Shown here piece by piece: positions 1 through 64,000 of a DNA stretch of 64,000 nucleotides. The stretch is from Pseudobdellovibrionaceae bacterium (lineage in GTDB: Bacteria; Bdellovibrionota; Bdellovibrionia; Bdellovibrionales; Bdellovibrionaceae). The notes beneath the pieces were generated by a model, which did not search any database, was not told the origin of the DNA, and saw only the letters and a list, made by a program, of their open reading frames with translations. The position numbers were made by a program, and so were the translations under genes. The stretch spans positions 62,001-126,000 of the forward strand of contig JAHBUV010000001.1 in NCBI GenBank assembly GCA_019637915.1, read 5' to 3'. Numbering within the stretch: position 1 is the stretch's first letter; every line of letters starts with the position of its first letter.

Positions 1-1
1 C

Positions 2-973
2 GATCGTGCGGAGATGAAGAGCGCCCTCGACGTGCTGGCGAAAAAGAAACTGGACACGCGCGCCCAGCTCGAGAAAAAAGCCTCGGGCGGCGACGTGGCG
101 GCGGCGTTGGAACTCGCGCAGCGGGCGGCGCAGTCCTATCAGATTGAAACGGCGCTGAAATGGTTCGCCCTGCTGCCGGACCGCGCCGAGCACCGCGAGT
201 ACTGGGTGATGAGAATCGCCGATCTCGCCGAGCGCTCCGGCAAGGACCCGAAGAGCGAAAAGGGGAGGAGGGAATGGCAGGACGCCCTGGCCGCCGCCCT
301 CCGGAAATTCCCCCGCACCATGAGCTCCCTGGATTGGCGTTTGTCCCTGGCGCAGCTGCAGGCGCCCGCCGCCGCCCAGGGGACCTTGCGGGACCTCGTC
401 AAGATGAGCGACGAACTGATCGCGGACCGGGCGCGCATGGCGGAGGTGATCCGCAGCGAACCCAGCGGTGATTACCTGGGCATCGAGTCCCTGCGCGTTT
501 TCCAGGCGAAGGCCGAAGCCCTCGAAGCCCTGCAGCGGCCGGCGGACGCCCTGGCGGCGTGGAAAGCGGCCGCGGAAGAGGGGCGCCGCCTGGCGATCCG
601 GGAGGAGCCGAGCGGCCCGTACTACCGCTTCCTGGTGATTCTCAAAAAGGCCGGCGAGCACGAGCGGCTGAAACGCTTTTTCGCGCGCCACGCGGCCTTG
701 CCGAAAACCGACGGGGAACTCCTCCGCCGTTACGCGAAATACCTGCTCGAGCAGGGGGATTACACCCAGGCCGTCCGCGTTTCGGAGCGGGCCTTGAAGG
801 ACTCCTACGGCCGCAACGAGGTCCTGGCCGCCATCGTGCACGCCCAGGCCCTGGGGAAAATGGGCAAAGTCGCCGAGGCGAAACAATTTTTATTGAAGTA
901 CCAGACGCGCAAGGATTTGACCGACGACGCCCGCCAGCAGATCGAAAGCGTTTTCAAAACCCTGGGTTCCTAG
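2..973 (+). CDS. Helical-repeat (TPR-like) protein, 5' end outside window
   Basis: The reading frame is open to the first complete codon of the window, so the N-terminus lies upstream; an internal ATG at 14 is not needed as a start. The 323 visible residues are almost entirely amphipathic helix with repeated Ala/Leu-rich pairs (for example around residues 30-45, 165-200 and 240-300), the pattern of tetratricopeptide-like superhelices that hold protein partners. There is no catalytic motif, membrane segment or signal peptide in the visible part. Its stop codon shares the palindrome CTAG with the stop of the convergent DUF72 gene. Function is unknown; an assembly or scaffold role is only a guess from the fold. 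Confidence 0.7.
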   Translation, partial: DRAEMKSALDVLAKKKLDTRAQLEKKASGGDVAAALELAQRAAQSYQIETALKWFALLPDRAEHREYWVMRIADLAERSGKDPKSEKGRREWQDALAAALRKFPRTMSSLDWRLSLAQLQAPAAAQGTLRDLVKMSDELIADRARMAEVIRSEPSGDYLGIESLRVFQAKAEALEALQRPADALAAWKAAAEEGRRLAIREEPSGPYYRFLVILKKAGEHERLKRFFARHAALPKTDGELLRRYAKYLLEQGDYTQAVRVSERALKDSYGRNEVLAAIVHAQALGKMGKVAEAKQFLLKYQTRKDLTDDARQQIESVFKTLGS

Positions 974-1857
974 CAGGACACCCACTGCAGGGGCGGCAGG
1001 CCCGCCCCGGTGGTGTCGTTCAGGTCGCGGATCACCTGGTTCGCCATTTCCGGCGCGCTCACGTCGTCGGGTTCGTGCACGAAGAAAAAGATCTCTTTCA
1101 ATCCCCGACGGGACCATTGCGCGAGCCGTTCGCTCCAGGCCTGGCAGCGCGTGAAGTCGCTCTCGTGCAGATTGTTGCCGATGAAGCGCAGGAGCACGAA
1201 ATCGGCGCTGATCGAGGTGTGCAGGACGTCCCGCCGCCCCGCTACGTCGGTGATGACAAGGCCGATGCCGCGGCTTTGCAGGTAGCGGGTCAGGGCCGGG
1301 CGCACGCGGCCTTCCTCGAACCAGCAGGGGTGGCGCAACTCCAGCGACAGGGGGAGGTCGTCGGGCCAGGATTTCAAAAAGTGAAAAAGCTCGGCCTTGC
1401 GGACATCGCTGAAAGTCGGAGGCAGCTGCAGAAAGCAGGGGCCCAGATGGGGGCCGAAGTGGGCGATGGACTCCAGCCAGCGGCGCAGCTCGGCGGCGTC
1501 GGTGAGTCCCCCGGCGCTGTGGGAAATGCTTTGCGGGATTTTCGGGCAAAATAAAAATGATTCAGGCACTTTCGAGACCCAGGTCCGCACCTGCTCGGCG
1601 GTGGGAATGCGGTAGTGCGTGGTGTTGAGCTCGATGGTGGCGAAGTTCTTCGCGTAGAAGCTCAGGTAATCAATGGCCTTGGTGCCGGGGGGATAGATCT
1701 TTCCCACCCACTCCTTGTGCCCCCAGGCGGGAGTGCCCAAACGAATCTGAGTTTCCCCGGCGGCGGGCCGGCGGCCGAGGAACTCCAGGCTCAGCGGATC
1801 GTCCGCCGGCAGGCTCCAATCAACATCGTTGAGAAGGGGGGTTTTGCCGAACTCCAT
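970..1857 (-). CDS. DUF72 (YecE-like) family protein
   Basis: The product matches the DUF72/YecE family, a TIM-barrel fold of unknown biochemical role: an N-terminal R-L-G-T-P-A-W-G segment, then Y-P-P-G-T, F-A-T-I-E-L-N-T-T-H-Y-R and F-x-F-C-P-K-I-P, all family hallmarks, followed by a conserved S-L-E-L-R-H-P-C-W stretch. Length (295 aa) is typical. I chose the ATG at 1857 because a GGGAG sits nine bases upstream; a second ATG at 1875 would add six residues. The gene diverges from the histidine kinase at 1969 and converges, stop on stop, with the helical-repeat gene. No signal peptide, so cytoplasmic. Confidence 0.85.
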   Translation of the reverse strand: MEFGKTPLLNDVDWSLPADDPLSLEFLGRRPAAGETQIRLGTPAWGHKEWVGKIYPPGTKAIDYLSFYAKNFATIELNTTHYRIPTAEQVRTWVSKVPESFLFCPKIPQSISHSAGGLTDAAELRRWLESIAHFGPHLGPCFLQLPPTFSDVRKAELFHFLKSWPDDLPLSLELRHPCWFEEGRVRPALTRYLQSRGIGLVITDVAGRRDVLHTSISADFVLLRFIGNNLHESDFTRCQAWSERLAQWSRRGLKEIFFFVHEPDDVSAPEMANQVIRDLNDTTGAGLPPLQWVSC

Positions 1858-1968
1858 GTCTTTTTTCTCCCGCATCCACCGCGTCCCGGCTGTGAAGAAT
1901 TCTTCCCTTCAGATACGGATTTTTCTCCGTAAGATGAATTTTCCACGAAAGGGACACGGAGGGGGACT

Positions 1969-2733
1969 GTGCTCACGATGGAAAATCAATTCAATCAGCA
2001 ATTCTTATCTGTTCTTCATCGCGAAGTTCGCACTCCCTTGGGGACGATTCAAGGTTTTCTGGAAATCTTGGCGCAGTCCAAGGAATTGCCCGAAAGCTGT
2101 CGCGGTTGGGTGGACATTATCCAGAAGAACACCGTCGAGCTCAGCGCTTGTCTGAGCCAGATCCTGGAGTTCACCACCATTGAAGCGGGGCAGCTTTTGC
2201 TGCAGCCCCGTGGCTTTGACATCCGCGACGTGATGGACACGGTGATGAATTCGATGAACCTGAAGGCCCGCAAGCACCACACCTTCCTGTGGAGCGAGAC
2301 CCGGGACCTGCGTGACTCGGGTCTTTGGAGCGACGCGGAGAAGCTGCAGCAAATCGTCGCGAACCTGGTGGCGAATTCCGTGCAATCCACGCGCGACGGC
2401 GAGATCTGCTTGCGGGTGAGCGAGGTGCGTGAAGGCGATTGGATCCGCCTGGACATCATCGACACCGGCTCCGGGATCCCCCGCGATTTCATCCCCCATC
2501 TTTTCGAGCCGTTCCGCTGCGGCCCCCGCGACAAATCGGATCCGGGAAGCGGCGCGGGCCTGGGGCTCGCCGTGGCGAGGAAACTCGCCCTCTCGCTGGG
2601 GGGTCATTTGGATTTGCTGCGAACAGGCGTCGAAGGAAGCGTCTTTCGCCTTGAGGTGCCCCGGCGCATGAAAAAGCGCGACGAGGTGATGGACGGCCTG
2701 GCCGCCGTTCAGTCGGAGAAAGCTCTTTCGTAG
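1969..2733 (+). CDS. Soluble two-component sensor histidine kinase
   Basis: A 254-residue kinase core with almost no sensor region. The H-box H-R-E-V-R-T-P-L starts at residue 17, making His17 the likely autophosphorylation site. The ATPase domain has an N-box (Q-I-V-A-N-L-V-A-N-S-V), G1 box D-T-G-S-G-I-P and G2 box G-A-G-L-G-L-A. There is no membrane segment, PAS or GAF domain, so the input must come from a partner protein or a small N-terminal surface. The start is GTG at 1969, seven bases after GGAGG; the in-frame ATG at 1978 is the alternative. No response regulator lies beside it, so it is an orphan kinase here. Its 3' end overlaps the convergent HNH nuclease gene by 25 bp. Confidence 0.88.
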   Translation: MLTMENQFNQQFLSVLHREVRTPLGTIQGFLEILAQSKELPESCRGWVDIIQKNTVELSACLSQILEFTTIEAGQLLLQPRGFDIRDVMDTVMNSMNLKARKHHTFLWSETRDLRDSGLWSDAEKLQQIVANLVANSVQSTRDGEICLRVSEVREGDWIRLDIIDTGSGIPRDFIPHLFEPFRCGPRDKSDPGSGAGLGLAVARKLALSLGGHLDLLRTGVEGSVFRLEVPRRMKKRDEVMDGLAAVQSEKALS

Positions 2734-3530
2734 ACCGGCGGAGGCGCTTCGGCGCACTCGCGGACCGCCTCGGGGATGCGGGCTCTCTGCTCCGCGATCG
2801 TGCGGGCGGGGACGCGGAACGCCGCGGGGGAGCAATTCAGCTGACGGACCATTTGCTGAATGGCCTCACCCTCGGGCTCCGAGATCATCAGTTTCCACAC
2901 GGTTTTGATTTCCATCCACGCCGCCAGGTACGCGCAGTGAAAGCGCCGGTTCGGCGGCATCCACGCATGGGGGGCGGAGTCGCCCTTGCTCATGTTGAGA
3001 CCGGCATCCACCGGCACGAGATGGTGGCGTCCCGCCATGAAGTTCGCGTAAGCGCAGCGGGTGAGGTTATTCCACCGGAAGGCGCCCGAGATGTAAGAGT
3101 TTTTCAGAGGCACCACATGATCGATCTGCAATTGAATGGCGGCGGTGTAGGGGCGGTCGGAGTAGGGGTCGTGCCACAGGCCGGTTTCCACGAAGCAAGG
3201 GTCACGGGGGTACACGGTGGTGGGCTTTTGCGATTCGCGTTTTAGGATCAGTCCCCGCGTGTTGAAGCAGGTGCCGGTGTGCGGGCGCAGGATCCACGGA
3301 CCATAATGCTGTTTGCGGTTGTAAGGCACCGAAGGTTGCGGCGGCGGCCGGTTGAAGCGCATCCAGTCCAGAGTGTTGATTTCACTGAGTTTGGGGGAAT
3401 CTTTCACCTGATAAAAAAGCTGTCCCGGCATGCCGAGGTTGGCGGCGGGAACGGCGGCGAGGTTCTGAGCCATCACGGCGGCGGGAACCAGGCACAGAAC
3501 GCAGACGATCAATGTGCGAAATGAATGCAT
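2709..3530 (-). CDS. Secreted HNH-type endonuclease (DUF1524-like)
   Basis: The protein begins with a signal peptide ending near A-V-M-A, so it is exported. The C-terminal half carries I-D-H-V-V-P-L-K, then W-N-N-L-T-R and L-N-M-S-K-G-D-S-A-P-H-A-W-M-P-P, the arrangement of the HNH/DUF1524 nuclease family (His-Asp metal-binding start, later Asn and a basic S-K-G-D). The start at 3530 is preceded by GGAGGGGG at good spacing; an upstream ATG at 3560 would place ten charged residues before the signal peptide and is less likely. Six or more cysteines suggest periplasmic disulfides. With endonuclease I at 56.5-57.4 kb it gives the organism at least two exported nucleases in this window, fitting DNA scavenging. 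Confidence 0.82.
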   Translation of the reverse strand: MHSFRTLIVCVLCLVPAAVMAQNLAAVPAANLGMPGQLFYQVKDSPKLSEINTLDWMRFNRPPPQPSVPYNRKQHYGPWILRPHTGTCFNTRGLILKRESQKPTTVYPRDPCFVETGLWHDPYSDRPYTAAIQLQIDHVVPLKNSYISGAFRWNNLTRCAYANFMAGRHHLVPVDAGLNMSKGDSAPHAWMPPNRRFHCAYLAAWMEIKTVWKLMISEPEGEAIQQMVRQLNCSPAAFRVPARTIAEQRARIPEAVRECAEAPPPVYERAFSD

Positions 3531-3668
3531 TCCGTCCCCCTCCGCCGAAAAGCAGATCAAAGTCTGGGAGGGCTGACAACCTCTCTTTCTTCAGAAGTTT
3601 GATTGACCTGTTGATGACCTGCATTAAGCTGAGAGGATTGGTCACAAGGGGTTCATCAAGGAGGAATT

Positions 3669-3857
3669 ATGCAAAAAATTTGTGCATCTTTGCTGTTGGC
3701 CTTCGCGCTCTGCACTATGGGTTGCGCGACGAAAGAAAAAAAGGACTGCGCTTGCGGTGGACACGGTCACGCCCATGAACACAAGCACGAGCACAAAGCC
3801 GGGGAAAAACACGACTGCACCAAGGGCGAGTGCCAGATCGGAACTGGATCAAAATGA
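3669..3857 (+). CDS. Small His/Cys-rich lipoprotein
   Basis: A 62-residue protein with a lipoprotein signal (L-C-T-M-G-C, lipidated Cys at about 19) followed by a mature part made of C-A-C, G-H-G-H-A-H-E-H-K-H-E-H and later H-D-C and E-C. This is a dense potential metal-binding surface (Zn, Cu or Ni), anchored to a membrane on the periplasmic side. AAGGAGG lies just upstream of the ATG. It precedes the TetR-TolC-RND efflux operon by about 50 bp on the same strand. A role as a metal buffer connected with efflux is inference; nothing in the sequence proves which metal or whether it is co-regulated. Confidence 0.75.
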   Translation: MQKICASLLLAFALCTMGCATKEKKDCACGGHGHAHEHKHEHKAGEKHDCTKGECQIGTGSK

Positions 3858-3858
3858 T

Positions 3859-3896
3859 TCAAGCAAGTGTTTGATTTGACTCAAACGCTTGTTTGA
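3859..3896. promoter_or_regulatory. Inverted-repeat operator for the TetR regulator
   Basis: Two 16-base arms (3859-3874 and 3881-3896) flank a 6-base spacer and are reverse complements with two mismatches. The core is CAAGTGTTTGA / TCAAACGCTTG. It ends 13 bp before the tetR start, the classical location and size of an autoregulatory TetR-family operator, so it probably controls the whole tetR-tolC-RND operon. The assignment rests on symmetry and position only. Confidence 0.7.
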
Positions 3897-3909
3897 CCGA
3901 TGAAGGGTC

Positions 3910-4587
3910 ATGGCGCTGAGAAGCAAGGCCCTGAACAAAACAAAACGTGTTCGCTCCGTGGCGGCCACGCCGGACGGCGCGCGGGAGAAACTCCTCAAAG
4001 TCGCGCTCCATTTGTTCTCCGAACGGGGCCTGGACGGCGTCAGCGTCCGCGACATCTCCAAGGAAGCCAAACTCAACGTCAGCCTGGTCAGTTACTACTT
4101 CGGCGGCAAGGAGGGCCTGTACGAGGCCATCCTCATGGAGCACATGAACGAGGTGCACGGCCATCTGCGCGGCGTGATCGAGCACTTCGCCAATCTCCCC
4201 ATCAGCCGCGAGGTTTTCGCCGAGGAGATCCGCCTGATCGTGAAGAACCTCGTCGAGGCGCGCCTGCGCACGCCGGCCATCGCCCAGATCATGCAGCGCG
4301 AGCGCGTCGATGGTTTGCGCCACTCCCGCAAAGTCTACGAGGAGATCATGGCCCCTCTGGCCGACCAGCTGGTCGGGCTGGTGGAACGGGCCCAGGCCCA
4401 GGGCGTCCTGCGCCGGGAGTTGAACGCCCGCGCCTACTTCATCTGCATGATCGAGAGCCTGTTCGGCTATTTCATTTTCCACGATTGCAAAGTGAAGCTG
4501 TTCAAGGACGCCTATCGTTTTCCCAAAGACAAAGACGCTTTCATCGAACATATGGTGCTGATTTTCACGCAAGGGGTTTTCGCATGA
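3910..4587 (+). CDS. TetR/AcrR family transcriptional regulator
   Basis: The N-terminal 80 residues hold the TetR DNA-binding domain: A-R-E-K-L-L-K-V-A-L-H-L-F-S-E-R-G, then V-S-V-R-D-I-S-K-E-A and the recognition helix region S-L-V-S-Y-Y-F-G-G-K-E-G-L-Y. The rest is an all-helical ligand-binding domain without a specific family mark. It is the first gene of an efflux operon, sits 13 bp after a long inverted repeat, and its stop overlaps the tolC-like start as ATGA, so the two are translationally coupled. By family precedent it is a repressor released by a substrate of the pump; the ligand cannot be predicted. Confidence 0.93.
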   Translation: MALRSKALNKTKRVRSVAATPDGAREKLLKVALHLFSERGLDGVSVRDISKEAKLNVSLVSYYFGGKEGLYEAILMEHMNEVHGHLRGVIEHFANLPISREVFAEEIRLIVKNLVEARLRTPAIAQIMQRERVDGLRHSRKVYEEIMAPLADQLVGLVERAQAQGVLRRELNARAYFICMIESLFGYFIFHDCKVKLFKDAYRFPKDKDAFIEHMVLIFTQGVFA

Positions 4588-6011
4588 ACATGCGGTGGCT
4601 GTGGTTGGTTCCGTTCCTCTTCTCTCTGCCGGCGCGGGCGATGGATCTGCGCGAGTACATGGACCAGGTGGTGAAAAAGCACCGCGGCCTCGAGGCCATG
4701 CGCCTGTCGGCGCAGGCGGCGGAGGACAAACGCCAGGCGGGCGACCTCGAACTGTCGCCGCAATTGTCCCTGGGCGGCAGTTACCTGTCGGACAAGAAAC
4801 AGCCGAGCCAGGTCGGAGCGCAGGAGATGCGCGTCGATCAGTACAGCGCCAGCCTCGCGAAGAAATTCTCGACGGGCACGGCGGTGAAACTCAGCGCCAA
4901 CACGACCACGTCCAAATACCTCGGGTTGAACCCGGCTTTCGTCAACATCCTGGGCGGCGAGCAGTTCGGCACGGGCGGCCTCGGCCTCTCCATCAGCCAG
5001 TCCCTCTGGAAGGACGGTTTCGGCCATGGCACGCGCCTGCGTCAGGCCCGCGAAGCCGCCATCGCGGAGGCTGAAAGCGGCAATTACGACCTGCAAAGCC
5101 GTCAGATCCTGTCCGATGCGGAAAAGGCCTTTTGGGATTACCTCTACCGCCAGCAGGAAGTGGCGATCCGCAAGGCGTCGCTCGAGCGCGCCGACCGCAT
5201 CGACAAATGGATTTCGCGCCGTGTGTCCGATGGTATCTCCGACCGCGCCGATCAGTTGAACGCCAAGGCCCTGGTGGCTTCGCGCAAACTGCAGTTGGAC
5301 ATGGCGGAAGACGGCCTGACGGGGGCGGAAAAAACCCTGCGTGATTACCTGGAACTCGCCCCCGGCGAGGCCCTGCCGCCCGTTCAGGGACGCATCGGCG
5401 AAAGACGCGATCTCAAAAAACTCGTGGGCGAGGGCGGTGGCCGCGTCGTGAAACTGGACGCCTGGATCGCCCAGCTGCAGGCCAAGGCCAGCGAGAGCGG
5501 CGCCAAAGAGGTGGCCAACGCCGTCGCGGCGGACCTGGCTTTGAGCGGCGCCTACAACACCAACAGCTACGCGCCGGGCGGCACCGCCAGCGACGCGACC
5601 AAGGACATCAGCAAGACCGACCTGCCGACGGTCACGGTGGGCCTCACGTGGACCTACACCTTCGACACCGACGCCAAGACCTCGAGGGTTGAAGAAGCGC
5701 GCAAGCAGGCCCTCGCGGCGAAGCTGCAGGCCGAGCGCAAGAGCCGCGAGGGCGACACCGCCTGGTCGGAACTGCTCCGCCGCGACGGCGAGCTGACGAA
5801 GCAGATCACGGCCTCCGAGGAAATCAGCAAACTGCAATCCGAGCGGGCCAAGGCCCAGCAGAACAAGCTTTCCCGGGGCCGCGCCATCACCATCGACGTG
5901 ATCAACTCCGAGCAGGAGGCGGCCGAGGCCGAGCTGCAGTGGGCGCGTTTGCAGGTGGAACAAAGAAAATTGGAATCCCAGAGCCGCCTTTACATCGCGG
6001 TCAAGGAGTAA
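4584..6011 (+). CDS. TolC-like outer-membrane efflux protein
   Basis: A 475-residue protein starting with a signal peptide (ending near P-A-R-A) and continuing with the long heptad-rich helices and duplicated layout of the outer-membrane efflux protein family: D-L-R-E-Y-M-D-Q-V-V at the start of the mature protein, beta-rich stretches such as S-L-G-G-S-Y-L-S and V-T-V-G-L-T-W-T-Y, and helical hairpins around residues 170-290 and 365-470. TolC-type proteins form trimeric channels crossing the outer membrane and periplasm. The ATG overlaps the tetR stop (ATGA). The RND pump gene begins six bases after its stop. Unusually, no periplasmic adaptor gene is present in the operon. Confidence 0.88.
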   Translation: MNMRWLWLVPFLFSLPARAMDLREYMDQVVKKHRGLEAMRLSAQAAEDKRQAGDLELSPQLSLGGSYLSDKKQPSQVGAQEMRVDQYSASLAKKFSTGTAVKLSANTTTSKYLGLNPAFVNILGGEQFGTGGLGLSISQSLWKDGFGHGTRLRQAREAAIAEAESGNYDLQSRQILSDAEKAFWDYLYRQQEVAIRKASLERADRIDKWISRRVSDGISDRADQLNAKALVASRKLQLDMAEDGLTGAEKTLRDYLELAPGEALPPVQGRIGERRDLKKLVGEGGGRVVKLDAWIAQLQAKASESGAKEVANAVAADLALSGAYNTNSYAPGGTASDATKDISKTDLPTVTVGLTWTYTFDTDAKTSRVEEARKQALAAKLQAERKSREGDTAWSELLRRDGELTKQITASEEISKLQSERAKAQQNKLSRGRAITIDVINSEQEAAEAELQWARLQVEQRKLESQSRLYIAVKE

Positions 6012-6017
6012 GGATTT

Positions 6018-9000
6018 ATGAACCTCTCAGAACTCGCCATCCGCCGGCCGATTTTCATCCTGTGCGTCGTCTTCTTCATGCTGGTGACGGGCTTCATGTC
6101 GCTGAAGAAGATGCCCGTCGACCAATTCCCCGACGTGACGTTCCCGATCGTGTCGGTGTACGTGCGTTATCCGGGCGCCTCGCCCCTGGATCTTGAGCGC
6201 GAGGTCTCGAAGAAGATCGAGGACGAGATCTCGAGCCTCGCCGGCCTCGATACCCTGACCTCCAACAACTACGAGGGCGTCGCCATCATCCTGGCGAAGT
6301 TCCGTCTGGGCACGGACGTCAAGGACGTCGAGCAGCAGATCCGCAACCGTGTCGGCAACATCCGTTCCGACCTGCCCGCCGACATCACCGAACCCGTGAT
6401 CCGTCGTTTCGACCCGGCCGACCAGCCGATCATGTCCCTGGTCGTCGTTTCGGACATGGATCCGGGCGAGCTCTTCGACATCGTCGACGAGCGCGTCAAG
6501 CCCGCTTTCGAGCGTCTGCCGGACGTCGGCCAGGTGGAGATCTTCGGCGGCCGCAAGCGCGAAGTGCGCGTCTACGTGGACCGCAACAAACTGCAGGACC
6601 GCGAGCTGTCCATGATCCAGGTCGCCCAGCGCATCGAGCAGACCTCGAAGGACGTGCCGATCGGAAAGGTCGACAACGTCAAAAACGAAACCAGCCTGCG
6701 CACCTCCGGCGAGTTCACCAGCTTCGAGGACCTGAAGGACGTGGCGGTGAGCTTCCTCGGCTCCGACCGCCCGGTGAAACTGAAGGAGATCGGCGACGTC
6801 ATCATGAGCCTCGAGGATCCGACCCGCCTGTCCTCGGTGAACGGCAAGAACGCCCTGTCCCTGGCCGTGTACAAGCAATCCGGCGCCAACACCGTGGCCG
6901 TGGCCGACCGCGTGGGCGCCGCCATCGGTTCCACCAACGCCATCTTGAAAGAGCGCGGCATCAACGCCGAGGTGAAGCTGATCCGCGACGGCGCCTTGCC
7001 CATCCGCATGAACGTCGCCGACGTCTATGAAACGATCATCATCGGGATCGTCCTGTGCGTGATCGTGGTGTTCTTCTTCCTGGGTTCGGCCCGTTCGACC
7101 TTCATCACCGGCATGGCCCTGCCGAACTCGCTGCTCGGCGGTTTCATCATCATGTACGCCTCCGGCTTCTCCATCAACGTCCTGACCCTGCTCGCCTTGT
7201 CGCTGGCCGTGGGTCTGCTGATCGACGACGCCATCGTGGTGCGGGAAAACATTTTCCGCCACATGGAGATGGGCAAGAGCCCGCGCCAGGCCGCCATCGA
7301 CGGAACGAAGGAAGTGGCCCTCGCCGTCATCGCCACCACTTTCGTGGTCATCGCGGTCTTCGGTCCCATCGCCTTCGTGCCGGGGATGATCGGGCAGTTC
7401 TTCAAGCAGTTCGGCCTCACCGTCGTGTTCACGATGCTGATCTCGCTCCTGGACGCCTTCACCGTGGCGCCGATGCTGTCGGCCCATCTGGCCGCCCCGA
7501 ACGAGCACGTGCGCGGCAAGGGCTTCATGGACCGCGTGCTGAACCAGTTCGACCGCTTCCAGACCTGGTTGGAAAACATCTATGAGAAAGCCCTGATCTG
7601 GGCGCTCAACTGGAAAAAAACCGTGCTGGCGGGCGCCTTTTTCCTCTTCGTGTTCTCGATCGCCCTGGTCGGCTTCATCCCGAAGACCTTCCTGCCGCCG
7701 AACGAACTCGGCGAGTTCACCGTGTCCGTCGAGATGCCGGTGGGGACCTCTTTGGAGGGCACCGACGCCTTCACGCGCAAGATCGAGGACAAGCTCAAGA
7801 CCTTCCCGGAAGTTCAGATGGTCCTGAAAACCGTCGGCAACAGCCAGCTCGAGGCGAACAAGGCCGATTTCTTCGTGCAGCTCGTGCCCTCGAAGCAGCG
7901 CAAGTTCACCACGACGCAGATGAAAACCCGCGTGCGCGAAGCGATGGATTCCTTCGGCAAGGAAGCGAACATCGCCGTGGGCGATTACGACATCTCCGGC
8001 GGCGGTCAGAAGCCCTTCAACATGTTCATCGTCGGCGATGACCTGAAGCAGGTGACCGAGTACTCGGAAAAAGTCCGCGATCGCCTGCGCCAGATCAAGG
8101 ACCTCGCCGACGTCGACACCAACTTCCGTTCCGGGAAGCCGGAGTTCCGCGTGATCTTCGATCGCGCCCGCTCCGAGTCCCTGGGCGTGTCTACGGCCCA
8201 GGCCGGTCTGGAGCTGCGTTACCGCACGGAAGGCGCCGAGGCCGCGACGTACCGCCAGGGCGGGCAGGAGTACAAGATCCGCGCCCGTCTGCGGGAGGAC
8301 CAGCGCGACCTCGAGAAGAACTTCTCGACGACCCTGGTGCCGAACACGAACTTCAACATGATCCCGCTCCCGCGCATCGCCAAGGGCGAGAACGCCTTCG
8401 GTTACTCGCAGATCAACCGCCAGAACAAAGGCCGCTACATCGCCATCACCGCCAACATGGCGGAAGGCGGAAAGCTCGGCGACGCCACGACGGAAGTGGA
8501 ACGCCTGATGAAGGGCGAACTGAAACCGCCCGTCGGCGTCGAGTACCGCTTCGAGGGGATGGCCCAGGACTTCCAGGACCTGATCGCCAATATGCTCATC
8601 GCCATGGGGTTGGGCGTGCTGTTCATCTACTTCGTGCTGGCCTCGTTGTACGAGAGCTTCATCACGCCCTTCACCATCCTGCTGGCCCTGCCGCTGGCGA
8701 TCAGCGGGGCGACGGCCTCCCTGTTCATCACGGGCAAGACCATCGATATCTTCTCGATCATCGGGATGGTGATGCTGCTCGGGGTGGTGGCGAAGAACTC
8801 CATCCTGCTCGTGGACTACACGCTGCACGTCCTGCGCGAGGAGAAGCTGCCGCGCCGTGAAGCCCTGATCCGCGCCTGCCGCACGCGCCTGCGCCCGATC
8901 CTGATGACGAGTTTCGCGCTCATCGCCGGGACCCTGCCCATCGCCATCGGTCTGTCGGAGCTCGGCGCCCAGCGCATGTCCATGGGGATCGCCATCATCG

Positions 9001-9197
9001 GCGGGGTGGCGAGCTCGACGCTCCTGACCCTGATCGTCGTGCCGGCGGCCTTCGGTTACATCGAGGACTTCAACCAGTGGATGCTTCGCACCTTCCGTCG
9101 CCTGACGAAAAAGGTCGACATGGAAGAGTCCCACGCGCCCCACCACGCCGCCGAAGAAGCGCGCATGACGGCGCAAAAACCCGACGCGCGGGCCTGA
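6018..9197 (+). CDS. RND-family inner-membrane efflux pump (AcrB/MdtB-like)
   Basis: A full-length (1059 aa) resistance-nodulation-division transporter of the HAE1 type. The N-terminus I-R-R-P-I-F-I-L-C-V-V-F-F-M-L-V begins transmembrane helix 1; the first periplasmic loop contains P-D-V-T-F-P; helix 4 carries the proton-relay pair Asp403-Asp404 in G-L-L-I-D-D-A-I-V-V; and the second half repeats the layout, with G-V-V-A-K-N-S-I-L-L-V-D-Y in helix 10. It exports drugs, lipids or metabolites by proton antiport through the TolC-like channel encoded just upstream. Translation probably starts from the AAGGAG at the end of the upstream gene. The missing adaptor must be encoded elsewhere. Confidence 0.95.
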   Translation: MNLSELAIRRPIFILCVVFFMLVTGFMSLKKMPVDQFPDVTFPIVSVYVRYPGASPLDLEREVSKKIEDEISSLAGLDTLTSNNYEGVAIILAKFRLGTDVKDVEQQIRNRVGNIRSDLPADITEPVIRRFDPADQPIMSLVVVSDMDPGELFDIVDERVKPAFERLPDVGQVEIFGGRKREVRVYVDRNKLQDRELSMIQVAQRIEQTSKDVPIGKVDNVKNETSLRTSGEFTSFEDLKDVAVSFLGSDRPVKLKEIGDVIMSLEDPTRLSSVNGKNALSLAVYKQSGANTVAVADRVGAAIGSTNAILKERGINAEVKLIRDGALPIRMNVADVYETIIIGIVLCVIVVFFFLGSARSTFITGMALPNSLLGGFIIMYASGFSINVLTLLALSLAVGLLIDDAIVVRENIFRHMEMGKSPRQAAIDGTKEVALAVIATTFVVIAVFGPIAFVPGMIGQFFKQFGLTVVFTMLISLLDAFTVAPMLSAHLAAPNEHVRGKGFMDRVLNQFDRFQTWLENIYEKALIWALNWKKTVLAGAFFLFVFSIALVGFIPKTFLPPNELGEFTVSVEMPVGTSLEGTDAFTRKIEDKLKTFPEVQMVLKTVGNSQLEANKADFFVQLVPSKQRKFTTTQMKTRVREAMDSFGKEANIAVGDYDISGGGQKPFNMFIVGDDLKQVTEYSEKVRDRLRQIKDLADVDTNFRSGKPEFRVIFDRARSESLGVSTAQAGLELRYRTEGAEAATYRQGGQEYKIRARLREDQRDLEKNFSTTLVPNTNFNMIPLPRIAKGENAFGYSQINRQNKGRYIAITANMAEGGKLGDATTEVERLMKGELKPPVGVEYRFEGMAQDFQDLIANMLIAMGLGVLFIYFVLASLYESFITPFTILLALPLAISGATASLFITGKTIDIFSIIGMVMLLGVVAKNSILLVDYTLHVLREEKLPRREALIRACRTRLRPILMTSFALIAGTLPIAIGLSELGAQRMSMGIAIIGGVASSTLLTLIVVPAAFGYIEDFNQWMLRTFRRLTKKVDMEESHAPHHAAEEARMTAQKPDARA

Positions 9198-9206
9198 TCA
9201 CCCGGA

Positions 9207-9236
9207 GATCTGATATCGGATGCCCGATATCAGATC
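9207..9236. repeat. Perfect 13-bp inverted repeat after the RND gene
   Basis: GATCTGATATCGG and its exact reverse complement are separated by four bases (ATGC), ten bases after the pump stop codon. It could form a strong hairpin and end the efflux transcript, but no T-run follows on either side, so a Rho-independent terminator is not supported; a protein-binding site is possible. Confidence 0.55.
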
Positions 9237-9299
9237 CCTGAAGGGACGGGGCGAAGAGCGCTCCGGACCTTTGTCCATGGGCGGCATCCTCCTTGGAAA

Positions 9300-9330
9300 T
9301 CAATTGAAATTCAATTGAAAACCAATTGAA
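9300..9330. promoter_or_regulatory. Three CAATTGAA boxes at 11-bp spacing before the HiPIP gene
   Basis: CAATTGAA occurs at 9301, 9312 and 9323, exactly 11 bp apart, about one helical turn, 35-65 bp before the HiPIP start. The first two are extended as TCAATTGAA; each core CAATTG is itself palindromic. Phased repeats on one DNA face are typical of cooperative regulator binding. The regulator is unknown. Confidence 0.5.
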
Positions 9331-9365
9331 CGAGGAGCAAGGTAAGGGGACAGGAGGTCCTCACC

Positions 9366-9788
9366 ATGTCAGACAGCTCGTGCAACCGTCGTCGTTTTCT
9401 CGCCCAAGCCGGTCAATACTCCGCCCTGTTGATCGCGGGTCCCTTGTTCCTGCGCTTTTTTTCCAGTGAGGCCTCGGCCCAGGAGCGCCGTCGCGGCGGT
9501 GGTGGCAGCGCGGCCGGTGGGCCCGCGGAACTCGCCTGGCCCTTCGTGGTCCCCGGCAAAGACGCCGCGGCCGCCGTCAATTACGTCGAAGACAAAAGCA
9601 AAATGACCAAGAAAGAGCTGATGACGGATCGTCAGGGCGTGAAGTACGCCGATCAGCATTGCCACAACTGCGGATTCTACAAAAAGGTCGGCACCAAGGA
9701 CGGCAAAGAGGCCGGCACCTGCACGATCTTCGCGCAAAAACTGGTGGTCGGCGCCGGCTGGTGCGGCAGTTGGAATAAGAAGGCTTAG
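9366..9788 (+). CDS. Tat-exported high-potential iron-sulfur protein (HiPIP)
   Basis: A small 140-residue protein with an N-terminal twin-arginine signal (C-N-R-R-R-F-L, then a hydrophobic stretch ending near A-S-A), meaning it is folded with its cofactor before export. The C-terminal domain has Cys99, Cys102, Cys119 and Cys133 in C-x2-C-x16-C-x13-C spacing, the signature of HiPIPs, which carry one [4Fe-4S] cluster cycling between 3+ and 2+ at high potential. HiPIPs shuttle electrons in the periplasm, for example to a terminal oxidase or reaction centre. No partner redox gene is adjacent. An AGGAGG lies seven or so bases before the ATG. Its stop overlaps that of the convergent fadD gene. Confidence 0.92.
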   Translation: MSDSSCNRRRFLAQAGQYSALLIAGPLFLRFFSSEASAQERRRGGGGSAAGGPAELAWPFVVPGKDAAAAVNYVEDKSKMTKKELMTDRQGVKYADQHCHNCGFYKKVGTKDGKEAGTCTIFAQKLVVGAGWCGSWNKKA

Positions 9789-11446
9789 TCCCGGAGCGCG
9801 CGGCGCAGGATCTTGCCGACGTTGGTTTTCGGCAGCTCCGTGCGGAATTCCACGACTTTCGGGACTTTGTAACCGGTCAGGCTCTGCCGGGCCTGATCGA
9901 TCACATCCTGCTCCGTGAGGGCGGGATCTTTTTTGACCACCACCACTTTCACCGCCTCGCCGGAGTGCTCGTTGGGCACGCCGATGGCGGCCACTTCCAG
10001 GACGCCCGGGTGGGCGGCGATGGCTTCTTCCACCTCGTTCGGGTAAACGTTGAAGCCCGAAACGATGATCAGGTCTTTTTTGCGATCGACGATCTTGACG
10101 TAGCCTTCCGCATCCAGGGTGGCGACGTCGCCGGTGCGCAGCCAGCCGTCCTTATCGAGAACCTTGGCGGTCTCATCGGGGCGTTGCCAGTAACCCTTCA
10201 TCACCTGCGGCCCTTTGCAGCACAGTTCGCCGGGCTGGGAAGGGTCGCGGAGCGTGTTGCCGTCGTCGTCGATGAACTTGATGTCCGTGCCGGGCAGGGG
10301 CAGGCCGATGGTGCCGACCTTGTCGTTGCCGTCGATGGGGTTGCAGCACACGACGGGCGAGGCCTCGGTCAGGCCGTAACCCTCCACCAGGACGGATTTC
10401 GTGAGGCTCATCCAGCGCTCGCACACCGAGCGCTGCAGGGCCATGGCGCCGGCGACGCTGACTTTCAGCGCGCTGAAATCAATTTTGTTGAAGTCGGGAT
10501 GGTTCATCAGGGCGTTGAAGAGGGTGTTCACGCCGGACATGATGGTGAAACGGTGCGCGCGCATGTCCTTGATGAAGGCGGGGATGTCGCGCGGATTGGT
10601 GATCAGGATGTTGTGGGCCCCGTAGCGCATGAAGGCCAGGCAGTTCACCGTCAGCGAGAAGATGTGGTACATCGGCAGGGCCGTGATGGCGATCTCCCGG
10701 CCTTCCGAAAGCTTCGGTTTCATCCATTCGGCGATTTGCAGCATGTTCGAGATGATGTTCTTGTGCGTGAGCATGGCGCCTTTGGCGACGCCCGTGGTGC
10801 CGCCCGTGTACTGCAGGAAGGCGATGTCGTCGTGGTGGCAGTCGACTTTTTCCGGCGGGCGGCCGCCGCCGAGCTCGAGGGCCTGCCGGAAGGTGTAAGC
10901 CTGGGGAAGGTTGAACGGCGGCACCATTTTCTTGATGTATTTGACGACGCCGTTGACGACGAGGTTTTTCGGGAAGGGGCAGAGGTCGCCGACCTCGGTC
11001 ACCACCACGGATTCGATGTCGGTTTTTTTCAAGATCTGCTCGAGCAGATGCCCGTAATTCGCCAGAATCACGATGGCTTTCGCGCCCGAGTCCTTGAATT
11101 GGTGTTCCATCTCCTTGGCGGTGTAAAGCGGATTGGTGTTCACCACGATGAGGCCGGCCTTGAGGGCGCCGAAGGCCGCCACGGGGAACTGCAGGAGGTT
11201 CGGCATCTGGATGGCGATGCGGTCGCCTTTTTTCAGGCGCAGTTCGTGCTGCAGGAAGGACGCGAAGCGGTCGACCTTCCCGGCGAGCTCGTTGAAGCTC
11301 ATGGTGACGCCGAGATTGGTGAAAGCCGGCGCGGGCCCGTGGTGGCGCACGGCCTCTTCGTAAATGTCGAAGACCGACCGGTAGGTGTCCGGTTTGATGT
11401 CAGGGGCGACGGCGGCGGGGTATTTTTTGAGCCAGATTTTTTCCAT
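9785..11446 (-). CDS. fadD: Long-chain fatty-acid-CoA ligase
   Basis: A 553-residue ANL-superfamily enzyme that adenylates a fatty acid with ATP and transfers it to CoA. The AMP-binding P-loop reads Y-T-G-G-T-T-G-V-A-K-G-A near residue 215, followed by M-L-T-H-K-N; later come E-G-Y-G-L-T-E-A-S-P, W-L-R-T-G-D-V and the hinge region D-R-K-K-D-L-I-I-V-S-G-F-N-V-Y-P-N-E-V-E, and the C-terminal catalytic lysine in T-N-V-G-K-I-L-R-R. Length and motif order match FadD. Long in-frame extension upstream of the ATG at 11446 is not homologous to the family. It feeds the beta-oxidation genes at 30.5-34 kb and 38.5-43.5 kb. Confidence 0.94.
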   Translation of the reverse strand: MEKIWLKKYPAAVAPDIKPDTYRSVFDIYEEAVRHHGPAPAFTNLGVTMSFNELAGKVDRFASFLQHELRLKKGDRIAIQMPNLLQFPVAAFGALKAGLIVVNTNPLYTAKEMEHQFKDSGAKAIVILANYGHLLEQILKKTDIESVVVTEVGDLCPFPKNLVVNGVVKYIKKMVPPFNLPQAYTFRQALELGGGRPPEKVDCHHDDIAFLQYTGGTTGVAKGAMLTHKNIISNMLQIAEWMKPKLSEGREIAITALPMYHIFSLTVNCLAFMRYGAHNILITNPRDIPAFIKDMRAHRFTIMSGVNTLFNALMNHPDFNKIDFSALKVSVAGAMALQRSVCERWMSLTKSVLVEGYGLTEASPVVCCNPIDGNDKVGTIGLPLPGTDIKFIDDDGNTLRDPSQPGELCCKGPQVMKGYWQRPDETAKVLDKDGWLRTGDVATLDAEGYVKIVDRKKDLIIVSGFNVYPNEVEEAIAAHPGVLEVAAIGVPNEHSGEAVKVVVVKKDPALTEQDVIDQARQSLTGYKVPKVVEFRTELPKTNVGKILRRALRD

Positions 11447-11533
11447 ACGGAAATCATAGGCGTTGAGCGAGGGGGAACCAAGTTTTTTTCCGTCAGGGTT
11501 GAATTCACGCGGTGGAACGTCTTTAATCTTGTC

Positions 11534-12748
11534 ATGAGATTCGCATGGGTCCTGCTTTTCATCGCGGCGCTGACGGGGACGGGCTGTTCCCGTTGCAGCC
11601 CGCCGCCGCCCGTGGAAGGAGAGCGGTCGGATCCGCGCCCCGTTCCGCCGCCGGAAGCCCGGGCGGCGCCGAAAGCGGTCCGCGATCCGCGCCTGCTGCA
11701 AATGGTGAAACTCAGCGTGCAGGCGGATCAGATCCTGCGCGAAGCCTGGTGGGTGCTGGCCGGGGAAAAACTCCCCGCGCCGCGCTCGGTGTTCGGCAAG
11801 GTGCAAAGAGCCGCCTTGCTCCGGCTGGACGGACGTTTGGCGACGAAAAATGTTTTCCGCTGCGATCGCTATGAAATGAAAATCACCGAAAAGCCCTCCT
11901 GGTCGGCGACCCTGGCGGAAACTTGCGTGAAAAATTCGCCGCGCGAATTCGCCGTCTGGACGCTGGAATCGCCGACCTCGGCGCGGGTGGAGTTTTCGCC
12001 GCAGCACCTCGAGGAGGTTCTGGGTCTGGGGACCTCGGTCTACGGCCGCCGCCTGACCTGCCGTCTGCGCTGGAGCGGCGAGGCTGTGCTCGACCACTTG
12101 AGTTGCCCCCAGTGGGAGCAGGATCGCCGGCATCAACTGCTGCGCCTGGAGGTTTTCGAATACAAACGCGAGGGCCAGGCCCTGCTGCGTTTGCGCGGCC
12201 GGATCCTCGAGAATCTGCAGCCGGTGAAAAAGATCGAAGCCGACGTCCCCCTCGAGGGGAAAATCGTCGTGACGGAGACGGAGCTGGCACCGCCGATCGC
12301 TGTTCCCGCCGCGCCCGTGAAAACCGCGACGCCGAATCCGCCGCCGAAAGCCCTCGACGGGGGCGTGGCCGGCCATCGCGGGCAGGCCGCGCCGGCCGCG
12401 AAGTCCGTGCGCCGGGGGGCGCCCGCGCAAGGCCGTCCCGGCGCCCGCAACGCGGATCTGCCGGCGCGCGGGGAATCCCCCGCTCCGGGGCAAAGCCCGT
12501 CGCCGGCGCTGGTGCCGGTGCTGGATCCGACCACGGGACAGATGATTTTCGTGCCGCCCGGGATGATCCCGGCGGACGCGATGCCCACCGACATGATTCC
12601 CGTGCCGATGAACGGAGTTCCCGGCTGGCCGGGCGACGAGCCCCCCGAGGCCACGCCCCCTTTGGCGGAGCCGGAGTTCATCGAGGAGGGCGGCGTGCGG
12701 CCCTTGCCGCCGGAGCCGCCCCCTGAAGCGCCGCCCGGTGGCCGGTGA
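11534..12748 (+). CDS. Proline-rich lipoprotein of unknown function
   Basis: A 404-residue protein beginning with a lipoprotein signal (A-A-L-T-G-T-G-C, lipidated Cys at about residue 18). Residues 40-250 form a mixed alpha/beta domain with four cysteines and no recognised family; residues 255-404 are low-complexity Pro/Ala/Gly-rich, with repeated P-x-P patterns and a Met-Pro-rich stretch (I-P-A-D-A-M-P-T-D-M-I-P-V-P-M). The tail could span periplasm or peptidoglycan. It diverges from fadD and is followed 28 bp later by bcp on the same strand. No function can be assigned. Confidence 0.75.
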   Translation: MRFAWVLLFIAALTGTGCSRCSPPPPVEGERSDPRPVPPPEARAAPKAVRDPRLLQMVKLSVQADQILREAWWVLAGEKLPAPRSVFGKVQRAALLRLDGRLATKNVFRCDRYEMKITEKPSWSATLAETCVKNSPREFAVWTLESPTSARVEFSPQHLEEVLGLGTSVYGRRLTCRLRWSGEAVLDHLSCPQWEQDRRHQLLRLEVFEYKREGQALLRLRGRILENLQPVKKIEADVPLEGKIVVTETELAPPIAVPAAPVKTATPNPPPKALDGGVAGHRGQAAPAAKSVRRGAPAQGRPGARNADLPARGESPAPGQSPSPALVPVLDPTTGQMIFVPPGMIPADAMPTDMIPVPMNGVPGWPGDEPPEATPPLAEPEFIEEGGVRPLPPEPPPEAPPGGR

Positions 12749-12776
12749 AGCCCTCTTTTTTTGAAAGGATGTGACA

Positions 12777-13265
12777 ATGGCCGCGAAAAAAACCGCTGTT
12801 TTGGGAAAGATCGTTCCGGATTTCACCCTGCCTTCGTCGGCGGGGGAGGATTTCGTTTTGTCCGGGCATCGCGGCGGCCCGGTGATCCTTTATTTCTACC
12901 CGAAGGACAACACGCCCGGCTGCACGCTTGAGGGGCAGGAGTTCAACAAGCTCCTGGCGTCTTTCAAAAAACTCAACGCCACGGTCCTGGGCGTGTCGCG
13001 GGATTCGTTGAAGTCCCACGGCAAGTTCATCGATCAATGCGGTTTTCGTTTCGACCTGCTGTCGGACGCGGAGGAGGAGGCCTGCGGCCTTTTCGACGTG
13101 ATCCGCGAGAAGAACATGTACGGGAAAAAAGTCCTGGGCGTGGAGCGCAGCACGTTTTTGATCGATGCCGAGGGCCGGCTCGCGGCGGAGTGGCGCAAGG
13201 TCAAGGCCGCCGGTCACGCCGCCGAGGTTCTGGAGAAACTCAAGTCGCTGACGAAGTCGAAGTGA
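12777..13265 (+). CDS. bcp: Peroxiredoxin, Bcp/PrxQ subfamily
   Basis: A thioredoxin-fold thiol peroxidase reducing hydrogen peroxide and organic hydroperoxides. F-Y-P-K-D-N-T-P-G-C-T places the peroxidatic cysteine at residue 49. The resolving cysteine found five residues later in many Bcp proteins is replaced by Gln54; Cys residues in Q-C-G-F-R-F and E-A-C-G-L-F could substitute, or the enzyme may be a 1-Cys type. GAAAGGA lies seven bases before the ATG at 12777; the GTG at 12771 is too close to it. The 3' end overlaps the convergent tryptophan dioxygenase gene by 26 bp. Cytoplasmic, no signal. Confidence 0.92.
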   Translation: MAAKKTAVLGKIVPDFTLPSSAGEDFVLSGHRGGPVILYFYPKDNTPGCTLEGQEFNKLLASFKKLNATVLGVSRDSLKSHGKFIDQCGFRFDLLSDAEEEACGLFDVIREKNMYGKKVLGVERSTFLIDAEGRLAAEWRKVKAAGHAAEVLEKLKSLTKSK

Positions 13266-14334
13266 AGTCCATGCGTTGGCGCAGGTCCTCCGGCAGCGGC
13301 GGGATCTTCGAGCGCGGGATCAGGTAGGTCGCCAGGCGCATGAAATCGCCGAAAATCTTGTGACGGTCGGCGGTCTCTTTCAGGTAGTCGTGGCCGGAGC
13401 TGCCGCCGGTGCCGATCTTGCGGCCGAGCATGCGCGACACCATCTGCGCGTGGCGGTTGCGCCAGCTCGTCATGACCTCGTCCAGATCCAGGAGCAGGGA
13501 CAGCAGGCGGAAGGGCTGCTGCAAGATCGGCTCGTCGCGATAGATCTGGATGAAGAGGGCGGCGTGCACCGCCGGCGCCGACAGGCGGAATTGCCCGGCC
13601 TGGCGCAGTTCCTCGAAGGACTTGCGGTCGAAGAGCGACTGGAAGGTCGTCATCGTCAGGTCGTTCATCTTGAGGTTGCGCTCTTTTTCCTGCGGCGTCA
13701 GGCGGGGGCTTTCCTCGACGACCTGGCGGTCTTCCGCCAGCATTTCCATCACGGCGTTTTTGTAGATCATCCAGAAGTCGAAGTTCTTGCTCTGCAGGAA
13801 GGGCGTGCGCTCCAGCCACTTTTCGACGAGATCGTGCAGGGACGGCTGCTCCAGGGCGGCCTTGACGCTCTCCTGCTGGGCGGGCGGCAGGTGCGTGTAG
13901 AACGGCATCTGATTGTAGAGCAGGCGGTCGTTTTCCCGCAGGCCCAGTTTGGTTTCGATCAGGCGGAACTGCACGCTTTGAAACCCCGAGGCCGGATAGA
14001 GGACGTCGCGGAAATCGAGGAAATCCAGGGGCGTCATGGTTTCCAGGATGTCCACCTGGCCGATGGAGAATTTCAGGATGTCGACGATGCGGCTGAGGCG
14101 GTGGATGGCCGTGCCCAGGTTGCGCTCCGGCACGGGGTTGGCGTTCAGGCTTTCGCGGACGCTGTCGAGCTCGAAGAGGATTTGCTTGAACCAAAGTTCA
14201 TAAGTTTGGTGGACGGTGATGAAGAGCATCTCGTCGTGGGCCGGCTGTCCCACCTCGCGGCTGCGCAGGTGCTGGGCGTTGAGCAGGTCGTTGAGGCGCA
14301 GGTAATCGTGGTAGTGGACCGGCGGGTGTTTCAT
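13240..14334 (-). CDS. kynA: Tryptophan 2,3-dioxygenase
   Basis: A haem enzyme opening the indole ring of L-tryptophan to N-formylkynurenine. Family motifs are intact: Y-x-D-Y-L-x-L-N-D-L-L near the N-terminus; H-D-E-M-L-F-I-T-V-H-Q-T-Y-E-L-W-F-K-Q with substrate-contacting residues; R-N-R-H with the likely axial haem histidine; and G-T-G-G-S-S-G-H-D-Y-L close to the end. At 364 residues it is longer than the usual 280 because of an internal insertion. Its start overlaps the stop of the upstream ureohydrolase gene by four bases, so they are co-translated. No kynurenine formamidase or kynureninase is in the window. Confidence 0.95.
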   Translation of the reverse strand: MKHPPVHYHDYLRLNDLLNAQHLRSREVGQPAHDEMLFITVHQTYELWFKQILFELDSVRESLNANPVPERNLGTAIHRLSRIVDILKFSIGQVDILETMTPLDFLDFRDVLYPASGFQSVQFRLIETKLGLRENDRLLYNQMPFYTHLPPAQQESVKAALEQPSLHDLVEKWLERTPFLQSKNFDFWMIYKNAVMEMLAEDRQVVEESPRLTPQEKERNLKMNDLTMTTFQSLFDRKSFEELRQAGQFRLSAPAVHAALFIQIYRDEPILQQPFRLLSLLLDLDEVMTSWRNRHAQMVSRMLGRKIGTGGSSGHDYLKETADRHKIFGDFMRLATYLIPRSKIPPLPEDLRQRMDFTSTSSAT

Positions 14335-15296
14335 CGGGGCGTCTCCTTGCTCGAGCCCCGCGACAGAAAGTCGTGGGCGAAAAGAGCGGCGAGTTTCGAG
14401 GTGCGGTCGTCCTGATCGAGGGGTGGGGACACTTCGTACAAGCCCAGCCCGCGCACATCAAAGAGTTGATAAAGCCGCCGCAAGGCCTGGGTCACGCTCA
14501 CCGGCGACAGACCCCAGGCCCAGGACTGCGAACAGCCCGGCGCGGCCTCCGAATTCAAGGCGTCGATATCCAAACTGATGAACAGCTCTTGCCCGCGGCG
14601 GGCGGCGGCCCAGCTGTCCAGGCGCGTGAGCAGGCCCGCGCTGTCCGGGGTTTCGAAAGATCCCCAGAGCTCGGCGCCTCGGGAACGGGCCCAGGCCCAG
14701 TGCTCGCGGCTGTTGCATTGCGGTTGCAGACCGATCTCGAGGAAATCGAAGCGTCCGTGGAATTCCTCGATCAGGCGACGAAAGGGCGTGCCGCTGTGAA
14801 AGCCGTGATCAGCGGGGCGCACGTCCAGGTGCGCGTCGAAATTCACCACGACGGGTCGGCGTCCTTCGCGGGCGTAAGCCTGCAAAAAAGCGGCGCTGTC
14901 CGGGAAGCCATAGTCATGACCTCCGCCGAAGGACAAGGTGCGATCGCCTCGGGCATGCGCCTCGTGGGCGGCTTCGCGGGCCCGGCGGTGACGTTCCGCC
15001 AGATCCGCCGGCGCGGTCAGCAGGTTGCCGCGATCCCACAGCGCCGGCGGGGCGGTGTCCACGTCCACGGCCGGGGTCATGCGGTAAAGAAAGCGGCGGA
15101 TGCGGTCCGGGGCCTGGGCCGCGCCGGGACGGCCGCCGTTCAGGCGGATGCCTTCGTCATCGGGCCAGCCGAACAGTTGCACCAGGGAGCCGGAGTGAGC
15201 GGGACGGGCGGTGAGCACCCGTTCCCCCCAGCGGGGATCGGCGGGATCCTGTCGGCTGAAGAGCAGATTCGGATCGACGGCCTGAAAGTGAGCCAT
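14331..15296 (-). CDS. Arginase/formimidoylglutamase-family ureohydrolase
   Basis: A binuclear-manganese amidinohydrolase. Metal ligands are visible in order: G-G-G-H-D, N-F-D-A-H-L-D-V-R and S-L-D-I-D-A-L-N. Family members hydrolyse arginine, agmatine or formimidoylglutamate; the S-G-T-P-F-R segment and overall 321-residue length suit the formimidoylglutamase side, but substrate cannot be fixed from sequence. The gene begins three bases after the stop of a secreted protein gene and overlaps kynA by four bases, so it is the middle member of an operon with tryptophan dioxygenase. It could serve histidine degradation or, speculatively, act on N-formylkynurenine or a related amide. Confidence 0.85.
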   Translation of the reverse strand: MAHFQAVDPNLLFSRQDPADPRWGERVLTARPAHSGSLVQLFGWPDDEGIRLNGGRPGAAQAPDRIRRFLYRMTPAVDVDTAPPALWDRGNLLTAPADLAERHRRAREAAHEAHARGDRTLSFGGGHDYGFPDSAAFLQAYAREGRRPVVVNFDAHLDVRPADHGFHSGTPFRRLIEEFHGRFDFLEIGLQPQCNSREHWAWARSRGAELWGSFETPDSAGLLTRLDSWAAARRGQELFISLDIDALNSEAAPGCSQSWAWGLSPVSVTQALRRLYQLFDVRGLGLYEVSPPLDQDDRTSKLAALFAHDFLSRGSSKETPR

Positions 15297-15299
15297 TTG

Positions 15300-15905
15300 T
15301 TATTGAACCAGCTTTTGCAGCCGGAGCTCTTCCGTCACGCGGCCCGTTTCGGGATCGGTGACCCGCAGGGAGGCTTTGTTGTTTTCCAGGTCCATGAAGG
15401 CCAGGCGGGATTTTTTCCCGTCCGAGAACATCATGGCCCACTCCCGGCCTTGCGTCGGCACCAGGTAGTACTTGAACTGACGGCGGTCGGACAGAAAGCC
15501 GGAGAGATCCAAGGGCAGGGTCAGGGAGTAGATATTCACGTCGGAGTAGGATTGAAAATTGATGAAGCCGGCGGAGCTCGTGCTGCTCCACAGGCCGATC
15601 AGGCGGCGCAGGCCCACGAGGTCGATGGTGTCCACCACGACGCGGCCGGCTTCATGGTCCAGCTGCGCTTTGGCCATCAGGAAATCGCCGTCCTCCAGGC
15701 GATCCAAGGATTTTTGCACTTGAGGCTCGGTGGCGGAGAGCCGGTAGAAACGGCCGATGCTGTTGTTCAAAGTGACGAGGACTTCCGCCCCGTAGTGGTG
15801 GATGAAACCTTGAACGGGCTCCGTGGACGGGTTTGCCGTCGCGAGGGACGGAGAAACCGCGAAGCCCAGGGCCGCCGTGAGGATGAGAGCAAACATTCGA
15901 GCCAT
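15300..15905 (-). CDS. Secreted protein of unknown function
   Basis: A protein of about 200 residues with a signal peptide (hydrophobic run ending near L-A-T-A). The mature part contains E-V-L-V-T-L-N-N-S-I-G-R-F-Y-R-L-S and D-G-D-F-L-M-A-K-A-Q-L-D, and looks beta-rich; no cysteines follow the signal and no catalytic motif is recognisable. The start is uncertain: no good ribosome-binding site precedes the ATG at 15905, the ATG at 15896 or a TTG at 15941. It is the first gene of the operon with the ureohydrolase and kynA (three-base spacing). A periplasmic protein in an amino-acid catabolism operon is unusual; its role there is unknown. Confidence 0.65.
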   Translation of the reverse strand: MARMFALILTAALGFAVSPSLATANPSTEPVQGFIHHYGAEVLVTLNNSIGRFYRLSATEPQVQKSLDRLEDGDFLMAKAQLDHEAGRVVVDTIDLVGLRRLIGLWSSTSSAGFINFQSYSDVNIYSLTLPLDLSGFLSDRRQFKYYLVPTQGREWAMMFSDGKKSRLAFMDLENNKASLRVTDPETGRVTEELRLQKLVQ

Positions 15906-16112
15906 CAAAAGCAAGGAACATGATTTTCGGAATGGGGTCAAACAGGAAAAAAGCGCTGATGACTCATTGGGTTAGGTGTGCTGAAAGAAGCGACAATTTT
16001 TTCGGCGCCGAAGGATTAAAATTCTTTTATCAAAATGCAAAATCTGTCTAAAATCACAATGTGAGGAATGAGAGATTCAACGGGGCATCAGCCTCAGACA
16101 AAAGGAGTTGTG

Positions 16113-16685
16113 ATGAAAAAGATTTTGATTGCCAGCGTGATGATGATGGCCTTCGGTTCGTCGGCCTGGGCGGCGCGCGGCGGCGGTGATTCGGGGATCT
16201 ACCTGGGTCTCGGCTTGAACTACAGCACGGCCAAAGTCGATGTCACGGTGGCGGGCGGAACGCCGACGGAAGGCAAGAGCTCGCAAACCAACACCGATCT
16301 CGGTTTGGGCTACATCTTTTCGAGCGGCCTTTACCTTGGCGTGGCCATGGACTCGATGAGCGGCGAGAGCGGCGGCGACAAGCCGAAGTCCTCGGCCATG
16401 GGTCTGTCCCTGGGTTATATGGGTCGCGGATTCCTCTTCCACGCCCACTATTTCCTCAGCGGATCCTATGATGCGAACGACACGACGAAATGGTCGTCGG
16501 GTTCGGGCATCGGCGTGAACCTCGGTTACCTGTTCAACGTCGCCGGCAACTTCCACCTGGGCGGCGGCATTGCTTACCGCTCCCTGGAGTTCAAGAAGTT
16601 GAAAGCCAATGACGTGGACGTGGACGATTCTTCGGCCAAAGTCACCACGACCGAGCCGCGTCTGCTGTTCGCTTTCGTGTTCTAA
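16113..16685 (+). CDS. Small outer-membrane beta-barrel protein
   Basis: A 190-residue protein with a signal peptide (ending S-A-W-A). The mature part alternates hydrophobic and polar residues in about eight strands, for example G-I-Y-L-G-L-G-L-N-Y, D-L-G-L-G-Y-I-F, A-M-G-L-S-L-G-Y and I-G-V-N-L-G-Y-L-F, with Gly/Ser/Asp-rich loops. It ends in phenylalanine (L-L-F-A-F-V-F), the signal recognised by the Bam machinery. This matches OmpA/OmpW-sized eight-stranded barrels. AAAGGAG lies seven bases before the ATG at 16113. It is monocistronic and converges on queG. Confidence 0.82.
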   Translation: MKKILIASVMMMAFGSSAWAARGGGDSGIYLGLGLNYSTAKVDVTVAGGTPTEGKSSQTNTDLGLGYIFSSGLYLGVAMDSMSGESGGDKPKSSAMGLSLGYMGRGFLFHAHYFLSGSYDANDTTKWSSGSGIGVNLGYLFNVAGNFHLGGGIAYRSLEFKKLKANDVDVDDSSAKVTTTEPRLLFAFVF

Positions 16686-16689
16686 GAGT

Positions 16690-17760
16690 TCAATGCGGGG
16701 GCGTCGCTTCGGCGGCGCCCAGCTTGTTTAAAGCCCAGCGCGCCAGCTCCCCCAGGCGCTCGTGATCCTGCAGCGCCTCGATCTCCGGCCGGAGAACGTC
16801 GAGGCCCCGGTGGGCGGCCACCATCAAAGCATTGCGTTTCAATCCGAAAGGCCCGGCCCGCAGCAAGGGGCTGCCTTGGAAAAGCCGTTCCAGTCCTTTG
16901 CCGCTTGAGGTGAGGATGCGGCGCAATTCCTCCAGCAGCAGGACCTCCTCGTCCCATTCGATGTTCGCTAAAATTTGTTGATCGCGGGCGCTGGGGCGGA
17001 AGGGCTTCTGGTTCCAGGGGCAGACGCTCTGGCACAGATCGCAGCCGAAGAACCAGTCTCCCCACTTGTCGCGCAGCTCCTCCGGGGGAAGCTGCCGCGA
17101 TTCAATGCTGAGATAGGACAGGCAGCGGCGGGCGTCGAGTTTCCGCGGCTCCACCAGGGCCTGGGTGGGGCAGACATCCAGGCAGCGCGTGCAGGTGCCG
17201 CAGAAGTCCAGCAGTGGCGCCGCTTCATCCCCGAACTCGAGGCTGGTGAGGATCTCCCCCAGCAGGAAAAAGCTGCCGGCCTTGGGATGGATGACGCAGG
17301 TGTTTTTGCCCACCCAACCCAGGCCGGCGCGCACGGCGAGATCGCGCTCGAGCAGGGGCGACGAATCGGTGTGGGCCTCGAACTCGGCCTCGGGGAATTT
17401 TTCTTTCAGGCGCGGGATCAGGGCGCGCAGGCGGTCGCGGAACCAGAAGTGGTAATCCGCGCCGTGGGCGTAGCTCGCGATGCGCAAAGGGGATCGGGAC
17501 CACTCCCGCGGCTCCGGATGGGGGCGGTAGGGGACGGCGAACACCAGGGCGCTGCGTGCGAAGGGGAAGCGGCTTTGGGGATTTTCTTTCACCGGCAGAT
17601 GCTCTTCGAGGTATTTCATCTCGCCGTGGCGGTTTTCCGCCAGCCACTGCCGGTAGAGATCGAGGCTCAGGGGTTTTTCCAAAGGGCTCCAGCCGGCCAG
17701 GGAAAATCCCTGTTCGTTTTTGAGTTCCTCGAGAAAGGCCTTCAGTTCGCCGGCGGTCAT
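16690..17760 (-). CDS. queG: Epoxyqueuosine reductase
   Basis: The last enzyme of queuosine synthesis, reducing epoxyqueuosine to queuosine in the wobble position of tRNAs with GUN anticodons, using cobalamin and two [4Fe-4S] clusters. Cluster motifs are C-G-T-C-T-R-C-L-D-V-C-P and C-D-L-C-Q-S-V-C-P-W; between them R-R-C-L-S-Y-L-S-I-E is a family hallmark, and S-Y-A-H-G-A-D-Y-H lies in the cobalamin-binding half. Two candidate starts exist, ATG at 17760 and ATG at 17778; both fall in a perfect palindrome shared with the divergent cca gene, and neither has a strong Shine-Dalgarno sequence. QueD-like genes at 49.4-50.3 kb belong to the same pathway family. Confidence 0.95.
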   Translation of the reverse strand: MTAGELKAFLEELKNEQGFSLAGWSPLEKPLSLDLYRQWLAENRHGEMKYLEEHLPVKENPQSRFPFARSALVFAVPYRPHPEPREWSRSPLRIASYAHGADYHFWFRDRLRALIPRLKEKFPEAEFEAHTDSSPLLERDLAVRAGLGWVGKNTCVIHPKAGSFFLLGEILTSLEFGDEAAPLLDFCGTCTRCLDVCPTQALVEPRKLDARRCLSYLSIESRQLPPEELRDKWGDWFFGCDLCQSVCPWNQKPFRPSARDQQILANIEWDEEVLLLEELRRILTSSGKGLERLFQGSPLLRAGPFGLKRNALMVAAHRGLDVLRPEIEALQDHERLGELARWALNKLGAAEATPPH

Positions 17761-17779
17761 GCTAGAGTTCTCTAGCATG
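17758..17779. promoter_or_regulatory. Perfect palindrome containing both divergent start codons
   Basis: CATGCTAGAG and CTCTAGCATG are exact reverse complements around a TT centre. Each strand thereby reads M-L-E-x-S-S-M, giving queG and cca two alternative ATG starts each at mirror positions. The inner pair leaves 16 bp between genes, too short for separate promoters, so promoters must lie inside the opposite coding sequence. A dimeric repressor bound here, or RNA hairpins hiding the start codons, could regulate both genes. Confidence 0.6.
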
Positions 17780-19033
17780 AGTCCCGTCGTCCGTCTCCTG
17801 CAACAACATGCCGATTGGCCCGCGGCCCTTTCCGTCCTGAATCGCTTACAGGGTGCGGGTCATCGCGCCCTGTTCGCCGGGGGTTGCGTGCGTGACGCCC
17901 TGATGGGCCGGCCGGCGGGGGATCTGGACATCGCCACCTCGGCTTTGCCGGACGAGGTGATCGCGCTCTTCGAGAAAACCGTCGAGGTCGGCAAAAGCTT
18001 CGGCGTCGTCCGCGTTCTGATCGGCGAGGCCGACCTCGAGGTCGCGACCTTCCGGGAGGACGGCGATTACCTCGACGGCCGGCGGCCCGAGTCGGTGCGC
18101 TTCCGCGGCGAGAAAGAGGACGCCCTCCGCCGCGACTTCACGGTGAACGCGCTGTTTTTCGATCCTCTCCATGACCAGGTTCTGGATTATGTCGACGGGC
18201 AAAAAGACCTGCGGGCGCGGCGGCTGCGCACGGTGGGGGAGCCGCGCCGGCGTTTTGACGAGGATCACCTGCGGGTGCTGCGGGCCTTGCGTTTCAGCGT
18301 GCAGCTGGATTTTCAGATCGAGGCCGCGACCTGGCAGGAGGTTGGCCGGCGCGCCGCCGACGTGAGCGGCGTCAGCCGCGAGCGCATCCGCGATGAGATG
18401 TTCAAAATGCTGAAAGTGGGCGGCGGCGAGAAGGCCCCGCGCCTGTTGCGCGAGTCGGGCCTGCTGCCGGTCTTGTTCCCGGAGCTCGCGCCCTGGGCCC
18501 AGGCCATGGAAAAAACCTCGGGCCGGTGGCTGCGGCCTCCGTCGGCGACCCTGGTGGAGGCCTTCGGGCGCTGGCTGGCCGGCGCGGTGAAGGCGGGGGC
18601 TTCGGCGCAAGCGTGGGCGAAGGTTTTGTCGGGCCTGCGCTTGTCGAAGAGCGAGGAGAAAGCGCTCACGCGCTTGCTCTCGGTGATCGCCGATCCCGAG
18701 CGGCTGTGGACGCGACCGCTGGGCGCGCGCATTCTTTTTTATGAGGAGCCGGAAACGCGCCAGGCCCTGGATCTGCTGGAAGAGATCGGGCCGCGCGATC
18801 CGCGCCGGGATGAAGTGGACGCCGCCTGGCGCGCCGTGCGGGTGAATGACCGGCTGCCGGCGCCGCTGCTGACGGGCGACGCGGTGAAGGCGCGCCTGAC
18901 GGGGGCGGACATCGGCGAGGCCTTGCGGGCCGCCCTGGAGGCGCAGTTGGAAGGGCGCATCCGGACGCCGGCGGAGGCTTTGACATGGTTCGAAGGCTGG
19001 CTCAAACTCAAATCAGCTTCTTCCACGGAGTGA
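17777..19033 (+). CDS. cca: CCA-adding tRNA nucleotidyltransferase / poly(A) polymerase family
   Basis: A class II polymerase-beta nucleotidyltransferase that builds or repairs the CCA end of tRNA. The head motif reads A-G-G-C-V-R-D-A-L-M-G-R-P-A-G-D-L-D-I-A-T-S with catalytic Asp residues in D-L-D, followed by R-R-D-F-T-V-N-A-L-F-F-D (template-arm motif) and G-E-P-R-R-R-F-D-E-D-H-L-R-V-L-R-A-L-R-F. At 418 residues there is no C-terminal HD phosphohydrolase domain. Poly(A) polymerase I is a close relative, so that activity cannot be excluded. The start is ATG at 17777 (alternative 17759). An RDD membrane protein gene follows after three bases. Confidence 0.92.
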   Translation: MSPVVRLLQQHADWPAALSVLNRLQGAGHRALFAGGCVRDALMGRPAGDLDIATSALPDEVIALFEKTVEVGKSFGVVRVLIGEADLEVATFREDGDYLDGRRPESVRFRGEKEDALRRDFTVNALFFDPLHDQVLDYVDGQKDLRARRLRTVGEPRRRFDEDHLRVLRALRFSVQLDFQIEAATWQEVGRRAADVSGVSRERIRDEMFKMLKVGGGEKAPRLLRESGLLPVLFPELAPWAQAMEKTSGRWLRPPSATLVEAFGRWLAGAVKAGASAQAWAKVLSGLRLSKSEEKALTRLLSVIADPERLWTRPLGARILFYEEPETRQALDLLEEIGPRDPRRDEVDAAWRAVRVNDRLPAPLLTGDAVKARLTGADIGEALRAALEAQLEGRIRTPAEALTWFEGWLKLKSASSTE

Positions 19034-19036
19034 GAT

Positions 19037-19600
19037 GTGGTGTTTGTTCCGCCCACCGGGGCGCGCTTCTGGGCCCGGGTGATTGATGAGGTCGTGATCC
19101 TGTTTCTGCTGGTCCCCGCCTTCGGGTTGGCGGCCTTTGATCTGTTCTCGGCGGAGCGCCTGTGGATGTCGTGGCCTTTTTTCGCTTATTTCCTGTGCAT
19201 TCCTTTGTTGTACGAGGCCGTCACGGTGTGGATCTTCGGCGCGACTTTCGGCAAGTGGGCCTTCGGCCTGCGCGTGGTGAACAACCGTGATCCGCAAGCG
19301 CCTTTGAGTTTTTGGGACGCGCTCACCCGCGCCGTGGCCTTTCGGTTCAGTTTGTTTTTCTCCTATGCGGTGCAGGCTCTGGCGCTCCTGCGCTACGACC
19401 GCACGCACCTCGCCGACTGGGCGGCGCGCACGCGCGTCGTCGCTTTGAGGCCGCGTCGCAGCCTGGCCCGTGTGCGCTGGTTCTGGGGGCCGGTGCTGAT
19501 CGTGTTTTTCCTGTTCACGGGCTGGTCGGCGGCGCGCGTTCTCTTCGCCGGACTTTCGTGGGACTCCACGGGAATTATTTTTCAGTCCGAAGACCTCTGA
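19037..19600 (+). CDS. RDD-family integral membrane protein
   Basis: A 187-residue protein with three to four hydrophobic segments (about residues 17-37, 45-67, 100-120 and 152-172). It carries the Arg-Asp-Asp family layout: R-F-W-A-R-V-I-D-E at the start of the first helix, the T-F-G-K-W-A-F-G-L-R-V-V loop, and L-R-Y-D-R-T-H-L-A-D near the third. Substrate and role of such RDD proteins are mostly unknown; some are ion antiporters. The start is GTG at 19037 or 19040, directly after a GGAG that overlaps the cca stop, so it is translated from the same message as cca. Confidence 0.85.
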   Translation: MVFVPPTGARFWARVIDEVVILFLLVPAFGLAAFDLFSAERLWMSWPFFAYFLCIPLLYEAVTVWIFGATFGKWAFGLRVVNNRDPQAPLSFWDALTRAVAFRFSLFFSYAVQALALLRYDRTHLADWAARTRVVALRPRRSLARVRWFWGPVLIVFFLFTGWSAARVLFAGLSWDSTGIIFQSEDL

Positions 19601-19680
19601 GTTCACGGGTCCTGACAAAATCTTCATGAAAAAAATCGCGGTCGCGATGTCGCGAAGGCGGCTTTCGTCGTGTCGTGGAT

Positions 19681-19736
19681 GGGGCTAAAGCCCCGGACTC
19701 ACGAAGAATTCCCCGACAAATGTCGTCGTTGAGTCC
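19681..19736 (+). other. Structured intergenic segment upstream of the LuxR-type gene
   Basis: Within the 299-bp gap 19601-19899, three nested or adjacent helices can be drawn: GGGGCTaaAGCCCC (19681-19694), then GGACTCA paired with TGAGTCC (19695-19701 with 19730-19736) enclosing CGACA-aa-TGTCG (19714-19725). This looks like a folded leader or small RNA rather than a terminator, since no T-run follows. It matches no RNA family that I recognise. The remainder of the gap to 19899 shows no gene. Confidence 0.4.
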
Positions 19737-19899
19737 AGTTTTTCAAAACCTACGTCATGCCTCTTGCGCGACCTTTGTTTTGAAGGCAGACTTAGAGTCA
19801 GGTGGTGCATTTCTTCTTGATGAAGTCCTGGAAGACGAGTCGAGGGGAAGGCGTTCGAATCGCAAGAGAAACATAAACCCATAGCGGGAGGGAGCAAGG

Positions 19900-20289
19900 A
19901 TGCTCAGAGATGTCCTGATTCAAAAAGGTCTGTCGAATCGTGAGGCCGAAGTCGCCGAACTGGTCTCTAAAGGGCTGTCCAACAAGGAAGTGGCCAACCA
20001 GTTGTTCGTGACGGAAAAAACCGTCAAGTTCCACCTCACGAATATCTATAAAAAAATGAACGTCAAGTCGCGCGCTCAGCTGATCGTGTGGTGCTTGCCC
20101 CACCTCGGTTTCGTCGAAAGCGAAAACCGCGTGGAAGCCAACGGCGCCAACTCGGCCACGGCTTACAACAATCAGACCCAGACCATCCCCGCGGGCAGCG
20201 CCACGGTGGCGGGTACGACCCTTCCGGGTGCCAACAACGGGATCGGCCGCAACAACGGCAATTCCGACATCGGCGCGATGGGCATGTAA
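19900..20289 (+). CDS. Single-domain LuxR-type HTH regulator with Asn/Gly-rich tail
   Basis: Residues 8-65 form a complete LuxR/GerE DNA-binding domain: L-S-N-R-E-A-E-V-A-E-L-V-S-K-G-L-S-N-K-E, then V-T-E-K-T-V-K-F-H-L-T-N-I-Y-K-K-M-N-V-K-S-R-A-Q-L. There is no receiver or autoinducer-binding domain. Instead residues 80-129 are low-complexity Asn/Thr/Gly/Ala-rich and lack predicted structure, an odd tail for this family. GGAGGGAGCAAGG precedes the ATG. The thioesterase gene follows after six bases on the same strand, so both may be one operon. Target genes are unknown. Confidence 0.88.
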   Translation: MLRDVLIQKGLSNREAEVAELVSKGLSNKEVANQLFVTEKTVKFHLTNIYKKMNVKSRAQLIVWCLPHLGFVESENRVEANGANSATAYNNQTQTIPAGSATVAGTTLPGANNGIGRNNGNSDIGAMGM

Positions 20290-20295
20290 TTTTCT

Positions 20296-20799
20296 ATGGC
20301 TGAGTCATCATCGAACGCCAAGCCGGTTTCGGCCTCGCAAGTGGTGATGACTCAGCTGGTTCTTCCGAGCCACATCAATGCGGTGGGCTCGATTTTCGGT
20401 GGCACGATCATGTCCTGGATCGACATCGCCGCCGCCATCGCGGGTCAGCGCCACTCCAACAAGGAAGTCGTGACCGCCAGCGTGGACGAACTTCATTTCA
20501 TCGCTCCCGTCTACAAGGGTTGGGTCGTCAATCTCCGAGCCAGTGTCAATTTCGTCGCGAAGACTTCGATGGAAGTGGGCGTGCGAGTGGATGCCGAAAA
20601 CCCGAAGACGGGAGAGACTTTTCACACCGTCAGCGCTTACCTCACCTTCGTCGCCCTGGGATCCAACGGCAAGCCGTCCGCGGTGCCGGGCCTGATCCTC
20701 GAGGACGATCTCCAGAAGCAGCGTTTCGAGGAGGCCCGCCGTCGCCGCGAACACCGCCTGTCGGTGCGCGAGATGAAGAAGCAGGAGCGCGGGGGATAG
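20296..20799 (+). CDS. Acyl-CoA thioesterase (YciA/BFIT hot-dog family)
   Basis: A 167-residue hot-dog-fold hydrolase releasing free CoA from acyl-CoA. The N-terminal motif L-P-S-H-I-N-A-V-G-S-I-F-G-G-T-I-M-S-W-I-D contains the catalytic Asp-bearing helix, followed by V-T-A-S-V-D-E-L-H-F and a beta-strand region. The C-terminal 30 residues are charged and helical (R-R-R-R-E-H-R-L type), possibly for oligomerisation. Translation likely follows the LuxR-type gene, whose stop lies six bases upstream; no separate Shine-Dalgarno is evident. In this window it may balance the acyl-CoA pool fed by FadD and used by FadI/FadJ. Confidence 0.9.
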   Translation: MAESSSNAKPVSASQVVMTQLVLPSHINAVGSIFGGTIMSWIDIAAAIAGQRHSNKEVVTASVDELHFIAPVYKGWVVNLRASVNFVAKTSMEVGVRVDAENPKTGETFHTVSAYLTFVALGSNGKPSAVPGLILEDDLQKQRFEEARRRREHRLSVREMKKQERGG

Positions 20800-20820
20800 T
20801 CTTTCTTTCGGGCGCCTGGC

Positions 20821-21735
20821 CTAGTTCACGGGGCAGGGCGATTTTTCCATCAGTTGTTTCACTTTTTTAAAGAACTGCCGGGTGGCGAGTCCCGCGGCGA
20901 GAATCTTGTCCTCGTTCTGCCGGAGTGTCACCTGATTGCCGTCCGGGTCCACGCTCACGGCCGCGCCGATATTGACGCCGATGATCTCAGGTTGGTTGTT
21001 GCAGTTGAGGCGCCAAAGAGGCGCGCCGGAAGAGCCTTTGAAGCTGTTCGCCCGGAAGCGCAGGATGTTGTCGTCGTCGCTGTGGATGAGCTTGACCTGG
21101 TCGTCCACGGACAGCCCATGGCCTTCCTCGATGTCGGCGCTGTAGCCGGCGAGGATCAGTGGGGGCCGGCTTGTCGGGCAGAGGGATTTCAGGAGCGTCT
21201 TGGTCGCGCCGCCGCCGGTGTTGACGAGGCTCATCCATCCCGTGCTCTGCCCGATGGGCTCTTTGAGCTGGATCAGGCCCCAGTCTTTGTTGCTGACGCT
21301 GGTGATTTTGCCGTTTCCCCAGGCTCTCGTGGCGACGGACTGGTGTTTCCCGTCGGCCGACACGTAGGTGATGGTGCGATCGCCCTCGGGCTGTTCTTTC
21401 GCGAGGTTCGTGCAATGTCCGGCGGTGAGCGCGTGGCAGGCGCTGATCATCACGGCCGTGCAATGCCCGGAGCCGATTTTGATTTTCCCCAGCATGCGGA
21501 AAGGGCCTTCCGGGTTTTCGTCGACGTAGCGGTTGTCCCGCCCGTAGATCGCCGCTGTTTTCTGATCGGGCGTGTGGCTGGGTGTTCTTTCCAGGCTGGC
21601 CTCCACGATGGGCGTGGCCTGTCGGGCGAGATTCTGGATCGTCGACAGCGGCGCGCAGCCGTCGGCCGTCAAGGCGGCCTGAGCGAGGGAGGTGCCGAGG
21701 AGGATCAAAGTGGAGGCGATGGGGGTGATTCTCAC
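20821..21735 (-). CDS. Secreted trypsin-like serine protease (copy 1)
   Basis: A 304-residue chymotrypsin-fold protease with a signal peptide (ending L-A-Q-A). The triad is visible: His107 in T-A-G-H-C, Asp151 in K-D-W-G-L-I and Ser236 in K-G-S-S-G-A-P. A disulfide-like pair flanks the histidine (Cys100, Cys108). The family cleaves peptide bonds in the periplasm or outside the cell. It is a paralog of the next gene (21843-22748), sharing I-Y-G-x-x, A-G-Y-S-x-D-I and F-x-G-S-S-G-x-P-x-W-R in the same order, so a tandem duplication is likely. No inhibitory propeptide is obvious beyond the first 70 residues, which are not part of the protease fold. Confidence 0.9.
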   Translation of the reverse strand: MRITPIASTLILLGTSLAQAALTADGCAPLSTIQNLARQATPIVEASLERTPSHTPDQKTAAIYGRDNRYVDENPEGPFRMLGKIKIGSGHCTAVMISACHALTAGHCTNLAKEQPEGDRTITYVSADGKHQSVATRAWGNGKITSVSNKDWGLIQLKEPIGQSTGWMSLVNTGGGATKTLLKSLCPTSRPPLILAGYSADIEEGHGLSVDDQVKLIHSDDDNILRFRANSFKGSSGAPLWRLNCNNQPEIIGVNIGAAVSVDPDGNQVTLRQNEDKILAAGLATRQFFKKVKQLMEKSPCPVN

Positions 21736-21842
21736 TCTTTGATGATCCCGCTGTTTTTGGTTTTTTTGAATGCTGGAACGTCACACTCTCGACGCAGGTC
21801 GTGGTTCGCCGCCCGGGGTCTCGTGGTGGGGCGTTGGTTCGC

Positions 21843-22748
21843 TCACTCGGCGGCGCAGGGGTATTTTTTAACGAAGGCTTTCATCTTGCCGAAAAATTCG
21901 TCCGTGGCGATGCCGGCGGCGAGGTTTTTGGTTTCGTTGGCGGGCAGAAAGGCCTGGCCGCCTTTGACCGGGTTGTAGGCGGCGGTGGTGTTGAGGGCGA
22001 CGATCTCGGGATTTCCTTGGCAGTCGTAGCGCCAGATGGGGCTGCCGGAAGAGCCCTGGAAGGACTGCCCGCGGAAACGCAGGAGGTTGGTCTTTTCGTG
22101 GCGGATCATTTCCACCTGGTCATCGATGGACAGGGATTTTCCCTGGTCGATGTCGATGCTGTAGCCGGCGAGGATGAGTTTCCCGTCCTTGTTGCAGGAA
22201 CCCGTGATCCATTTCGAGAGGTTCTTGCCGGAGAAGGCGCTGAGTCCCATCCAGCCGGTACGGTCGCCGAGGGAGGAATCGAGGCGGGCGACGGCCCAGT
22301 CCCCTTCGGAGAGGGTCTTCGCGTCCTGGCCGGATTGCGACACATTGATGGTCGAGCGGGACTTTTCATCGGCGGAGACGAAGGAGATCTCCGCGGAACC
22401 GGTTTTTTGTTTGGCCCGATCGAGGCAGTGCCGGGCCGTCAGGATGTGGCAGCGGCCCACCATCACCGCCGTGCACTGGGCGTTCCCCCAGGAGATTTTT
22501 CCCAGCGCGGTGAAAGGATAGGGGGCGTGTTTCGGAACCAGGAGTCGGGTGTCCTCTTCACCGTAAATGCCCGCAACCTGGGTGGGCTGGGGGGCCTGTC
22601 CCGGAAGCTTCTCGACGGAAAGATCGATCAGCGGGGCGACGTCGCGGAGGAGCTTGCCGGGAGTGTCTTCGTGGCAGAGGCCGGGCGTCGTGGCGCCATG
22701 GGCGGAAAGCGCGGAGAGCGAGAGGAGGATCAGGATGATTTTCCGCAT
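21843..22748 (-). CDS. Secreted trypsin-like serine protease (copy 2)
   Basis: A 301-residue paralog of the adjacent protease, with signal peptide (ending S-A-H-G-A). Triad residues: His107 in T-A-R-H-C, Asp150 in G-D-W-A-V-A and Ser234 in Q-G-S-S-G-S-P. The Gly before the catalytic His (A-G-H-C in most trypsins) is Arg here, a small departure. The N-terminal 60 residues and the C-terminal F-F-x-K-M-K-x-x-x-x-K-Y-P-C tail match copy 1. The two genes are 107 bp apart on the same strand, so each may have its own promoter. Likely role: extracellular or prey-protein digestion (inference). Confidence 0.9.
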   Translation of the reverse strand: MRKIILILLSLSALSAHGATTPGLCHEDTPGKLLRDVAPLIDLSVEKLPGQAPQPTQVAGIYGEEDTRLLVPKHAPYPFTALGKISWGNAQCTAVMVGRCHILTARHCLDRAKQKTGSAEISFVSADEKSRSTINVSQSGQDAKTLSEGDWAVARLDSSLGDRTGWMGLSAFSGKNLSKWITGSCNKDGKLILAGYSIDIDQGKSLSIDDQVEMIRHEKTNLLRFRGQSFQGSSGSPIWRYDCQGNPEIVALNTTAAYNPVKGGQAFLPANETKNLAAGIATDEFFGKMKAFVKKYPCAAE

Positions 22749-22973
22749 GCCCTATTATCAATGCCTCCCCGGCCCAAGGCAGCTGTCCACTCGTCCAGGA
22801 ATTTCTGGAAAGCACGGGATGAGCAGGCCTTTTCAAGTCGGGTGGCGAGCGGGGGGGCGAAGAGGGGCGGAAAACCCGGGTGAGAAAAGCTGATTTCCGG
22901 ACGAGAAATCGCCTCAAAAACGTCTCATCAAGCATGGAATTATCTGCCTCTTTTGCAGCCTGTGGCGGGAGGC

Positions 22974-23002
22974 TTGCAAAATACGTCATTTTGACGTATT
23001 TT
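22974..23002 (+). promoter_or_regulatory. higBA promoter with overlapping 11-bp-arm operator
   Basis: TTGCAA (22974-22979) and TATTTT (22997-23002) are spaced 17 bp. Over the spacer and -10 lies a perfect inverted repeat, AAAATACGTCA (22978-22988) and TGACGTATTTT (22992-23002) with a TTT centre. An HTH antitoxin bound here would block RNA polymerase, the usual autoregulation of toxin-antitoxin operons. Confidence 0.65.
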
Positions 23003-23017
23003 TTCAAGAAGAGAAAA

Positions 23018-23287
23018 TTGATCCATTTTGAATGGGACAAAAGGTTTTTAAAACAGATGGAAAGAGTGCCGGTCTTCATTCGGGAAAAGGCCCAGATGTG
23101 GATGTTCGCGGTGAAAACGGCGGGCTTGGCGGAAGTGGCGAAATCGCCAGGTTATCATGATGAACCCTTGCAGGGACTTCGCGCGGGGCAGAGATCGGTT
23201 CGCTTGAATCGGGCTTATCGTCTGATTTACCGGGTCATCGATTCTAGCCGTATTCGTTTATTGGAGATTCATAAGCATGACTATTAA
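23018..23287 (+). CDS. higB: RelE/HigB-like toxin of a type II toxin-antitoxin pair
   Basis: An 89-residue basic protein of the ParE/RelE/HigB fold: F-E-W-D-K-R-F-L-K-Q-M-E-R-V-P near the start, then P-L-Q-G-L-R-A-G-Q-R-S-V-R-L-N-R-A-Y-R-L-I-Y-R-V, the strand-rich core with catalytic or RNA-contacting Arg residues, and L-L-E-I-H-K-H-D-Y at the end, a common HigB terminus. Such toxins cut mRNA on the ribosome. I chose the TTG at 23018, behind AAGAGA, because upstream ATGs would read through the operator. The antitoxin gene overlaps its end by 11 bp, in the toxin-first order typical of higBA. Confidence 0.85.
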   Translation: MIHFEWDKRFLKQMERVPVFIREKAQMWMFAVKTAGLAEVAKSPGYHDEPLQGLRAGQRSVRLNRAYRLIYRVIDSSRIRLLEIHKHDY

Positions 23288-23585
23288 AAAAGATTTCTTT
23301 GAAATCATGGAAAAACAATTCGGTCGTTTGACCGTGGGAAAGGCTTTGAAAGCCTGGCGGCTGGCGGAGGGGCTTTCGCAGGGGCCGTTCGCGAAGAGGC
23401 TGGGGATTTCCGTGCAGAGCCTCTGCGACTTGGAAAAAGGGCGGCGGGTGCCGACGCCGGCGCGGGCGGCCAAAATGGCGCGCAAGATGGGGATCCCGGA
23501 GATTTCCTTGATTCAACTCGCCCTGCGGGACGCGCTTTTCGCGGAGGGTTTTGAGTTCAATGTCCGCCTGGAAAAAGTGTCCTAA
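23277..23585 (+). CDS. higA: HigA/Xre-type antitoxin
   Basis: A 102-residue protein with an Xre-type helix-turn-helix at residues 20-75 (L-K-A-W-R-L-A-E-G-L-S-Q-G-P-F-A-K-R-L-G-I-S-V-Q, split here as helices two and three, then L-E-K-G-R-R-V-P-T-P). It neutralises the HigB toxin by direct binding and represses the operon through the palindrome at 22978-23002. Its start codon lies inside the toxin gene. The region is somewhat richer in A+T than the surroundings, in keeping with mobile toxin-antitoxin modules. A strong terminator follows. Confidence 0.88.
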   Translation: MTIKKDFFEIMEKQFGRLTVGKALKAWRLAEGLSQGPFAKRLGISVQSLCDLEKGRRVPTPARAAKMARKMGIPEISLIQLALRDALFAEGFEFNVRLEKVS

Positions 23586-23595
23586 ACAAAAAAGT

Positions 23596-23643
23596 GGCGG
23601 GGCAGTTCTCCGCGGGGGAGCGGAAAAAAGCCCCGCCTTTTTT
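23596..23643 (+). terminator. Rho-independent terminator of higBA
   Basis: GGCGGGGC (23596-23603) pairs with GCCCCGCC (23630-23637), with a small inner hairpin CTCC/GGAG, followed by six T residues. It starts ten bases after the higA stop. Confidence 0.85.
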
Positions 23644-23672
23644 CTGGTGGTGCGGGACCAGAAAAAATCGGA

Positions 23673-24128
23673 TCAGTGTCGACGGGCGCCCGGATTGTTC
23701 ACGCCGGGGTTGAAGTGCGGGGTGTTCCGCTGGCTCTTCACCGAAGCGTTGGTGTCCGTGCCCTGCTCGCGGGCGCGGCGGCTCGGGCGGCGCTCGTTGC
23801 TGGCTTCATCGGCGGCGCGGCCGCCATTCAGGGTGTCGTCCTGCTGGGCCTGACGGATGTCGGCCGTTTCACGCTCACCCCAGTTTTCCCTTTGATTTCC
23901 GCGGGCTTTCACGGTCGCGCGAGCGGATCCTTTGGCTCGGGCCGCAACACGCGACGGGGATTTCCGGGCGCTGGTTTTGGACGAAGCGCTTTTGCGGGCG
24001 CTGGTGCTTTTGGCGTTTTTCGTGCTCTTGCGGGCGGCGCTTTTGCGCGCGCTTTTCCGGCCTGTCATGCTTTTCGGCATCGCTTTTTTGCTGCTCTTCC
24101 GGGAGCTGTGGGTCTGTGTCGTGGCCAT
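23673..24128 (-). CDS. Histone H1-like Lys/Arg/Ser/Ala-rich basic protein
   Basis: A 151-residue protein whose first 75 residues are made of short basic repeats (A-R-K-S occurs again and again, with S-R-K-S, A-R-K-S-A and S-K-T-S-A-R-K-S) much like the tail of eukaryotic histone H1 or the H1-like proteins of Chlamydia and Bordetella. The C-terminal half is polar and probably disordered (Asn, Asp, Arg, Gln). No HTH, no signal peptide. AAGGAGG precedes the ATG. Likely a DNA-compacting, nucleoid-associated protein (inference from composition). It stands alone, convergent with higBA, with 151 bp of non-coding DNA before it that shows no other feature. Confidence 0.72.
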   Translation of the reverse strand: MATTQTHSSRKSSKKAMPKSMTGRKSARKSAARKSTKNAKSTSARKSASSKTSARKSPSRVAARAKGSARATVKARGNQRENWGERETADIRQAQQDDTLNGGRAADEASNERRPSRRAREQGTDTNASVKSQRNTPHFNPGVNNPGARRH

Positions 24129-24279
24129 GTTGCCTCCTTATGCCGCGTTGAAATTGAAACGGCGACCAACAAGGTAGCAAGATCGGGGCCAAGGTCCTGT
24201 TGCGGCTTTTGTGTGTGATGACAGGTCCTTATGGATCAATAAAAAGAATTGAATTCAGGGGATGGCGGGCCCGCCGGAC

Positions 24280-25617
24280 TCACTTGACGATGTACTCGCG
24301 CCAGCGGTTCATCAGCGCCGGGGTCATCTGCGCGTAGCAGATCGTGCCCTCGGTGGCGCTTTCCTTGCGGATCACTTTGGTGTCACGCGACAAATCGAAG
24401 ATCTTGTGTTCGTGGGTGCGCGGGAAATACAGCTGCACATCGGTCTGCATCTCGTTGATGGAATCCGCCATCAGGCGTTTCAGTTGCTCGATGCCCTGGC
24501 CGGTGAGGGCGCTCACGAAAACCCGCGGGAACTGGCGGATCTGGAATTGGCGCTCGACGGGGGCCACGTCCATTTTGTTGAAGACATGGATGATCTTTTT
24601 GTCCTGCCAGTTGAATTCCTCGATCAATTCCTCGACGACCTCGATCTGGCGGAGCATGTTCGGCGAGGACAGGTCCACCACGTGCAGGAGGATGTCGGCC
24701 TCGGCGGACTCTTCAAGCGTCGCTTTAAAGGCTTCGATCAAGTTCGTGGGCAGCTTGCGGATGAAACCCACGGTGTCGGTGACGACGGCGGGCGGGCCGT
24801 CGGGCAGGAAGATCTTGCGCGTCGTCGGATCCAGGGTGGCGAAGACCTGGTTTTTCGCCATCACCTGGGAGCCGGTGAGGCGGTTCAGGAGCGAGCTCTT
24901 GCCGGAGTTGGTGTAGCCGATGAGGGCGAAGCTCGGGATCTCGTGGCGGCGGCGCGAGCTGCGGTGCTGGGCCCGGCTCTTGCGCACGGTCTCGAGTTTC
25001 TTCTTGATCAGGGCGACGCGCTCGCGGATGCGGCGGCGGTCGTTCTCGATGGCTTTTTCGCCCGGGCCGCGGGTGCCGATGCCGCCGCCCTGACGGGACA
25101 GCGAGCCCATCCACGCATCCACCATGCGGGGCATTTGATCCAGCAGCTGCGCCAGCTCCACTTGAAGTTTTCCTTCAAAGGTTTGCGCCCGCTGCGCGAA
25201 AATATCCAGGATCAGCTGGTTGCGGTCGAGGACGCGGGCCTTGATGGCGGACTCCAGGTTCCGGGTCTGCACGCCGGACAACTGATGGTCGACGACGACG
25301 ATCTGGGCGGCGGAATCGCGCACCATCTCGGCGATCTCTTCGACCTTGCCGGTGCCGATCAGGGTCGAGGGGTTCCACTGCGGCAACACCTGGATGAGCG
25401 AGCCCACGACTTCGCCGCCCGCGGCGACCACGAGCTCTTCCAGCTCCAGAAGATTTTCTTTGATTTCACCCACCGGTTCGGACTTGAGGCCGACGCCGAT
25501 GACCAGGGTGCGTTCGTTGTTTTTCAGGCGCGGAGTCTGTGTCAACTCGAGCGTTTCTCCTTCGGAGGTCCGGGTCTGAAGGCCCAGGCCCCATACGAAA
25601 AGTCTAGCAAGCTTCAA
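24280..25617 (-). CDS. hflX: GTPase HflX
   Basis: A 445-residue OBG-HflX GTPase that splits stalled ribosomes, notably after heat stress. N-terminal HflX domain residues include W-N-P-S-T-L-I-G-T-G-K-V-E-E-I and V-D-H-Q-L-S-G-V-Q-T-R-N-L-E; the linker has the hallmark G-G-I-G-T-R-G-P-G-E; the G domain has G-Y-T-N-S-G-K-S-S-L (G1), T-L-D-P-T-T-R (G2), D-T-V-G-F-I (G3) and F-N-K-M-D (G4). Length is typical. It lies 51 bp downstream of the nitronate-monooxygenase-like gene on the same strand. Confidence 0.96.
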   Translation of the reverse strand: MKLARLFVWGLGLQTRTSEGETLELTQTPRLKNNERTLVIGVGLKSEPVGEIKENLLELEELVVAAGGEVVGSLIQVLPQWNPSTLIGTGKVEEIAEMVRDSAAQIVVVDHQLSGVQTRNLESAIKARVLDRNQLILDIFAQRAQTFEGKLQVELAQLLDQMPRMVDAWMGSLSRQGGGIGTRGPGEKAIENDRRRIRERVALIKKKLETVRKSRAQHRSSRRRHEIPSFALIGYTNSGKSSLLNRLTGSQVMAKNQVFATLDPTTRKIFLPDGPPAVVTDTVGFIRKLPTNLIEAFKATLEESAEADILLHVVDLSSPNMLRQIEVVEELIEEFNWQDKKIIHVFNKMDVAPVERQFQIRQFPRVFVSALTGQGIEQLKRLMADSINEMQTDVQLYFPRTHEHKIFDLSRDTKVIRKESATEGTICYAQMTPALMNRWREYIVK

Positions 25618-25668
25618 AATGGGACGAAAGAGCTTTTTGCGGGCGAATGCAGAAAAGAGAGGGGCGTT

Positions 25669-26736
25669 TCAAAGGGGGATGGGGGCGCAGGGCCCTTCGG
25701 CGAAGAGATCGCGGATCAACTCCGCCGCGGAGCTCTCCCGCAGGGGCCCTTTTCCGGTGCCGCACCAGAGGGAGAGGAAGTCCGCCGAGCCGGCTTGGGC
25801 GGAGGCGCCACGGAGGTCGCGGGTGAATTGATTCTGCACGGGGAAGGGCAGGAGCGCGCGCGGGTCCATTTCCTCCATGAAGCGATTGCGGATGCCGCGG
25901 GCGAGCCGTCCCGAGAAGACGCGGGTGGTTCGGGTTTCCCTGTCGGGGCGCTCCAGGAGTTTGCGGCGATAGGGCCCCGAGGTGCCGGCCTCTGTCGTGG
26001 CGAGAAAGGCCGTGCCCATCTGCACGGCCGCGGCCCCGGCGCGCAGGGCCGCATCGATGTCGGCCCTGTTCATGATCCCGCCGGCGGCGATGAGGGGGAT
26101 TTTGATTTTGGCCTTGAGCTCCCTGAGCAATTCCATCAGGGGGATTTCGGGATCGGGGGCGAGGGGATCGAAAATCCCGCGGTGCCCACCGGCCTCGATT
26201 CCCTGAAGGGTGATGGCATCGAGACCGGACTCTTGAAGCTCGAGGGCCTCCTCGGGGCTGGTGGCGGTGCCGATGAGGGTGATGCCGAGCTTTTTCGCCT
26301 CCAGGAGATGGGGGCGGGGCAGGGGGCCGAAGACGAAGCTCAGGACCGCGGGCTTCATCGAGAGGACGGCCTCGAATTGCCGGTCGAAGTCCTCTTCGAC
26401 GAAGCGGCGGGGATCCGGCGGCGTGAGGTGGAACTCGTCGCGGAATTTTTTCGTCTTCGCGAGGGCCTGTTGGATCTGCGCCTCCGTCGGCGGCGTGAAG
26501 GGGGTGGGAATGAAAAGATTCACGGCGAAAGGCTTCCGGGTGCGGGCTTGTGTTTGCGCGATGGTCTCTTTGATCGCGGCCGGCGCGAGGTAGGCGGCGC
26601 CGATGGATCCCAGCGCCCCGGCTTCGGACGAGGCGACGACCAGCTCCACGGTGCTGGGCCCACCCGCCATCGGGGCGACGATCAGGGGGCACTGAAGGCC
26701 CAAGGTGCTGGAAAACTCCGATTGCAAAAGACCCAT
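25669..26736 (-). CDS. Nitronate monooxygenase-like flavoprotein
   Basis: A 355-residue FMN-binding TIM-barrel protein of the 2-nitropropane dioxygenase/nitronate monooxygenase family: P-L-I-V-A-P-M-A-G-G-P-S-T near the N-terminus, G-S-I-G-A-A-Y, L-Q-G-I-E-A-G-G-H-R-G (the His is the catalytic base region), and I-A-A-G-G-I-M-N-R-A with G-A-A-A-V-Q-M-G-T-A-F as the FMN phosphate site. It oxidises nitronates or related compounds; the same fold also includes enoyl-ACP reductase II. The start is ATG 26736, with GGGAG just upstream; a longer reading from 26802 lacks a ribosome-binding site. Confidence 0.88.
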   Translation of the reverse strand: MGLLQSEFSSTLGLQCPLIVAPMAGGPSTVELVVASSEAGALGSIGAAYLAPAAIKETIAQTQARTRKPFAVNLFIPTPFTPPTEAQIQQALAKTKKFRDEFHLTPPDPRRFVEEDFDRQFEAVLSMKPAVLSFVFGPLPRPHLLEAKKLGITLIGTATSPEEALELQESGLDAITLQGIEAGGHRGIFDPLAPDPEIPLMELLRELKAKIKIPLIAAGGIMNRADIDAALRAGAAAVQMGTAFLATTEAGTSGPYRRKLLERPDRETRTTRVFSGRLARGIRNRFMEEMDPRALLPFPVQNQFTRDLRGASAQAGSADFLSLWCGTGKGPLRESSAAELIRDLFAEGPCAPIPL

Positions 26737-26887
26737 CGCTCCCGAATCTTGGCATTTCGCCCTGGGGAAAGCCAAGGGAATCGGGAGTTCGTCAAAATCC
26801 ATGAGACTGCTGTTCGGTTTCCCGCAAGATCCTTCTTTGGGGAGTGGGCATTTCTCTTTAAAAATTTGCGATCAAGAGGAGGCGGTG

Positions 26888-26905
26888 GTTTCCGCGCCGG
26901 AAGCG
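26888..26905. repeat. 18-bp direct repeat, left copy (flanks hydrolase gene)
   Basis: GTTTCCGCGCCGGAAGCG occurs here and again at 28045-28062 in the same orientation; the next dozen bases are also partly alike. Read on the minus strand both copies encode R-F-R-R-G-N in the same frame, suggesting leftovers of a duplicated coding segment. The 1.1-kb interval holds only the alpha/beta hydrolase. Confidence 0.5.
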
Positions 26906-27027
26906 ATCCGCGTCATTGTCGAAAGTCATCTGGCTCGATCTCTGCATTCTGGCGTTTCAGGAACTTCAGAACGTCGCTGGGTGAGTTGAAGGCCGCCCGG
27001 CGCCCCAACATCGAGGAGAATTGCCAC

Positions 27028-27915
27028 ATGGGATTTTTGACAGTGGGAACGGAGAACTCAACGCCGATCAATCTTTATTATGAAGACCACGGTTCCGGCA
27101 CGCCCGTCGTGTTGATCCATGGCTGGCCCTTGAGCGGTCGTTCGTGGGAAAAGCAAGTGCCGGCGCTGCTGGAGGCGGGCTTTCGCGTGATCACGTATGA
27201 CCGTCGCGGTTTCGGGAAATCCAGTCAGCCCTCCCAGGGTTATGATGCCAGCACTTTGGCGGCCGATCTCGACAGCGTGATGACGCAGTTGGATCTGCGC
27301 GAGGCCATTCTCGTGGGCTTTTCCATGGGCGGCACGGAGGTGGCGCGCTATCTCGGGAGGTACGGCACGGAGCGTGTGGACCGGGCCGTGTTCGTCAGCG
27401 CCGTGACGCCTTTTCTCCTGAAGACGGAAGAGAATCCCGAAGGCGTGGAGGCCTCCGTGTTCGATGGCATCCGCCAGAAGATCATCGAGGACCGGCCACA
27501 GTTTTTGACTTCCTTCCTGAAGGATTTCTACAACGTCGGCCTGTTCGACAAGGTCAGCGACGAGGCCGTGCGCATGAGCTGGCTCATCGCCGTGGGCGCC
27601 TCGCCGATCGGCAGCCTCAAGGCCGTCGACGCCTGGCTCGAGGACTTCCGCGGCGACCTGCGCTCGATCGACATCCCGGTGCTGGTGGTGCATGGCGATT
27701 CCGACAAGACGGTGCCGATCAAAGCCTCCGGCGCGCGCATGCGGGAGTTCATCCCCCATTGCGAGGATCACACCATCTCCGGCGCCCCGCACGGATTGAA
27801 CTGGACGCATGCCGAAGAACTGAACCGGATCCTGCTTGATTTCGTCGGCCGGGCGGCGCAACCCCGGCCGAGCTTCAGCCAGGTCAGCGCGGAAAGTGCG
27901 CCGGGAATGCATTAG
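27028..27915 (+). CDS. Alpha/beta hydrolase (non-haem chloroperoxidase/arylesterase-like)
   Basis: A 295-residue cytoplasmic alpha/beta hydrolase. H-G-W-P-L-S-G-R-S-W forms the oxyanion region, D-R-R-G-F-G-K-S follows, the nucleophile is the Ser in G-F-S-M-G-G, the acid is the Asp in H-G-D-S-D-K-T-V-P, and the base is the His in G-A-P-H-G-L-N. This motif set matches cofactor-free haloperoxidase/arylesterase proteins; the true substrate is likely an ester. GAGGAGAA lies ten bases before the ATG. Direct repeats of 18 bp at 26888 and 28045 bracket the gene, hinting that it arrived or was duplicated as a unit. Confidence 0.9.
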   Translation: MGFLTVGTENSTPINLYYEDHGSGTPVVLIHGWPLSGRSWEKQVPALLEAGFRVITYDRRGFGKSSQPSQGYDASTLAADLDSVMTQLDLREAILVGFSMGGTEVARYLGRYGTERVDRAVFVSAVTPFLLKTEENPEGVEASVFDGIRQKIIEDRPQFLTSFLKDFYNVGLFDKVSDEAVRMSWLIAVGASPIGSLKAVDAWLEDFRGDLRSIDIPVLVVHGDSDKTVPIKASGARMREFIPHCEDHTISGAPHGLNWTHAEELNRILLDFVGRAAQPRPSFSQVSAESAPGMH

Positions 27916-28044
27916 GATTCCAGACTCCTTGCTCGGACCCACGCGCGACAACGGCGGGGTCCGACCCCTTCAATCCAGGCCGGTTTTGCCGTCCGCCCAG
28001 TAGGCGCGGGTTTTCAATTTCTTTCCGGGCACTTCGCTGAGCTC

Positions 28045-28062
28045 GTTTCCGCGCCGGAAGCG
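28045..28062. repeat. 18-bp direct repeat, right copy
   Basis: Same 18 bases and orientation as 26888-26905. On the minus strand it sits in a 35-codon open stretch, stop at 27970-27972, which lacks a start codon of its own and runs on from another frame of maeB; this reads like a gene remnant. Confidence 0.5.
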
Positions 28063-28079
28063 GGTTGCGTCACAATTCC

Positions 28080-30407
28080 CTACGCCTGTCCCCTCGGGGA
28101 CATGCCCGGCGACTGCTGGTCGCGTTTTTCGCGGAAGTCGCGCAGGTACTGCGCCTCCAGGGTGGTGAGCACCACGGAGTTCACGATGCCCTCGACCGTC
28201 GTCGTGCGCTGGAGCACGTTGGCGGAACGGCGCACGCCCATCAGGAACGGCCCCAGCACCTCGGCCTTGCCGATCTGTTGCAGCAGCTTGTAGGAGATGT
28301 TCGCCGACTCGAGGTTCGGGAACAAAAGGATGTTCGCGCCCTCTTTCAGCTCCGAGAAGGGGAAGATGCGCGAGATGATCTCCGGATTCACCGCCGTGTC
28401 CGCCTGCACGTCGCCGTCGGCGATGATCTCGGGGCGGGCCTTTTTCACCAGCTCCGCCGCGCGCTTCATCTTCGACGGGGTCGGGCCCACGCCCGAGAAG
28501 TTCGAGTAGCTGAGCATGGCGATGCGCGGCTCCTGCGCGAAGTACTCCGAGACGCGCGCCGCCTGCAGGGCCATGCCGGCCAGCTGCTCGGCGGTGGGGT
28601 CGAAGTTCACCGTCGTGTCGGCGAGCATCAGGAAGCGGTCCTCCATCAGCACGAAGTTCAAACCCGCCGGCACGCCATCCGTGTGCAGACCGATGATCTG
28701 CAGGATCGGCCGCACGCCGTCGGCGTAGTTCTGGCTGGCGCCGGTGACGAGACCGTCGGCGTCGCCCATGTGCACCATCATGGCGGCGAAATAATTCGGG
28801 TCGGCCATCAGGCGCTCGGCCTCGCTCAAATTCACGCCCTTGCGCTGGCGCTTCTTGTACAGCTCCTGCACGTAGGTCTGAAAACGCGGGTGCATGCGCG
28901 GATGGATGATCTGCACGTCCTGCAGGTTCTCAAGACCCAGCGCCGCGATCTTCTCGCGCACGCGGTCCGGATAGCCTAGCAGAATGGGTTCGCAGATTTT
29001 CTCCTCGACCAGGGTGCGCAGGGCCTTCAGGACTTTCGAGCTCGTGCCCTCCGGGAAGATGATCTTGCAGAGCTCGCCGTTGCGGGCTTCCGAGTTCTGG
29101 TGAACTTTGTGGATCGCCGTGCGGATGAAGGCCTTCGAGGGACCTTGCAGGGCCTCCAGGCGGTCGTGGTATTTTTCCCAGTCCACGATGTGCTTGGTCG
29201 CCACCCCGGACACCATGGCGGCGCGGGCGACGGCCGGCGCCACCCGCAGCAGCACGCGGGTGTCGAAGGGTTTCGGGATCAGATATTCGCGGCCGAACTT
29301 GAAGTTCTTGCCCCCGTAGGTCACCGACACGCGGTCGGGCACGTCCTCGCGGGCGAGCTGGGCCAGGGCGTGGACGGCGGCGAGCTTCATCTCCTCATTG
29401 ATCTGGGTCGAGCGGGTGTCCAGGGCCCCGCGGAAAATGGAAGGAAAGCCCAGCACGTTGTTGACCTGATTGGGATAATCCGAGCGGCCGGTGGCGATGA
29501 TGGCGTCGGGGCGCACCTCGCGGGCCTTGTCCGGCGTGATCTCCGGGTCGGGATTCGCCATGGCGAAGATGATCGGGTCTTTCGCCATTTTCTTGATCAT
29601 GTCGGGCGTCAGCGCCCCGGCCACCGACAGGCCGACGAAGACGTCGGCGCCGTCCAGGGCCTCGGTCAGCGTGCGGGCCTTGGTGTCGACGGCGAAGGCC
29701 TCTTTGTATTTGTTCATGCCCTCTTTGCGGCCCTTGTAGATGACGCCCTGACTGTCGCACATCAGGAGATTCTCGGGCTTCACGCCGATCGACAGGAAGA
29801 TCTTCGAGCAGGCGATGGCCGAAGCGCCGGCGCCGTTGACGACGAGGCGGATCTTGCCGAGGTCGCGCTTGGTGATCAGGCAGGCGTTGATCAGTCCCGC
29901 GCCGCTGACGATGGCCGTGCCGTGCTGGTCATCGTGAAAGACGGGGATGTTCATTTCTTTTTTGAGTCTTTCTTCAATTTCAAAGCACTCGGGCGACTTG
30001 ATGTCCTCGAGGTTGATGCCGCCGAAGCTCGGCTCCATGGGGCGGACCGAGCGGCAGAAGTCATCGACGGTGTCGGCCTTGAGCTCGATGTCGATGGAGT
30101 CGATGCCGGCGAACTGCTTGAACAGGACGCCCTTGCCCTCCATCACGGGCTTGGCGGCGAGGGGGCCGATGTTGCCCAGTCCCAGCACGGCGGTGCCGTT
30201 GGAGATGACCGCGACCAGATTGCCTTTCGCCGTGTAATCATAGACTTTCGCCGGATCCTTCGCGATCACCTTGCAGGGGGCGGCGACTCCGGGGGAGTAG
30301 GCCAGGGACAGGTCTTTTTCGGTGCTGCAAGGTTTGCTCGGAATGATCTCGATCTTTCCGGGCGTGCCTTTGGCGTGATACTCCAGCGCTTCTTGATCGA
30401 GAGACAT
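28080..30407 (-). CDS. maeB: NADP-type malic enzyme with phosphotransacetylase-like domain
   Basis: A 775-residue hybrid malic enzyme converting malate to pyruvate and CO2 with NAD(P) reduction. The N-terminal half has the malic fold: S-L-A-Y-S-P-G-V-A-A-P-C, V-F-H-D-D-Q-H-G-T-A-I-V (metal and malate site), V-V-N-G-A-G-A-S-A-I-A-C (nucleotide site) and F-A-M-A-N-P-D-P-E-I. Residues from about 440 form a PTA-like domain (I-I-F-P-E-G, G-D-A-D-G-L-V-T-G-A, F-S-G-V-G-P-T-P), which in related enzymes binds acetyl-CoA as regulator. AAGGAG lies eight bases before the ATG at 30407. It diverges from fadI; it may supply pyruvate and NADPH while acetyl-CoA flows in from fatty acids. Confidence 0.95.
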   Translation of the reverse strand: MSLDQEALEYHAKGTPGKIEIIPSKPCSTEKDLSLAYSPGVAAPCKVIAKDPAKVYDYTAKGNLVAVISNGTAVLGLGNIGPLAAKPVMEGKGVLFKQFAGIDSIDIELKADTVDDFCRSVRPMEPSFGGINLEDIKSPECFEIEERLKKEMNIPVFHDDQHGTAIVSGAGLINACLITKRDLGKIRLVVNGAGASAIACSKIFLSIGVKPENLLMCDSQGVIYKGRKEGMNKYKEAFAVDTKARTLTEALDGADVFVGLSVAGALTPDMIKKMAKDPIIFAMANPDPEITPDKAREVRPDAIIATGRSDYPNQVNNVLGFPSIFRGALDTRSTQINEEMKLAAVHALAQLAREDVPDRVSVTYGGKNFKFGREYLIPKPFDTRVLLRVAPAVARAAMVSGVATKHIVDWEKYHDRLEALQGPSKAFIRTAIHKVHQNSEARNGELCKIIFPEGTSSKVLKALRTLVEEKICEPILLGYPDRVREKIAALGLENLQDVQIIHPRMHPRFQTYVQELYKKRQRKGVNLSEAERLMADPNYFAAMMVHMGDADGLVTGASQNYADGVRPILQIIGLHTDGVPAGLNFVLMEDRFLMLADTTVNFDPTAEQLAGMALQAARVSEYFAQEPRIAMLSYSNFSGVGPTPSKMKRAAELVKKARPEIIADGDVQADTAVNPEIISRIFPFSELKEGANILLFPNLESANISYKLLQQIGKAEVLGPFLMGVRRSANVLQRTTTVEGIVNSVVLTTLEAQYLRDFREKRDQQSPGMSPRGQA

Positions 30408-30523
30408 AAAGTGACTCCTTGCTCTAGTCCGAGAGAGAGTAAGCAGAGACCTCGACCTGGTCAATGCTGCGAGAGGTCAGTGGCTTTCATCCCCCTCTCA
30501 CCTGGGCTTCGCAAAAAAACAAT

Positions 30524-30553
30524 TTGTTGAGTGCTTTCAGCGGGGTCTATCAT
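30524..30553 (+). promoter_or_regulatory. Likely sigma-70 promoter of fadIJ
   Basis: TTGTTG (30524-30529) and TATCAT (30548-30553) with an 18-bp spacer; the start point would be near 30560, leaving a short leader with GGAGG at 30563 before the fadI ATG. Confidence 0.4.
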
Positions 30554-30571
30554 CGAGACTCTGGAGGTTTC

Positions 30572-31915
30572 ATGAAGTCACCGCGGGATGTGGTTCTCAT
30601 TGACGGCGTGCGCACGCCCTTCGCCAAGGCCGGCACCAAACTCAAAGGCGTTCATCCGGCCGATCTCGGCAAGACGGCCTTGAAAGAGCTGACGGCTCGC
30701 ACCAATTTGGACGTGAATCTGGTCGATGAGGTCATCATCGGCAACACCGGCAATCCGGTCGATTCCGTCAACATCGGCCGCGTGGTGGCCTTGAACGCCG
30801 GCATCCCGCAGCGCACCTCCGCTTACACTGTCCACCGCAACTGCGCCTCGGCCATGGAGTCCATCTCGCAAGGTTATGAAAAAATCCGCTCGGGCACGAT
30901 GGACGTGATCCTCGCCGGCGGCACCGAGAGCATGTCGCAGATGCCGACGCTCCTGCCGGCGAAAATCCAGGGCCTCTTCGACAAACTCTTCGCCGCCAAA
31001 GGCCCGAAGCAGGCCCTGCCGCTTTTGTGGGCGCTTTTCAAAGCCGACGTGAAGCAGCTCCGCGCCTTGCTCCAGGGCAATATGCGCGACGAGTACTTCC
31101 CGGTGATCTCGGTCATGCAGGGGCTCACGGATCCCTTCGTCGGCATCAACATGGGCCAGACGGCCGAGATCCTCGCCAAGGAGTGGGGGTTGTCGCGCGA
31201 CACCCTGGACCGCTTCGCCCTGCGCTCGCACCAGCTGGCGAGCAAGGCCTGGAAAGAGGGCCGCATCAAAGAGGAGGTGGTGCCTTTGTACGTGCCTCCC
31301 AAATTCGATGAGGTCTTGTCCGAGGACATCGGCCCCCGCGACAATCAGACCCTGGAGGCCCTGACCAAGCTCAAACCCTTCTTCGACAAGCAGACGGGGA
31401 CCATCACCGCCGGCAACTCCTGCCCGATCACCGACGGCGCCGCCATGGTGCTCCTGATGTCGCGAGAAAAGGCCGAAGCCCTGGGCTACAAACCGACGGC
31501 CCGCATCCGCGGCTACGGCTTCGCGGGCCTGGAGCCCGAGCGCATGGGCCTGGGGCCGGTGTACTCGTCGCCGGTGGCTTTGAAGCGCGCCGGCCTGACG
31601 ATGAAGGACATCGGCCTCGTGGAATTGAACGAAGCCTTCGCGGCGCAGGTCCTGGCCTGCCAGAAGGCTTTCGCGTCCGATCAGTTCGGCCGCGACAAAC
31701 TCGGTCTCGGCGGCAAGGTCGGCGAGATCCGCGACGACATCCTGAACGTCAACGGTGGCGCCATCGCGTACGGGCACCCGGTCGGCGCCACGGGCACGCG
31801 CCTGGTGCTGACGCTGATGAAAGAAATGAAACGCCGTCAAACGCAGTTCGGTCTGGCGACTTTGTGCATCGGCGGCGGTCAAGGTGGGTCCATGGTTCTG
31901 GAGCTGGAGGCTTAA
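30572..31915 (+). CDS. fadI: Acetyl-CoA C-acyltransferase (3-ketoacyl-CoA thiolase)
   Basis: A 447-residue thiolase that cleaves 3-ketoacyl-CoA with CoA to acetyl-CoA and a shortened acyl-CoA. Nucleophile Cys91 lies in H-R-N-C-A-S-A-M-E-S; later come N-E-A-F-A-A-Q, N-V-N-G-G-A-I-A-Y-G-H-P-V-G-A-T-G-T-R and the second catalytic Cys in L-C-I-G-G-G-Q-G. Length and the partnership with a FadJ-sized multifunctional protein fit the FadI type. GGAGG sits five bases before the ATG. Its stop codon abuts the fadJ start codon with no gap, so the two subunits are made together. Confidence 0.93.
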   Translation: MKSPRDVVLIDGVRTPFAKAGTKLKGVHPADLGKTALKELTARTNLDVNLVDEVIIGNTGNPVDSVNIGRVVALNAGIPQRTSAYTVHRNCASAMESISQGYEKIRSGTMDVILAGGTESMSQMPTLLPAKIQGLFDKLFAAKGPKQALPLLWALFKADVKQLRALLQGNMRDEYFPVISVMQGLTDPFVGINMGQTAEILAKEWGLSRDTLDRFALRSHQLASKAWKEGRIKEEVVPLYVPPKFDEVLSEDIGPRDNQTLEALTKLKPFFDKQTGTITAGNSCPITDGAAMVLLMSREKAEALGYKPTARIRGYGFAGLEPERMGLGPVYSSPVALKRAGLTMKDIGLVELNEAFAAQVLACQKAFASDQFGRDKLGLGGKVGEIRDDILNVNGGAIAYGHPVGATGTRLVLTLMKEMKRRQTQFGLATLCIGGGQGGSMVLELEA

Positions 31916-34066
31916 ATGGCATACGATGTTCGTCCCCTCAAAGAGGCTTTCACCCTGCGCGCCGAAGGCGAGATCGCCGTCGTCACCTTCGACATCCCCA
32001 ATGAAAAAGTGAACAAGTTCTCGACCCCGGTGATGATGCGCCTGAAAGAGATCCTGGAGGAGCTGCGCGCCGGACCCTACAAGGCCGCGGTGTTCTTCTC
32101 GGGCAAGAGCAAGATCTACATCGCCGGCGCCGACATCGAGGAGATCAAGAACCTGAAGACGCCCGAGTCCTTCGATCAGGCCGTCAAGGCCGGTCAGGAG
32201 ATCATGAACATGGTCGAAGACCTGCCGATGCCGGTGATCGCCGCCGTGAACGGCGCCTGCGTCGGCGGCGGCTGCGAGTTCATCATGGCCTGCGATTACC
32301 GCATCGCTTCGGAGGATCCGTCCACGCGCATCGGCCTGCCGGAAATCCAATTGGGCATCATCCCGGGTTTCGGCGGCTGCGTGCGCATGCCGCGGATCAT
32401 CGGCCTGCAGGCGGCGCTGGACATCATCCTGGTGGGCAAGACCGTGCCCTCGAAAAAAGCGCAGAAATCCGGCCTGATCGATCGCACCGTGCATCCGGCG
32501 ATCCTTCAGGAGGAGGCCATGAAGTGGGCGAGGAGGCTCGTCAGCGAAGGCTCCGGCAAGCGCCGCAAGACCTTCAAGGCGAAGGGCGCCGTGAACGTGC
32601 TCCTCGACGGCCCGCTGAAGTTCGTCGTCTTCAAAAAAGCCAAAGAGACGATCCTGAAGAACACCCACGGCCACTACCCGGCGCCGCTCGCGGCCCTCGA
32701 GGTGGTGCGCAAAACCTACGGCCTGTCGGACCGTGAAAAGGCCTTGGGCATCGAGCGCGAGCACTTCATCGAGTGCGGCATGACCGACGTTTCGAAGAAC
32801 CTGATCCACGTGTTCTACCTGACCGAGATGGTGAAAAAACAGACCGGCGCGAAGGGCGACGTCAAAGGGCGCGACGTGAAGCGCCTGGGCATCCTCGGGG
32901 CCGGCACCATGGGCGGCGGCATCGCCTACACGGCGGCCGACAAGGGCATCGAGGTCCGCATGAAGGACCTGAACCCCGACGCCCTGTCGAAGGGATTGAA
33001 GCACGCGAGCGAGCTGTGGATGAAGCTCGTCAAGCGCAAGTCCATCGACAAGTACCAGTACAAACAGAAGATGGACCTGATCTCGACGACGACGGATTAC
33101 TCGGGCTTCGGCACGCTGGACCTGGTGGTGGAGGCCATCGTCGAGGACATGGGCATCAAGCAGAAAGTCATCGGCGAGACGGCGCGGAACATGCGCCCGG
33201 ACGCCATCATCGCCACCAACACCTCGTCGCTGTCGGTGACCGAGATGGCGAAGGGCCACCCGCGCCCGGAGTATTTCGCCGGCATGCACTTCTTCAACCC
33301 GGTGAACAAGATGCCCCTGGTGGAAGTGATCCGCGGCGAGAAGTCGTCCGACGAGACCGTCGCGACGGTGTTCGAACTCTCCAAGAAAATGGGCAAGATG
33401 CCGGTCGTCGTGAAGGACGGCCCGGGCTTCCTGGTGAACCGCCTGCTGCTGCCTTACATGGAGGAGGCGGCCTTCATGCTGCAAGAGGGCATGTCCATTG
33501 ATTTTGTTGATAAAGCCTACGTCCGTCAGTTCGGCATGCCGATGGGTCCCTTCGCCCTCATGGACGAGGTCGGCCTCGACGTCTGCCTGAAGGTGCTGAA
33601 GATCTTCCAGAAGGCCTATCCGGACCGCGTCGAGATCGCCCCGATCATGAGCGCTCTCGAGAAAACCGGCCGCCTCGGCAAGAAGAACAACAAAGGGTTC
33701 TACCATTACTCGGACGACGGCCGCCGCGGCGAGGTCGACCAGAGCGTGTACCAGGCCCTCGGCCTGTCGCAGCCCTCGAACCCGCACACCGCGGAGGAGT
33801 GCCTCGAGCGCGGCCTCTTCGCCATGGTGAACGAGTGCGCCCGCGCGCTCTTCGACGACAAGATCGTCGAGACGCCGAACGAGGTGGACCTGGCGATGAT
33901 CATGGGCACGGGTTTCCCGCCCTTCCGCGGCGGCCTCGCCCGCTATGCGGACAGCGTCGGGCTGGCGAATATCGTGACGAAACTCGAGAAGTATGCGACG
34001 GAACGCAAGGCTCATCGCCTGCAACCGGCCGACGCCCTTCGCCGGGCCCGGCGCTTTTACGAGTGA
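31916..34066 (+). CDS. fadJ: Enoyl-CoA hydratase / 3-hydroxyacyl-CoA dehydrogenase
   Basis: A 716-residue bifunctional alpha subunit of the beta-oxidation complex. The N-terminal crotonase domain (residues 1-190) shows I-A-G-A-D-I-E-E-I, V-N-G-A-C-V-G-G-G-C-E and I-P-G-F-G-G-C (oxyanion and catalytic glutamate region). The dehydrogenase domain begins near residue 320 with L-G-I-L-G-A-G-T-M-G-G-G-I-A (NAD site), then A-T-N-T-S-S-L-S-V-T, G-M-H-F-F-N-P-V-N-K-M and P-G-F-L-V-N-R. Both activities convert trans-enoyl-CoA to 3-ketoacyl-CoA for the thiolase encoded directly upstream. Size matches FadJ (about 714). Confidence 0.95.
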   Translation: MAYDVRPLKEAFTLRAEGEIAVVTFDIPNEKVNKFSTPVMMRLKEILEELRAGPYKAAVFFSGKSKIYIAGADIEEIKNLKTPESFDQAVKAGQEIMNMVEDLPMPVIAAVNGACVGGGCEFIMACDYRIASEDPSTRIGLPEIQLGIIPGFGGCVRMPRIIGLQAALDIILVGKTVPSKKAQKSGLIDRTVHPAILQEEAMKWARRLVSEGSGKRRKTFKAKGAVNVLLDGPLKFVVFKKAKETILKNTHGHYPAPLAALEVVRKTYGLSDREKALGIEREHFIECGMTDVSKNLIHVFYLTEMVKKQTGAKGDVKGRDVKRLGILGAGTMGGGIAYTAADKGIEVRMKDLNPDALSKGLKHASELWMKLVKRKSIDKYQYKQKMDLISTTTDYSGFGTLDLVVEAIVEDMGIKQKVIGETARNMRPDAIIATNTSSLSVTEMAKGHPRPEYFAGMHFFNPVNKMPLVEVIRGEKSSDETVATVFELSKKMGKMPVVVKDGPGFLVNRLLLPYMEEAAFMLQEGMSIDFVDKAYVRQFGMPMGPFALMDEVGLDVCLKVLKIFQKAYPDRVEIAPIMSALEKTGRLGKKNNKGFYHYSDDGRRGEVDQSVYQALGLSQPSNPHTAEECLERGLFAMVNECARALFDDKIVETPNEVDLAMIMGTGFPPFRGGLARYADSVGLANIVTKLEKYATERKAHRLQPADALRRARRFYE

Positions 34067-34072
34067 GGACGA

Positions 34073-34465
34073 ATGATTCTCGACCGCCGTCAGAAGATGA
34101 TTTTTTTCCTGGTGTTCATGGCCGGCGTGATCGCGCTGTCCGTCGGTGTTTACGTCTCTTTCCAGAGGGGCATGACCGATCTGCGCAAAGCCGAAGAGAT
34201 GTCGCGCGACATCGTCATCTCGCTGAAGCCCTACCGTGAGGTGCCCCTCGAAGGCGAGGCCCTCGCGGCGCTGGCGCAATGCCGGAAGGAAAACCCCTAC
34301 AAACTCGGCGAGGACACGAAGCTCGCGTTCTGCCAGTGTTACGCCGTCAACGGCGATCCCCTGAAGGCCATGATGGAGCAGGATTTCCTGGCTTTTTCCG
34401 CCTTCAACCAGGCCTTGATGCGCACCTGCCTCGAGGACGTCCGCCCGGCCTCCGAAACGCCGTGA
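34073..34465 (+). CDS. Small single-pass membrane protein, unknown
   Basis: A 130-residue protein with one N-terminal transmembrane helix (about residues 9-30) and a soluble C-terminal part with Cys in A-Q-C-R-K, F-C-Q-C-Y and R-T-C. The topology suggests a membrane-anchored periplasmic domain with disulfides. It begins six bases after the fadJ stop and is probably on the fadIJ transcript, yet its tail resembles no beta-oxidation protein known to me. It could be an unrelated downstream gene sharing the promoter. Confidence 0.7.
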   Translation: MILDRRQKMIFFLVFMAGVIALSVGVYVSFQRGMTDLRKAEEMSRDIVISLKPYREVPLEGEALAALAQCRKENPYKLGEDTKLAFCQCYAVNGDPLKAMMEQDFLAFSAFNQALMRTCLEDVRPASETP

Positions 34466-34620
34466 ACCGCTCAGACCGGCCAGGGGAAACCCTTCTGTCG
34501 GCGCAAATCGTCCCTGGCGGGGTCGGCGCCCCGGCCGTCTCGATTTGAGGCGCTCAGAGGCCCTTTTTTCCGCTTTGGGGCCGCTGGCGCGGCACGCTCC
34601 TTGCCTCTGAAGAGGGGAGC

Positions 34621-35283
34621 ATGAAGAAGCGGTCTTCGGCCTCCAAGGCCCTGATTCTGGTGATGGCTCTGACCCTGGCGGCCTGCGGGCGCGGCGGGGT
34701 GCAGGCCGGTTCGCGCGCGGCGCTGACCCCGGACGGCGGCGGCAACGGCGGTCAGGGCGCTTCGGGCCTGCTTGAAAAATGCGCCAACGGGCAAACGGCT
34801 TACGGGCGCGTGACGGAACAAAGCAACAGCGGCCGCGGCTTCCAGCAGATGGTGGAGGATTTCGTTTCCGCCACCCTCGAGCCGAGTTCCATCGGCACGG
34901 TGAGCGGTCAGTCCGGCGCCAGCACATGGGTCTCTTTGCGCCTGCGTCTGAGCGTGCAGGACGGCCAGTGGCAGTCGACGCGGAATAAAATGGAGATTCT
35001 GATTCACGACTCCTGGGTCGGTCAGTACAACGACCAGGGGCAGATCATCGCGGACTATCCCGTGACCTTGAGCGAAGCGAGTCAGGGCCGGCTCGATGCG
35101 ACGGCGCGCACTTTTCAAATCGTCTTCGCCGACGCCTACGGCTCCGTCACCCTGCAGGGTCAGTGGAACGATCAGGTCGCCACCGGCACGGTGAGCTTTC
35201 AGAACACGAAGCACGTCACCAACGGCACGCCGGCCGGCGGGATCCTGGGGCAGTTCAGCGTTCCCACCTGCTCCATTTTCTGA
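34621..35283 (+). CDS. Lipoprotein of unknown function
   Basis: A 220-residue lipoprotein: signal M-K-K-R-S-S-A-S-K-A followed by a hydrophobic core and lipobox L-A-A-C (Cys near 22), then a Gly/Asn-rich linker and a beta-rich domain (V-S-L-R-L-R-L-S-V-Q, E-I-L-I-H-D-S-W-V, G-S-V-T-L-Q-G-Q-W) with three late or linker cysteines. No family recognised. Tight GAGGGGAGC before the ATG. A sigma-54-like GGCACG-N4-TTGC sits at 34591-34604, but its start point would leave only five leader bases, so its relevance is doubtful. Confidence 0.75.
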   Translation: MKKRSSASKALILVMALTLAACGRGGVQAGSRAALTPDGGGNGGQGASGLLEKCANGQTAYGRVTEQSNSGRGFQQMVEDFVSATLEPSSIGTVSGQSGASTWVSLRLRLSVQDGQWQSTRNKMEILIHDSWVGQYNDQGQIIADYPVTLSEASQGRLDATARTFQIVFADAYGSVTLQGQWNDQVATGTVSFQNTKHVTNGTPAGGILGQFSVPTCSIF

Positions 35284-35288
35284 CAGCA

Positions 35289-35317
35289 TTGACAAAATCG
35301 CCTCTTCGGCCTTGAAT
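35289..35317 (+). promoter_or_regulatory. Consensus -35 promoter predicting a leaderless message
   Basis: TTGACA (35289-35294) and TTGAAT (35312-35317) are spaced 17 bp. Transcription would begin at about 35324, one base before the ATG at 35325, and no Shine-Dalgarno is present, so the mRNA would be leaderless. The ATG at 35316 lies inside the -10 element and cannot be used from this promoter. Confidence 0.55.
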
Positions 35318-35324
35318 GGGCCGC

Positions 35325-36425
35325 ATGCGGACGCTTTATGGCTTTGACGCGGATGTTCTGCATTCCGTCGCGGGCGGTCGGTCGGCGATCGACATCCCGA
35401 AATTGAATATTCACAACGACAGCGAGGCCGAGGCTTTCCTGCACTCCTACGGCTTTGACCTGAAGCGCGCCGGCGACGAGGACAAGCTGTGGTACTTCTA
35501 CCGCCGCGCCCTGGTGCTGTTGACGGAGCGCCTGGGGTTCCAGGAGAGCGAAATCCCCGAGGCCCTGCGCGATCGCCGCCACCTGCAGGACATCCGTTTG
35601 CTGCTGCTGTGGGCGAGCTCGGCCCGTCCCCATGACCGCGATCTGCAGCGCTGGAGCTGCGCCATCCTCCGCTGCATGCACGTCTACGTGCACGCCGAGA
35701 GCGATCTGTTCAGTTTTTTCTCCGAAGAGATCCAGGCCCAGGTCCTGGGCTCTTTCCAGCAAAGCGTCGTGCACGACGGCACCCGCCACAAGACTTACCT
35801 GAAGCGCTCCCTGCACGACCGCGACGCCGTCGAGCTCGTGGGCTTTCACATGAAGCCCTTCAAGAATTCCCAGAGCACGGTGATCAAGCTCCTGGCGAAA
35901 CCCGATGCCCTGGCCATGAAGGTGTTCGACAAGCTCGGCGTGCGTTTCATCACGAAGAACCTGTTCGACACCTTCCGCGTGATCCGCGCCCTCGTCGAGG
36001 AAAGCCTGATCAGCTACCCCCACATCATGCCGGACCAGAGTTCCAACAACCTGTACCCGGTCGATCTGTTCGTGAAGGTCTGCGAGAAGATCGAGAGCAT
36101 GCCGGTGAAGCCGGACGACGAGCGGATCGAGGAACTGTTCCAGAAGGAACTCGCAGCGGCGGGCGGGGACGCGATCCTGTTCCGCAAGGCCAACGAGCAG
36201 TCGGACACGCAGTTCCAGTTCATCAAGTTCATCACGCGGAAACTGATCGAGGTGAACATCCCGGGTCGCGACAGCTTCAGCTTCTTCTATCCTTTCGAGG
36301 TGCAGATCCTCGATGCCAGGGCCCATGAGAGGGCGCTGAGCGGGCCCTCGGAGCACGAGGCCTACAAAGAGCGCCAGCGCCAGGCGGCGCGTCGCCGTTT
36401 GTTCCCGGAAACGAGCCCGCCGTGA
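35325..36425 (+). CDS. RelA/SpoT-like nucleotidyltransferase-fold protein
   Basis: A 366-residue cytoplasmic protein that I do not place in a named family with certainty. Residues 325-348 read E-V-Q-I, then H334, A337, G340, H344, Y347 and K348, exactly the spacing of the RelA/SpoT synthetase signature E-V-Q-I-R-T-x3-H-x2-A-x2-G-x3-H-x2-Y-K. Upstream are K180, S184 and K188 (matching the K, S and K of the ATP-binding loop), D202-K-L-G-V-R207 (matching D-L-I-G-I-R, catalytic Asp) and Y244 near N-N-L-Y-P. The first Arg of the R-x-K pair is missing, and about 65 extra residues sit before E325. No HD hydrolase, TGS or ACT domain. Start chosen from the promoter at 35289. plsC overlaps its end as GTGA. 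Pyrophosphokinase activity is inference. Confidence 0.7.
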   Translation: MRTLYGFDADVLHSVAGGRSAIDIPKLNIHNDSEAEAFLHSYGFDLKRAGDEDKLWYFYRRALVLLTERLGFQESEIPEALRDRRHLQDIRLLLLWASSARPHDRDLQRWSCAILRCMHVYVHAESDLFSFFSEEIQAQVLGSFQQSVVHDGTRHKTYLKRSLHDRDAVELVGFHMKPFKNSQSTVIKLLAKPDALAMKVFDKLGVRFITKNLFDTFRVIRALVEESLISYPHIMPDQSSNNLYPVDLFVKVCEKIESMPVKPDDERIEELFQKELAAAGGDAILFRKANEQSDTQFQFIKFITRKLIEVNIPGRDSFSFFYPFEVQILDARAHERALSGPSEHEAYKERQRQAARRRLFPETSPP

Positions 36426-37141
36426 ATTGGCTGTCCTATCCGCGCGCCCTGATCATGGTGGCTTTGTATCCCTTCGTGCTGTGGTTTTTCTCGGTCTTCT
36501 GCATTTTGCAGAACCTGCTGTTCAACCGCCGCGACTGGGACGACGCCGTGGTGCGGGCCTGGGGACGGGTGTCCTGCGCCATGTTCGGCGTCAAAGTCAA
36601 AGTCGAGGGCCGGGAGAACCTGCCCGCCGGGGGCTGCATTTTCCTGTTCAATCACTCGAGCTTCTTCGACATCTTCACCATGGCGGCGGTCTTCCCGGGC
36701 CTGCGTTACGGCGCCAAGATCGAGCTCTTCCGCATCCCCGTTTTCGGCTTCGCCATGCGCCGGGTGGGGATCCTGCCCATCGACCGCGGCCGCCGCGAGA
36801 AAACCTTCGGCGTGTACCGTGAGGCCCATGACCGCCTTGAAAAAGGCGAGCGCTTCGCCCTGGCGCCGGAAGGCACCCGCCAGGACGAGGAGCGCTTGGG
36901 GCCGTTCAAGGCCGGGCCTTTCGTCTTCGCCATCAACACCGGGGCGCCCGTCGTGCCCCTGGTGATCAAAAACGCCTCGCGCATCATGCCCAAGCACAGC
37001 CTTTTTCCGAACTGGGGGGTGTGGTCGCGGGAAGTGCGTCTGATCATTCTGCCGCCGGTGTCCGCCACGGACTACGTCCTGAAGGACCGGCCGCAGCTGC
37101 AGGAACGCGTGCGCCGGGACATGCAGCCCTATCTCAGTTGA
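36422..37141 (+). CDS. plsC: 1-acyl-sn-glycerol-3-phosphate acyltransferase
   Basis: A 239-residue membrane-associated acyltransferase making phosphatidic acid. It has an N-terminal hydrophobic anchor (residues 7-32), the catalytic N-H-S-S-F-F-D (His-x4-Asp) motif near residue 77, the R-V-G-I-L-P-I-D-R-G block, and P-E-G-T-R-Q, which binds the glycerol phosphate. The start is GTG overlapping the stop of the RelA/SpoT-like gene, so the two are translationally coupled. PlsC controls entry of acyl chains into phospholipids, a step that stringent nucleotides inhibit one reaction earlier (PlsB) in E. coli, making this coupling notable. Confidence 0.93.
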   Translation: MNWLSYPRALIMVALYPFVLWFFSVFCILQNLLFNRRDWDDAVVRAWGRVSCAMFGVKVKVEGRENLPAGGCIFLFNHSSFFDIFTMAAVFPGLRYGAKIELFRIPVFGFAMRRVGILPIDRGRREKTFGVYREAHDRLEKGERFALAPEGTRQDEERLGPFKAGPFVFAINTGAPVVPLVIKNASRIMPKHSLFPNWGVWSREVRLIILPPVSATDYVLKDRPQLQERVRRDMQPYLS

Positions 37142-38471
37142 GCGTGGTTTTCAGGGTCAGGCGGCGGATGCCCGTGTCGATCAGCAGCTCGATGCTGCCG
37201 TCGTCCAGGGGGGACACCTTCTGCAGGCGCACGTAGCGGGGCGGGCGCTGCAGTTTGCTTTCGATGTTGCGGCTCAAAAGGTCCCAGCGCAAATAGGGTT
37301 CGAAGCTCTCGCCGCGATCGCGGCTCTGGTGGACGCCGACGAACCAGCCGTCGCGGCCGCGGATCGCCACGGGCAGATCCTGGTCGCCGAACTGCGACAG
37401 CCGCGTCCACGTCGCGCCGTCCTCGGTCTTCCACACGCCCTTGGCGGACACCAGGCCCTGGATCTTCTGGGTGCCGACCAGGGAATAGGAAAACACATGG
37501 CGTTTGAGCAGCTCCTCGGTGCTGAGGGTGTCGCCCCTCGCGGGGCCGGCGCTGACGACGAGATTCTGTTTTTTCCACCAGACTTCGCCGTGACCGTCGA
37601 GCTGGCTGACGGCCCAGACGGTGGCGTCCGTGCGCTGGATCTCCACGTGGGCGCGCAGCGGCGGGCCGGGTTCGCGCAGCCGGCTCACGACGGCGCGGCG
37701 GGGATCGGTGTTGTAGCCCGTGACCTCCGCGAGCGGCAGGTTTTTGCCGTCGCGGGTTTTCAGCACGTCGCCCTCGCGGTGGCTGACCAGCACCCAGCCG
37801 TGCTTGTGGCGCCAGGCCCAGGTGGCGAAATCGGCGCGTCCGACCAGATGGTGCGAATCAATGAATCCTGTTTTTTCGCCGACGCGGGCGCGGATCCAGC
37901 CGCCGGCCAGGTGGGCGAGGGGCGTGACGCGGGCCCCGCGGGGCAGGGTGGTCAGCACGCGGCCGGCGTCGGCGGCGCGCTCGCGCACGAAGGTGTCGAT
38001 GAGGGCGACGAAGACGCCGGGATCGTCATTGACGTTTTCCAGGCGCGACAGCGGCAGCCAGCCCTCCTGGCCGCGGGCGCGGATGCGGGCCCAGGGCGGG
38101 CGGGTTTGCAGAAGCTCGGCGCGCGCCCCCCGGCTCACTTCGCCGCGGGGGCCGGCATCGCCGCGGCTGTCGGCGAGGAGTTGGGAGTTCTCCCTCAGCA
38201 GAACCGTTTTGGCGCACTGAAGATCGCGGATGACGTCCTCGTCGCGCAGGGTGAAGTCGCGTTTGTCCCATTTGACCTGCAGATGGGTCTCCTGCTCCTG
38301 GCGCAAAAGTTTCTTCTCGAGATTCGCGCGACTCGTCTGGCCTGAGGCGAACAGGGAATTCTGGCTCCGGTAAAAGGAGGTGGCGGAGGGCAGAACGGTG
38401 AGAGCGCCGGCGCGGGGCGGGGTGAAGAGCACCATCCAGGCCGCGGGCAGAGTCCACAACAGGGCTTTCAT
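37134..38471 (-). CDS. Secreted SH3-like-domain protein
   Basis: A 445-residue exported protein (signal peptide to about residue 23). Residues 85-215 contain two SH3-like repeats (L-L-Q-T-R-P-P-W-A-R-I-R-A-R-G-Q-E-G-W-L and V-T-P-L-A-H-L followed by G-W-I-R-A-R-V-G-E-K-T-G-F-I), a layout common in cell-wall-associated proteins. The later part (about 330-445) resembles BNR/propeller blades: V-W-K-T-E-D-G-A-T-W-T-R and S-R-D-R-G-E-S-F-E. Such BNR-type Asp boxes occur in sialidases and photosystem factors. No catalytic residues can be assigned. It converges with plsC, overlapping by eight bases. Confidence 0.7.
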   Translation of the reverse strand: MKALLWTLPAAWMVLFTPPRAGALTVLPSATSFYRSQNSLFASGQTSRANLEKKLLRQEQETHLQVKWDKRDFTLRDEDVIRDLQCAKTVLLRENSQLLADSRGDAGPRGEVSRGARAELLQTRPPWARIRARGQEGWLPLSRLENVNDDPGVFVALIDTFVRERAADAGRVLTTLPRGARVTPLAHLAGGWIRARVGEKTGFIDSHHLVGRADFATWAWRHKHGWVLVSHREGDVLKTRDGKNLPLAEVTGYNTDPRRAVVSRLREPGPPLRAHVEIQRTDATVWAVSQLDGHGEVWWKKQNLVVSAGPARGDTLSTEELLKRHVFSYSLVGTQKIQGLVSAKGVWKTEDGATWTRLSQFGDQDLPVAIRGRDGWFVGVHQSRDRGESFEPYLRWDLLSRNIESKLQRPPRYVRLQKVSPLDDGSIELLIDTGIRRLTLKTTLN

Positions 38472-38521
38472 GGAGACTCGATTGTCTCACCGCGGAAGGC
38501 GCCGTCTCAAGGCTAGTTCTT

Positions 38522-38549
38522 TTGACGAAGTCCGCGTTTTCACGATAAA
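38522..38549 (+). promoter_or_regulatory. Possible promoter of the hbd-crotonase-icmF operon
   Basis: TTGACG (38522-38527) and GATAAA (38544-38549) are separated by 16 bp, about 40 bp before the hbd start, and GAGG precedes the ATG. Moderate match to sigma-70 elements. Confidence 0.4.
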
Positions 38550-38588
38550 ACAACCCGTTCATTCCACGAAACATAACGCGAGGTAGCA

Positions 38589-39449
38589 ATGGCTTTGCAG
38601 AAGATTGGTGTCATCGGCGCTGGGCAGATGGGGAACGGCATCGTGCAGGTGTGCGCGGGCAAGGGTTTGGAGGTGATCATGATGGACGTGGCGGCCGCCG
38701 CCCTGGAGAAGGGTCTGGCGACCATCGCTTCGTCCTGCGATCGTCTGATCAAAAAAGAAGCCCTCACCGAGGATCAGAAAAAACAGCTGCTCGGGAAAAT
38801 CCGCACCACGACCTCTCTCGCGGATCTGAAGGACTGCGACCTCGTGGTCGAGGCCGCCACGGAAAACGTGGAGCTGAAACTGAAAATCTTCCGCGAGCTC
38901 GATCAGATCGCGAAACCCGGCGCGATCCTGTGCTCCAACACCTCGTCGATCTCGATCACCCGGATCGCCGGCGCGACGAAGCGCCCGGAGCTGGTCGCGG
39001 GCATGCATTTCATGAACCCCGTGCCGCTGATGAAGCTGGTGGAGGGCATCCGCGGCCTGCAGACCTCGGACGAGACTTTCGCCGCGGTGAGGGGCCTCAC
39101 GGAAAAACTCGACAAGGTCTTCGTGGAGTCGGTGAAGGACATGCCGGGCTTCATCGTCAACCGCATCCTCATGCCGATGATCAACGAGGCCGTGTACACC
39201 CTGCACGAGGGCATCGCCTCGGTGGATTCCATCGACCAGGCGATGAAGCTCGGGACCAACCAGCCCATGGGTCCCCTGACCCTGGCCGATTTCATCGGCC
39301 TCGACACCTGCCTCGCCATCATGAACGTGCTGCACGAGGGCCTGGGCGATTCGAAGTACCGCCCTTGCCCCTTGCTGGTGAAGTACGTCGAGGCCGGCTG
39401 GCTCGGCCGCAAGACGGGCCGCGGTTTTTACAACTATCAAAACAAGTGA
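38589..39449 (+). CDS. hbd: 3-hydroxybutyryl-CoA dehydrogenase
   Basis: A 286-residue monofunctional dehydrogenase oxidising (S)-3-hydroxyacyl-CoA, short-chain by size. NAD site [12 protein letters not shown] at the N-terminus, [15 protein letters not shown], catalytic His in [18 protein letters not shown], and the closing [13 protein letters not shown] motif. First gene of a three-gene operon (gaps of seven and five bases to the crotonase and icmF). Together these handle C4 acyl-CoA units such as crotonyl-, butyryl- and isobutyryl-CoA. Confidence 0.95.
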
Positions 39450-39456
39450 GCGTGCC

Positions 39457-40251
39457 ATGAGTCTGGAATTTCAAACGATCAAATTGGAAAACGACGGGCC
39501 GGTGTGGTGGCTTTCCGTGCACCGCCCGGAGGCGCTGAACGCCCTGAATTCGCAGGTGCTGTCGGAGATGGGCGAGGCCCTGCGCATGGTCGGCGAGCTG
39601 CCGTTCGAGAGCGCGCGCGTGCTCGTCATCACGGGCTCGGGGGAGAAATCCTTCGTCGCCGGCGCCGACATCAAGGAGATCGCCGCCCTCAGCGAGGACG
39701 AGGCCGTGGGCTTCGCCCACCGCGGGCAGAACGCCTTTCATGAATTGAACCTGATGAAGATCCCGGTGATCGCCGCCGTCAACGGCTTCGCTTTGGGCGG
39801 CGGCTGCGAGCTGGCCCTGGCCTGCGATTTCATCGTCGCCGCGGAGAACGCCAAATTCGGTTTGCCGGAAGTGAGCCTGGGCCTGATTCCCGGCTTCGGC
39901 GGCACCGTGCGTTTGTCGCGGGCCGTGGGCGCGCGCCGCGCCCGCGAGCTGATCTACACCGGCGACATGATCCCGGCCGCGGAGGCCCATCGTCTGGGCC
40001 TGGTGAATCACGTCGTGCCGGCGGCGGAACTGCGCCCGGCGGTGAAGGCCCTGGCGGAAAAAATCCTGGGGCGCGCGCCGGCGGCCGTGGGGATGGCGAA
40101 AAAATCCATCAACCGCACCTGGGACATGGACATCGAGGAAGGCCAGCGCTTCGAGGCGGAAAGCTTCGCCGAGCTCTTCGCCACGCAGGACGTGCGCGAA
40201 GGCACGGCCGCTTTCATTGAAAAACGCAAAGCCCAGTTCAAAGGTGAATAA
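39457..40251 (+). CDS. Enoyl-CoA hydratase (crotonase)
   Basis: A 264-residue crotonase-fold hydratase. V-A-G-A-D-I-K-E-I (oxyanion), [16 protein letters not shown], then [15 protein letters not shown] with the catalytic Glu pair, and a C-terminal trimerisation helix A-F-I-E-K-R-K-A. It hydrates crotonyl-CoA to 3-hydroxybutyryl-CoA, the substrate of the dehydrogenase encoded just upstream. Seven bases separate it from hbd, five from icmF. This small-chain set complements the long-chain FadIJ complex. Confidence 0.95.
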
Positions 40252-40256
40252 AGACT

Positions 40257-43200
40257 ATGCCCCAGCATCCCGTTCGCATCGTCACCGCCGCCAGTCTCTT
40301 TGATGGACACGACGCCAGCATCAACATCATCCGCCGCATCCTGCAGGACCAGGGCGCGGAGGTGATCCACCTCGGCCACAACCGCTCGGTGAGCGACGTG
40401 GTCAAAGCGGTGCTGCAGGAAGGGGCGCAGGGCGTCTGCGTGAGCTCCTACCAGGGCGGGCACATGGAGTACTTCAAGTACATGAAGGATCTCCTCGACG
40501 AGAACGGCGCGCCTTACGCCACCGTGTGGGGCGGGGGAGGCGGCGTCATCATCCACGATGAGAAGCGCGAACTGGAGGAGTACGGCATCTCGCAGATCTT
40601 CCATCCCGACGACGGACGTCGTTTGGGGCTGGAGGGCATGATCCAGATGATCGTCGACGGCTCGGACTTCGATCCGGTCGAAAGATCCCTGCATCCGGAT
40701 CAATTCGCCGGCGGCAAAAAGCAAAAGCCCGTTTCGGGCGAAGGCCTGAAGAATCCCTTCGCGGAGGATCCGATCCCGTCCCAGGCTTTGGGGATGGCGC
40801 TGACCTCCATCGAAAACGGCCGGGCGGCGACGTTGCAGGAATGGAAGCTCGAGGGTTTCCGCCGCGCCGGCGCGGCCCCCCTGGTGCTCGGGATCACCGG
40901 CACGGGCGGCGCGGGCAAATCGAGTCTGATCGACGAGCTCACGCAGAGATTCCTGAACGCCTACCCGGACAAAAAGATCGCCATCGTCTGCGTCGATCCG
41001 TCGAAGCGCAAGACCGGCGGTTCCCTGTTGGGGGACCGCATCCGCATGAACTCCCTGTCGCGACCGCGCGTGTTCATGCGCTCGGTGGCGTCGCGGGGTT
41101 CGGGCAAGGAGATCGCCCAAAGCCTGCCGGAGATCCTGAATTTCCTGAAGCAGCTCGATTTTGACCTCATCATCGCCGAGACCTCCGGCATCGGTCAGGG
41201 CAACATGGCCATCACCGAGGTGTCGGATCTGTCGATGTACGTGATGACCTCGGACTTCGGGGCGCAGTCGCAGCTGGAAAAGATCGACATGATCGATTTC
41301 GCCGACCTGATCGCCGTGAACAAGGCCGACCGCCGGGGGGCCCAGGACGCCCTGCGGGACGTGACGAAGCAGTACAAGCGTTCGCGCAAGCTGTTCCACG
41401 ACGAGGGCGAGGTGCCGGTCTTCCTCACGCAGGCGAGTCAGTTCAACGACGGCGGCGTGAACAAATTGTTCTTCAAACTGAGTGAAATGCTGGAAGCCAA
41501 GGCGCCGGGTTTCGCCCTGAACGAGAAAATCCGCCGGACCATGCTGTCGGCGGAGGAGAACGTCATCATCCCGGCTGATCGGCAGAATTACCTGGCCGAG
41601 ATCGTGGCAACGGTTCATCGCTACAAGGAGCGCACGAGCAAGCTCGCCGACCAGGCCTCGAAGCTCGGCGGCCTGCACGCCCTGCGCGGCGATCTGAAGC
41701 TCGAGTCCTCGCAGCTCGAGGGCCTGGAGAAGAAATTCTCCGCCGATTTCACCAAAGAGGAGATGCAGCAGATCCAGGGCTGGGACGAACTCACCCGGCG
41801 CTATGCCGGCGATGATTTGGTGTTCAAGGTCCGCGACAAGGAGATCCGCCAGCCTCTGGTGCGCGAGTCTTTGAGCGGCACGAAGATCCGCCGGGTGATC
41901 CTGCCCACTTACCGTGACTGGGGCGATCGCTTCAAGTGGCTGCGCCTCGAAAACGTGCCGGGCGAATTCCCCTACACGGCGGGCGTGTTCCACCTGAAGC
42001 GCGCCGATGAGGACCCGAAGCGCATGTTCGCGGGCGAGGGCACCCCGGAGCGCACCAACCGTCGGTTCCACTATCTCTGCAAGGGCGAAACCGCCCATCG
42101 CCTGTCGACGGCCTTCGATTCCGTGACCTTGTACGGTCAGGATCCCGATCCGCGCCCGGACATCTTCGGGAAGGTCGGCGAGTCGGGCGTCAGCATCTGC
42201 ACGCTCGCCGACATGAAGAAGCTCTATGCGGGCTTCGATCTGTGCGCGCCGAACACCTCGGTGTCGATGACCATCAACGGCCCGGCGCCGATGATTTTGG
42301 CGTTTTTCTTCAACACCGCCATCGATCAGCAGGTGGGGAAAAAAGAAAAAGAGCTCGGCCGTCCTTTGAGCGAGGCGGAGCGCGCCCAGGTGTCCGAGTG
42401 GACCTTGCAGCAGGTGCGCGGCACGGTGCAGGCCGACATCCTGAAGGAGGACCAGGGCCAGAACACCTGCATCTTCTCGATCAATTTCGCCTTGAAAATG
42501 ATGGCCGACATCCAGGAGTACTTCGTCCGCCGGAAGGTGCGGAACTTCTATTCCGTGTCGATCTCGGGCTACCACATCGCCGAGGCCGGCGCGAACCCGA
42601 TCAGCCAGCTGGCCTTCACGCTGTCGAACGGTTTCACCTTCGTCGAGAGCTACCTCGCCCGCGGCATGAACATCGACGACTTCGCGCCGAACTTGAGTTT
42701 CTTCTTCTCCAACGGCATGGACCCCGAGTACTCGGTGCTCGGCCGCGTCGCCCGCCGCATCTGGGCCGTGGCCATGCGCGATCTTTACAAGGGCAACGAC
42801 CGTTCGCAGAAGCTCAAGTACCACATCCAGACGAGCGGCCGATCCCTGCACGCGCAGGAGATCGACTTCAACGACATCCGCACGACCCTGCAGGCGCTGC
42901 TGGCCCTGTACGACAACTGCAACAGCCTGCACACCAACGCCTACGACGAGGCCATCACCACGCCGACGGAGGAGTCCGTCCGTCGCGCCATGGCCATCCA
43001 GATGATCCTGAACCGCGAGTTCGGCCCCATGAAGAACGAAAACCCCAACCAGGGCTCGTTCTTCATCGAGGAGCTCACGGAGCTGGTCGAGGAGGCCGTG
43101 CTGCGCGAGTTCAGCCGCATCAACGAACGCGGCGGCGTCCTCGGCGCCATGGAGACCCAGTACCAGCGCTCGAAAATCCAGGAAGAAAGCCTGTACTACG

Positions 43201-43526
43201 AGCGCCTGAAGCACACGGGCGAGCTGCCGATCATCGGCGTCAACACCTTCATCGACCCGAAGACCCTGGCCAGCGACTACGTGCCGCCGAAGATCGAGCT
43301 GGCGCGCGCCTCGTACGAAGAGAAGAACCAGCAGCTGACGAATGTGCGCTCGTATCAAAAAGAGCACTCCTCGGAAGGCGAGCAGGCCCTGACGGAGCTC
43401 AAAGAGACCGCCCTGCGCAACGGCAACATCTTCGAGGCCCTGATGAAGGCCGCCCGCCACTGCAGTTTGTACCAGATGAGCCAGGCCCTCTACGAAGTGG
43501 GCGGCCAATACCGACGGAATCTGTAG
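40257..43526 (+). CDS. icmF: Fused isobutyryl-CoA mutase (IcmF)
   Basis: A 1089-residue fusion of three parts: a B12-binding domain (residues 1-135, cobalt-ligand His18 in D-G-H-D), a MeaI-type G-protein chaperone (P-loop [12 protein letters not shown] at 212-223, later V-N-K-A-D), and a C-terminal acyl-CoA mutase barrel from about 540. It interconverts isobutyryl-CoA and n-butyryl-CoA by a radical mechanism using adenosylcobalamin; the GTPase protects and reloads the cofactor. Phe578 in G-V-F-x-x-K-R lies where IcmF differs from methylmalonyl-CoA mutase (Tyr), so methylmalonyl-CoA is an unlikely substrate. It ends the hbd-crotonase operon, joining valine-derived isobutyrate to beta-oxidation. 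Confidence 0.95.
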
Positions 43527-43528
43527 GT

Positions 43529-43575
43529 CACAGTTTCCTTTTTGTCGCGCACGGCGCGACAAAAAGGAAACTGTG
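43529..43575. repeat. Long perfect palindrome, copy A
   Basis: Two 22-base arms (43529-43550 and 43554-43575) around ACG are exact reverse complements. The core is CCTTTTTGTCGCGC. It begins three bases after the icmF stop. A second copy lies at 50276-50330. A T-run is inside the left arm rather than after the stem, so a plain terminator is not obvious. Confidence 0.85.
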
Positions 43576-43922
43576 TGGTCGCTCGAATTGAACGCAACTC
43601 TTGGCGAGAATCGGGTTTTGAAAATCGCAAATCGGCGGGGTCAAACCCGGCGGGTGAGGTGCTGTTTCAGCGTTAAAATGCAGTGGTTTTTGAACTGCGG
43701 TGGTCTTCCGGGCCAATTTCCGGGATTCAGATGATCGGAGGGTGGGTTTTGGGCATTTGGTTTTAATACAGCAGTGCGTGCCTTTGGCCCAGTTCGGCTA
43801 AAAAATTTAACGGTCTGGATGCATCGAAACTTCGTGGAATGATAAGCTGGCGATGTGACCGGCAGCAATAAATATTCACTTCATTTTCTGATATACATAT
43901 TGTCCTTATAACCTGCCATAAC
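43576..43922. other. Non-coding AT-richer stretch without supported gene
   Basis: About 350 bases between the palindrome and the terminator at 43923 hold no frame with a ribosome-binding site or recognisable protein; short minus-strand frames here have Pro/His-rich, non-protein-like products. Base composition is clearly richer in A+T than the flanking operons. I see a possible remnant of acquired DNA but no repeats or transposase fragment. Confidence 0.5.
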
Positions 43923-43953
43923 AAATAAAGCTCGGAGTGACCGAGCTTTATTT
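43923..43953. terminator. Bidirectional hairpin terminator
   Basis: A 13-base stem (43923-43935 with 43941-43953, AAATAAAGCTCGG and its complement) with a five-base loop; its A/T-rich base provides a T-run on both strands. It lies after the stop of the minus-strand gene at 43977. Confidence 0.75.
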
Positions 43954-43976
43954 CGTAGCTATTCTTAAGTTCTGAC

Positions 43977-44396
43977 TTAGTTGAGGCACTTAATGACGGT
44001 GCCTAGAATATACAGAGCTTTTCCCAGCTCTCCGTTCCGAGAGTTGATTTTATAGCCAACAAAATTGCCTGGGTTTACCACGAATTCGGTGACGGAAAAA
44101 ACTTGGCTTCCATCGATCTTAAGTTTGGTCATTACAGCGTGAGCTCCAGCTGGAGCATCAGTATAACCGTAAATAAAAGTGTCTTGATACTCTCCCTGTT
44201 TTACTTTGCCACCGCCGAACTTGGAAACATACTCGTTGGAGGCGAAATCTGGATCAGCTACAAACGTAATCTCTTTTAAATTTTCTGAGTTTTGTCCGGT
44301 ACGCGATACCACGCATTCCATCTTAAAGGGCTCATACGCGGCCATTGAAGTGGCAGGAAGAGCAAAAAATAACGTAGCTAAGATTATATTTTTCAC
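43977..44396 (-). CDS. Secreted protein of unknown function, atypical composition
   Basis: A 139-residue exported protein: signal peptide ends near T-S-M-A. The mature part is beta-rich with two Cys (E-C-V-V-S and I-K-C-L-N) likely forming one disulfide across the domain. GTG start with AGGAG eight bases upstream. The codons are visibly poorer in G+C than those of all neighbours and the gene lies in an AT-richer patch bounded by a terminator and a palindrome, so horizontal acquisition is plausible. No family recognised. Confidence 0.75.
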   Translation of the reverse strand: MKNIILATLFFALPATSMAAYEPFKMECVVSRTGQNSENLKEITFVADPDFASNEYVSKFGGGKVKQGEYQDTFIYGYTDAPAGAHAVMTKLKIDGSQVFSVTEFVVNPGNFVGYKINSRNGELGKALYILGTVIKCLN

Positions 44397-44556
44397 GACG
44401 CACTCCTAGAATTTTTATTAACAAAAAAGTCACATGAGGCCGGATCTTATCTTATGCGATTTTTCTTGCAAAGACCGGTGTAAAAAGTAAAGGCGTGACC
44501 ACAGCTTTTCCAATACAGAACTCGCAGTGTTGCGTTCCATTCGAACGGCCACCCTG

Positions 44557-45312
44557 TTACCACCGCATCCTCAGGCCCAGGCGGCCGCCGTCGGTTTGGG
44601 GCAGGAGGAAGGGCTCGAAGCTCACGCGCTCTCCGAGGCGGGACTTCAGTTCGCGGTAGCGGCGGTTGATCTGCGGGGGGATCGCCCAGACGTCGATGAT
44701 TTCCCAGACGCGAAAACCCACATACCCGAAGAGGCCCAGAAACATCAGGCCGCCGTTGCAGGAATTTCTTTCCGAGTTCCAATCCCCATGATCCAGGCAA
44801 CTGCCGACGCCCGCGAAGAGAACCGCCAGGGATCCCACCTCACCCGCCGTGAACACCCAGCCACGATCGGCATAACGTCCTTGGATGGCATGGCCGATCC
44901 CGAAGCCGAGGGGATAAGTGCCAAGGATGCCGCCAATGATGTAACGGGTGTCGTTGATCGGTCCGTTCTGCAGGATTCTGCGCTCTTCGGGGGAGAGCGA
45001 CTCATAGCCGATCTGGTACTTGGGACCCTCCGCCTTCGCGGGAGGGCTGATTTTTTCCGCCACCATGCCTTTTTTGATTTTGCCGGAAGTGATTTTCACC
45101 ACGGCCTGGGTGCCGTTCGGAGTGGTCTTGATCACCTGACCGCGCCCGGCTTCTTCCAGTTGAGGCGAATAAAAAGTCACTTCATCGCCGCTGGCCAGAA
45201 CGCCCGGCTGATCCATTTTCACCAGGGCCTGCGGGCCGTTCACCTGGTGCACGACTTGGGCCGTGGCAAAAGACGAAATCAAAAGCGCGCAGGAGAGCAC
45301 TGAAATTCTCAT
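44557..45312 (-). CDS. Exported membrane protein of unknown function
   Basis: A 251-residue protein with a signal peptide (ending F-A-T-A), a soluble domain of about 70 residues with SH3-like beta strands (G-V-L-A-S-G-D-E-V-T-F, V-V-K-I-T-S-G), then three to four hydrophobic segments from about residue 125 (G-G-I-L-G-T-Y-P-L-G-F-G-I-G-H-A, A-G-E-V-G-S-L-A-V-L-F-A-G-V, G-L-M-F-L-G-L-F-G-Y-V) and a charged tail. The Gly-rich helices resemble outer- or inner-membrane small-channel proteins such as Borrelia P13, only loosely. No partner gene is evident. Confidence 0.65.
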   Translation of the reverse strand: MRISVLSCALLISSFATAQVVHQVNGPQALVKMDQPGVLASGDEVTFYSPQLEEAGRGQVIKTTPNGTQAVVKITSGKIKKGMVAEKISPPAKAEGPKYQIGYESLSPEERRILQNGPINDTRYIIGGILGTYPLGFGIGHAIQGRYADRGWVFTAGEVGSLAVLFAGVGSCLDHGDWNSERNSCNGGLMFLGLFGYVGFRVWEIIDVWAIPPQINRRYRELKSRLGERVSFEPFLLPQTDGGRLGLRMRW

Positions 45313-45336
45313 CGGCGGATCCTTTGTGGAAGATCC

Positions 45337-46896
45337 TCAAAGGACATCGCAGAATTTTTGTTGAGTCAAGACTTCGCTGATGCGGTCCGCGAGGCGGACG
45401 CCGTCGCAGGCGGCGCTGGTGATGCCGCCGGCGTAGCCGGCGCCTTCGCCGGCCGGGTAAAGGCCGGTGTGGGACACGCTCTGCAGGGTTTCCTCGTCGC
45501 GGGTCACGCGCAAGGGACAGCTGGTGCGGGACTCGACGCCGTAGAATTGCGCCTCCGGTCCGGCGAAGCCCTCCAGGGACTGGTCGAAGCGCTGCACGCC
45601 CTCCAACAATCTTTGTCGAATCGACCGGGGCAGGATCTCATCCAGGCGCACGGGCAGGGCGCCGGACGGGCTGGACCCGCGGTGCACGTCGCCGCGGCGG
45701 CCGGCGACGAAGTCCTTCAGCGTCTGCGCCGGCAGCTCGCGCGCGCCGCCGGCCTCGATGACCGATTGATAGGCGCGTCGCTCGAGCTCGCGGCGCAGTT
45801 TCATGCCGCCGAACAGGTCGTCGCCGAAATTTTTTTGATGGTCGATGCTGACGACGATCGCCGCGTTGGCGAAGGGCGAATTGCGTTTGTAGTTGCTCAT
45901 GCCGTTGCAGACGATGCCGTCCGCCTCCGTGCCGCTGGACAGCACGTAACCGCCCGGGCACATGCAGAAGCTGTAAACGCCGACGCCGCTCTGATGATCG
46001 TGATGGGCCAGCCGGTAATTGGCGCTGCCCAGTTTCGGGTGCTCCCCGTACTCGCGGTACTGCAGGCGGTTGATCAGGGGCTGCGGGTGCTCGATGCGCA
46101 AACCCATGGCGAAGGACTTGCCGTCCAGGCGCACGCCGAGGTCGCGCAGGTGGTTCAGCATGTCTTCCGCCGAGTGGCCGGTGGCGAGCAGCACCGCCGG
46201 GCTTTTGAAAACCTCGCCGTGCTCGGTGCGCAGACCGACGACGGCAGAGCCTTCCACCAGCAATTCCGTCACTTGCGTGTTGAAGCGGATCTCGCAACCC
46301 TGGGCCTTCAGGTACTCGCGCAGCAGGGGGATGACCCGGCGGATGCGGTCCGATCCCACGTGGGGGTTCGCCAGCCAGAGGATCTCGCGGGGGGCGCCGA
46401 AACGCACGAGGCGGTCCAGCACGTAAGGGATGTGCGGCGATTTGATGCGCGTGATGAGTTTGCCGTCGGAGTACAGGCCCGCGCCGCCTTCGCCGTAGCA
46501 GACGTTGTTGCGCGGATCGAGCTGGCCGTAGCGCCAGAACTGGTTGATGCCCTTGATGCGCTCGCCGGATTCGGAGCCGCGCTCGAACAGGACGCAAGGA
46601 ATGCCGCGCTCGACGAAGCGCAGGGCCGCGAACAGACCGGCGGGCCCCGTGCCCACGATCAGGGGCTTTTCCGCGGGCGCGCGGGCGGCTTTTTCCAGGT
46701 GGATCTCCTGATTCGGCAGGGTTTCGCCGTCCTCCGCCACCTCGACGGTCATGACGAAGTGGGGACGGGCGCGTTTGCGCGCGTCGACGCTCTGGCGCAG
46801 GATGCGGAAATCGCCGTGCCCCGGAACCATCCAGGCCAGGCGCTCCGAGAGCTCCTCGTCGATGTCGAGTTTCAAGTCTTGAAGAATGCGAGCCAT
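45337..46896 (-). CDS. FAD-dependent dehydrogenase (COG2509-type)
   Basis: A 519-residue flavoprotein: an N-terminal adaptor of about 85 residues, the dinucleotide site V-G-T-G-P-A-G-L-F-A-A (about residue 90), E-R-G-S-E-S-G-E-R-I, G-E-G-G-A-G-L-Y-S-D-G-K-L, and the C-terminal Y-P-A-G-E-G-A-G-Y-A-G-G-I-T-S-A-A-C-D-G. These are hallmarks of an uncharacterised FAD oxidoreductase family widespread in bacteria; C-M-C-P-G-G-Y is also typical. The electron donor and acceptor are unknown. It diverges from psd with 54 bp between starts. Confidence 0.88.
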   Translation of the reverse strand: MARILQDLKLDIDEELSERLAWMVPGHGDFRILRQSVDARKRARPHFVMTVEVAEDGETLPNQEIHLEKAARAPAEKPLIVGTGPAGLFAALRFVERGIPCVLFERGSESGERIKGINQFWRYGQLDPRNNVCYGEGGAGLYSDGKLITRIKSPHIPYVLDRLVRFGAPREILWLANPHVGSDRIRRVIPLLREYLKAQGCEIRFNTQVTELLVEGSAVVGLRTEHGEVFKSPAVLLATGHSAEDMLNHLRDLGVRLDGKSFAMGLRIEHPQPLINRLQYREYGEHPKLGSANYRLAHHDHQSGVGVYSFCMCPGGYVLSSGTEADGIVCNGMSNYKRNSPFANAAIVVSIDHQKNFGDDLFGGMKLRRELERRAYQSVIEAGGARELPAQTLKDFVAGRRGDVHRGSSPSGALPVRLDEILPRSIRQRLLEGVQRFDQSLEGFAGPEAQFYGVESRTSCPLRVTRDEETLQSVSHTGLYPAGEGAGYAGGITSAACDGVRLADRISEVLTQQKFCDVL

Positions 46897-46950
46897 GAAG
46901 GGACGCTTATAACATGACAGGGGGCCGAACTCGAGGCAAGCTGAGGGCCT

Positions 46951-47775
46951 ATGTGGCAGATTCTGAAATTTCTTCCGAGAAAATGGCTGAGTCAGATGGT
47001 CGGGCGCCTGGCGCACTGGCGGGGGCCGGGGTGGTGGAACCGCCTGCTCATCGGCACCTTCGCGGGTTTTTATCGCATCAATCTCAATGAGGCCGAAAAA
47101 TCGCCCTGGAGCTACCCCTCCCTGGGGGAATTCTTCGTGCGCCGCCTGAAGCCCGGGGCGCGTCCCGTGGCCAGTGCGGCGGCCGTGCACTGCGCGGACA
47201 GCCGGATCGTGCAGTCGGGCCCCATTGTCGACGGCTGGTGCGTGCAGGCCAAGGGCAAGAAGTACTCGGTCCGCGACCTGCTCGTGGATCCGGACTGGAA
47301 GGACAAGTTCCAGGACGGTTTCTTCGCCACTTACTATCTGTGCCCCACCGATTATCACCGCGTGCACTCGCCGGTGACGGGACTGATCCGCAAGGTGACC
47401 TATGTTCCCGGGGACCTGTGGCCGGTGCATCCCGGGGCTTTGGACGCCATCGAGGGCCTTTATCTGGTCAATGAGCGCGTTTGCATCGAAATGGCCACCG
47501 ACCTCGGGGCCGTGGCCGTGGTCTTCGTGGGGGCCACCAACGTGGGCTCCATCGAGCTCAGCTTCGATCCCCTGATCAAAGGCAATCGCGGCATGTCCTT
47601 CGTGGAGCGCAAATACGACGTGCCCAAGGAGATCCAGAAGGGCCAGGAGCTCGGCCTGTTCCGCATGGGATCGACGGTGGTGGTGCTGTTCTCGAAGGAG
47701 TTCCGCCAGCGCTATTCGGGCACCCTGCGCCTGGGGCCCGTGGTGAAGGTCAATTCCGCTTTGACGATGAATTGA
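46951..47775 (+). CDS. psd: Phosphatidylserine decarboxylase proenzyme
   Basis: A 274-residue membrane-associated decarboxylase producing phosphatidylethanolamine. Proenzyme features: F-F-V-R-R-L-K-P-G-A-R-P, D-S-R-I, catalytic D-Y-H-R-V-H-S-P-V-x-G, V-N-E-R, and the self-cleavage site M-G-S-T where the serine becomes the pyruvoyl group. The usual L-G-S-T is M-G-S-T here, a tolerated change. GAGG five bases before the ATG. Together with plsC it represents phospholipid synthesis in the window. Confidence 0.95.
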   Translation: MWQILKFLPRKWLSQMVGRLAHWRGPGWWNRLLIGTFAGFYRINLNEAEKSPWSYPSLGEFFVRRLKPGARPVASAAAVHCADSRIVQSGPIVDGWCVQAKGKKYSVRDLLVDPDWKDKFQDGFFATYYLCPTDYHRVHSPVTGLIRKVTYVPGDLWPVHPGALDAIEGLYLVNERVCIEMATDLGAVAVVFVGATNVGSIELSFDPLIKGNRGMSFVERKYDVPKEIQKGQELGLFRMGSTVVVLFSKEFRQRYSGTLRLGPVVKVNSALTMN

Positions 47776-47904
47776 GGGCCTCCCGAAAGAGGGGTGTCCA
47801 GGCTTTGGCCACTCCGGCGTTTTTTACCGGCGCCGAAACCCGCTCTTGTGAAACTCCCGCCGGAGTGACAAGTTCTTCCGGTTCGCGAAAAGCGGGGAGT
47901 TCCC

Positions 47905-49188
47905 ATGAGAAAAGGTCTGCTGTTCCTTTCGGCGTGCGCGGTGTTTCTGACGGCCTTGATCGGCCTGCCCGGTGCCGCGACGGCGCAGGAGCTGCGCGTG
48001 CGTTTCACCAATCCCCTCTGCCGCGAGTACGTTTATCCCGCGCCCCTGCCCACGCAATCCGGCCAGCTGGTCAAGGCCAAGCCGAAAGACATCTTCTGCA
48101 CGCGCGCCGATCTGCCCTTCAATCTGGCGCGTCCGGACGGCATTTACGCCGAGATCACCCGCGTCCTGCAGGAGCCCGGCGTGGCCCGGGTCACCTTCGC
48201 GACCATGACCTACTCCCATCGCGAGCTCACCGCGCAGCTCTGCGTCCTGGAGAAGAGGGGCGTGCAGGTCCGCCTGATCCTGGACGGCGGCGCGGATAAA
48301 AAATCCGCCGAGGAGCTGATCAAATGCGGCGTGGAGGTGACGCCGGTCCAGTGGAGCGGTCATTTGCACCACAATAAATTCATTCTCGTCGATTACCTGC
48401 CGCAAACGGGTCGCGCGGCCTCCCTGGTTTTTTCGTCGGCGAATTTCTCCAATCCGGGTCTGACCATCAATCACGAGATGTGGGGCTTTTACCGCCCGCT
48501 CCAGCCCTCCCTGGTGGTCGAGCAGCACCGCTGTCTGGCGGAGGGCCTGATCGCCCTGCCGACGGGCGGGCAGCCCCTGGCGAAAGCCTTCAATGAATGC
48601 CGGACGCGGGTGGCGCGGCAGATCCAGCGTCCCGAGCCCCTGCAGTTCTTCGCGATCCCTTTCGATTCAAAAAAACTCGTCGACATCCTGACTTCGCAAT
48701 TGCGTTCGTCGAAAATCGCCAAGATGACGAGCAATCGTTTTTCTTTCCCGGCGATCCTGGCGGCCGTGTCCTTGCGCCCGGCGGGTTCGCCGGCCTTGCA
48801 GGCCGTGTTCGACGACGACCTCTTCTGGATGGGCGTGCGCCCCGAGCCGGCCCTCGACATCGAAGCGCGCCAGGAAGCGGGCGGCGGCGCCTTTGGTTCG
48901 GATCCCCGCCGCATCCGTGAGCTCGAGGCCCTGGGCGCGCAGGTGCGCTTCGCGGAGACCTCGGCCGGTGCCGCTCAGAAAATGCACAGCAAGTACACGA
49001 TCTTCGATCGCCTGGTGGTCGGCGGTTCGGGCAATTACACGGCTTCCGGCATGACCCAGAATTTCGAGAATATCTACGTGTTCAACGACCCCTTCGTGCA
49101 TCAGTCTTTCCTGCGGCACTTCGAAGCCCTGTGGAAAGGCTCCACCCAACGCGGGATGATGCCGAAAGCGAACATCGAGCCGAAATAG
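47905..49188 (+). CDS. Secreted phospholipase D-like protein
   Basis: A 427-residue exported PLD-superfamily protein, signal peptide to about residue 27. The two H-K-D motifs are H-H-N-K-F-I-L-V-D (about 152) with S-S-A-N-F-S-N, and M-H-S-K-Y-T-I-F-D (about 355) with G-S-G-N-Y-T-A-S-G. Both halves thus have the catalytic His and Lys. Members act as phospholipases, nucleases or cardiolipin-type synthases; an exported form next to psd could degrade host or prey phospholipid or nucleic acid (inference). A 10-base inverted repeat pair (47810-47819 with 47858-47867) stands between psd and the start. Confidence 0.9.
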   Translation: MRKGLLFLSACAVFLTALIGLPGAATAQELRVRFTNPLCREYVYPAPLPTQSGQLVKAKPKDIFCTRADLPFNLARPDGIYAEITRVLQEPGVARVTFATMTYSHRELTAQLCVLEKRGVQVRLILDGGADKKSAEELIKCGVEVTPVQWSGHLHHNKFILVDYLPQTGRAASLVFSSANFSNPGLTINHEMWGFYRPLQPSLVVEQHRCLAEGLIALPTGGQPLAKAFNECRTRVARQIQRPEPLQFFAIPFDSKKLVDILTSQLRSSKIAKMTSNRFSFPAILAAVSLRPAGSPALQAVFDDDLFWMGVRPEPALDIEARQEAGGGAFGSDPRRIRELEALGAQVRFAETSAGAAQKMHSKYTIFDRLVVGGSGNYTASGMTQNFENIYVFNDPFVHQSFLRHFEALWKGSTQRGMMPKANIEPK

Positions 49189-49200
49189 GAGGCGGGAGCC

Positions 49201-49410
49201 CTAGTAGTGCGGGGGCTTTTCGTCGGCGGGGCCGATCTTGGGTTCGAGGTCTTCGCCTTCGATGCGCTTTTTCAGGGCCTCGATGCTTTTCTCCAGGCGA
49301 TCGACGGTTTTTTGCTGCTCATAGAGGACTTCGTTGAGCTTTTCCAACAAAAATTCTTGATGGCTGATTTTGCTCTCGAGGTCGATGATCCGCTGCTCGT
49401 TGGCGCTCAT
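49201..49410 (-). CDS. slyX: SlyX family protein
   Basis: A 69-residue coiled-coil protein: E-Q-R-I-I-D-L-E-S-K-I-S-H-Q-E at the start and L-N-E-V-L-Y-E-Q-Q-K-T-V-D-R-L-E next, both SlyX hallmarks, with the C-terminus P-P-H-Y also typical. Function in all bacteria remains undefined. Its ATG overlaps the stop of the QueD-like gene (ATGA), so translation is coupled. It converges with the PLD-like gene. Confidence 0.88.
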   Translation of the reverse strand: MSANEQRIIDLESKISHQEFLLEKLNEVLYEQQKTVDRLEKSIEALKKRIEGEDLEPKIGPADEKPPHY

Positions 49411-49778
49411 GCCTGCTCCCGGGCCGGGTAGGAACATTCCGTCGACGGCGTTTCCATCACCGTGACGCGGGTGAGGGCCGGGATGCCGGCGCGGACCTTG
49501 TCGTGGATCCATCGGCAGAGGTTTTCCGAGGTGGGGTTTTCCAATCCCGGCACGTCGTTGAGGACGCGGTGATCGAGCTGATCCAAAAAGGGGCGCAAAC
49601 GCGTCTCGATCTCGTGGTAATCCATGACCCAGCCCAGGCGGGGATCCTGTTCGCCCACCAGAGTGAGGATGATTTTGAAAGAATGACCATGCAGGCGTCC
49701 GCAGGGGTGGCCCTCGGGGAGGTTCGGCAAGCGCCGGGCGGATTCGATTTGAAAGTGCTGTCGCAGCTCGAATTTCAT
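49407..49778 (-). CDS. queD: QueD-like 6-carboxytetrahydropterin synthase
   Basis: A 123-residue T-fold enzyme of queuosine synthesis (conversion of dihydroneopterin triphosphate to 6-carboxytetrahydropterin). Catalytic Cys26 and zinc ligands His30 and His32 lie in C-G-R-L-H-G-H-S; Asp69-His70, N-P-T-S-E-N and Glu109 in M-E-T are in place. The third zinc ligand, His in E. coli F-x-x-A-A-H-R-L-P, is Arg15 here, an unusual change for a zinc enzyme. GGGGGC precedes the ATG. It begins 14 bp from a divergent T-fold gene and is coupled to slyX. Confidence 0.87.
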   Translation of the reverse strand: MKFELRQHFQIESARRLPNLPEGHPCGRLHGHSFKIILTLVGEQDPRLGWVMDYHEIETRLRPFLDQLDHRVLNDVPGLENPTSENLCRWIHDKVRAGIPALTRVTVMETPSTECSYPAREQA

Positions 49779-49792
49779 GTTAAAAAGCCCCC

Positions 49793-50281
49793 ATGTCGCG
49801 CACGACTCTGCACCTGGCCAAACAGAATTTCAAGTTCTCGGCCGCTCATTTCCTGATTTTCGATGAAAAGAGCGCCGAAAAATTGCACGGTCACAACTAC
49901 CAGGTGACCGTCGACCTGGAAGTGGCCGGGGAGGCCGATCTCGCCGGCCGCGGTTTTTTCGTCGATTTCAATGTCTTCAAGAAATTCATTAAGGCGCGCC
50001 TGGATCAGTGGGACGAGGTCGTGCTGTTGCCTGAAAAGCACACCGACATGAAGTTCCGCCGCGAGGGCTCTTCGCTGGAAGTGCGCTTCCGCGACCGTTT
50101 CTACGTGTTCCCGGCGAATGAAGTGATTTTGTTGCCCGTCACCAACACCAGCGTCGAGCAACTCTCGCGCCTGCTGGCGGAGGAGTTCCACGCCGCCTTC
50201 AAAGACCAGCACGTCGCCCGCGTGCGCGTTTCCGTCGAGGAAACCCGCGGCCAGGGCGCCTCGACGTCGATCCCCGGGTAA
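49793..50281 (+). CDS. PTPS-family T-fold protein (6-pyruvoyl-tetrahydropterin synthase-like)
   Basis: A 162-residue paralog-fold protein of the adjacent QueD, longer by an inserted stretch. Zinc ligands are complete: His19 in S-A-A-H, His32 and His34 in L-H-G-H-N. But no Cys precedes H-G-H (Glu29 is nearby, as in PTPS-III types) and the L-D-H catalytic pair reads L-D-Q-W-D. N-T-S-V-E-Q and V-E-E-T remain. Thus it may act on a different pterin or assist the neighbour. Only 14 bp separate its ATG from that of queD, with no Shine-Dalgarno; TTAAAA at 49780 could be the -10 of a leaderless message. Its stop is inside the long palindrome. Confidence 0.8.
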   Translation: MSRTTLHLAKQNFKFSAAHFLIFDEKSAEKLHGHNYQVTVDLEVAGEADLAGRGFFVDFNVFKKFIKARLDQWDEVVLLPEKHTDMKFRREGSSLEVRFRDRFYVFPANEVILLPVTNTSVEQLSRLLAEEFHAAFKDQHVARVRVSVEETRGQGASTSIPG

Positions 50282-50330
50282 CAGTTCCCTTTTTGTCGCG
50301 CGCCGCGCGACAAAAAGGGAACTGTTACCC
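50276..50330. repeat. Long perfect palindrome, copy B
   Basis: Two 27-base arms (50276-50302 and 50304-50330) flank a single C. The core CCCTTTTTGTCGCGC matches copy A at 43529, with one T:A pair changed to C:G on both arms, a compensatory substitution. The stop codons of both convergent neighbours lie within the arms. Function may be transcript protection or termination; the pairing is certain, the role is not. Confidence 0.88.
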
Positions 50331-51341
50331 GCCTTGACGGACTTCGTCGGCGCGCAGTTCTTTCTTCAGGTGATAGCTCCAGAAGCAGATGGTCGGTTCG
50401 GGGCGTCCCAGCCAGGCGTTGAACCACTCCTCGACGAAAGAGGGCGAGCCCGTGCAACCGACCGGGGCGATCTCCGCGAAGGCCTCGACGCGCTCGACGC
50501 GCCAACTCCAGGGCGAGTGGCCCTGGGAGTGGAAGTCGCGGTTTTCAGAAAAGCCTTTTTGAACGGCGGCGATGCGGGCGATGGTGATCTTGCGGCTCCG
50601 GGTCTTGATGATTTCCCGGGCCTCGCGGATCAGCGCCGCGTCTTCCAGGGCGATGACGAAGCTGTCCGTCTCGTCGTCCGAGCTCAGAAGAAAATAGCTT
50701 TTCCCCTCCGGCGCCGGCACCACGGCGGGTTCGCGCACGCGGGCCACGGCCGGCCACAGGCTCTTGCCCTCCAGCAGCTGCGCGCTCAAACGGGCTTCGC
50801 CCTCCAGGCGCAGGAAGGCGGCGCGCGGCGGCGGCGTGAGACGGTGGCTTTCGGTGGTGAAAGGACCGCTCAAGGGCAGACGGCTTTCGCCGAGGAAATT
50901 CTGATTCGTATCATAATACTTCAATCGAACTTGTTGTTTCTCCCGCGGGTGGAGGTTCTGCGCCAGCAACAGGAATTCCTGGGCAGCGGGGGCGAGGGAG
51001 AATTCCACCGACGGCGAGGTCAAGGCGCTCATCTGGAATTCCCCGCGGCAGCTCAGGCGCACCGAAAAGCGCCGGGCGTGATGCTTCAGCGCCAGGCTCT
51101 GCCCTTGCCCCAGGAGATCGCCCGCCGGGAGGCGGATTTCGGAGCGGGCCGGGGCGATGAAGGCCACCTCGTGCGTTTTGCGGCCGTCCTGGATGAGCAC
51201 CCAGAAAGGCGTGTCCTCTTTCTCGCGGTTCGCCACGGTCAGGCGCATCTCCTCGGGCGCGCAGGCCTGGGGCGCGTAAAGGGTCTCGGCGGCGGCCGGC
51301 AGGGTGAAAACCATCGTCAGGAGCCACGAAAGAGGTGTCAT
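50325..51341 (-). CDS. Secreted protein with BP74-like C-terminal domain
   Basis: A 338-residue exported protein (signal ends P-A-A-A). Residues 1-200 are beta-rich with Cys and no recognised family. From about 225 the sequence reads S-F-V-I-A-L-E-D-A-A-L-I-R-E-A-R-E-I-I, then I-A-R-I-A-A, P-W-S-W-R-V and F-x-E-I-A-P-V-G-C-T-G, the layout of the calmodulin-binding protein BP74 domain known from Dictyostelium and some bacteria. In amoebae BP74 is a secreted or adhesion-related protein; the bacterial role is unknown. Convergent with the PTPS-like gene, stop codon inside the palindrome. Confidence 0.7.
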   Translation of the reverse strand: MTPLSWLLTMVFTLPAAAETLYAPQACAPEEMRLTVANREKEDTPFWVLIQDGRKTHEVAFIAPARSEIRLPAGDLLGQGQSLALKHHARRFSVRLSCRGEFQMSALTSPSVEFSLAPAAQEFLLLAQNLHPREKQQVRLKYYDTNQNFLGESRLPLSGPFTTESHRLTPPPRAAFLRLEGEARLSAQLLEGKSLWPAVARVREPAVVPAPEGKSYFLLSSDDETDSFVIALEDAALIREAREIIKTRSRKITIARIAAVQKGFSENRDFHSQGHSPWSWRVERVEAFAEIAPVGCTGSPSFVEEWFNAWLGRPEPTICFWSYHLKKELRADEVRQGG

Positions 51342-51533
51342 ACCCTCTGCTTCGGTCGAGCTGGACTGGACTTGACGGGAGTCGGGTGAAACTGGACCTC
51401 GGGCCGGGTTTTTCGAGGGAAATTCAGAGCGGCTCCGGGGAACTCCGTCTCGTTCTCATTCGATTTTCAATTGGCCCTCGATCAAGGTCCGGGTCTCGCC
51501 AAACGCCTCTGAAAAGCGTTAAATCCGCCCCAC

Positions 51534-51769
51534 ATGACTCTCAATGACCTGCGGCCTCGCGCCGCGACCTCCCACGTTTACGAAATCGAAGCTTTGAAAG
51601 GCCCGGAAGAGGTCGTGCAGCGTTTGCGCGAACTGGGTTTTTGCGAGGGCGGTCGTCTGGAGGTCTTGGGCCGTTTGCCCTTCGGCGGCCCGTGGCTGGT
51701 GCGCTTGGGGGTGACGTCCTTCGCCCTGCGCTCGGAAGAGGCGCGTTGCGCCGAAGTGAAGGTGGTCGC

Positions 51770-51773
<4 letters not shown>
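51534..51773 (+). CDS. feoA: FeoA, ferrous-iron transport accessory protein
   Basis: A 79-residue SH3-fold protein: L-R-E-L-G-F-C-E-G-G-R-L-E-V-L-G-R-L-P-F-G-G-P-W is the FeoA core. It probably binds FeoB and modulates its activity. No Shine-Dalgarno precedes the ATG; TTAAAT at 51519-51524 could be a -10 giving a nearly leaderless transcript. feoB overlaps its stop as GTGA. A Fur-box search by eye in 51342-51533 found only weak matches. Confidence 0.9.
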
Positions 51774-53662
<1,889 letters not shown>

Positions 53663-53737
53663 AAGACGAACTGACAAGTGCCCCCGGATCAGGTCTGCTC
53701 AAAAGCAAGATCGAGACGAGCATTCACGGGAGGATCC

Positions 53738-54208
53738 ATGGAACAACATGTGGAATCTTACATGGTGAAAGGCCCCTACGTGGGCGAAGGACCTCAATCC
53801 GTCAAAGAAGCTCTGGAGGTGATGCGCGAATGCGAGATTCGCCATCTGCCGGTCGTGGAGGAAAACCACCTCATCGGCCTCGTCTCCGAGCGCGACCTCC
53901 GTGAAGCCATGGCCCTGCCGCAAGGGGCGAAGCTCCGCCTCGAGGACGTCATGAAGCGAAATGTCTACGTCGCTGAATCGAAAACCCCTTTGCGCGAGAT
54001 CATCCAGGAAATGGCGGACATGAAATACGGCTCGGTCGTCGTGGTTGACGGGTCCCGCGAAGTCGTCGGCATCTTCACCACCACGGACGCCCTGCGTTTG
54101 CTGAGCGAGATGCTGGAGGACGAGGACGAAACCGAGGACGAGCTGGCGATCGAGGATTACATGGAGTCCTGGCGCGACGACGACGAGCGGATCATCGGCC
54201 GCGTTTGA
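53738..54208 (+). CDS. CBS-domain protein with acidic tail
   Basis: A 156-residue protein consisting of a tandem CBS pair (Bateman module): Y-M-V-K-G-P-Y, H-L-P-V-V-E-E-N-H-L-I-G-L-V-S-E-R-D-L in the first, V-V-V-V-D-G-S-R-E-V-V-G-I-F-T-T-T-D-A-L-R-L-L in the second. These modules bind adenine nucleotides and act as regulatory units. The C-terminal 30 residues are strongly acidic (E-D-E-D-E-T-E-D-E-L). GGGAGG precedes the ATG at 53738. It may regulate FeoB, 75 bp upstream, or act on its own. Confidence 0.88.
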   Translation: MEQHVESYMVKGPYVGEGPQSVKEALEVMRECEIRHLPVVEENHLIGLVSERDLREAMALPQGAKLRLEDVMKRNVYVAESKTPLREIIQEMADMKYGSVVVVDGSREVVGIFTTTDALRLLSEMLEDEDETEDELAIEDYMESWRDDDERIIGRV

Positions 54209-56027
54209 AATAATAACGCCAGCGGTACCACCAGGAGGTTTTCTTGGTGATGGCGGCCGGTCCGTCCTCCGGAAAAACATTGATGCGAAAAACCGCGTGC
54301 GGATCCTCCTCGAGGAGAACGGCGCCGCGGTCCGTGTTGACGGCGTAGTCGTAACCCGCCCGGCGGGCGAGGTCGGCCGAGCGCTCGTCGATGTCGCCGT
54401 AGGTGAAAGCGAAGCTCGGGATCTTCACGCCGAACTCCTCCCGCAAGCGCCGCGCCGATTCGCGCAGTTCGTGCAAGGCCTCCTCGTCCCTCATTTCCGG
54501 CAGGCGCCGGTGGTGAAATCCATGGGAGCCGATCTCGAAAACCCCGGTGTCGAAGAGGGCGCGCCGTTCGGGGGCGGTCATCAGGGGCACTTGCGGGGCG
54601 GCTCCCTGGTCCCAGGTGTTGGCGCGCAAGGAGGCGTCGGCCAGCAGGAAGATCACGGCGCGGAACCCGAATTCCTTCAGCAGGGGGGCCGCCAGAGTGA
54701 GGTTGTTCAGGTAGCCGTCGTCGAAGGTCAGGATCACCGGGCGGCGTGGGAACTCGCTCAACGGCCGCCGGCCCTGTTTGAAATCCAGCAGGTCCTGAAA
54801 AGTCAGCGCGACCCTCCCGCGGCGGCGCAAGGCCCACAGGTGACGGCGGAAGGTTTCCCGGGTCACGAAAATCCGATGGGGGGTGTCGATCGGGGACTCG
54901 GTGACTTGATGGTACATCAGCACCGGGATGGGGCGGGGGTGGCGTTTCAGCAGGCGCGCCGACTGATAGATCGAGACGATGTCTTTCACGACCGTTTCCG
55001 CTTCGACCTCGCGGCGCACGCGCTCGGCGATCAGGGCCAGGTCTTCGGGGGCCGGCTCCTGGCCCCGCAGGAACTCCTCGATCTCGCGGCGGGCGAGGTC
55101 GGCGCGCAAGGGCGTGTCCTGCGCTTGCGGTTCGATGTCGCCGAAGTTGGAGAACAAGGCCGAGGGCAGATTCGCCGGGCGCAGCAAACCGCAGGTGGAG
55201 GCCTCTCCGAAAGCGAAGCAGGCTTTGCCCAGGGCCGCCGCGGCGAGGGCGATGCGGCCGCCGCCCACGATCAAGCCGTAGGAGGGGAAAATCCCCTCCA
55301 CTTGATCGACGAAGCCCAGATGCCGCAGGCGCGGCCCGTAGCGCGCCTGCAGGTCCCCCCATTGGCGGGCGGCGGGCGTGCGCGGTTCGGGAGGCGAACC
55401 GGCGAGGTGCATCTCCAGATCGGGGTGATTGTCCATCCACTCCGGCAGGAGATTCAAAAACTCGCGGGCGCGTTCGCCCTTCGGCCCCGTCCAGCGCGTG
55501 ACGAAGAGCCAGCGCCGCGGCGAAGAGGCCTGAGCGCGGACGCTGTCCGCCGAGGGCAGAACCAGCGGATTGCCCAGGACGCGGACCCGCGAGTCGCGCA
55601 CGTGGAAATCCTCGAGAAGATGTTTTTTCAGGGCCCCGCACACGGCGATGACCCTTTCGCCGTAGGTGTCGAACAGGCGTTTGCCCCAGGAGAAGTGCTG
55701 ACGGCCGTGCACCGTCGACACCAGGGCGGTGGGCAGCCCGCGGGTCGCCCACCAGGCGATGCGCACGGCGGCCCGCGAGTGGGCGTGCACGATGTCGATT
55801 TTTTCCGCGCGCAGATAGCGCCGCAGCCACCAGGCCTCACGCCAGCGGCGCCAGCCCCGGGCCTGATGAACGGGACGCGACACGAAGGGGATCGAGGTGG
55901 GCAGATGCCAGCGATCGGAGATCAGCGTGACCTCGTGGCCCTGGGCGCGCAGACCTTCGGCGAGAACCGCGGCATGGGCCTCGGCTCCGGTCAGATGGGT
56001 TTGCGAGAGAAGCTGGACAATCTTCAT
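54192..56027 (-). CDS. Glycosyltransferase-polysaccharide deacetylase fusion
   Basis: A 611-residue protein joining two enzymes. Residues 1-370 are a GT-B type glycosyltransferase (L-L-S-Q-T-H-L-T-G-A-E-A-H at the donor-side start, V-H-A-H-S-R-A-A-V-R, L-G-N-P-L-V, G-G-G-R-I-A-L-A-A-A-A-L-G-K near the nucleotide site). Residues 385-600 are a NodB deacetylase: L-M-Y-H-Q-V-T, I-L-T-F-D-D-G-Y with the metal Asp, and S-H-G-F-H-H with metal His residues. A sugar added by the first half could be deacetylated by the second on the same polymer. No signal peptide, so the deacetylase is cytoplasmic or membrane-facing, unlike most. Overlaps the CBS gene by 17 bp, convergent. Confidence 0.88.
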   Translation of the reverse strand: MKIVQLLSQTHLTGAEAHAAVLAEGLRAQGHEVTLISDRWHLPTSIPFVSRPVHQARGWRRWREAWWLRRYLRAEKIDIVHAHSRAAVRIAWWATRGLPTALVSTVHGRQHFSWGKRLFDTYGERVIAVCGALKKHLLEDFHVRDSRVRVLGNPLVLPSADSVRAQASSPRRWLFVTRWTGPKGERAREFLNLLPEWMDNHPDLEMHLAGSPPEPRTPAARQWGDLQARYGPRLRHLGFVDQVEGIFPSYGLIVGGGRIALAAAALGKACFAFGEASTCGLLRPANLPSALFSNFGDIEPQAQDTPLRADLARREIEEFLRGQEPAPEDLALIAERVRREVEAETVVKDIVSIYQSARLLKRHPRPIPVLMYHQVTESPIDTPHRIFVTRETFRRHLWALRRRGRVALTFQDLLDFKQGRRPLSEFPRRPVILTFDDGYLNNLTLAAPLLKEFGFRAVIFLLADASLRANTWDQGAAPQVPLMTAPERRALFDTGVFEIGSHGFHHRRLPEMRDEEALHELRESARRLREEFGVKIPSFAFTYGDIDERSADLARRAGYDYAVNTDRGAVLLEEDPHAVFRINVFPEDGPAAITKKTSWWYRWRYYFKRGR

Positions 56028-56059
56028 GCGCCCATTATTCTAGGTCGAGGGAGGTTGTC

Positions 56060-56467
56060 GTGCAAAACAAAGGACGGATGATTTGCGGCGTTGCCATCCT
56101 GGTGGCCTTGTCCGCCGGGGCGAATGAGACCAAAAAGGACGGCGAGCCGGCCCAGGTCGATCTTTCCGAAGTGAAAAGCGTGAAGCCTGCGGTGGAGGAA
56201 TCCCCTGAAGCCGCCGCCGCCCGCCAAGGGCTCGAGGTGGTCAATGCGGCGGTGAACGTCATCCGCAAGAACGACCGCACCGAGGTCGTCTTCCGCAACG
56301 GCGACGTCTACTACATGCCGAGCGGGAAAAACTACAACTCCATTTACAAAGCCTGCGAGGAGAGCGAACGCACGGGCCAGGCGATCTCGGTGGTGGTGAA
56401 CCCCCGCTCCAAGGTCATCGTTTCAGCCTCGGCGGGCGGCGGCTCCAAGGGCTCGGGCCCCAAATAA
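56060..56467 (+). CDS. Small secreted protein, unknown
   Basis: A 135-residue exported protein (signal peptide to about G-A-N). The mature part has a charged helix (A-A-A-A-R-Q-G-L-E-V-V-N-A-A-V-N-V-I-R-K) and a compact strand region V-V-F-R-N-G-D-V-Y-Y-M-P-S-G, then a Gly/Ser-rich tail. One Cys in Y-K-A-C-E-E. GTG start with GAGGGAGG just upstream. It diverges from the fusion gene with only 32 bp between starts and ends in a perfect terminator. No family known to me. Confidence 0.75.
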   Translation: MQNKGRMICGVAILVALSAGANETKKDGEPAQVDLSEVKSVKPAVEESPEAAAARQGLEVVNAAVNVIRKNDRTEVVFRNGDVYYMPSGKNYNSIYKACEESERTGQAISVVVNPRSKVIVSASAGGGSKGSGPK

Positions 56468-56474
56468 AAAAAAA

Positions 56475-56499
56475 GCCGGGTTGATCCCGGCTTTTTTTT
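56475..56499. terminator. Bidirectional Rho-independent terminator
   Basis: GCCGGG-TTGAT-CCCGGC flanked by eight A before and eight T after (stem 56475-56491, T-run to 56499). It serves both the gene at 56060 and the convergent endonuclease I gene. Confidence 0.93.
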
Positions 56500-56524
56500 C
56501 GTCTCTTCCTTTTTCAGGAAAGAT

Positions 56525-57397
56525 CTAGAAATCGCGGATGCGGTCGGCCAGCTGCGGGAAATCGATGAAGGGGTTGCGGCTGCCTTGGGCCTTGAAGATC
56601 TCGTTGTTGCGGGCGATCTCGTCCTGGTCCGGCGGGTCCATGCGGTTCCACTGGCGCAAGGTGGCTTCCTGCTCGGGATCGATGCGCAGTTCGTAGCGAA
56701 CCGAGAAGTAGAAGAGGGCGCGGGCGACATTGCCTTTGTGGCCTTGCGGCGGTTCGAACACCAGGCCCGAGCGCGACGAGGGCAGGCCGAAGCGGCCGTT
56801 GTCGCAGGCCAGGCGGCCGTTGCGTTGCTCCCGCACTTCACCGAAGGGGAAGCTCGAGCGCGTCGAGTTCATCTGCGAGTTGGTGGGATAGAGGTGGTGC
56901 AGGTCGGACTTCTGCTCTTCTTTGTTGAAGCGACCGCTGAAGCGGCTTTGCGGCCAGGTGTGCTCGACGTTGACGACGCGGTCGTCGGGGATCTGGCCCG
57001 GGCCCGGGGGGCGGCCGCGGAATTCGTTGGCGCCGACCACGCGCTCGCAATAAACTTCGCGAACGCCGTATTGGTTGCCGTTGCGGACGAGGTAGAAGTA
57101 GCCCATCAGGAACTGGCGGGCGCGGTTGTAACCGATGACCGTGTGGCGGTAGCAGCCTTGTCCGCTGCAGCGATCCATGATCTCGTCGGGGCGGCCGGGG
57201 ACGGCGCGATGGTCGGCGCGCAGGACGTAACGGATCAGATCCTGAAGCCCGTCGTTGGATTCGCCCATCGTCACGCGGCGGTAGAATTCAGCGCCGTAGT
57301 AGGAGATTTGCGGAACTTGTTGTTGTTGCGCGAAGGCCTGAGTCACCGTCGCTTGCAGACACAGAACACCCAGCAGAAGACCGAACCAACGGACCAT
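56525..57397 (-). CDS. Secreted endonuclease I (EndA/NucM family)
   Basis: A 290-residue exported DNase/RNase with signal peptide (ending A-F-A). The beta-beta-alpha metal site reads N-V-E-H-T-W-P-Q-S and the second hallmark is D-L-H-H-L-Y-P-T-N-S-Q-M-N-S-T-R-S. Additional Cys residues (D-R-C, G-C-Y, V-Y-C-E-R, L-A-C-D-N-G) suggest disulfides. It digests double-stranded DNA outside the cytoplasm, an activity well suited to nutrient scavenging from lysed cells. Preceded by a 214-bp non-coding gap; CGTATAAGT in it could be a -10 element. Confidence 0.94.
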   Translation of the reverse strand: MVRWFGLLLGVLCLQATVTQAFAQQQQVPQISYYGAEFYRRVTMGESNDGLQDLIRYVLRADHRAVPGRPDEIMDRCSGQGCYRHTVIGYNRARQFLMGYFYLVRNGNQYGVREVYCERVVGANEFRGRPPGPGQIPDDRVVNVEHTWPQSRFSGRFNKEEQKSDLHHLYPTNSQMNSTRSSFPFGEVREQRNGRLACDNGRFGLPSSRSGLVFEPPQGHKGNVARALFYFSVRYELRIDPEQEATLRQWNRMDPPDQDEIARNNEIFKAQGSRNPFIDFPQLADRIRDF

Positions 57398-57611
57398 CTT
57401 TCACCTCGTAGACAGGCATGTCGGTGCCTGGTAGAAACGCCCCGCCAATCCGGGACTTATACGAAACAGCTTGTTGTGCGGGGTCAGATCTCATTCATTT
57501 TCCCCGGCTTGTCGATGTGTTTTTTTCTGTATCAGGAAATTCTAACACGATTGATGCGTCATATCATGAAAAGAGGAAGCTGCCTTCTTTCAAGGGTCTC
57601 CGGCGGATGCC

Positions 57612-58835
57612 TTAAAGTTCGCTTGAAACCGCCGCGGAACGGTAGCTCCAGAACCGCGGCAGCAGCCAGATGCACGACAGGCAAGCCACCACGCAGATCG
57701 CGCCCCCGGAGACGATGGCGAAGCGGGTGCCCGTCAGGGGCGCTTGCAGGCCGATGCGCAGGTTCCCGATCAAGGGGCCGATCATATAACTGATCATCTC
57801 GACGCCCGCGAGACGGCCGCGTTTGTCGTTGGGAATGACTTCGTTCCACACGGTCGAGCGGTAGAGGCCGCTGACCATGTCGGCGGCCCCGGCGAGCGCC
57901 AGGAAAAAAACGGCCATCCACAGAGACGACGAAAAACCGAAGCCGATGATGAAAAGGCCCCACAGGGCCGCCGCCAGGATCACCATGCGCCCATGGCGGC
58001 GGGCGCGTCCGGCCCAGCCGCTCAGGAGCGCGACCCCCAGGGATCCCACCGACATCGAGGAGTACAGAAAACCCGCCGCCGTGCCGCCGCCCCATTTTTC
58101 CGCCAGCTCCGGATAAATCGCCACCGGGAAAGCGAAGGTCATGGCGACGATATCAACCAGGTAAGTCCCCACCAGCTCGGGCTTTTTCACGGCGAACTGC
58201 AAGCCCTCCTTGAAGCTCTCGACGGGGCTCACCTCCTGGGCGACCGGCGCGAAGTCGGTGTTCCTCATCCAGGCGACGAGGGCGAAGGCCCACAAAAAAG
58301 TGATCATGTCGATGAGGTAAGCGAAGCCCGCGCTGTGGGCGACCAGAAGCCCGCCGAGGGCGGGGCCGAGGATGGCGCCCGAGGTGCTGCGCAAGGACGT
58401 CAGGGCGGCGACGGCGGGAAAGTCCGAGCGGGGCACGACTTTTTGCGTGAGGGCTTCGAGGGAAGGCCGGTGAAAACCGTTGATCCCCTGCATGAACCCG
58501 GTGATCGCGAAAATCAGGATCACGCTCGGCGAGGACGACCAGGAGTTCAAAGCCAGCGCCAGAGCCCCCGCCATCAACAGCACCTCGCAGGTCAAAATCA
58601 AACGGCGGCGGTTCCAGCGGTCGGCGTAGGTGCCTCCCACCAGCCCGCAGAGCACGAGGGGCACGAGCTGCACGGCCCCCAGCAGGCCCACCAGGAAAGT
58701 GGATCCGGTGAGCTGGTGCACCTGGTAGGGGATCGCCACGTAGGTGATCATGCTCCCGAAAAAGGAGATGAGCTGACTGAAGTAGAGGAGGCGGAATTCG
58801 CGATGTCGGACCAGGGGCTTCAGATTGATGAGCAT
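57612..58835 (-). CDS. MFS exporter (EntS/MFS_3-like)
   Basis: A 407-residue transporter with 12 predicted helices. The N-terminus F-R-L-L-Y-F-S-Q-L-I-S-F-F-G-S-M-I and the loop G-G-T-Y-A-D-R-W-N-R-R-R-L-I-L (the MFS G-x-x-x-D-R-x-x-R-R motif) match EntS-like exporters. Members export siderophores, drugs or bacteriocin-like compounds. The substrate is unknown. Located alone on the minus strand, downstream of a small membrane protein gene 46 bp away. Confidence 0.92.
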   Translation of the reverse strand: MLINLKPLVRHREFRLLYFSQLISFFGSMITYVAIPYQVHQLTGSTFLVGLLGAVQLVPLVLCGLVGGTYADRWNRRRLILTCEVLLMAGALALALNSWSSSPSVILIFAITGFMQGINGFHRPSLEALTQKVVPRSDFPAVAALTSLRSTSGAILGPALGGLLVAHSAGFAYLIDMITFLWAFALVAWMRNTDFAPVAQEVSPVESFKEGLQFAVKKPELVGTYLVDIVAMTFAFPVAIYPELAEKWGGGTAAGFLYSSMSVGSLGVALLSGWAGRARRHGRMVILAAALWGLFIIGFGFSSSLWMAVFFLALAGAADMVSGLYRSTVWNEVIPNDKRGRLAGVEMISYMIGPLIGNLRIGLQAPLTGTRFAIVSGGAICVVACLSCIWLLPRFWSYRSAAVSSEL

Positions 58836-58881
58836 GCGCCATCAAGTCTAAGAAGGGACGGTCCGCTTGGCAAGGCGGGCT

Positions 58882-59088
58882 TCAGGGGGCGCCGGCGGGT
58901 TTGCGGCGTTTCAGGTGCTGCCGCAAGAGGAGGCCGATGAAAGCCACCCCCACGCCCAGCAGGCCCAGGAACAGAAGCACGAGGCCCACGACATAACCCG
59001 CGTTGGAGGGGTTGAGGAAATTGCCGGCGGTGTTGTTCGGAAACTGCTCTTGGGCGGCGGCGACGGCGGACATCAGAAGCCAGGACAT
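58882..59088 (-). CDS. Small membrane protein
   Basis: A 68-residue protein: N-terminal hydrophobic segment ending A-V-A-A-A-Q, possibly cleaved as a signal, an Asn-rich stretch (P-N-N-T-A-G-N-F-L-N-P-S-N-A), a transmembrane helix (about 37-59) and a basic end (R-Q-H-L-K-R-R-K). GGAGGAGG six bases before the ATG at 59088 supports this start over the upstream ATG at 59118. Possibly a regulator of the downstream MFS exporter, but this is only positional. Confidence 0.65.
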   Translation of the reverse strand: MSWLLMSAVAAAQEQFPNNTAGNFLNPSNAGYVVGLVLLFLGLLGVGVAFIGLLLRQHLKRRKPAGAP

Positions 59089-59164
59089 AAGACCTCCTCC
59101 GCGGCTCAGAATGGCCAAGTCCCCTGTTTTCCGCCAGAGAGGAAATCTTCATTTCAAACGAGCG

Positions 59165-59192
59165 AAAAAAAAGGACCGCCGGAGGGCGGTCC
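59165..59192 (-). terminator. Rho-independent terminator of the lipoprotein gene
   Basis: On the minus strand GGACCGCC-CTCC-GGCGGTCC is followed by eight T. It lies 25 bp downstream of the stop at 59218. Confidence 0.9.
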
Positions 59193-59217
59193 TTTCCCAT
59201 GACCTCGGAAGAGGGCT

Positions 59218-59841
59218 TTATTTCGTGTAGGTGACGCTGGTGTCGATCGAGGTCGGACGCTGTTCCGGCGTGCTGCGGTCGGCGGAGATGCCGCTTTGGC
59301 CCCATTGCAGCTTGTTGCCTTCGATGCGGACGATGTCGTACTGGTCGCGCGGGGTTTTGGTCCAGCAGCGGTCCAGCAATTCGTGGTTGCTGGTGTCGGC
59401 GGTGACGTCGCGTTCTTCATTGGTGACCCATTGGTCCGTGCCGCAGAACGAGACGTTGTTCATCAGGTCGCGGCCGGCGTCCGACAGCGGGGTGATCTTC
59501 ACCGTTTTCCAGTTGATGTCGATCTTGTGGTTGCCGCCCTCGATGCTGTCGAAATTGCCGTAAGAGCCGACTTCCTCCACTTTCACCGTGGCTTCCGTGC
59601 AGTTGTCGGTGCCGTAGATCGTGGTGATGTGACGGATGTCGTTCTCGATGCGGTACTCGTCCTGCTGCGAGGACAGTTTCAGCAGGTCGAGGGGCAGATT
59701 GCGGCATTCGGCCTTCCAGGTGCTCATCAGGCCGGTCTCATTGACCTGCGGGTCCACGGCGTTGCGGATATCGCCGTTGTTGCCGCGGCTGCAAGCCGCC
59801 ACCGTCAAACCCATCACCGCCATCATCATCAACTTCTTCAT
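59218..59841 (-). CDS. Lipoprotein of unknown function
   Basis: A 207-residue lipoprotein with lipobox V-A-A-C. The mature region has four Cys (E-C-R-N, D-N-C-T-E, F-C-G-T, R-C-W-T), likely two disulfides, and a beta-rich core (H-K-I-D-I-N-W-K-T-V-K-I-T, Y-D-I-V-R-I-E-G-N-K-L-Q-W). AGGAG is seven bases before the ATG at 59841, better than the ATG at 59847. No family recognised. Monocistronic, with its own terminator. Confidence 0.78.
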   Translation of the reverse strand: MKKLMMMAVMGLTVAACSRGNNGDIRNAVDPQVNETGLMSTWKAECRNLPLDLLKLSSQQDEYRIENDIRHITTIYGTDNCTEATVKVEEVGSYGNFDSIEGGNHKIDINWKTVKITPLSDAGRDLMNNVSFCGTDQWVTNEERDVTADTSNHELLDRCWTKTPRDQYDIVRIEGNKLQWGQSGISADRSTPEQRPTSIDTSVTYTK

Positions 59842-59970
59842 CTGCATTCTCCTTGGTTAGGTTTCGTTCACGGACACAGCCGTGATGTAACCAAGGCTGT
59901 GTCGGGACGCAAACCGCGGAGTGCGGATATCCAGAAATGGCGAACACTTGTCGCGGAAACGTCAAGCGCG

Positions 59971-61257
59971 TCAGTCCGTCAGCGCCTCGAGCATGCCGAG
60001 GAAGCCGGCCGCTTCCGTTTCGCCGTTTTCGTTGAGCTGGCGGCGGCTTTCCCCCAGCCGCTCGGAGAACCGACGCATGCTGTTCTCGATCGCCCGGGTG
60101 CTGTAGACGTTGCGGCTGTTTTTCCTCACGGTGTCGGCGAAATCGCGCGCGGCGGGCTCGAGGAATTCCGCCAGTCGCGTGATGCGCGCGATCCTCTTCA
60201 GGAAGAAATCATTCATCCCGGCCGGTTTCTTTTCGAGCTTCTTCGCCTCGTCCCTGGAAATCAGGATCGCCATTTCCAGGCCCTGCCAGCGGGGATCGAC
60301 GGCTTTCCGGCGCAGGATGTTTTTCTGGAACCAGGTGAGGGCTTCCCCGTCCGTCACGCGCACGGTCGCCCATTGGTACTCATCGTCTTTTTTCTTCGTC
60401 CAGGGGCGGGCGTCGGGAAGGATCTCGGCCTGGCCCTTCTTGATGGCGAGGGTGAAGATCTCCGCGCTGGCCTTCCAGGCGGAGATGAAGTGGGGGAAAC
60501 GCTCGCTGTGATCGACGATCCAGTTCATCGCGATCGCCCACTCCTCGCGGGAGACCTCGGGATTTTTCAGGATGCTCAGGAAGTTCCGGGCGCTCTGGCG
60601 GTGCGCGAGGACCTCATCCAGGCTGAAATAATCGGAGTAGGCTTTCGTCTTCGATCCCGGGATGGCGGTTTTGACCGGCGTGAACTGGTTCATCTGCAGG
60701 GAGGAGAGCATCAGGCGCTCGAAAACATGCTCCGGCTGCCGGCCGCGGGTGAAATCGATGGCATGACGGACTTCGTGCAGGAGCAGGGGGCTGGGGCCGC
60801 GCTCCCCCAGGGAGTTCGCGTCGAAATAAATCACGCGCTGATCGGGCACGTACATGGCCGCCGCGCCGTCGCTCACGGCCTCGAGGGAGTACTGCAGTTC
60901 GATGTTGCGGTTGGCCAGGCCGGCGGCGATTTTCGCGATCGGCGTTTTCCCTCCGGGCTCGATCACCAGGCCCGGGTGGAGTTTTTCCTTCGAGAATCGC
61001 GTCTTGATGCCTTTTTGGGTGAAGAACTTGCGCGCCGAACGGATCAGCTTGGGGTCCCGCGTCTGGCGGAACTTTTTCTCGAAGTCCTTGAGATCGGGAA
61101 CAATGTCGAGATCCCGGCGGGACGCTCGCGCCGCCGTTTCCAGGACGTCGTTTTCAAAAACGGACGTGCAGGCGGATTGGGACCAGGCCGTCTGCGGCAG
61201 CCCGGTGGTCGCAAAAGTCATCAGGACGGAAGAGAGGATCCAGCTTTTTTTGCTCAT
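59971..61257 (-). CDS. Putative secreted HExxH zinc metallopeptidase
   Basis: A 428-residue exported protein (signal ends W-S-Q or after). Residues 161-165 are H-E-V-R-H, an HExxH zinc site in L-L-L-H-E-V-R-H-A-I-D, and Glu215 in F-S-L-D-E-V-L-A-H-R-Q-S-A is a likely third zinc ligand about 50 residues later, as in gluzincins. The same F-S-L-D-E-x-L-A-H-R-Q-S-A block recurs in the paralog at 63343, supporting its importance. The long C-terminal half is helical. AAAGGA lies before the ATG at 61257. Third gene of an operon behind two small exported paralogs (17-bp gap). Family unknown; peptidase activity is inference. Confidence 0.72.
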   Translation of the reverse strand: MSKKSWILSSVLMTFATTGLPQTAWSQSACTSVFENDVLETAARASRRDLDIVPDLKDFEKKFRQTRDPKLIRSARKFFTQKGIKTRFSKEKLHPGLVIEPGGKTPIAKIAAGLANRNIELQYSLEAVSDGAAAMYVPDQRVIYFDANSLGERGPSPLLLHEVRHAIDFTRGRQPEHVFERLMLSSLQMNQFTPVKTAIPGSKTKAYSDYFSLDEVLAHRQSARNFLSILKNPEVSREEWAIAMNWIVDHSERFPHFISAWKASAEIFTLAIKKGQAEILPDARPWTKKKDDEYQWATVRVTDGEALTWFQKNILRRKAVDPRWQGLEMAILISRDEAKKLEKKPAGMNDFFLKRIARITRLAEFLEPAARDFADTVRKNSRNVYSTRAIENSMRRFSERLGESRRQLNENGETEAAGFLGMLEALTD

Positions 61258-61274
61258 GGGTTTCCTTTTTTTGA

Positions 61275-61706
61275 TCAGCGTTCCTGGCAATCGAATTGGA
61301 TGTTGTCGCCTTTCAACGTCGTCTCATCGCGCGGCACGTTCGACGTGTCGTTTTTCACGAGGATCCGCGTCCCGGGGGCCAGGAGGAAGCCGCCCATTTG
61401 GGGATCCGACAGGACGCGCTCGTGGTTGTCGACGGACAGGCAGTGAACGAGGCTGCTCTCGCCCGAGCCGTCGGGGTTGAGGAAGCGGACTCGCATGGAC
61501 TGGCCCGAACGCAGGGTCTGAACGACGGTCTCGCGGGGTTTTTCCTCTTCCTTGCCGGCGGGAAGGGGAACTTGTTCCTGCTTGGCCTGTTCTTGATTCC
61601 GCTGGGCGCCGGCGACCTGGTCCTTGGCTTTGCGGCCTTCGGACGAATGGCAGGCGGCCAGCGACAGCAGCGAGGGGACCAGGAGGACGGTCAGGAGGTT
61701 TTTCAT
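61275..61706 (-). CDS. Lipoprotein, paralog of the upstream secreted protein
   Basis: A 143-residue lipoprotein with lipobox L-A-A-C, then a Gln/Lys/Glu-rich helical linker and a beta-domain with S-L-V-H-C-L-S-V-D, G-G-F-L-L-A-P-G-T-R-I-L-V-K-N-D-T-S and a final I-Q-F-D-C. The beta-domain is clearly related to that of the gene just upstream (same G-G-x-L-L-x-P-G-x-x-x-x-V-K-N-D-T-S and paired Cys). Start overlaps the upstream stop (ATGA). Function unknown; may interact with the HExxH protein encoded next. Confidence 0.78.
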   Translation of the reverse strand: MKNLLTVLLVPSLLSLAACHSSEGRKAKDQVAGAQRNQEQAKQEQVPLPAGKEEEKPRETVVQTLRSGQSMRVRFLNPDGSGESSLVHCLSVDNHERVLSDPQMGGFLLAPGTRILVKNDTSNVPRDETTLKGDNIQFDCQER

Positions 61707-62104
61707 GCGGCCTTCTTTTTGACGGGCGGTTTGGGCGGCGTTTTCACGGGAGCTTTCGGCGTCACTTTCGGCGCGGCCTTGCATTCGAAACGGATGAAGG
61801 CGCTCTTCACCTGGCTGCCGTCGTTGAAGCTCCGGCTGGTGTCGTTCTTCACGGTGACCTTGGATCCCGGCATCAGCAGGAGGCCGCCGGTGCGTTCCTG
61901 GGAAAGCATCTGCTGGGCGGACTCCGGGTCGGGCAGGCAACTCACCGTGCTGCGTCCGCTGACGCCGGCGGGCTGTTTCAGCAGCACCATGGAGGTCTCG
62001 CCGACCTGAAGGGTGCGGATGAGCAAATCGCCTTTGACCACATCCGCCGCCGAGGCGCCGCCAGCGACCCAGGTCAGGGCCATCAAAACCAAGAGCTTCT
62101 TCAT
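61703..62104 (-). CDS. Small secreted protein, first of a paralogous pair
   Basis: A 133-residue exported protein (signal ends A-S-A). It has the same beta-domain as the next gene: T-V-S-C-L-P-D-P, G-G-L-L-L-M-P-G-S-K-V-T-V-K-N-D-T-S and F-I-R-F-E-C, followed by a Pro/Lys-rich tail (P-K-A-P-V-K-T-P-P-K-P-P-V-K-K-K) that could bind peptidoglycan or another protein. AAAGGA before the ATG at 62104. It starts the operon with the lipoprotein and the HExxH protein. Confidence 0.75.
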   Translation of the reverse strand: MKKLLVLMALTWVAGGASAADVVKGDLLIRTLQVGETSMVLLKQPAGVSGRSTVSCLPDPESAQQMLSQERTGGLLLMPGSKVTVKNDTSRSFNDGSQVKSAFIRFECKAAPKVTPKAPVKTPPKPPVKKKAA

Positions 62105-62164
62105 CGGTCGTCCTTTGCTTTTGAGATCGAACCTGTCACCGAAATCGACCCGGGTGACGTTCTT

Positions 62165-62189
62165 GGGCCTTTCCGGAAGGCCCGGAAAG
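62165..62189. other. Overlapping inverted repeats between lplA and the small secreted gene
   Basis: GGGCCTT/AAGGCCC and CTTTCCGG/CCGGAAAG are nested over the same region, permitting two alternative hairpins. No T-run follows, so termination or attenuation is only a possibility. Confidence 0.35.
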
Positions 62190-62260
62190 CAATGAACGTC
62201 GACCCGCAGGCTTTTCAGCTTGATCAGGGCTTCACGGAGCAAAAGCCGTGCAAAGAGGGG

Positions 62261-63280
62261 CTAGACTTCGATCTGCCGGCGGAGCCAGGCTTCCAATTCG
62301 TCCAAGCCCGTTTGGAGGTCGGCATGGGTCTCCCGCAGCCGGCGCAGGGCCTGGTGAACGCTGGCGCCGGTGTAGGGCCGCTCCAGCAGGAGTTCGCGCA
62401 ACTCATCGATCAGCGGCGGATGCAGGGAATCGGTGAAGATCCTCATGTCCTTGATCAAGGCCTCTTCGACGCGGAATTGGAAATGGAAGAATCCCAGGGA
62501 CAGGTACTCATCCATCTCGTGGGTGAACTCCAGGGTGTGGCCATAGAGCCAGTCCCAGGATTGCAGTTCCTCGTAGGTCGCCTTGAGCCGGGGGATGCCG
62601 TTCAGGCTTTCCAGGGAGAGGGGCGTGATCTCGGCCCGGGCCCCGTAAAACGACTCGAACGAGCGGCTGAGGGCGGTGACGATCCGTTCGTGGCTGATCT
62701 CGGGGTTGATCTCGTTGAGATTCACCACGCGGGACCGCACCGACTCCTTGCCCTTGGCCTGCAGCTTCTTCGGGCTGGGCGTGAGGTAATGGCTGAGGCG
62801 CGAAAGATCCGTGTTCAATAAAAGAGTGCCGTGATGGAAGGCGCGGTCTTTCTTCTCGCGGTAGGCGCTGCCGCTGAATTTCCGCGGTCCGTCGGCGAAG
62901 GGGATCAGCAGATCGTTGCGGCCCGAGGCCTCGCCCTCGACGCCGAGGGTTTTCAGCCCGTCGAGGAGGATGCGCACGTTGTTGGCGCGGCTGTAGGACT
63001 CTTTCGGCGACAAGAACGTGAAACAGGTGTTGCCGAGGTCGTGAAAAACCGCGCCGCCGCCGGAGCGCCGCCGGGCCAGGTGAACGCCCTCTTCCTTCAT
63101 GCGCGCGAGGTGGCACTCGGACCAGGGATTCTGATTGCGACCGATGACGACGGTGCTGTCGTTGCGCCACAGGAACAGCACCTGCTGGTCGGGATCCAGG
63201 TGATCGAAGAGCCATTCCTCCGTGCCGATGTTCAGATAGGGATTGAGGCTTTCCGAGAGGAAGATTTTCAGTTTTTCCAT
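62261..63280 (-). CDS. lplA: Lipoate-protein ligase
   Basis: A 339-residue enzyme attaching lipoate to lipoyl domains of 2-oxoacid dehydrogenases via lipoyl-AMP. Motifs: N-I-G-T-E-E-W-L, V-V-I-G-R-N-Q-N-P-W, the lipoate-binding loop R-R-R-S-G-G-G-A-V-F-H-D, and K-F-S-G-S-A-Y (catalytic Lys region), followed by the C-terminal domain. Scavenges lipoate from the medium or from degraded prey protein (inference). It interrupts the cluster of HExxH-related genes. Confidence 0.94.
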   Translation of the reverse strand: MEKLKIFLSESLNPYLNIGTEEWLFDHLDPDQQVLFLWRNDSTVVIGRNQNPWSECHLARMKEEGVHLARRRSGGGAVFHDLGNTCFTFLSPKESYSRANNVRILLDGLKTLGVEGEASGRNDLLIPFADGPRKFSGSAYREKKDRAFHHGTLLLNTDLSRLSHYLTPSPKKLQAKGKESVRSRVVNLNEINPEISHERIVTALSRSFESFYGARAEITPLSLESLNGIPRLKATYEELQSWDWLYGHTLEFTHEMDEYLSLGFFHFQFRVEEALIKDMRIFTDSLHPPLIDELRELLLERPYTGASVHQALRRLRETHADLQTGLDELEAWLRRQIEV

Positions 63281-63342
63281 GGAGCTCCGACCATAACGCC
63301 GGAGGGAGGCGTCTCCAAGCTGAAACTTCCGGAAATCCCGCC

Positions 63343-63999
63343 CTAGCCCATGCGATCGAGGTCGCGGCGGTGCTCGGCCAGGGCGCGGTGAAGGTCGCGG
63401 AGGGCGTTTTCCATTCTTTCCGTGGATTGCCCGGGTTTGAAGGTCATCGTGGCCTCGTAAAATTCCCGGGCGGGCGCTTCGAGGGCGCCGAGCAGGACGT
63501 CGATCTTCTCCAGGCGTTTCAGGAAAATTTTTTGCGCGTCCTTTTCCCCCCGATGCAGGACCGCCGTGTCGCGCTCATTGAAGAGCAGTGTCATGCGCAG
63601 GCCCTGCCAGGGGTTCCCCTCCGTCTGGCGGAGGATGTTTTTCTGAAACCAGTTGAGGGAGGCCGGCTCGTCCACGATCAATGAGACCCAGAAGTATTTT
63701 TTGCTGGAAGCGTGCCGGACGGGTTCGACCGCGAGGTTTCTCCGGGACAGTTCCCCTTCGAACACTCTCGAGGTCGCTTTCCAGCTTTCGCTGAAGTGGA
63801 TGAAGCGCAGGGCGTGCTGCTGCAGGTACCTCAAAAGGTTCGCGTGTTTTTCGGCGTCGATCTCGCGTTTGAGCCGGCGCAGGGCGATCCCGGCGCTCTG
63901 CCGGTGGGCGAGGATTTCATCCAGGGAGAAGTAAGTGGTGTAGGAGTTTTTCGAGACGGCCCCCGGCAGCGTGGCTTCGCGTTCCATCTCCCGGGTGGT
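63343..63999 (-). CDS. Paralog of the HExxH protein, 5' end outside window
   Basis: Only the C-terminal 218 residues are visible; the frame stays open to the right edge. It matches residues about 200-428 of the HExxH protein at 59971, sharing F-S-L-D-E-I-L-A-H-R-Q-S-A, W-K-A-T-S-R-V-F, L-N-W-F-Q-K-N-I-L-R and W-Q-G-L-R-M. The zinc motif itself would lie beyond the window. This indicates a small family of exported metallopeptidase-like proteins in one locus. Confidence 0.75.
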   Translation of the reverse strand, partial: TTREMEREATLPGAVSKNSYTTYFSLDEILAHRQSAGIALRRLKREIDAEKHANLLRYLQQHALRFIHFSESWKATSRVFEGELSRRNLAVEPVRHASSKKYFWVSLIVDEPASLNWFQKNILRQTEGNPWQGLRMTLLFNERDTAVLHRGEKDAQKIFLKRLEKIDVLLGALEAPAREFYEATMTFKPGQSTERMENALRDLHRALAEHRRDLDRMG

Positions 64000-64000
64000 G

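Follow-up and report, generated by a model that had tools for sequence, protein, structure and literature searches.

A divergent RelA/SpoT-like synthetase fold in the TIGR04552 family of Bdellovibrionota

According to our analysis the TIGR04552 family is a subfamily of the RelA/SpoT fold that has not been recognised as such in the databases and literature searched. The member described here is a protein of 369 residues encoded in a 64-kb window (the whole stretch of DNA analysed, 64,000 nucleotides from a Pseudobdellovibrionaceae genome), and its synthetase fold and intact catalytic core are well supported, to a degree that leaves us little doubt. Sequence comparison indicates that the donor site and the catalytic residues are kept and the acceptor-binding G-loop is rebuilt. 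It is rather probable that the protein is a catalytically competent RelA/SpoT enzyme with a single synthetase domain and altered acceptor handling, whose chemistry, acceptor and regulation we infer below. The present analysis establishes the fold, the conservation of the motifs, the distribution and the lack of a linked antitoxin gene in two conserved contexts; new here are the phylum-wide distribution, the lack of an antitoxin partner, the rebuilt G-loop and the placing of a frameshift in a published evolved line.

Family membership and predicted fold

Residues are numbered here from Met1, the ATG at 35316 (Table 1), and since the preliminary description of this gene began at Met4, an in-frame ATG at 35325, three has to be added to all of its residue numbers. 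The protein matches two NCBIfam profiles over the full length, TIGR04562 with 358.9 bits (E 3e-107, curated cut-off 140) and TIGR04552 with 356.6 bits (E 1.6e-106, curated cut-off 125), and on these sequence matches it is a member of TIGR04552/TIGR04562, the same family in substance. Both entries share the single name 'TIGR04552 family protein' with no function attached, and the one paper found to mention the family names it as a mutated locus, in agreement with the earlier impression that no activity had been assigned to such a protein.

Table 1. Features of the TIGR04552-family gene and its neighbours (positions in the window)
Feature	Position	Strand	Basis
TIGR04552-family RelA/SpoT-like synthetase, 369 aa	35316..36425	+	NCBIfam matches, AF2 model, PDB matches
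N-terminal helical domain, residues 1-130	35316..35705	+	conservation, separate structure prediction
Synthetase (nucleotidyltransferase) domain, residues 131-369	35706..36422	+	fold matches cover model residues 127-353
ATP-loop K180-x2-K183-x3-S187-x3-K191	35853..35888	+	four invariant; aligned to YwaC (6fgk) K..S..K
D205-x-x-G208-V-R210, catalytic Asp motif	35928..35945	+	conservation; D205 aligns to RelSeq D264
G-loop start, P239-x-[R/Q]241-S242-x-N244-x-L246	36030..36053	+	alignment; comparison with own Rel
Helical insert within G-loop, residues 247-292 (helices 249-261, 268-285)	36054..36191	+	AF2 model
G-loop second half, N293 ... [Y/F]300-x-x-I-[Q/K/H]304-F305-x-x-R308	36192..36239	+	alignment
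E328-V-Q330 ... G343 ... H347 ... Y350-K351	36297..36368	+	conservation; E328 aligns to RelSeq E323
Downstream acyltransferase (PlsC/LPLAT-like)	36422..37141	+	PF01553 1.6e-28; beside 28 homologs
Upstream gene, lipoprotein-type start, no known family	34621..35283	+	beside 27 homologs

The Pfam profile PF04607 (RelA_SpoT) gives 15.2 bits on the window protein, below its curated cut-off of 27. At E<=1 it matches 81 of 88 diverse family members (best 9.7e-9), and it exceeds the cut-off in two orthologs, L123 with 30.3 bits over profile positions 4-111 of 113 and G115 with 36.7 bits; the 81 matches and the score of L123 support sequence homology to RSH synthetases at the level of the family. The TIGR04552-family profile in turn matches YwaC and RelSeq, and in these alignments the two catalytic residues, Asp and Glu, fall in register. 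Profile-profile comparison, a check of the kind proposed earlier, was weak against RSH and small alarmone synthetases (SAS) of the same phylum (probability 18%, P 0.0013 for the RSH of the phylum). Modest support comes from a narrow HMM built on 11 Rel proteins, which found 33 of 89 family members at E<=1 versus 2 of 880 shuffles. Alarmone enzymes have usually been discovered by sequence profiles. The TIGR04552 family lies mostly below the thresholds of the profiles used for them, and the standard RSH census aligned only hits better than 1e-5 (PMC3153485).

The AlphaFold2 model, built on an alignment of 88 sequences, reached a pLDDT of 92.1 and a pTM of 0.87 and contains the nucleotidyltransferase core on which the preliminary description had made its reading depend. 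Its best PDB matches by Foldseek are S. aureus RelP, Rel and B. subtilis RelQ, so RelP and RelQ, with which a superposition had been suggested, do stand among the closest structures. In VIA-align the first 24 PDB rows belong without exception to RSH or small alarmone synthetases (Z 10.8-7.6), led by RelQ 5ded (Z 10.8, rmsd 3.3 over 149 residues, model 128-349); in a viral structure library the RelA/SpoT rows were weak. Fold prediction, fold comparison and the profile matches in orthologs all back the reading as a divergent RelA/SpoT-type synthetase. The first unrelated fold, that of DNA polymerases mu and lambda (Z 7.3), is a reminder that this architecture is common to pol beta-type nucleotidyltransferases, and some other transfer chemistry, for example of AMP or NMP to a protein or metabolite, might be carried out on it; the motifs K..S..K, D..GVR, EVQ and H..YK belong, however, to the RSH branch, with which they align in register, and we consider such a chemistry very unlikely.

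The protein had been described as a stand-alone synthetase lacking a hydrolase. The second part agrees with our results, as no Pfam match to HD hydrolase, TGS or ACT domains was obtained in the 369 residues and no HD fold was seen N-terminally, but the synthetase domain does not stand by itself, a conserved all-helical domain of 130 residues being present in front of it. This N-terminal domain has near-invariant residues (G21, S23, D26, Y45, G46, W113 and H126), and when predicted separately (residues 1-130, pLDDT 85.5) it had no PDB match, with a best Z of 2.7; a hydrolase hidden in it was set aside on the same result, a missing match being no proof. Residues 1-30 are confidently ordered in the full-length model only, an indication that this segment may pack against the synthetase domain.

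Catalytic residues and the acceptor-binding G-loop

Once renumbered, the RelA/SpoT signature lies at exactly the offsets first described, with E328-V-Q-I, H337, A340, G343, H347, Y350 and K351 at 0, 9, 12, 15, 19, 22 and 23, and a six-frame search of the window with the pattern E.Q.{6}H..A..G...H..YK gives a single match, which starts at residue 328 of the ORF. The ATP-loop and catalytic-Asp motifs (K183, S187, K191 and D205-x-x-G-V-R210) were likewise found as claimed. Conservation was assessed in 88 diverse homologs, down to ~26% identity, and a second alignment (n=111), in which the catalytic residues are also invariant, gave the same picture. The residues invariant in all 88 include K180, K183, S187, K191, D205, G208, R210, T213, N244, N293, F323, F324, P326, E328, Q330, H347, Y350, K351 and R361 and, further N-terminally, P81, H122, D130 and Q142. 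Most of the listed signature positions are thus under selection, G343 being kept in 87 of the homologs, but H337 (46/88) and A340 (6/88) are not conserved. When the family profile is compared with solved RSH sequences, D205 aligns to Asp264 and E328 to Glu323 of RelSeq, and these two residues together with the downstream Q330 are all present, invariant and in RelSeq register. In RelSeq D264 and E323 hold the catalytic metal ions.

The G-loop departs from this picture of conservation. Its register was obtained by hand alignment, from motif spacing and secondary structure, against the long Rel of the same genome, in which the segment P-G-R-F-K-D-F-I corresponds to P-x-[R/Q]-S-x-N-x-L, with the invariant N244 replacing Asp. 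Neither the RxKD motif of long RSH nor its -DY part, as seen in SAS, is therefore kept, [R/Q]-S-x-N-[T/N/S]-L standing in its place across the 88 homologs. Ahead of the next strand the stretch is ~46 residues longer than in Rel, with two helices in the AF2 model, and the aromatic residue on which the acceptor base would be expected to stack comes after this insert; by alignment, position 300 (Y in 70/88, F in 16/88) would sit at the place of the base-stacking Tyr, Y308 of RelSeq, and a divergent homolog carries the canonical RSH G-loop motif YRSLH at the place of residues 300-304. The single insert of 65 residues noted at first is right in total size, but relative to the own Rel it is split into three pieces, ~5 residues before the G-loop, ~46 within it and ~12 in the next hairpin, as judged by hand alignment and motif spacings. 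The Arg of EIQIRT is also not kept in the family.

Because both RxKD and the EIQIRT Arg are lost, guanine specificity cannot be assumed, the loss of RxKD being the main reason; in long RSH proteins this motif has been linked to a GTP/GDP preference, and small synthetases retain the DY that follows (PMC3153485). The rebuilt G-loop would mean that the acceptor, or the control of its binding, differs from that of RelA, RelP and RelQ. A loop so strongly rebuilt and enlarged would also suit an RNA-directed enzyme, one that pyrophosphorylates or otherwise nucleotidylates tRNA or some other RNA at its 3' end as do the toxSAS FaRel2 and CapRel, but in a housekeeping or regulatory role, and the tRNA pyrophosphokinase CapRel is indeed among the matching folds (Z 7.0). 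CapRel ranks below the (p)ppGpp synthetases, however, and whereas FaRel2-type enzymes take the CCA end in a basic groove (PMC11559606), here both the G-loop insert, with a median net charge of -2, and the N-terminal domain, with a median of -6, are acidic; as the gene is moreover a near-universal core gene with no linked antitoxin, we regard an RNA acceptor of this kind as unlikely.

The loss of the canonical guanine-loop motifs could equally be read as a turn to adenosine, that is, to synthesis of pppApp, ppApp or pApp in the manner of Tas1 (Apk1) or of the exported alarmone synthetases, and both Tas1 (6ox6, Z 7.0) and an exported synthetase (8vx3, Z 7.7) match the fold in VIA-align. Yet most enzymes of this kind known so far exhaust ATP as toxins or after export, so a single-copy housekeeping version would need to work slowly or under tight control, and by eye the N-terminus has no hydrophobic export signal; an adenosine alarmone synthetase is in our opinion distinctly unlikely.

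Distribution, gene neighbourhood and loss in an evolved line

The family was found in 261 of 291 sampled Bdellovibrionota genomes and in 209 of the 223 of high quality (~94%), almost always in single copy, and in none of 14 control genomes; the genomes without it are mostly small. A replacement of Rel by the TIGR04552 protein was considered and rejected, because 18 of 20 family-lacking genomes keep a PF04607 synthetase, nearly all of Rel size, the other two genomes being of low completeness. The own genome has both, its only PF04607 match over the cut-off being a 742-aa long Rel. It follows that the gene is not needed for basic synthesis of ppGpp, the bacterial signal of starvation. Several genomes of the phylum encode another stand-alone RelA/SpoT protein (~330-370 aa, PF04607 67-75 bits), distinct from TIGR04552, and further divergent PF04607 proteins (337-460 aa) start with a hydrophobic stretch, by eye a possible signal peptide, and could be candidate exported synthetases.

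No relative of the TIGR04552 protein was found in the plasmid collection or among the IMG/VR viral contigs. Phage carriage was rejected as well, the sole tblastn match in the phage collection, 'Microcystis phage MaAM05', being a fragment of a bacterial chromosome. This record (MW495066.1, 274 kb), which carries a TIGR04552 homolog, appears to be misfiled as phage and encodes ribosomal proteins, secE-nusG-rplK-rplA, tRNA ligases, secD/F and a type III secretin. The L1 ribosomal protein encoded there shares just 47-58% identity with Bdellovibrionota L1, and on this sequence ground members of the family may also occur outside the phylum.

The neighbours of the gene in the Bdellovibrio-like branch are a small lipoprotein-like gene upstream and a PlsC-type acyltransferase gene downstream, the latter overlapping its stop by 4 bp here, as often in this branch, while in the Bacteriovorax-like branch it diverges from pgpA-recA and points toward an alpha/beta hydrolase; a phospholipid gene is present in both contexts. 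An antitoxin-like partner gene was found in neither of the two (divergent pgpA/recA; lipoprotein-acyltransferase), PADLOC gave no relevant defence match, and a toxin-antitoxin or defence role was discarded on these grounds. In one branch (L038, L039 and L047) an iron-sulphur oxidoreductase gene follows downstream in the same direction, with one extra gene between in L039 and L047. By eye from the translations, the wider surroundings in the window (30464-34066 and 38589-43526) hold fatty-acid oxidation genes, namely for thiolase, FadJ-like, hydroxyacyl-CoA dehydrogenase and enoyl-CoA hydratase proteins, as well as a fused acyl-CoA mutase and G-protein chaperone domain (IcmF-like).

In the evolved line B of Bdellovibrio NC01 a one-base deletion in DOE51_RS08710, a 'TIGR04552 family protein', exceeded 75% (PMC9888234). 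In genome G148, which we infer to be NC01 from the fit of its coordinates, the deletion falls on an A within a Glu codon that lies a few residues past the equivalent of N244, and the frameshift would remove the catalytic Glu and all that is downstream of it. Under those laboratory conditions the line could accordingly do without the gene; selection may have favoured the loss, or it may have hitch-hiked. Tolerance of the loss in this one line (PMC9888234) would be compatible with an RSH-derived scaffold or sensor that no longer catalyses any reaction; the invariance of all catalytic residues in homologs down to ~26% identity speaks against it so clearly that we find it scarcely credible.

Predicted activity and comparison with known systems

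We propose, judging from the conserved motifs, that the TIGR04552 protein is probably a nucleotide 3'-pyrophosphokinase (alarmone synthetase), whichever nucleotide is its acceptor. Mg-ATP would be held by the conserved K180/K183/S187/K191 loop and the metal ions by D205 and E328, and pyrophosphate would be transferred onto the 3'-OH of an acceptor nucleotide, the base of which is stacked on the aromatic residue 300, with the N-terminal helical domain and the G-loop insert probably serving regulation. The first candidate acceptor would be a guanosine nucleotide, giving (p)ppGpp, an assignment that we hold to be plausible without relying on it. An RSH-like mode of working is assumed here, yet we do not class the protein as a canonical (p)ppGpp synthetase, since the G-loop was examined and has a different motif. 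More tentatively, this phylum-wide housekeeping enzyme of the RSH fold might act on an acceptor other than GTP/GDP and, through its rebuilt G-loop, produce a new alarmone nucleotide or a regulatory 3'-pyrophosphorylation of RNA or tRNA, which the predators would use in addition to classical ppGpp signalling.

Predatory bacteria spend the attack phase starved. If the protein is active, nearly all Bdellovibrionota have a core gene that has been overlooked, and a second synthetase would take part in the starvation signalling of the predators. Given the unusual acceptor loop, the choice of substrate is a question that a single purified protein could answer directly.

Among known systems, the toxSAS (FaRel2, CapRel) and Tas1/Apk1 also have the synthetase fold without a hydrolase (Z ~7 for CapRel and Tas1), but the TIGR04552 gene has no linked antitoxin or immunity gene and no export domain was seen in its product; it is a near-universal core gene, with no relatives on plasmids or viral contigs. 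With RelQ/SAS1 (5ded, 5dec) and RelP/SAS2 (6ex0, 6fgk) the protein has the core fold in common (Z 10.8-9.5, ~150 residues aligned), together with the lack of a hydrolase domain, the K..S..K motif, the catalytic Asp and Glu and the Gln after the Glu; unlike them, it has the extra 130-residue N-terminal helical domain, a G-loop larger by ~46 residues and a C-terminal H..YK spaced as in long RSH. From the long RSH (RelSeq 1vj7/24io, M. tuberculosis Rel 5xnx) it differs by lacking the HD, TGS and ACT domains, by [R/Q]SxN in place of RxKD, by the replaced Arg of EIQIRT and by the missing Arg of R-x-K-x3-S, K180 standing one position earlier, whereas the C-terminal spacing E-x-Q ... G-x3-H-x2-Y-K is identical and RelSeq Asp264 and Glu323 have their counterparts in D205 and E328.
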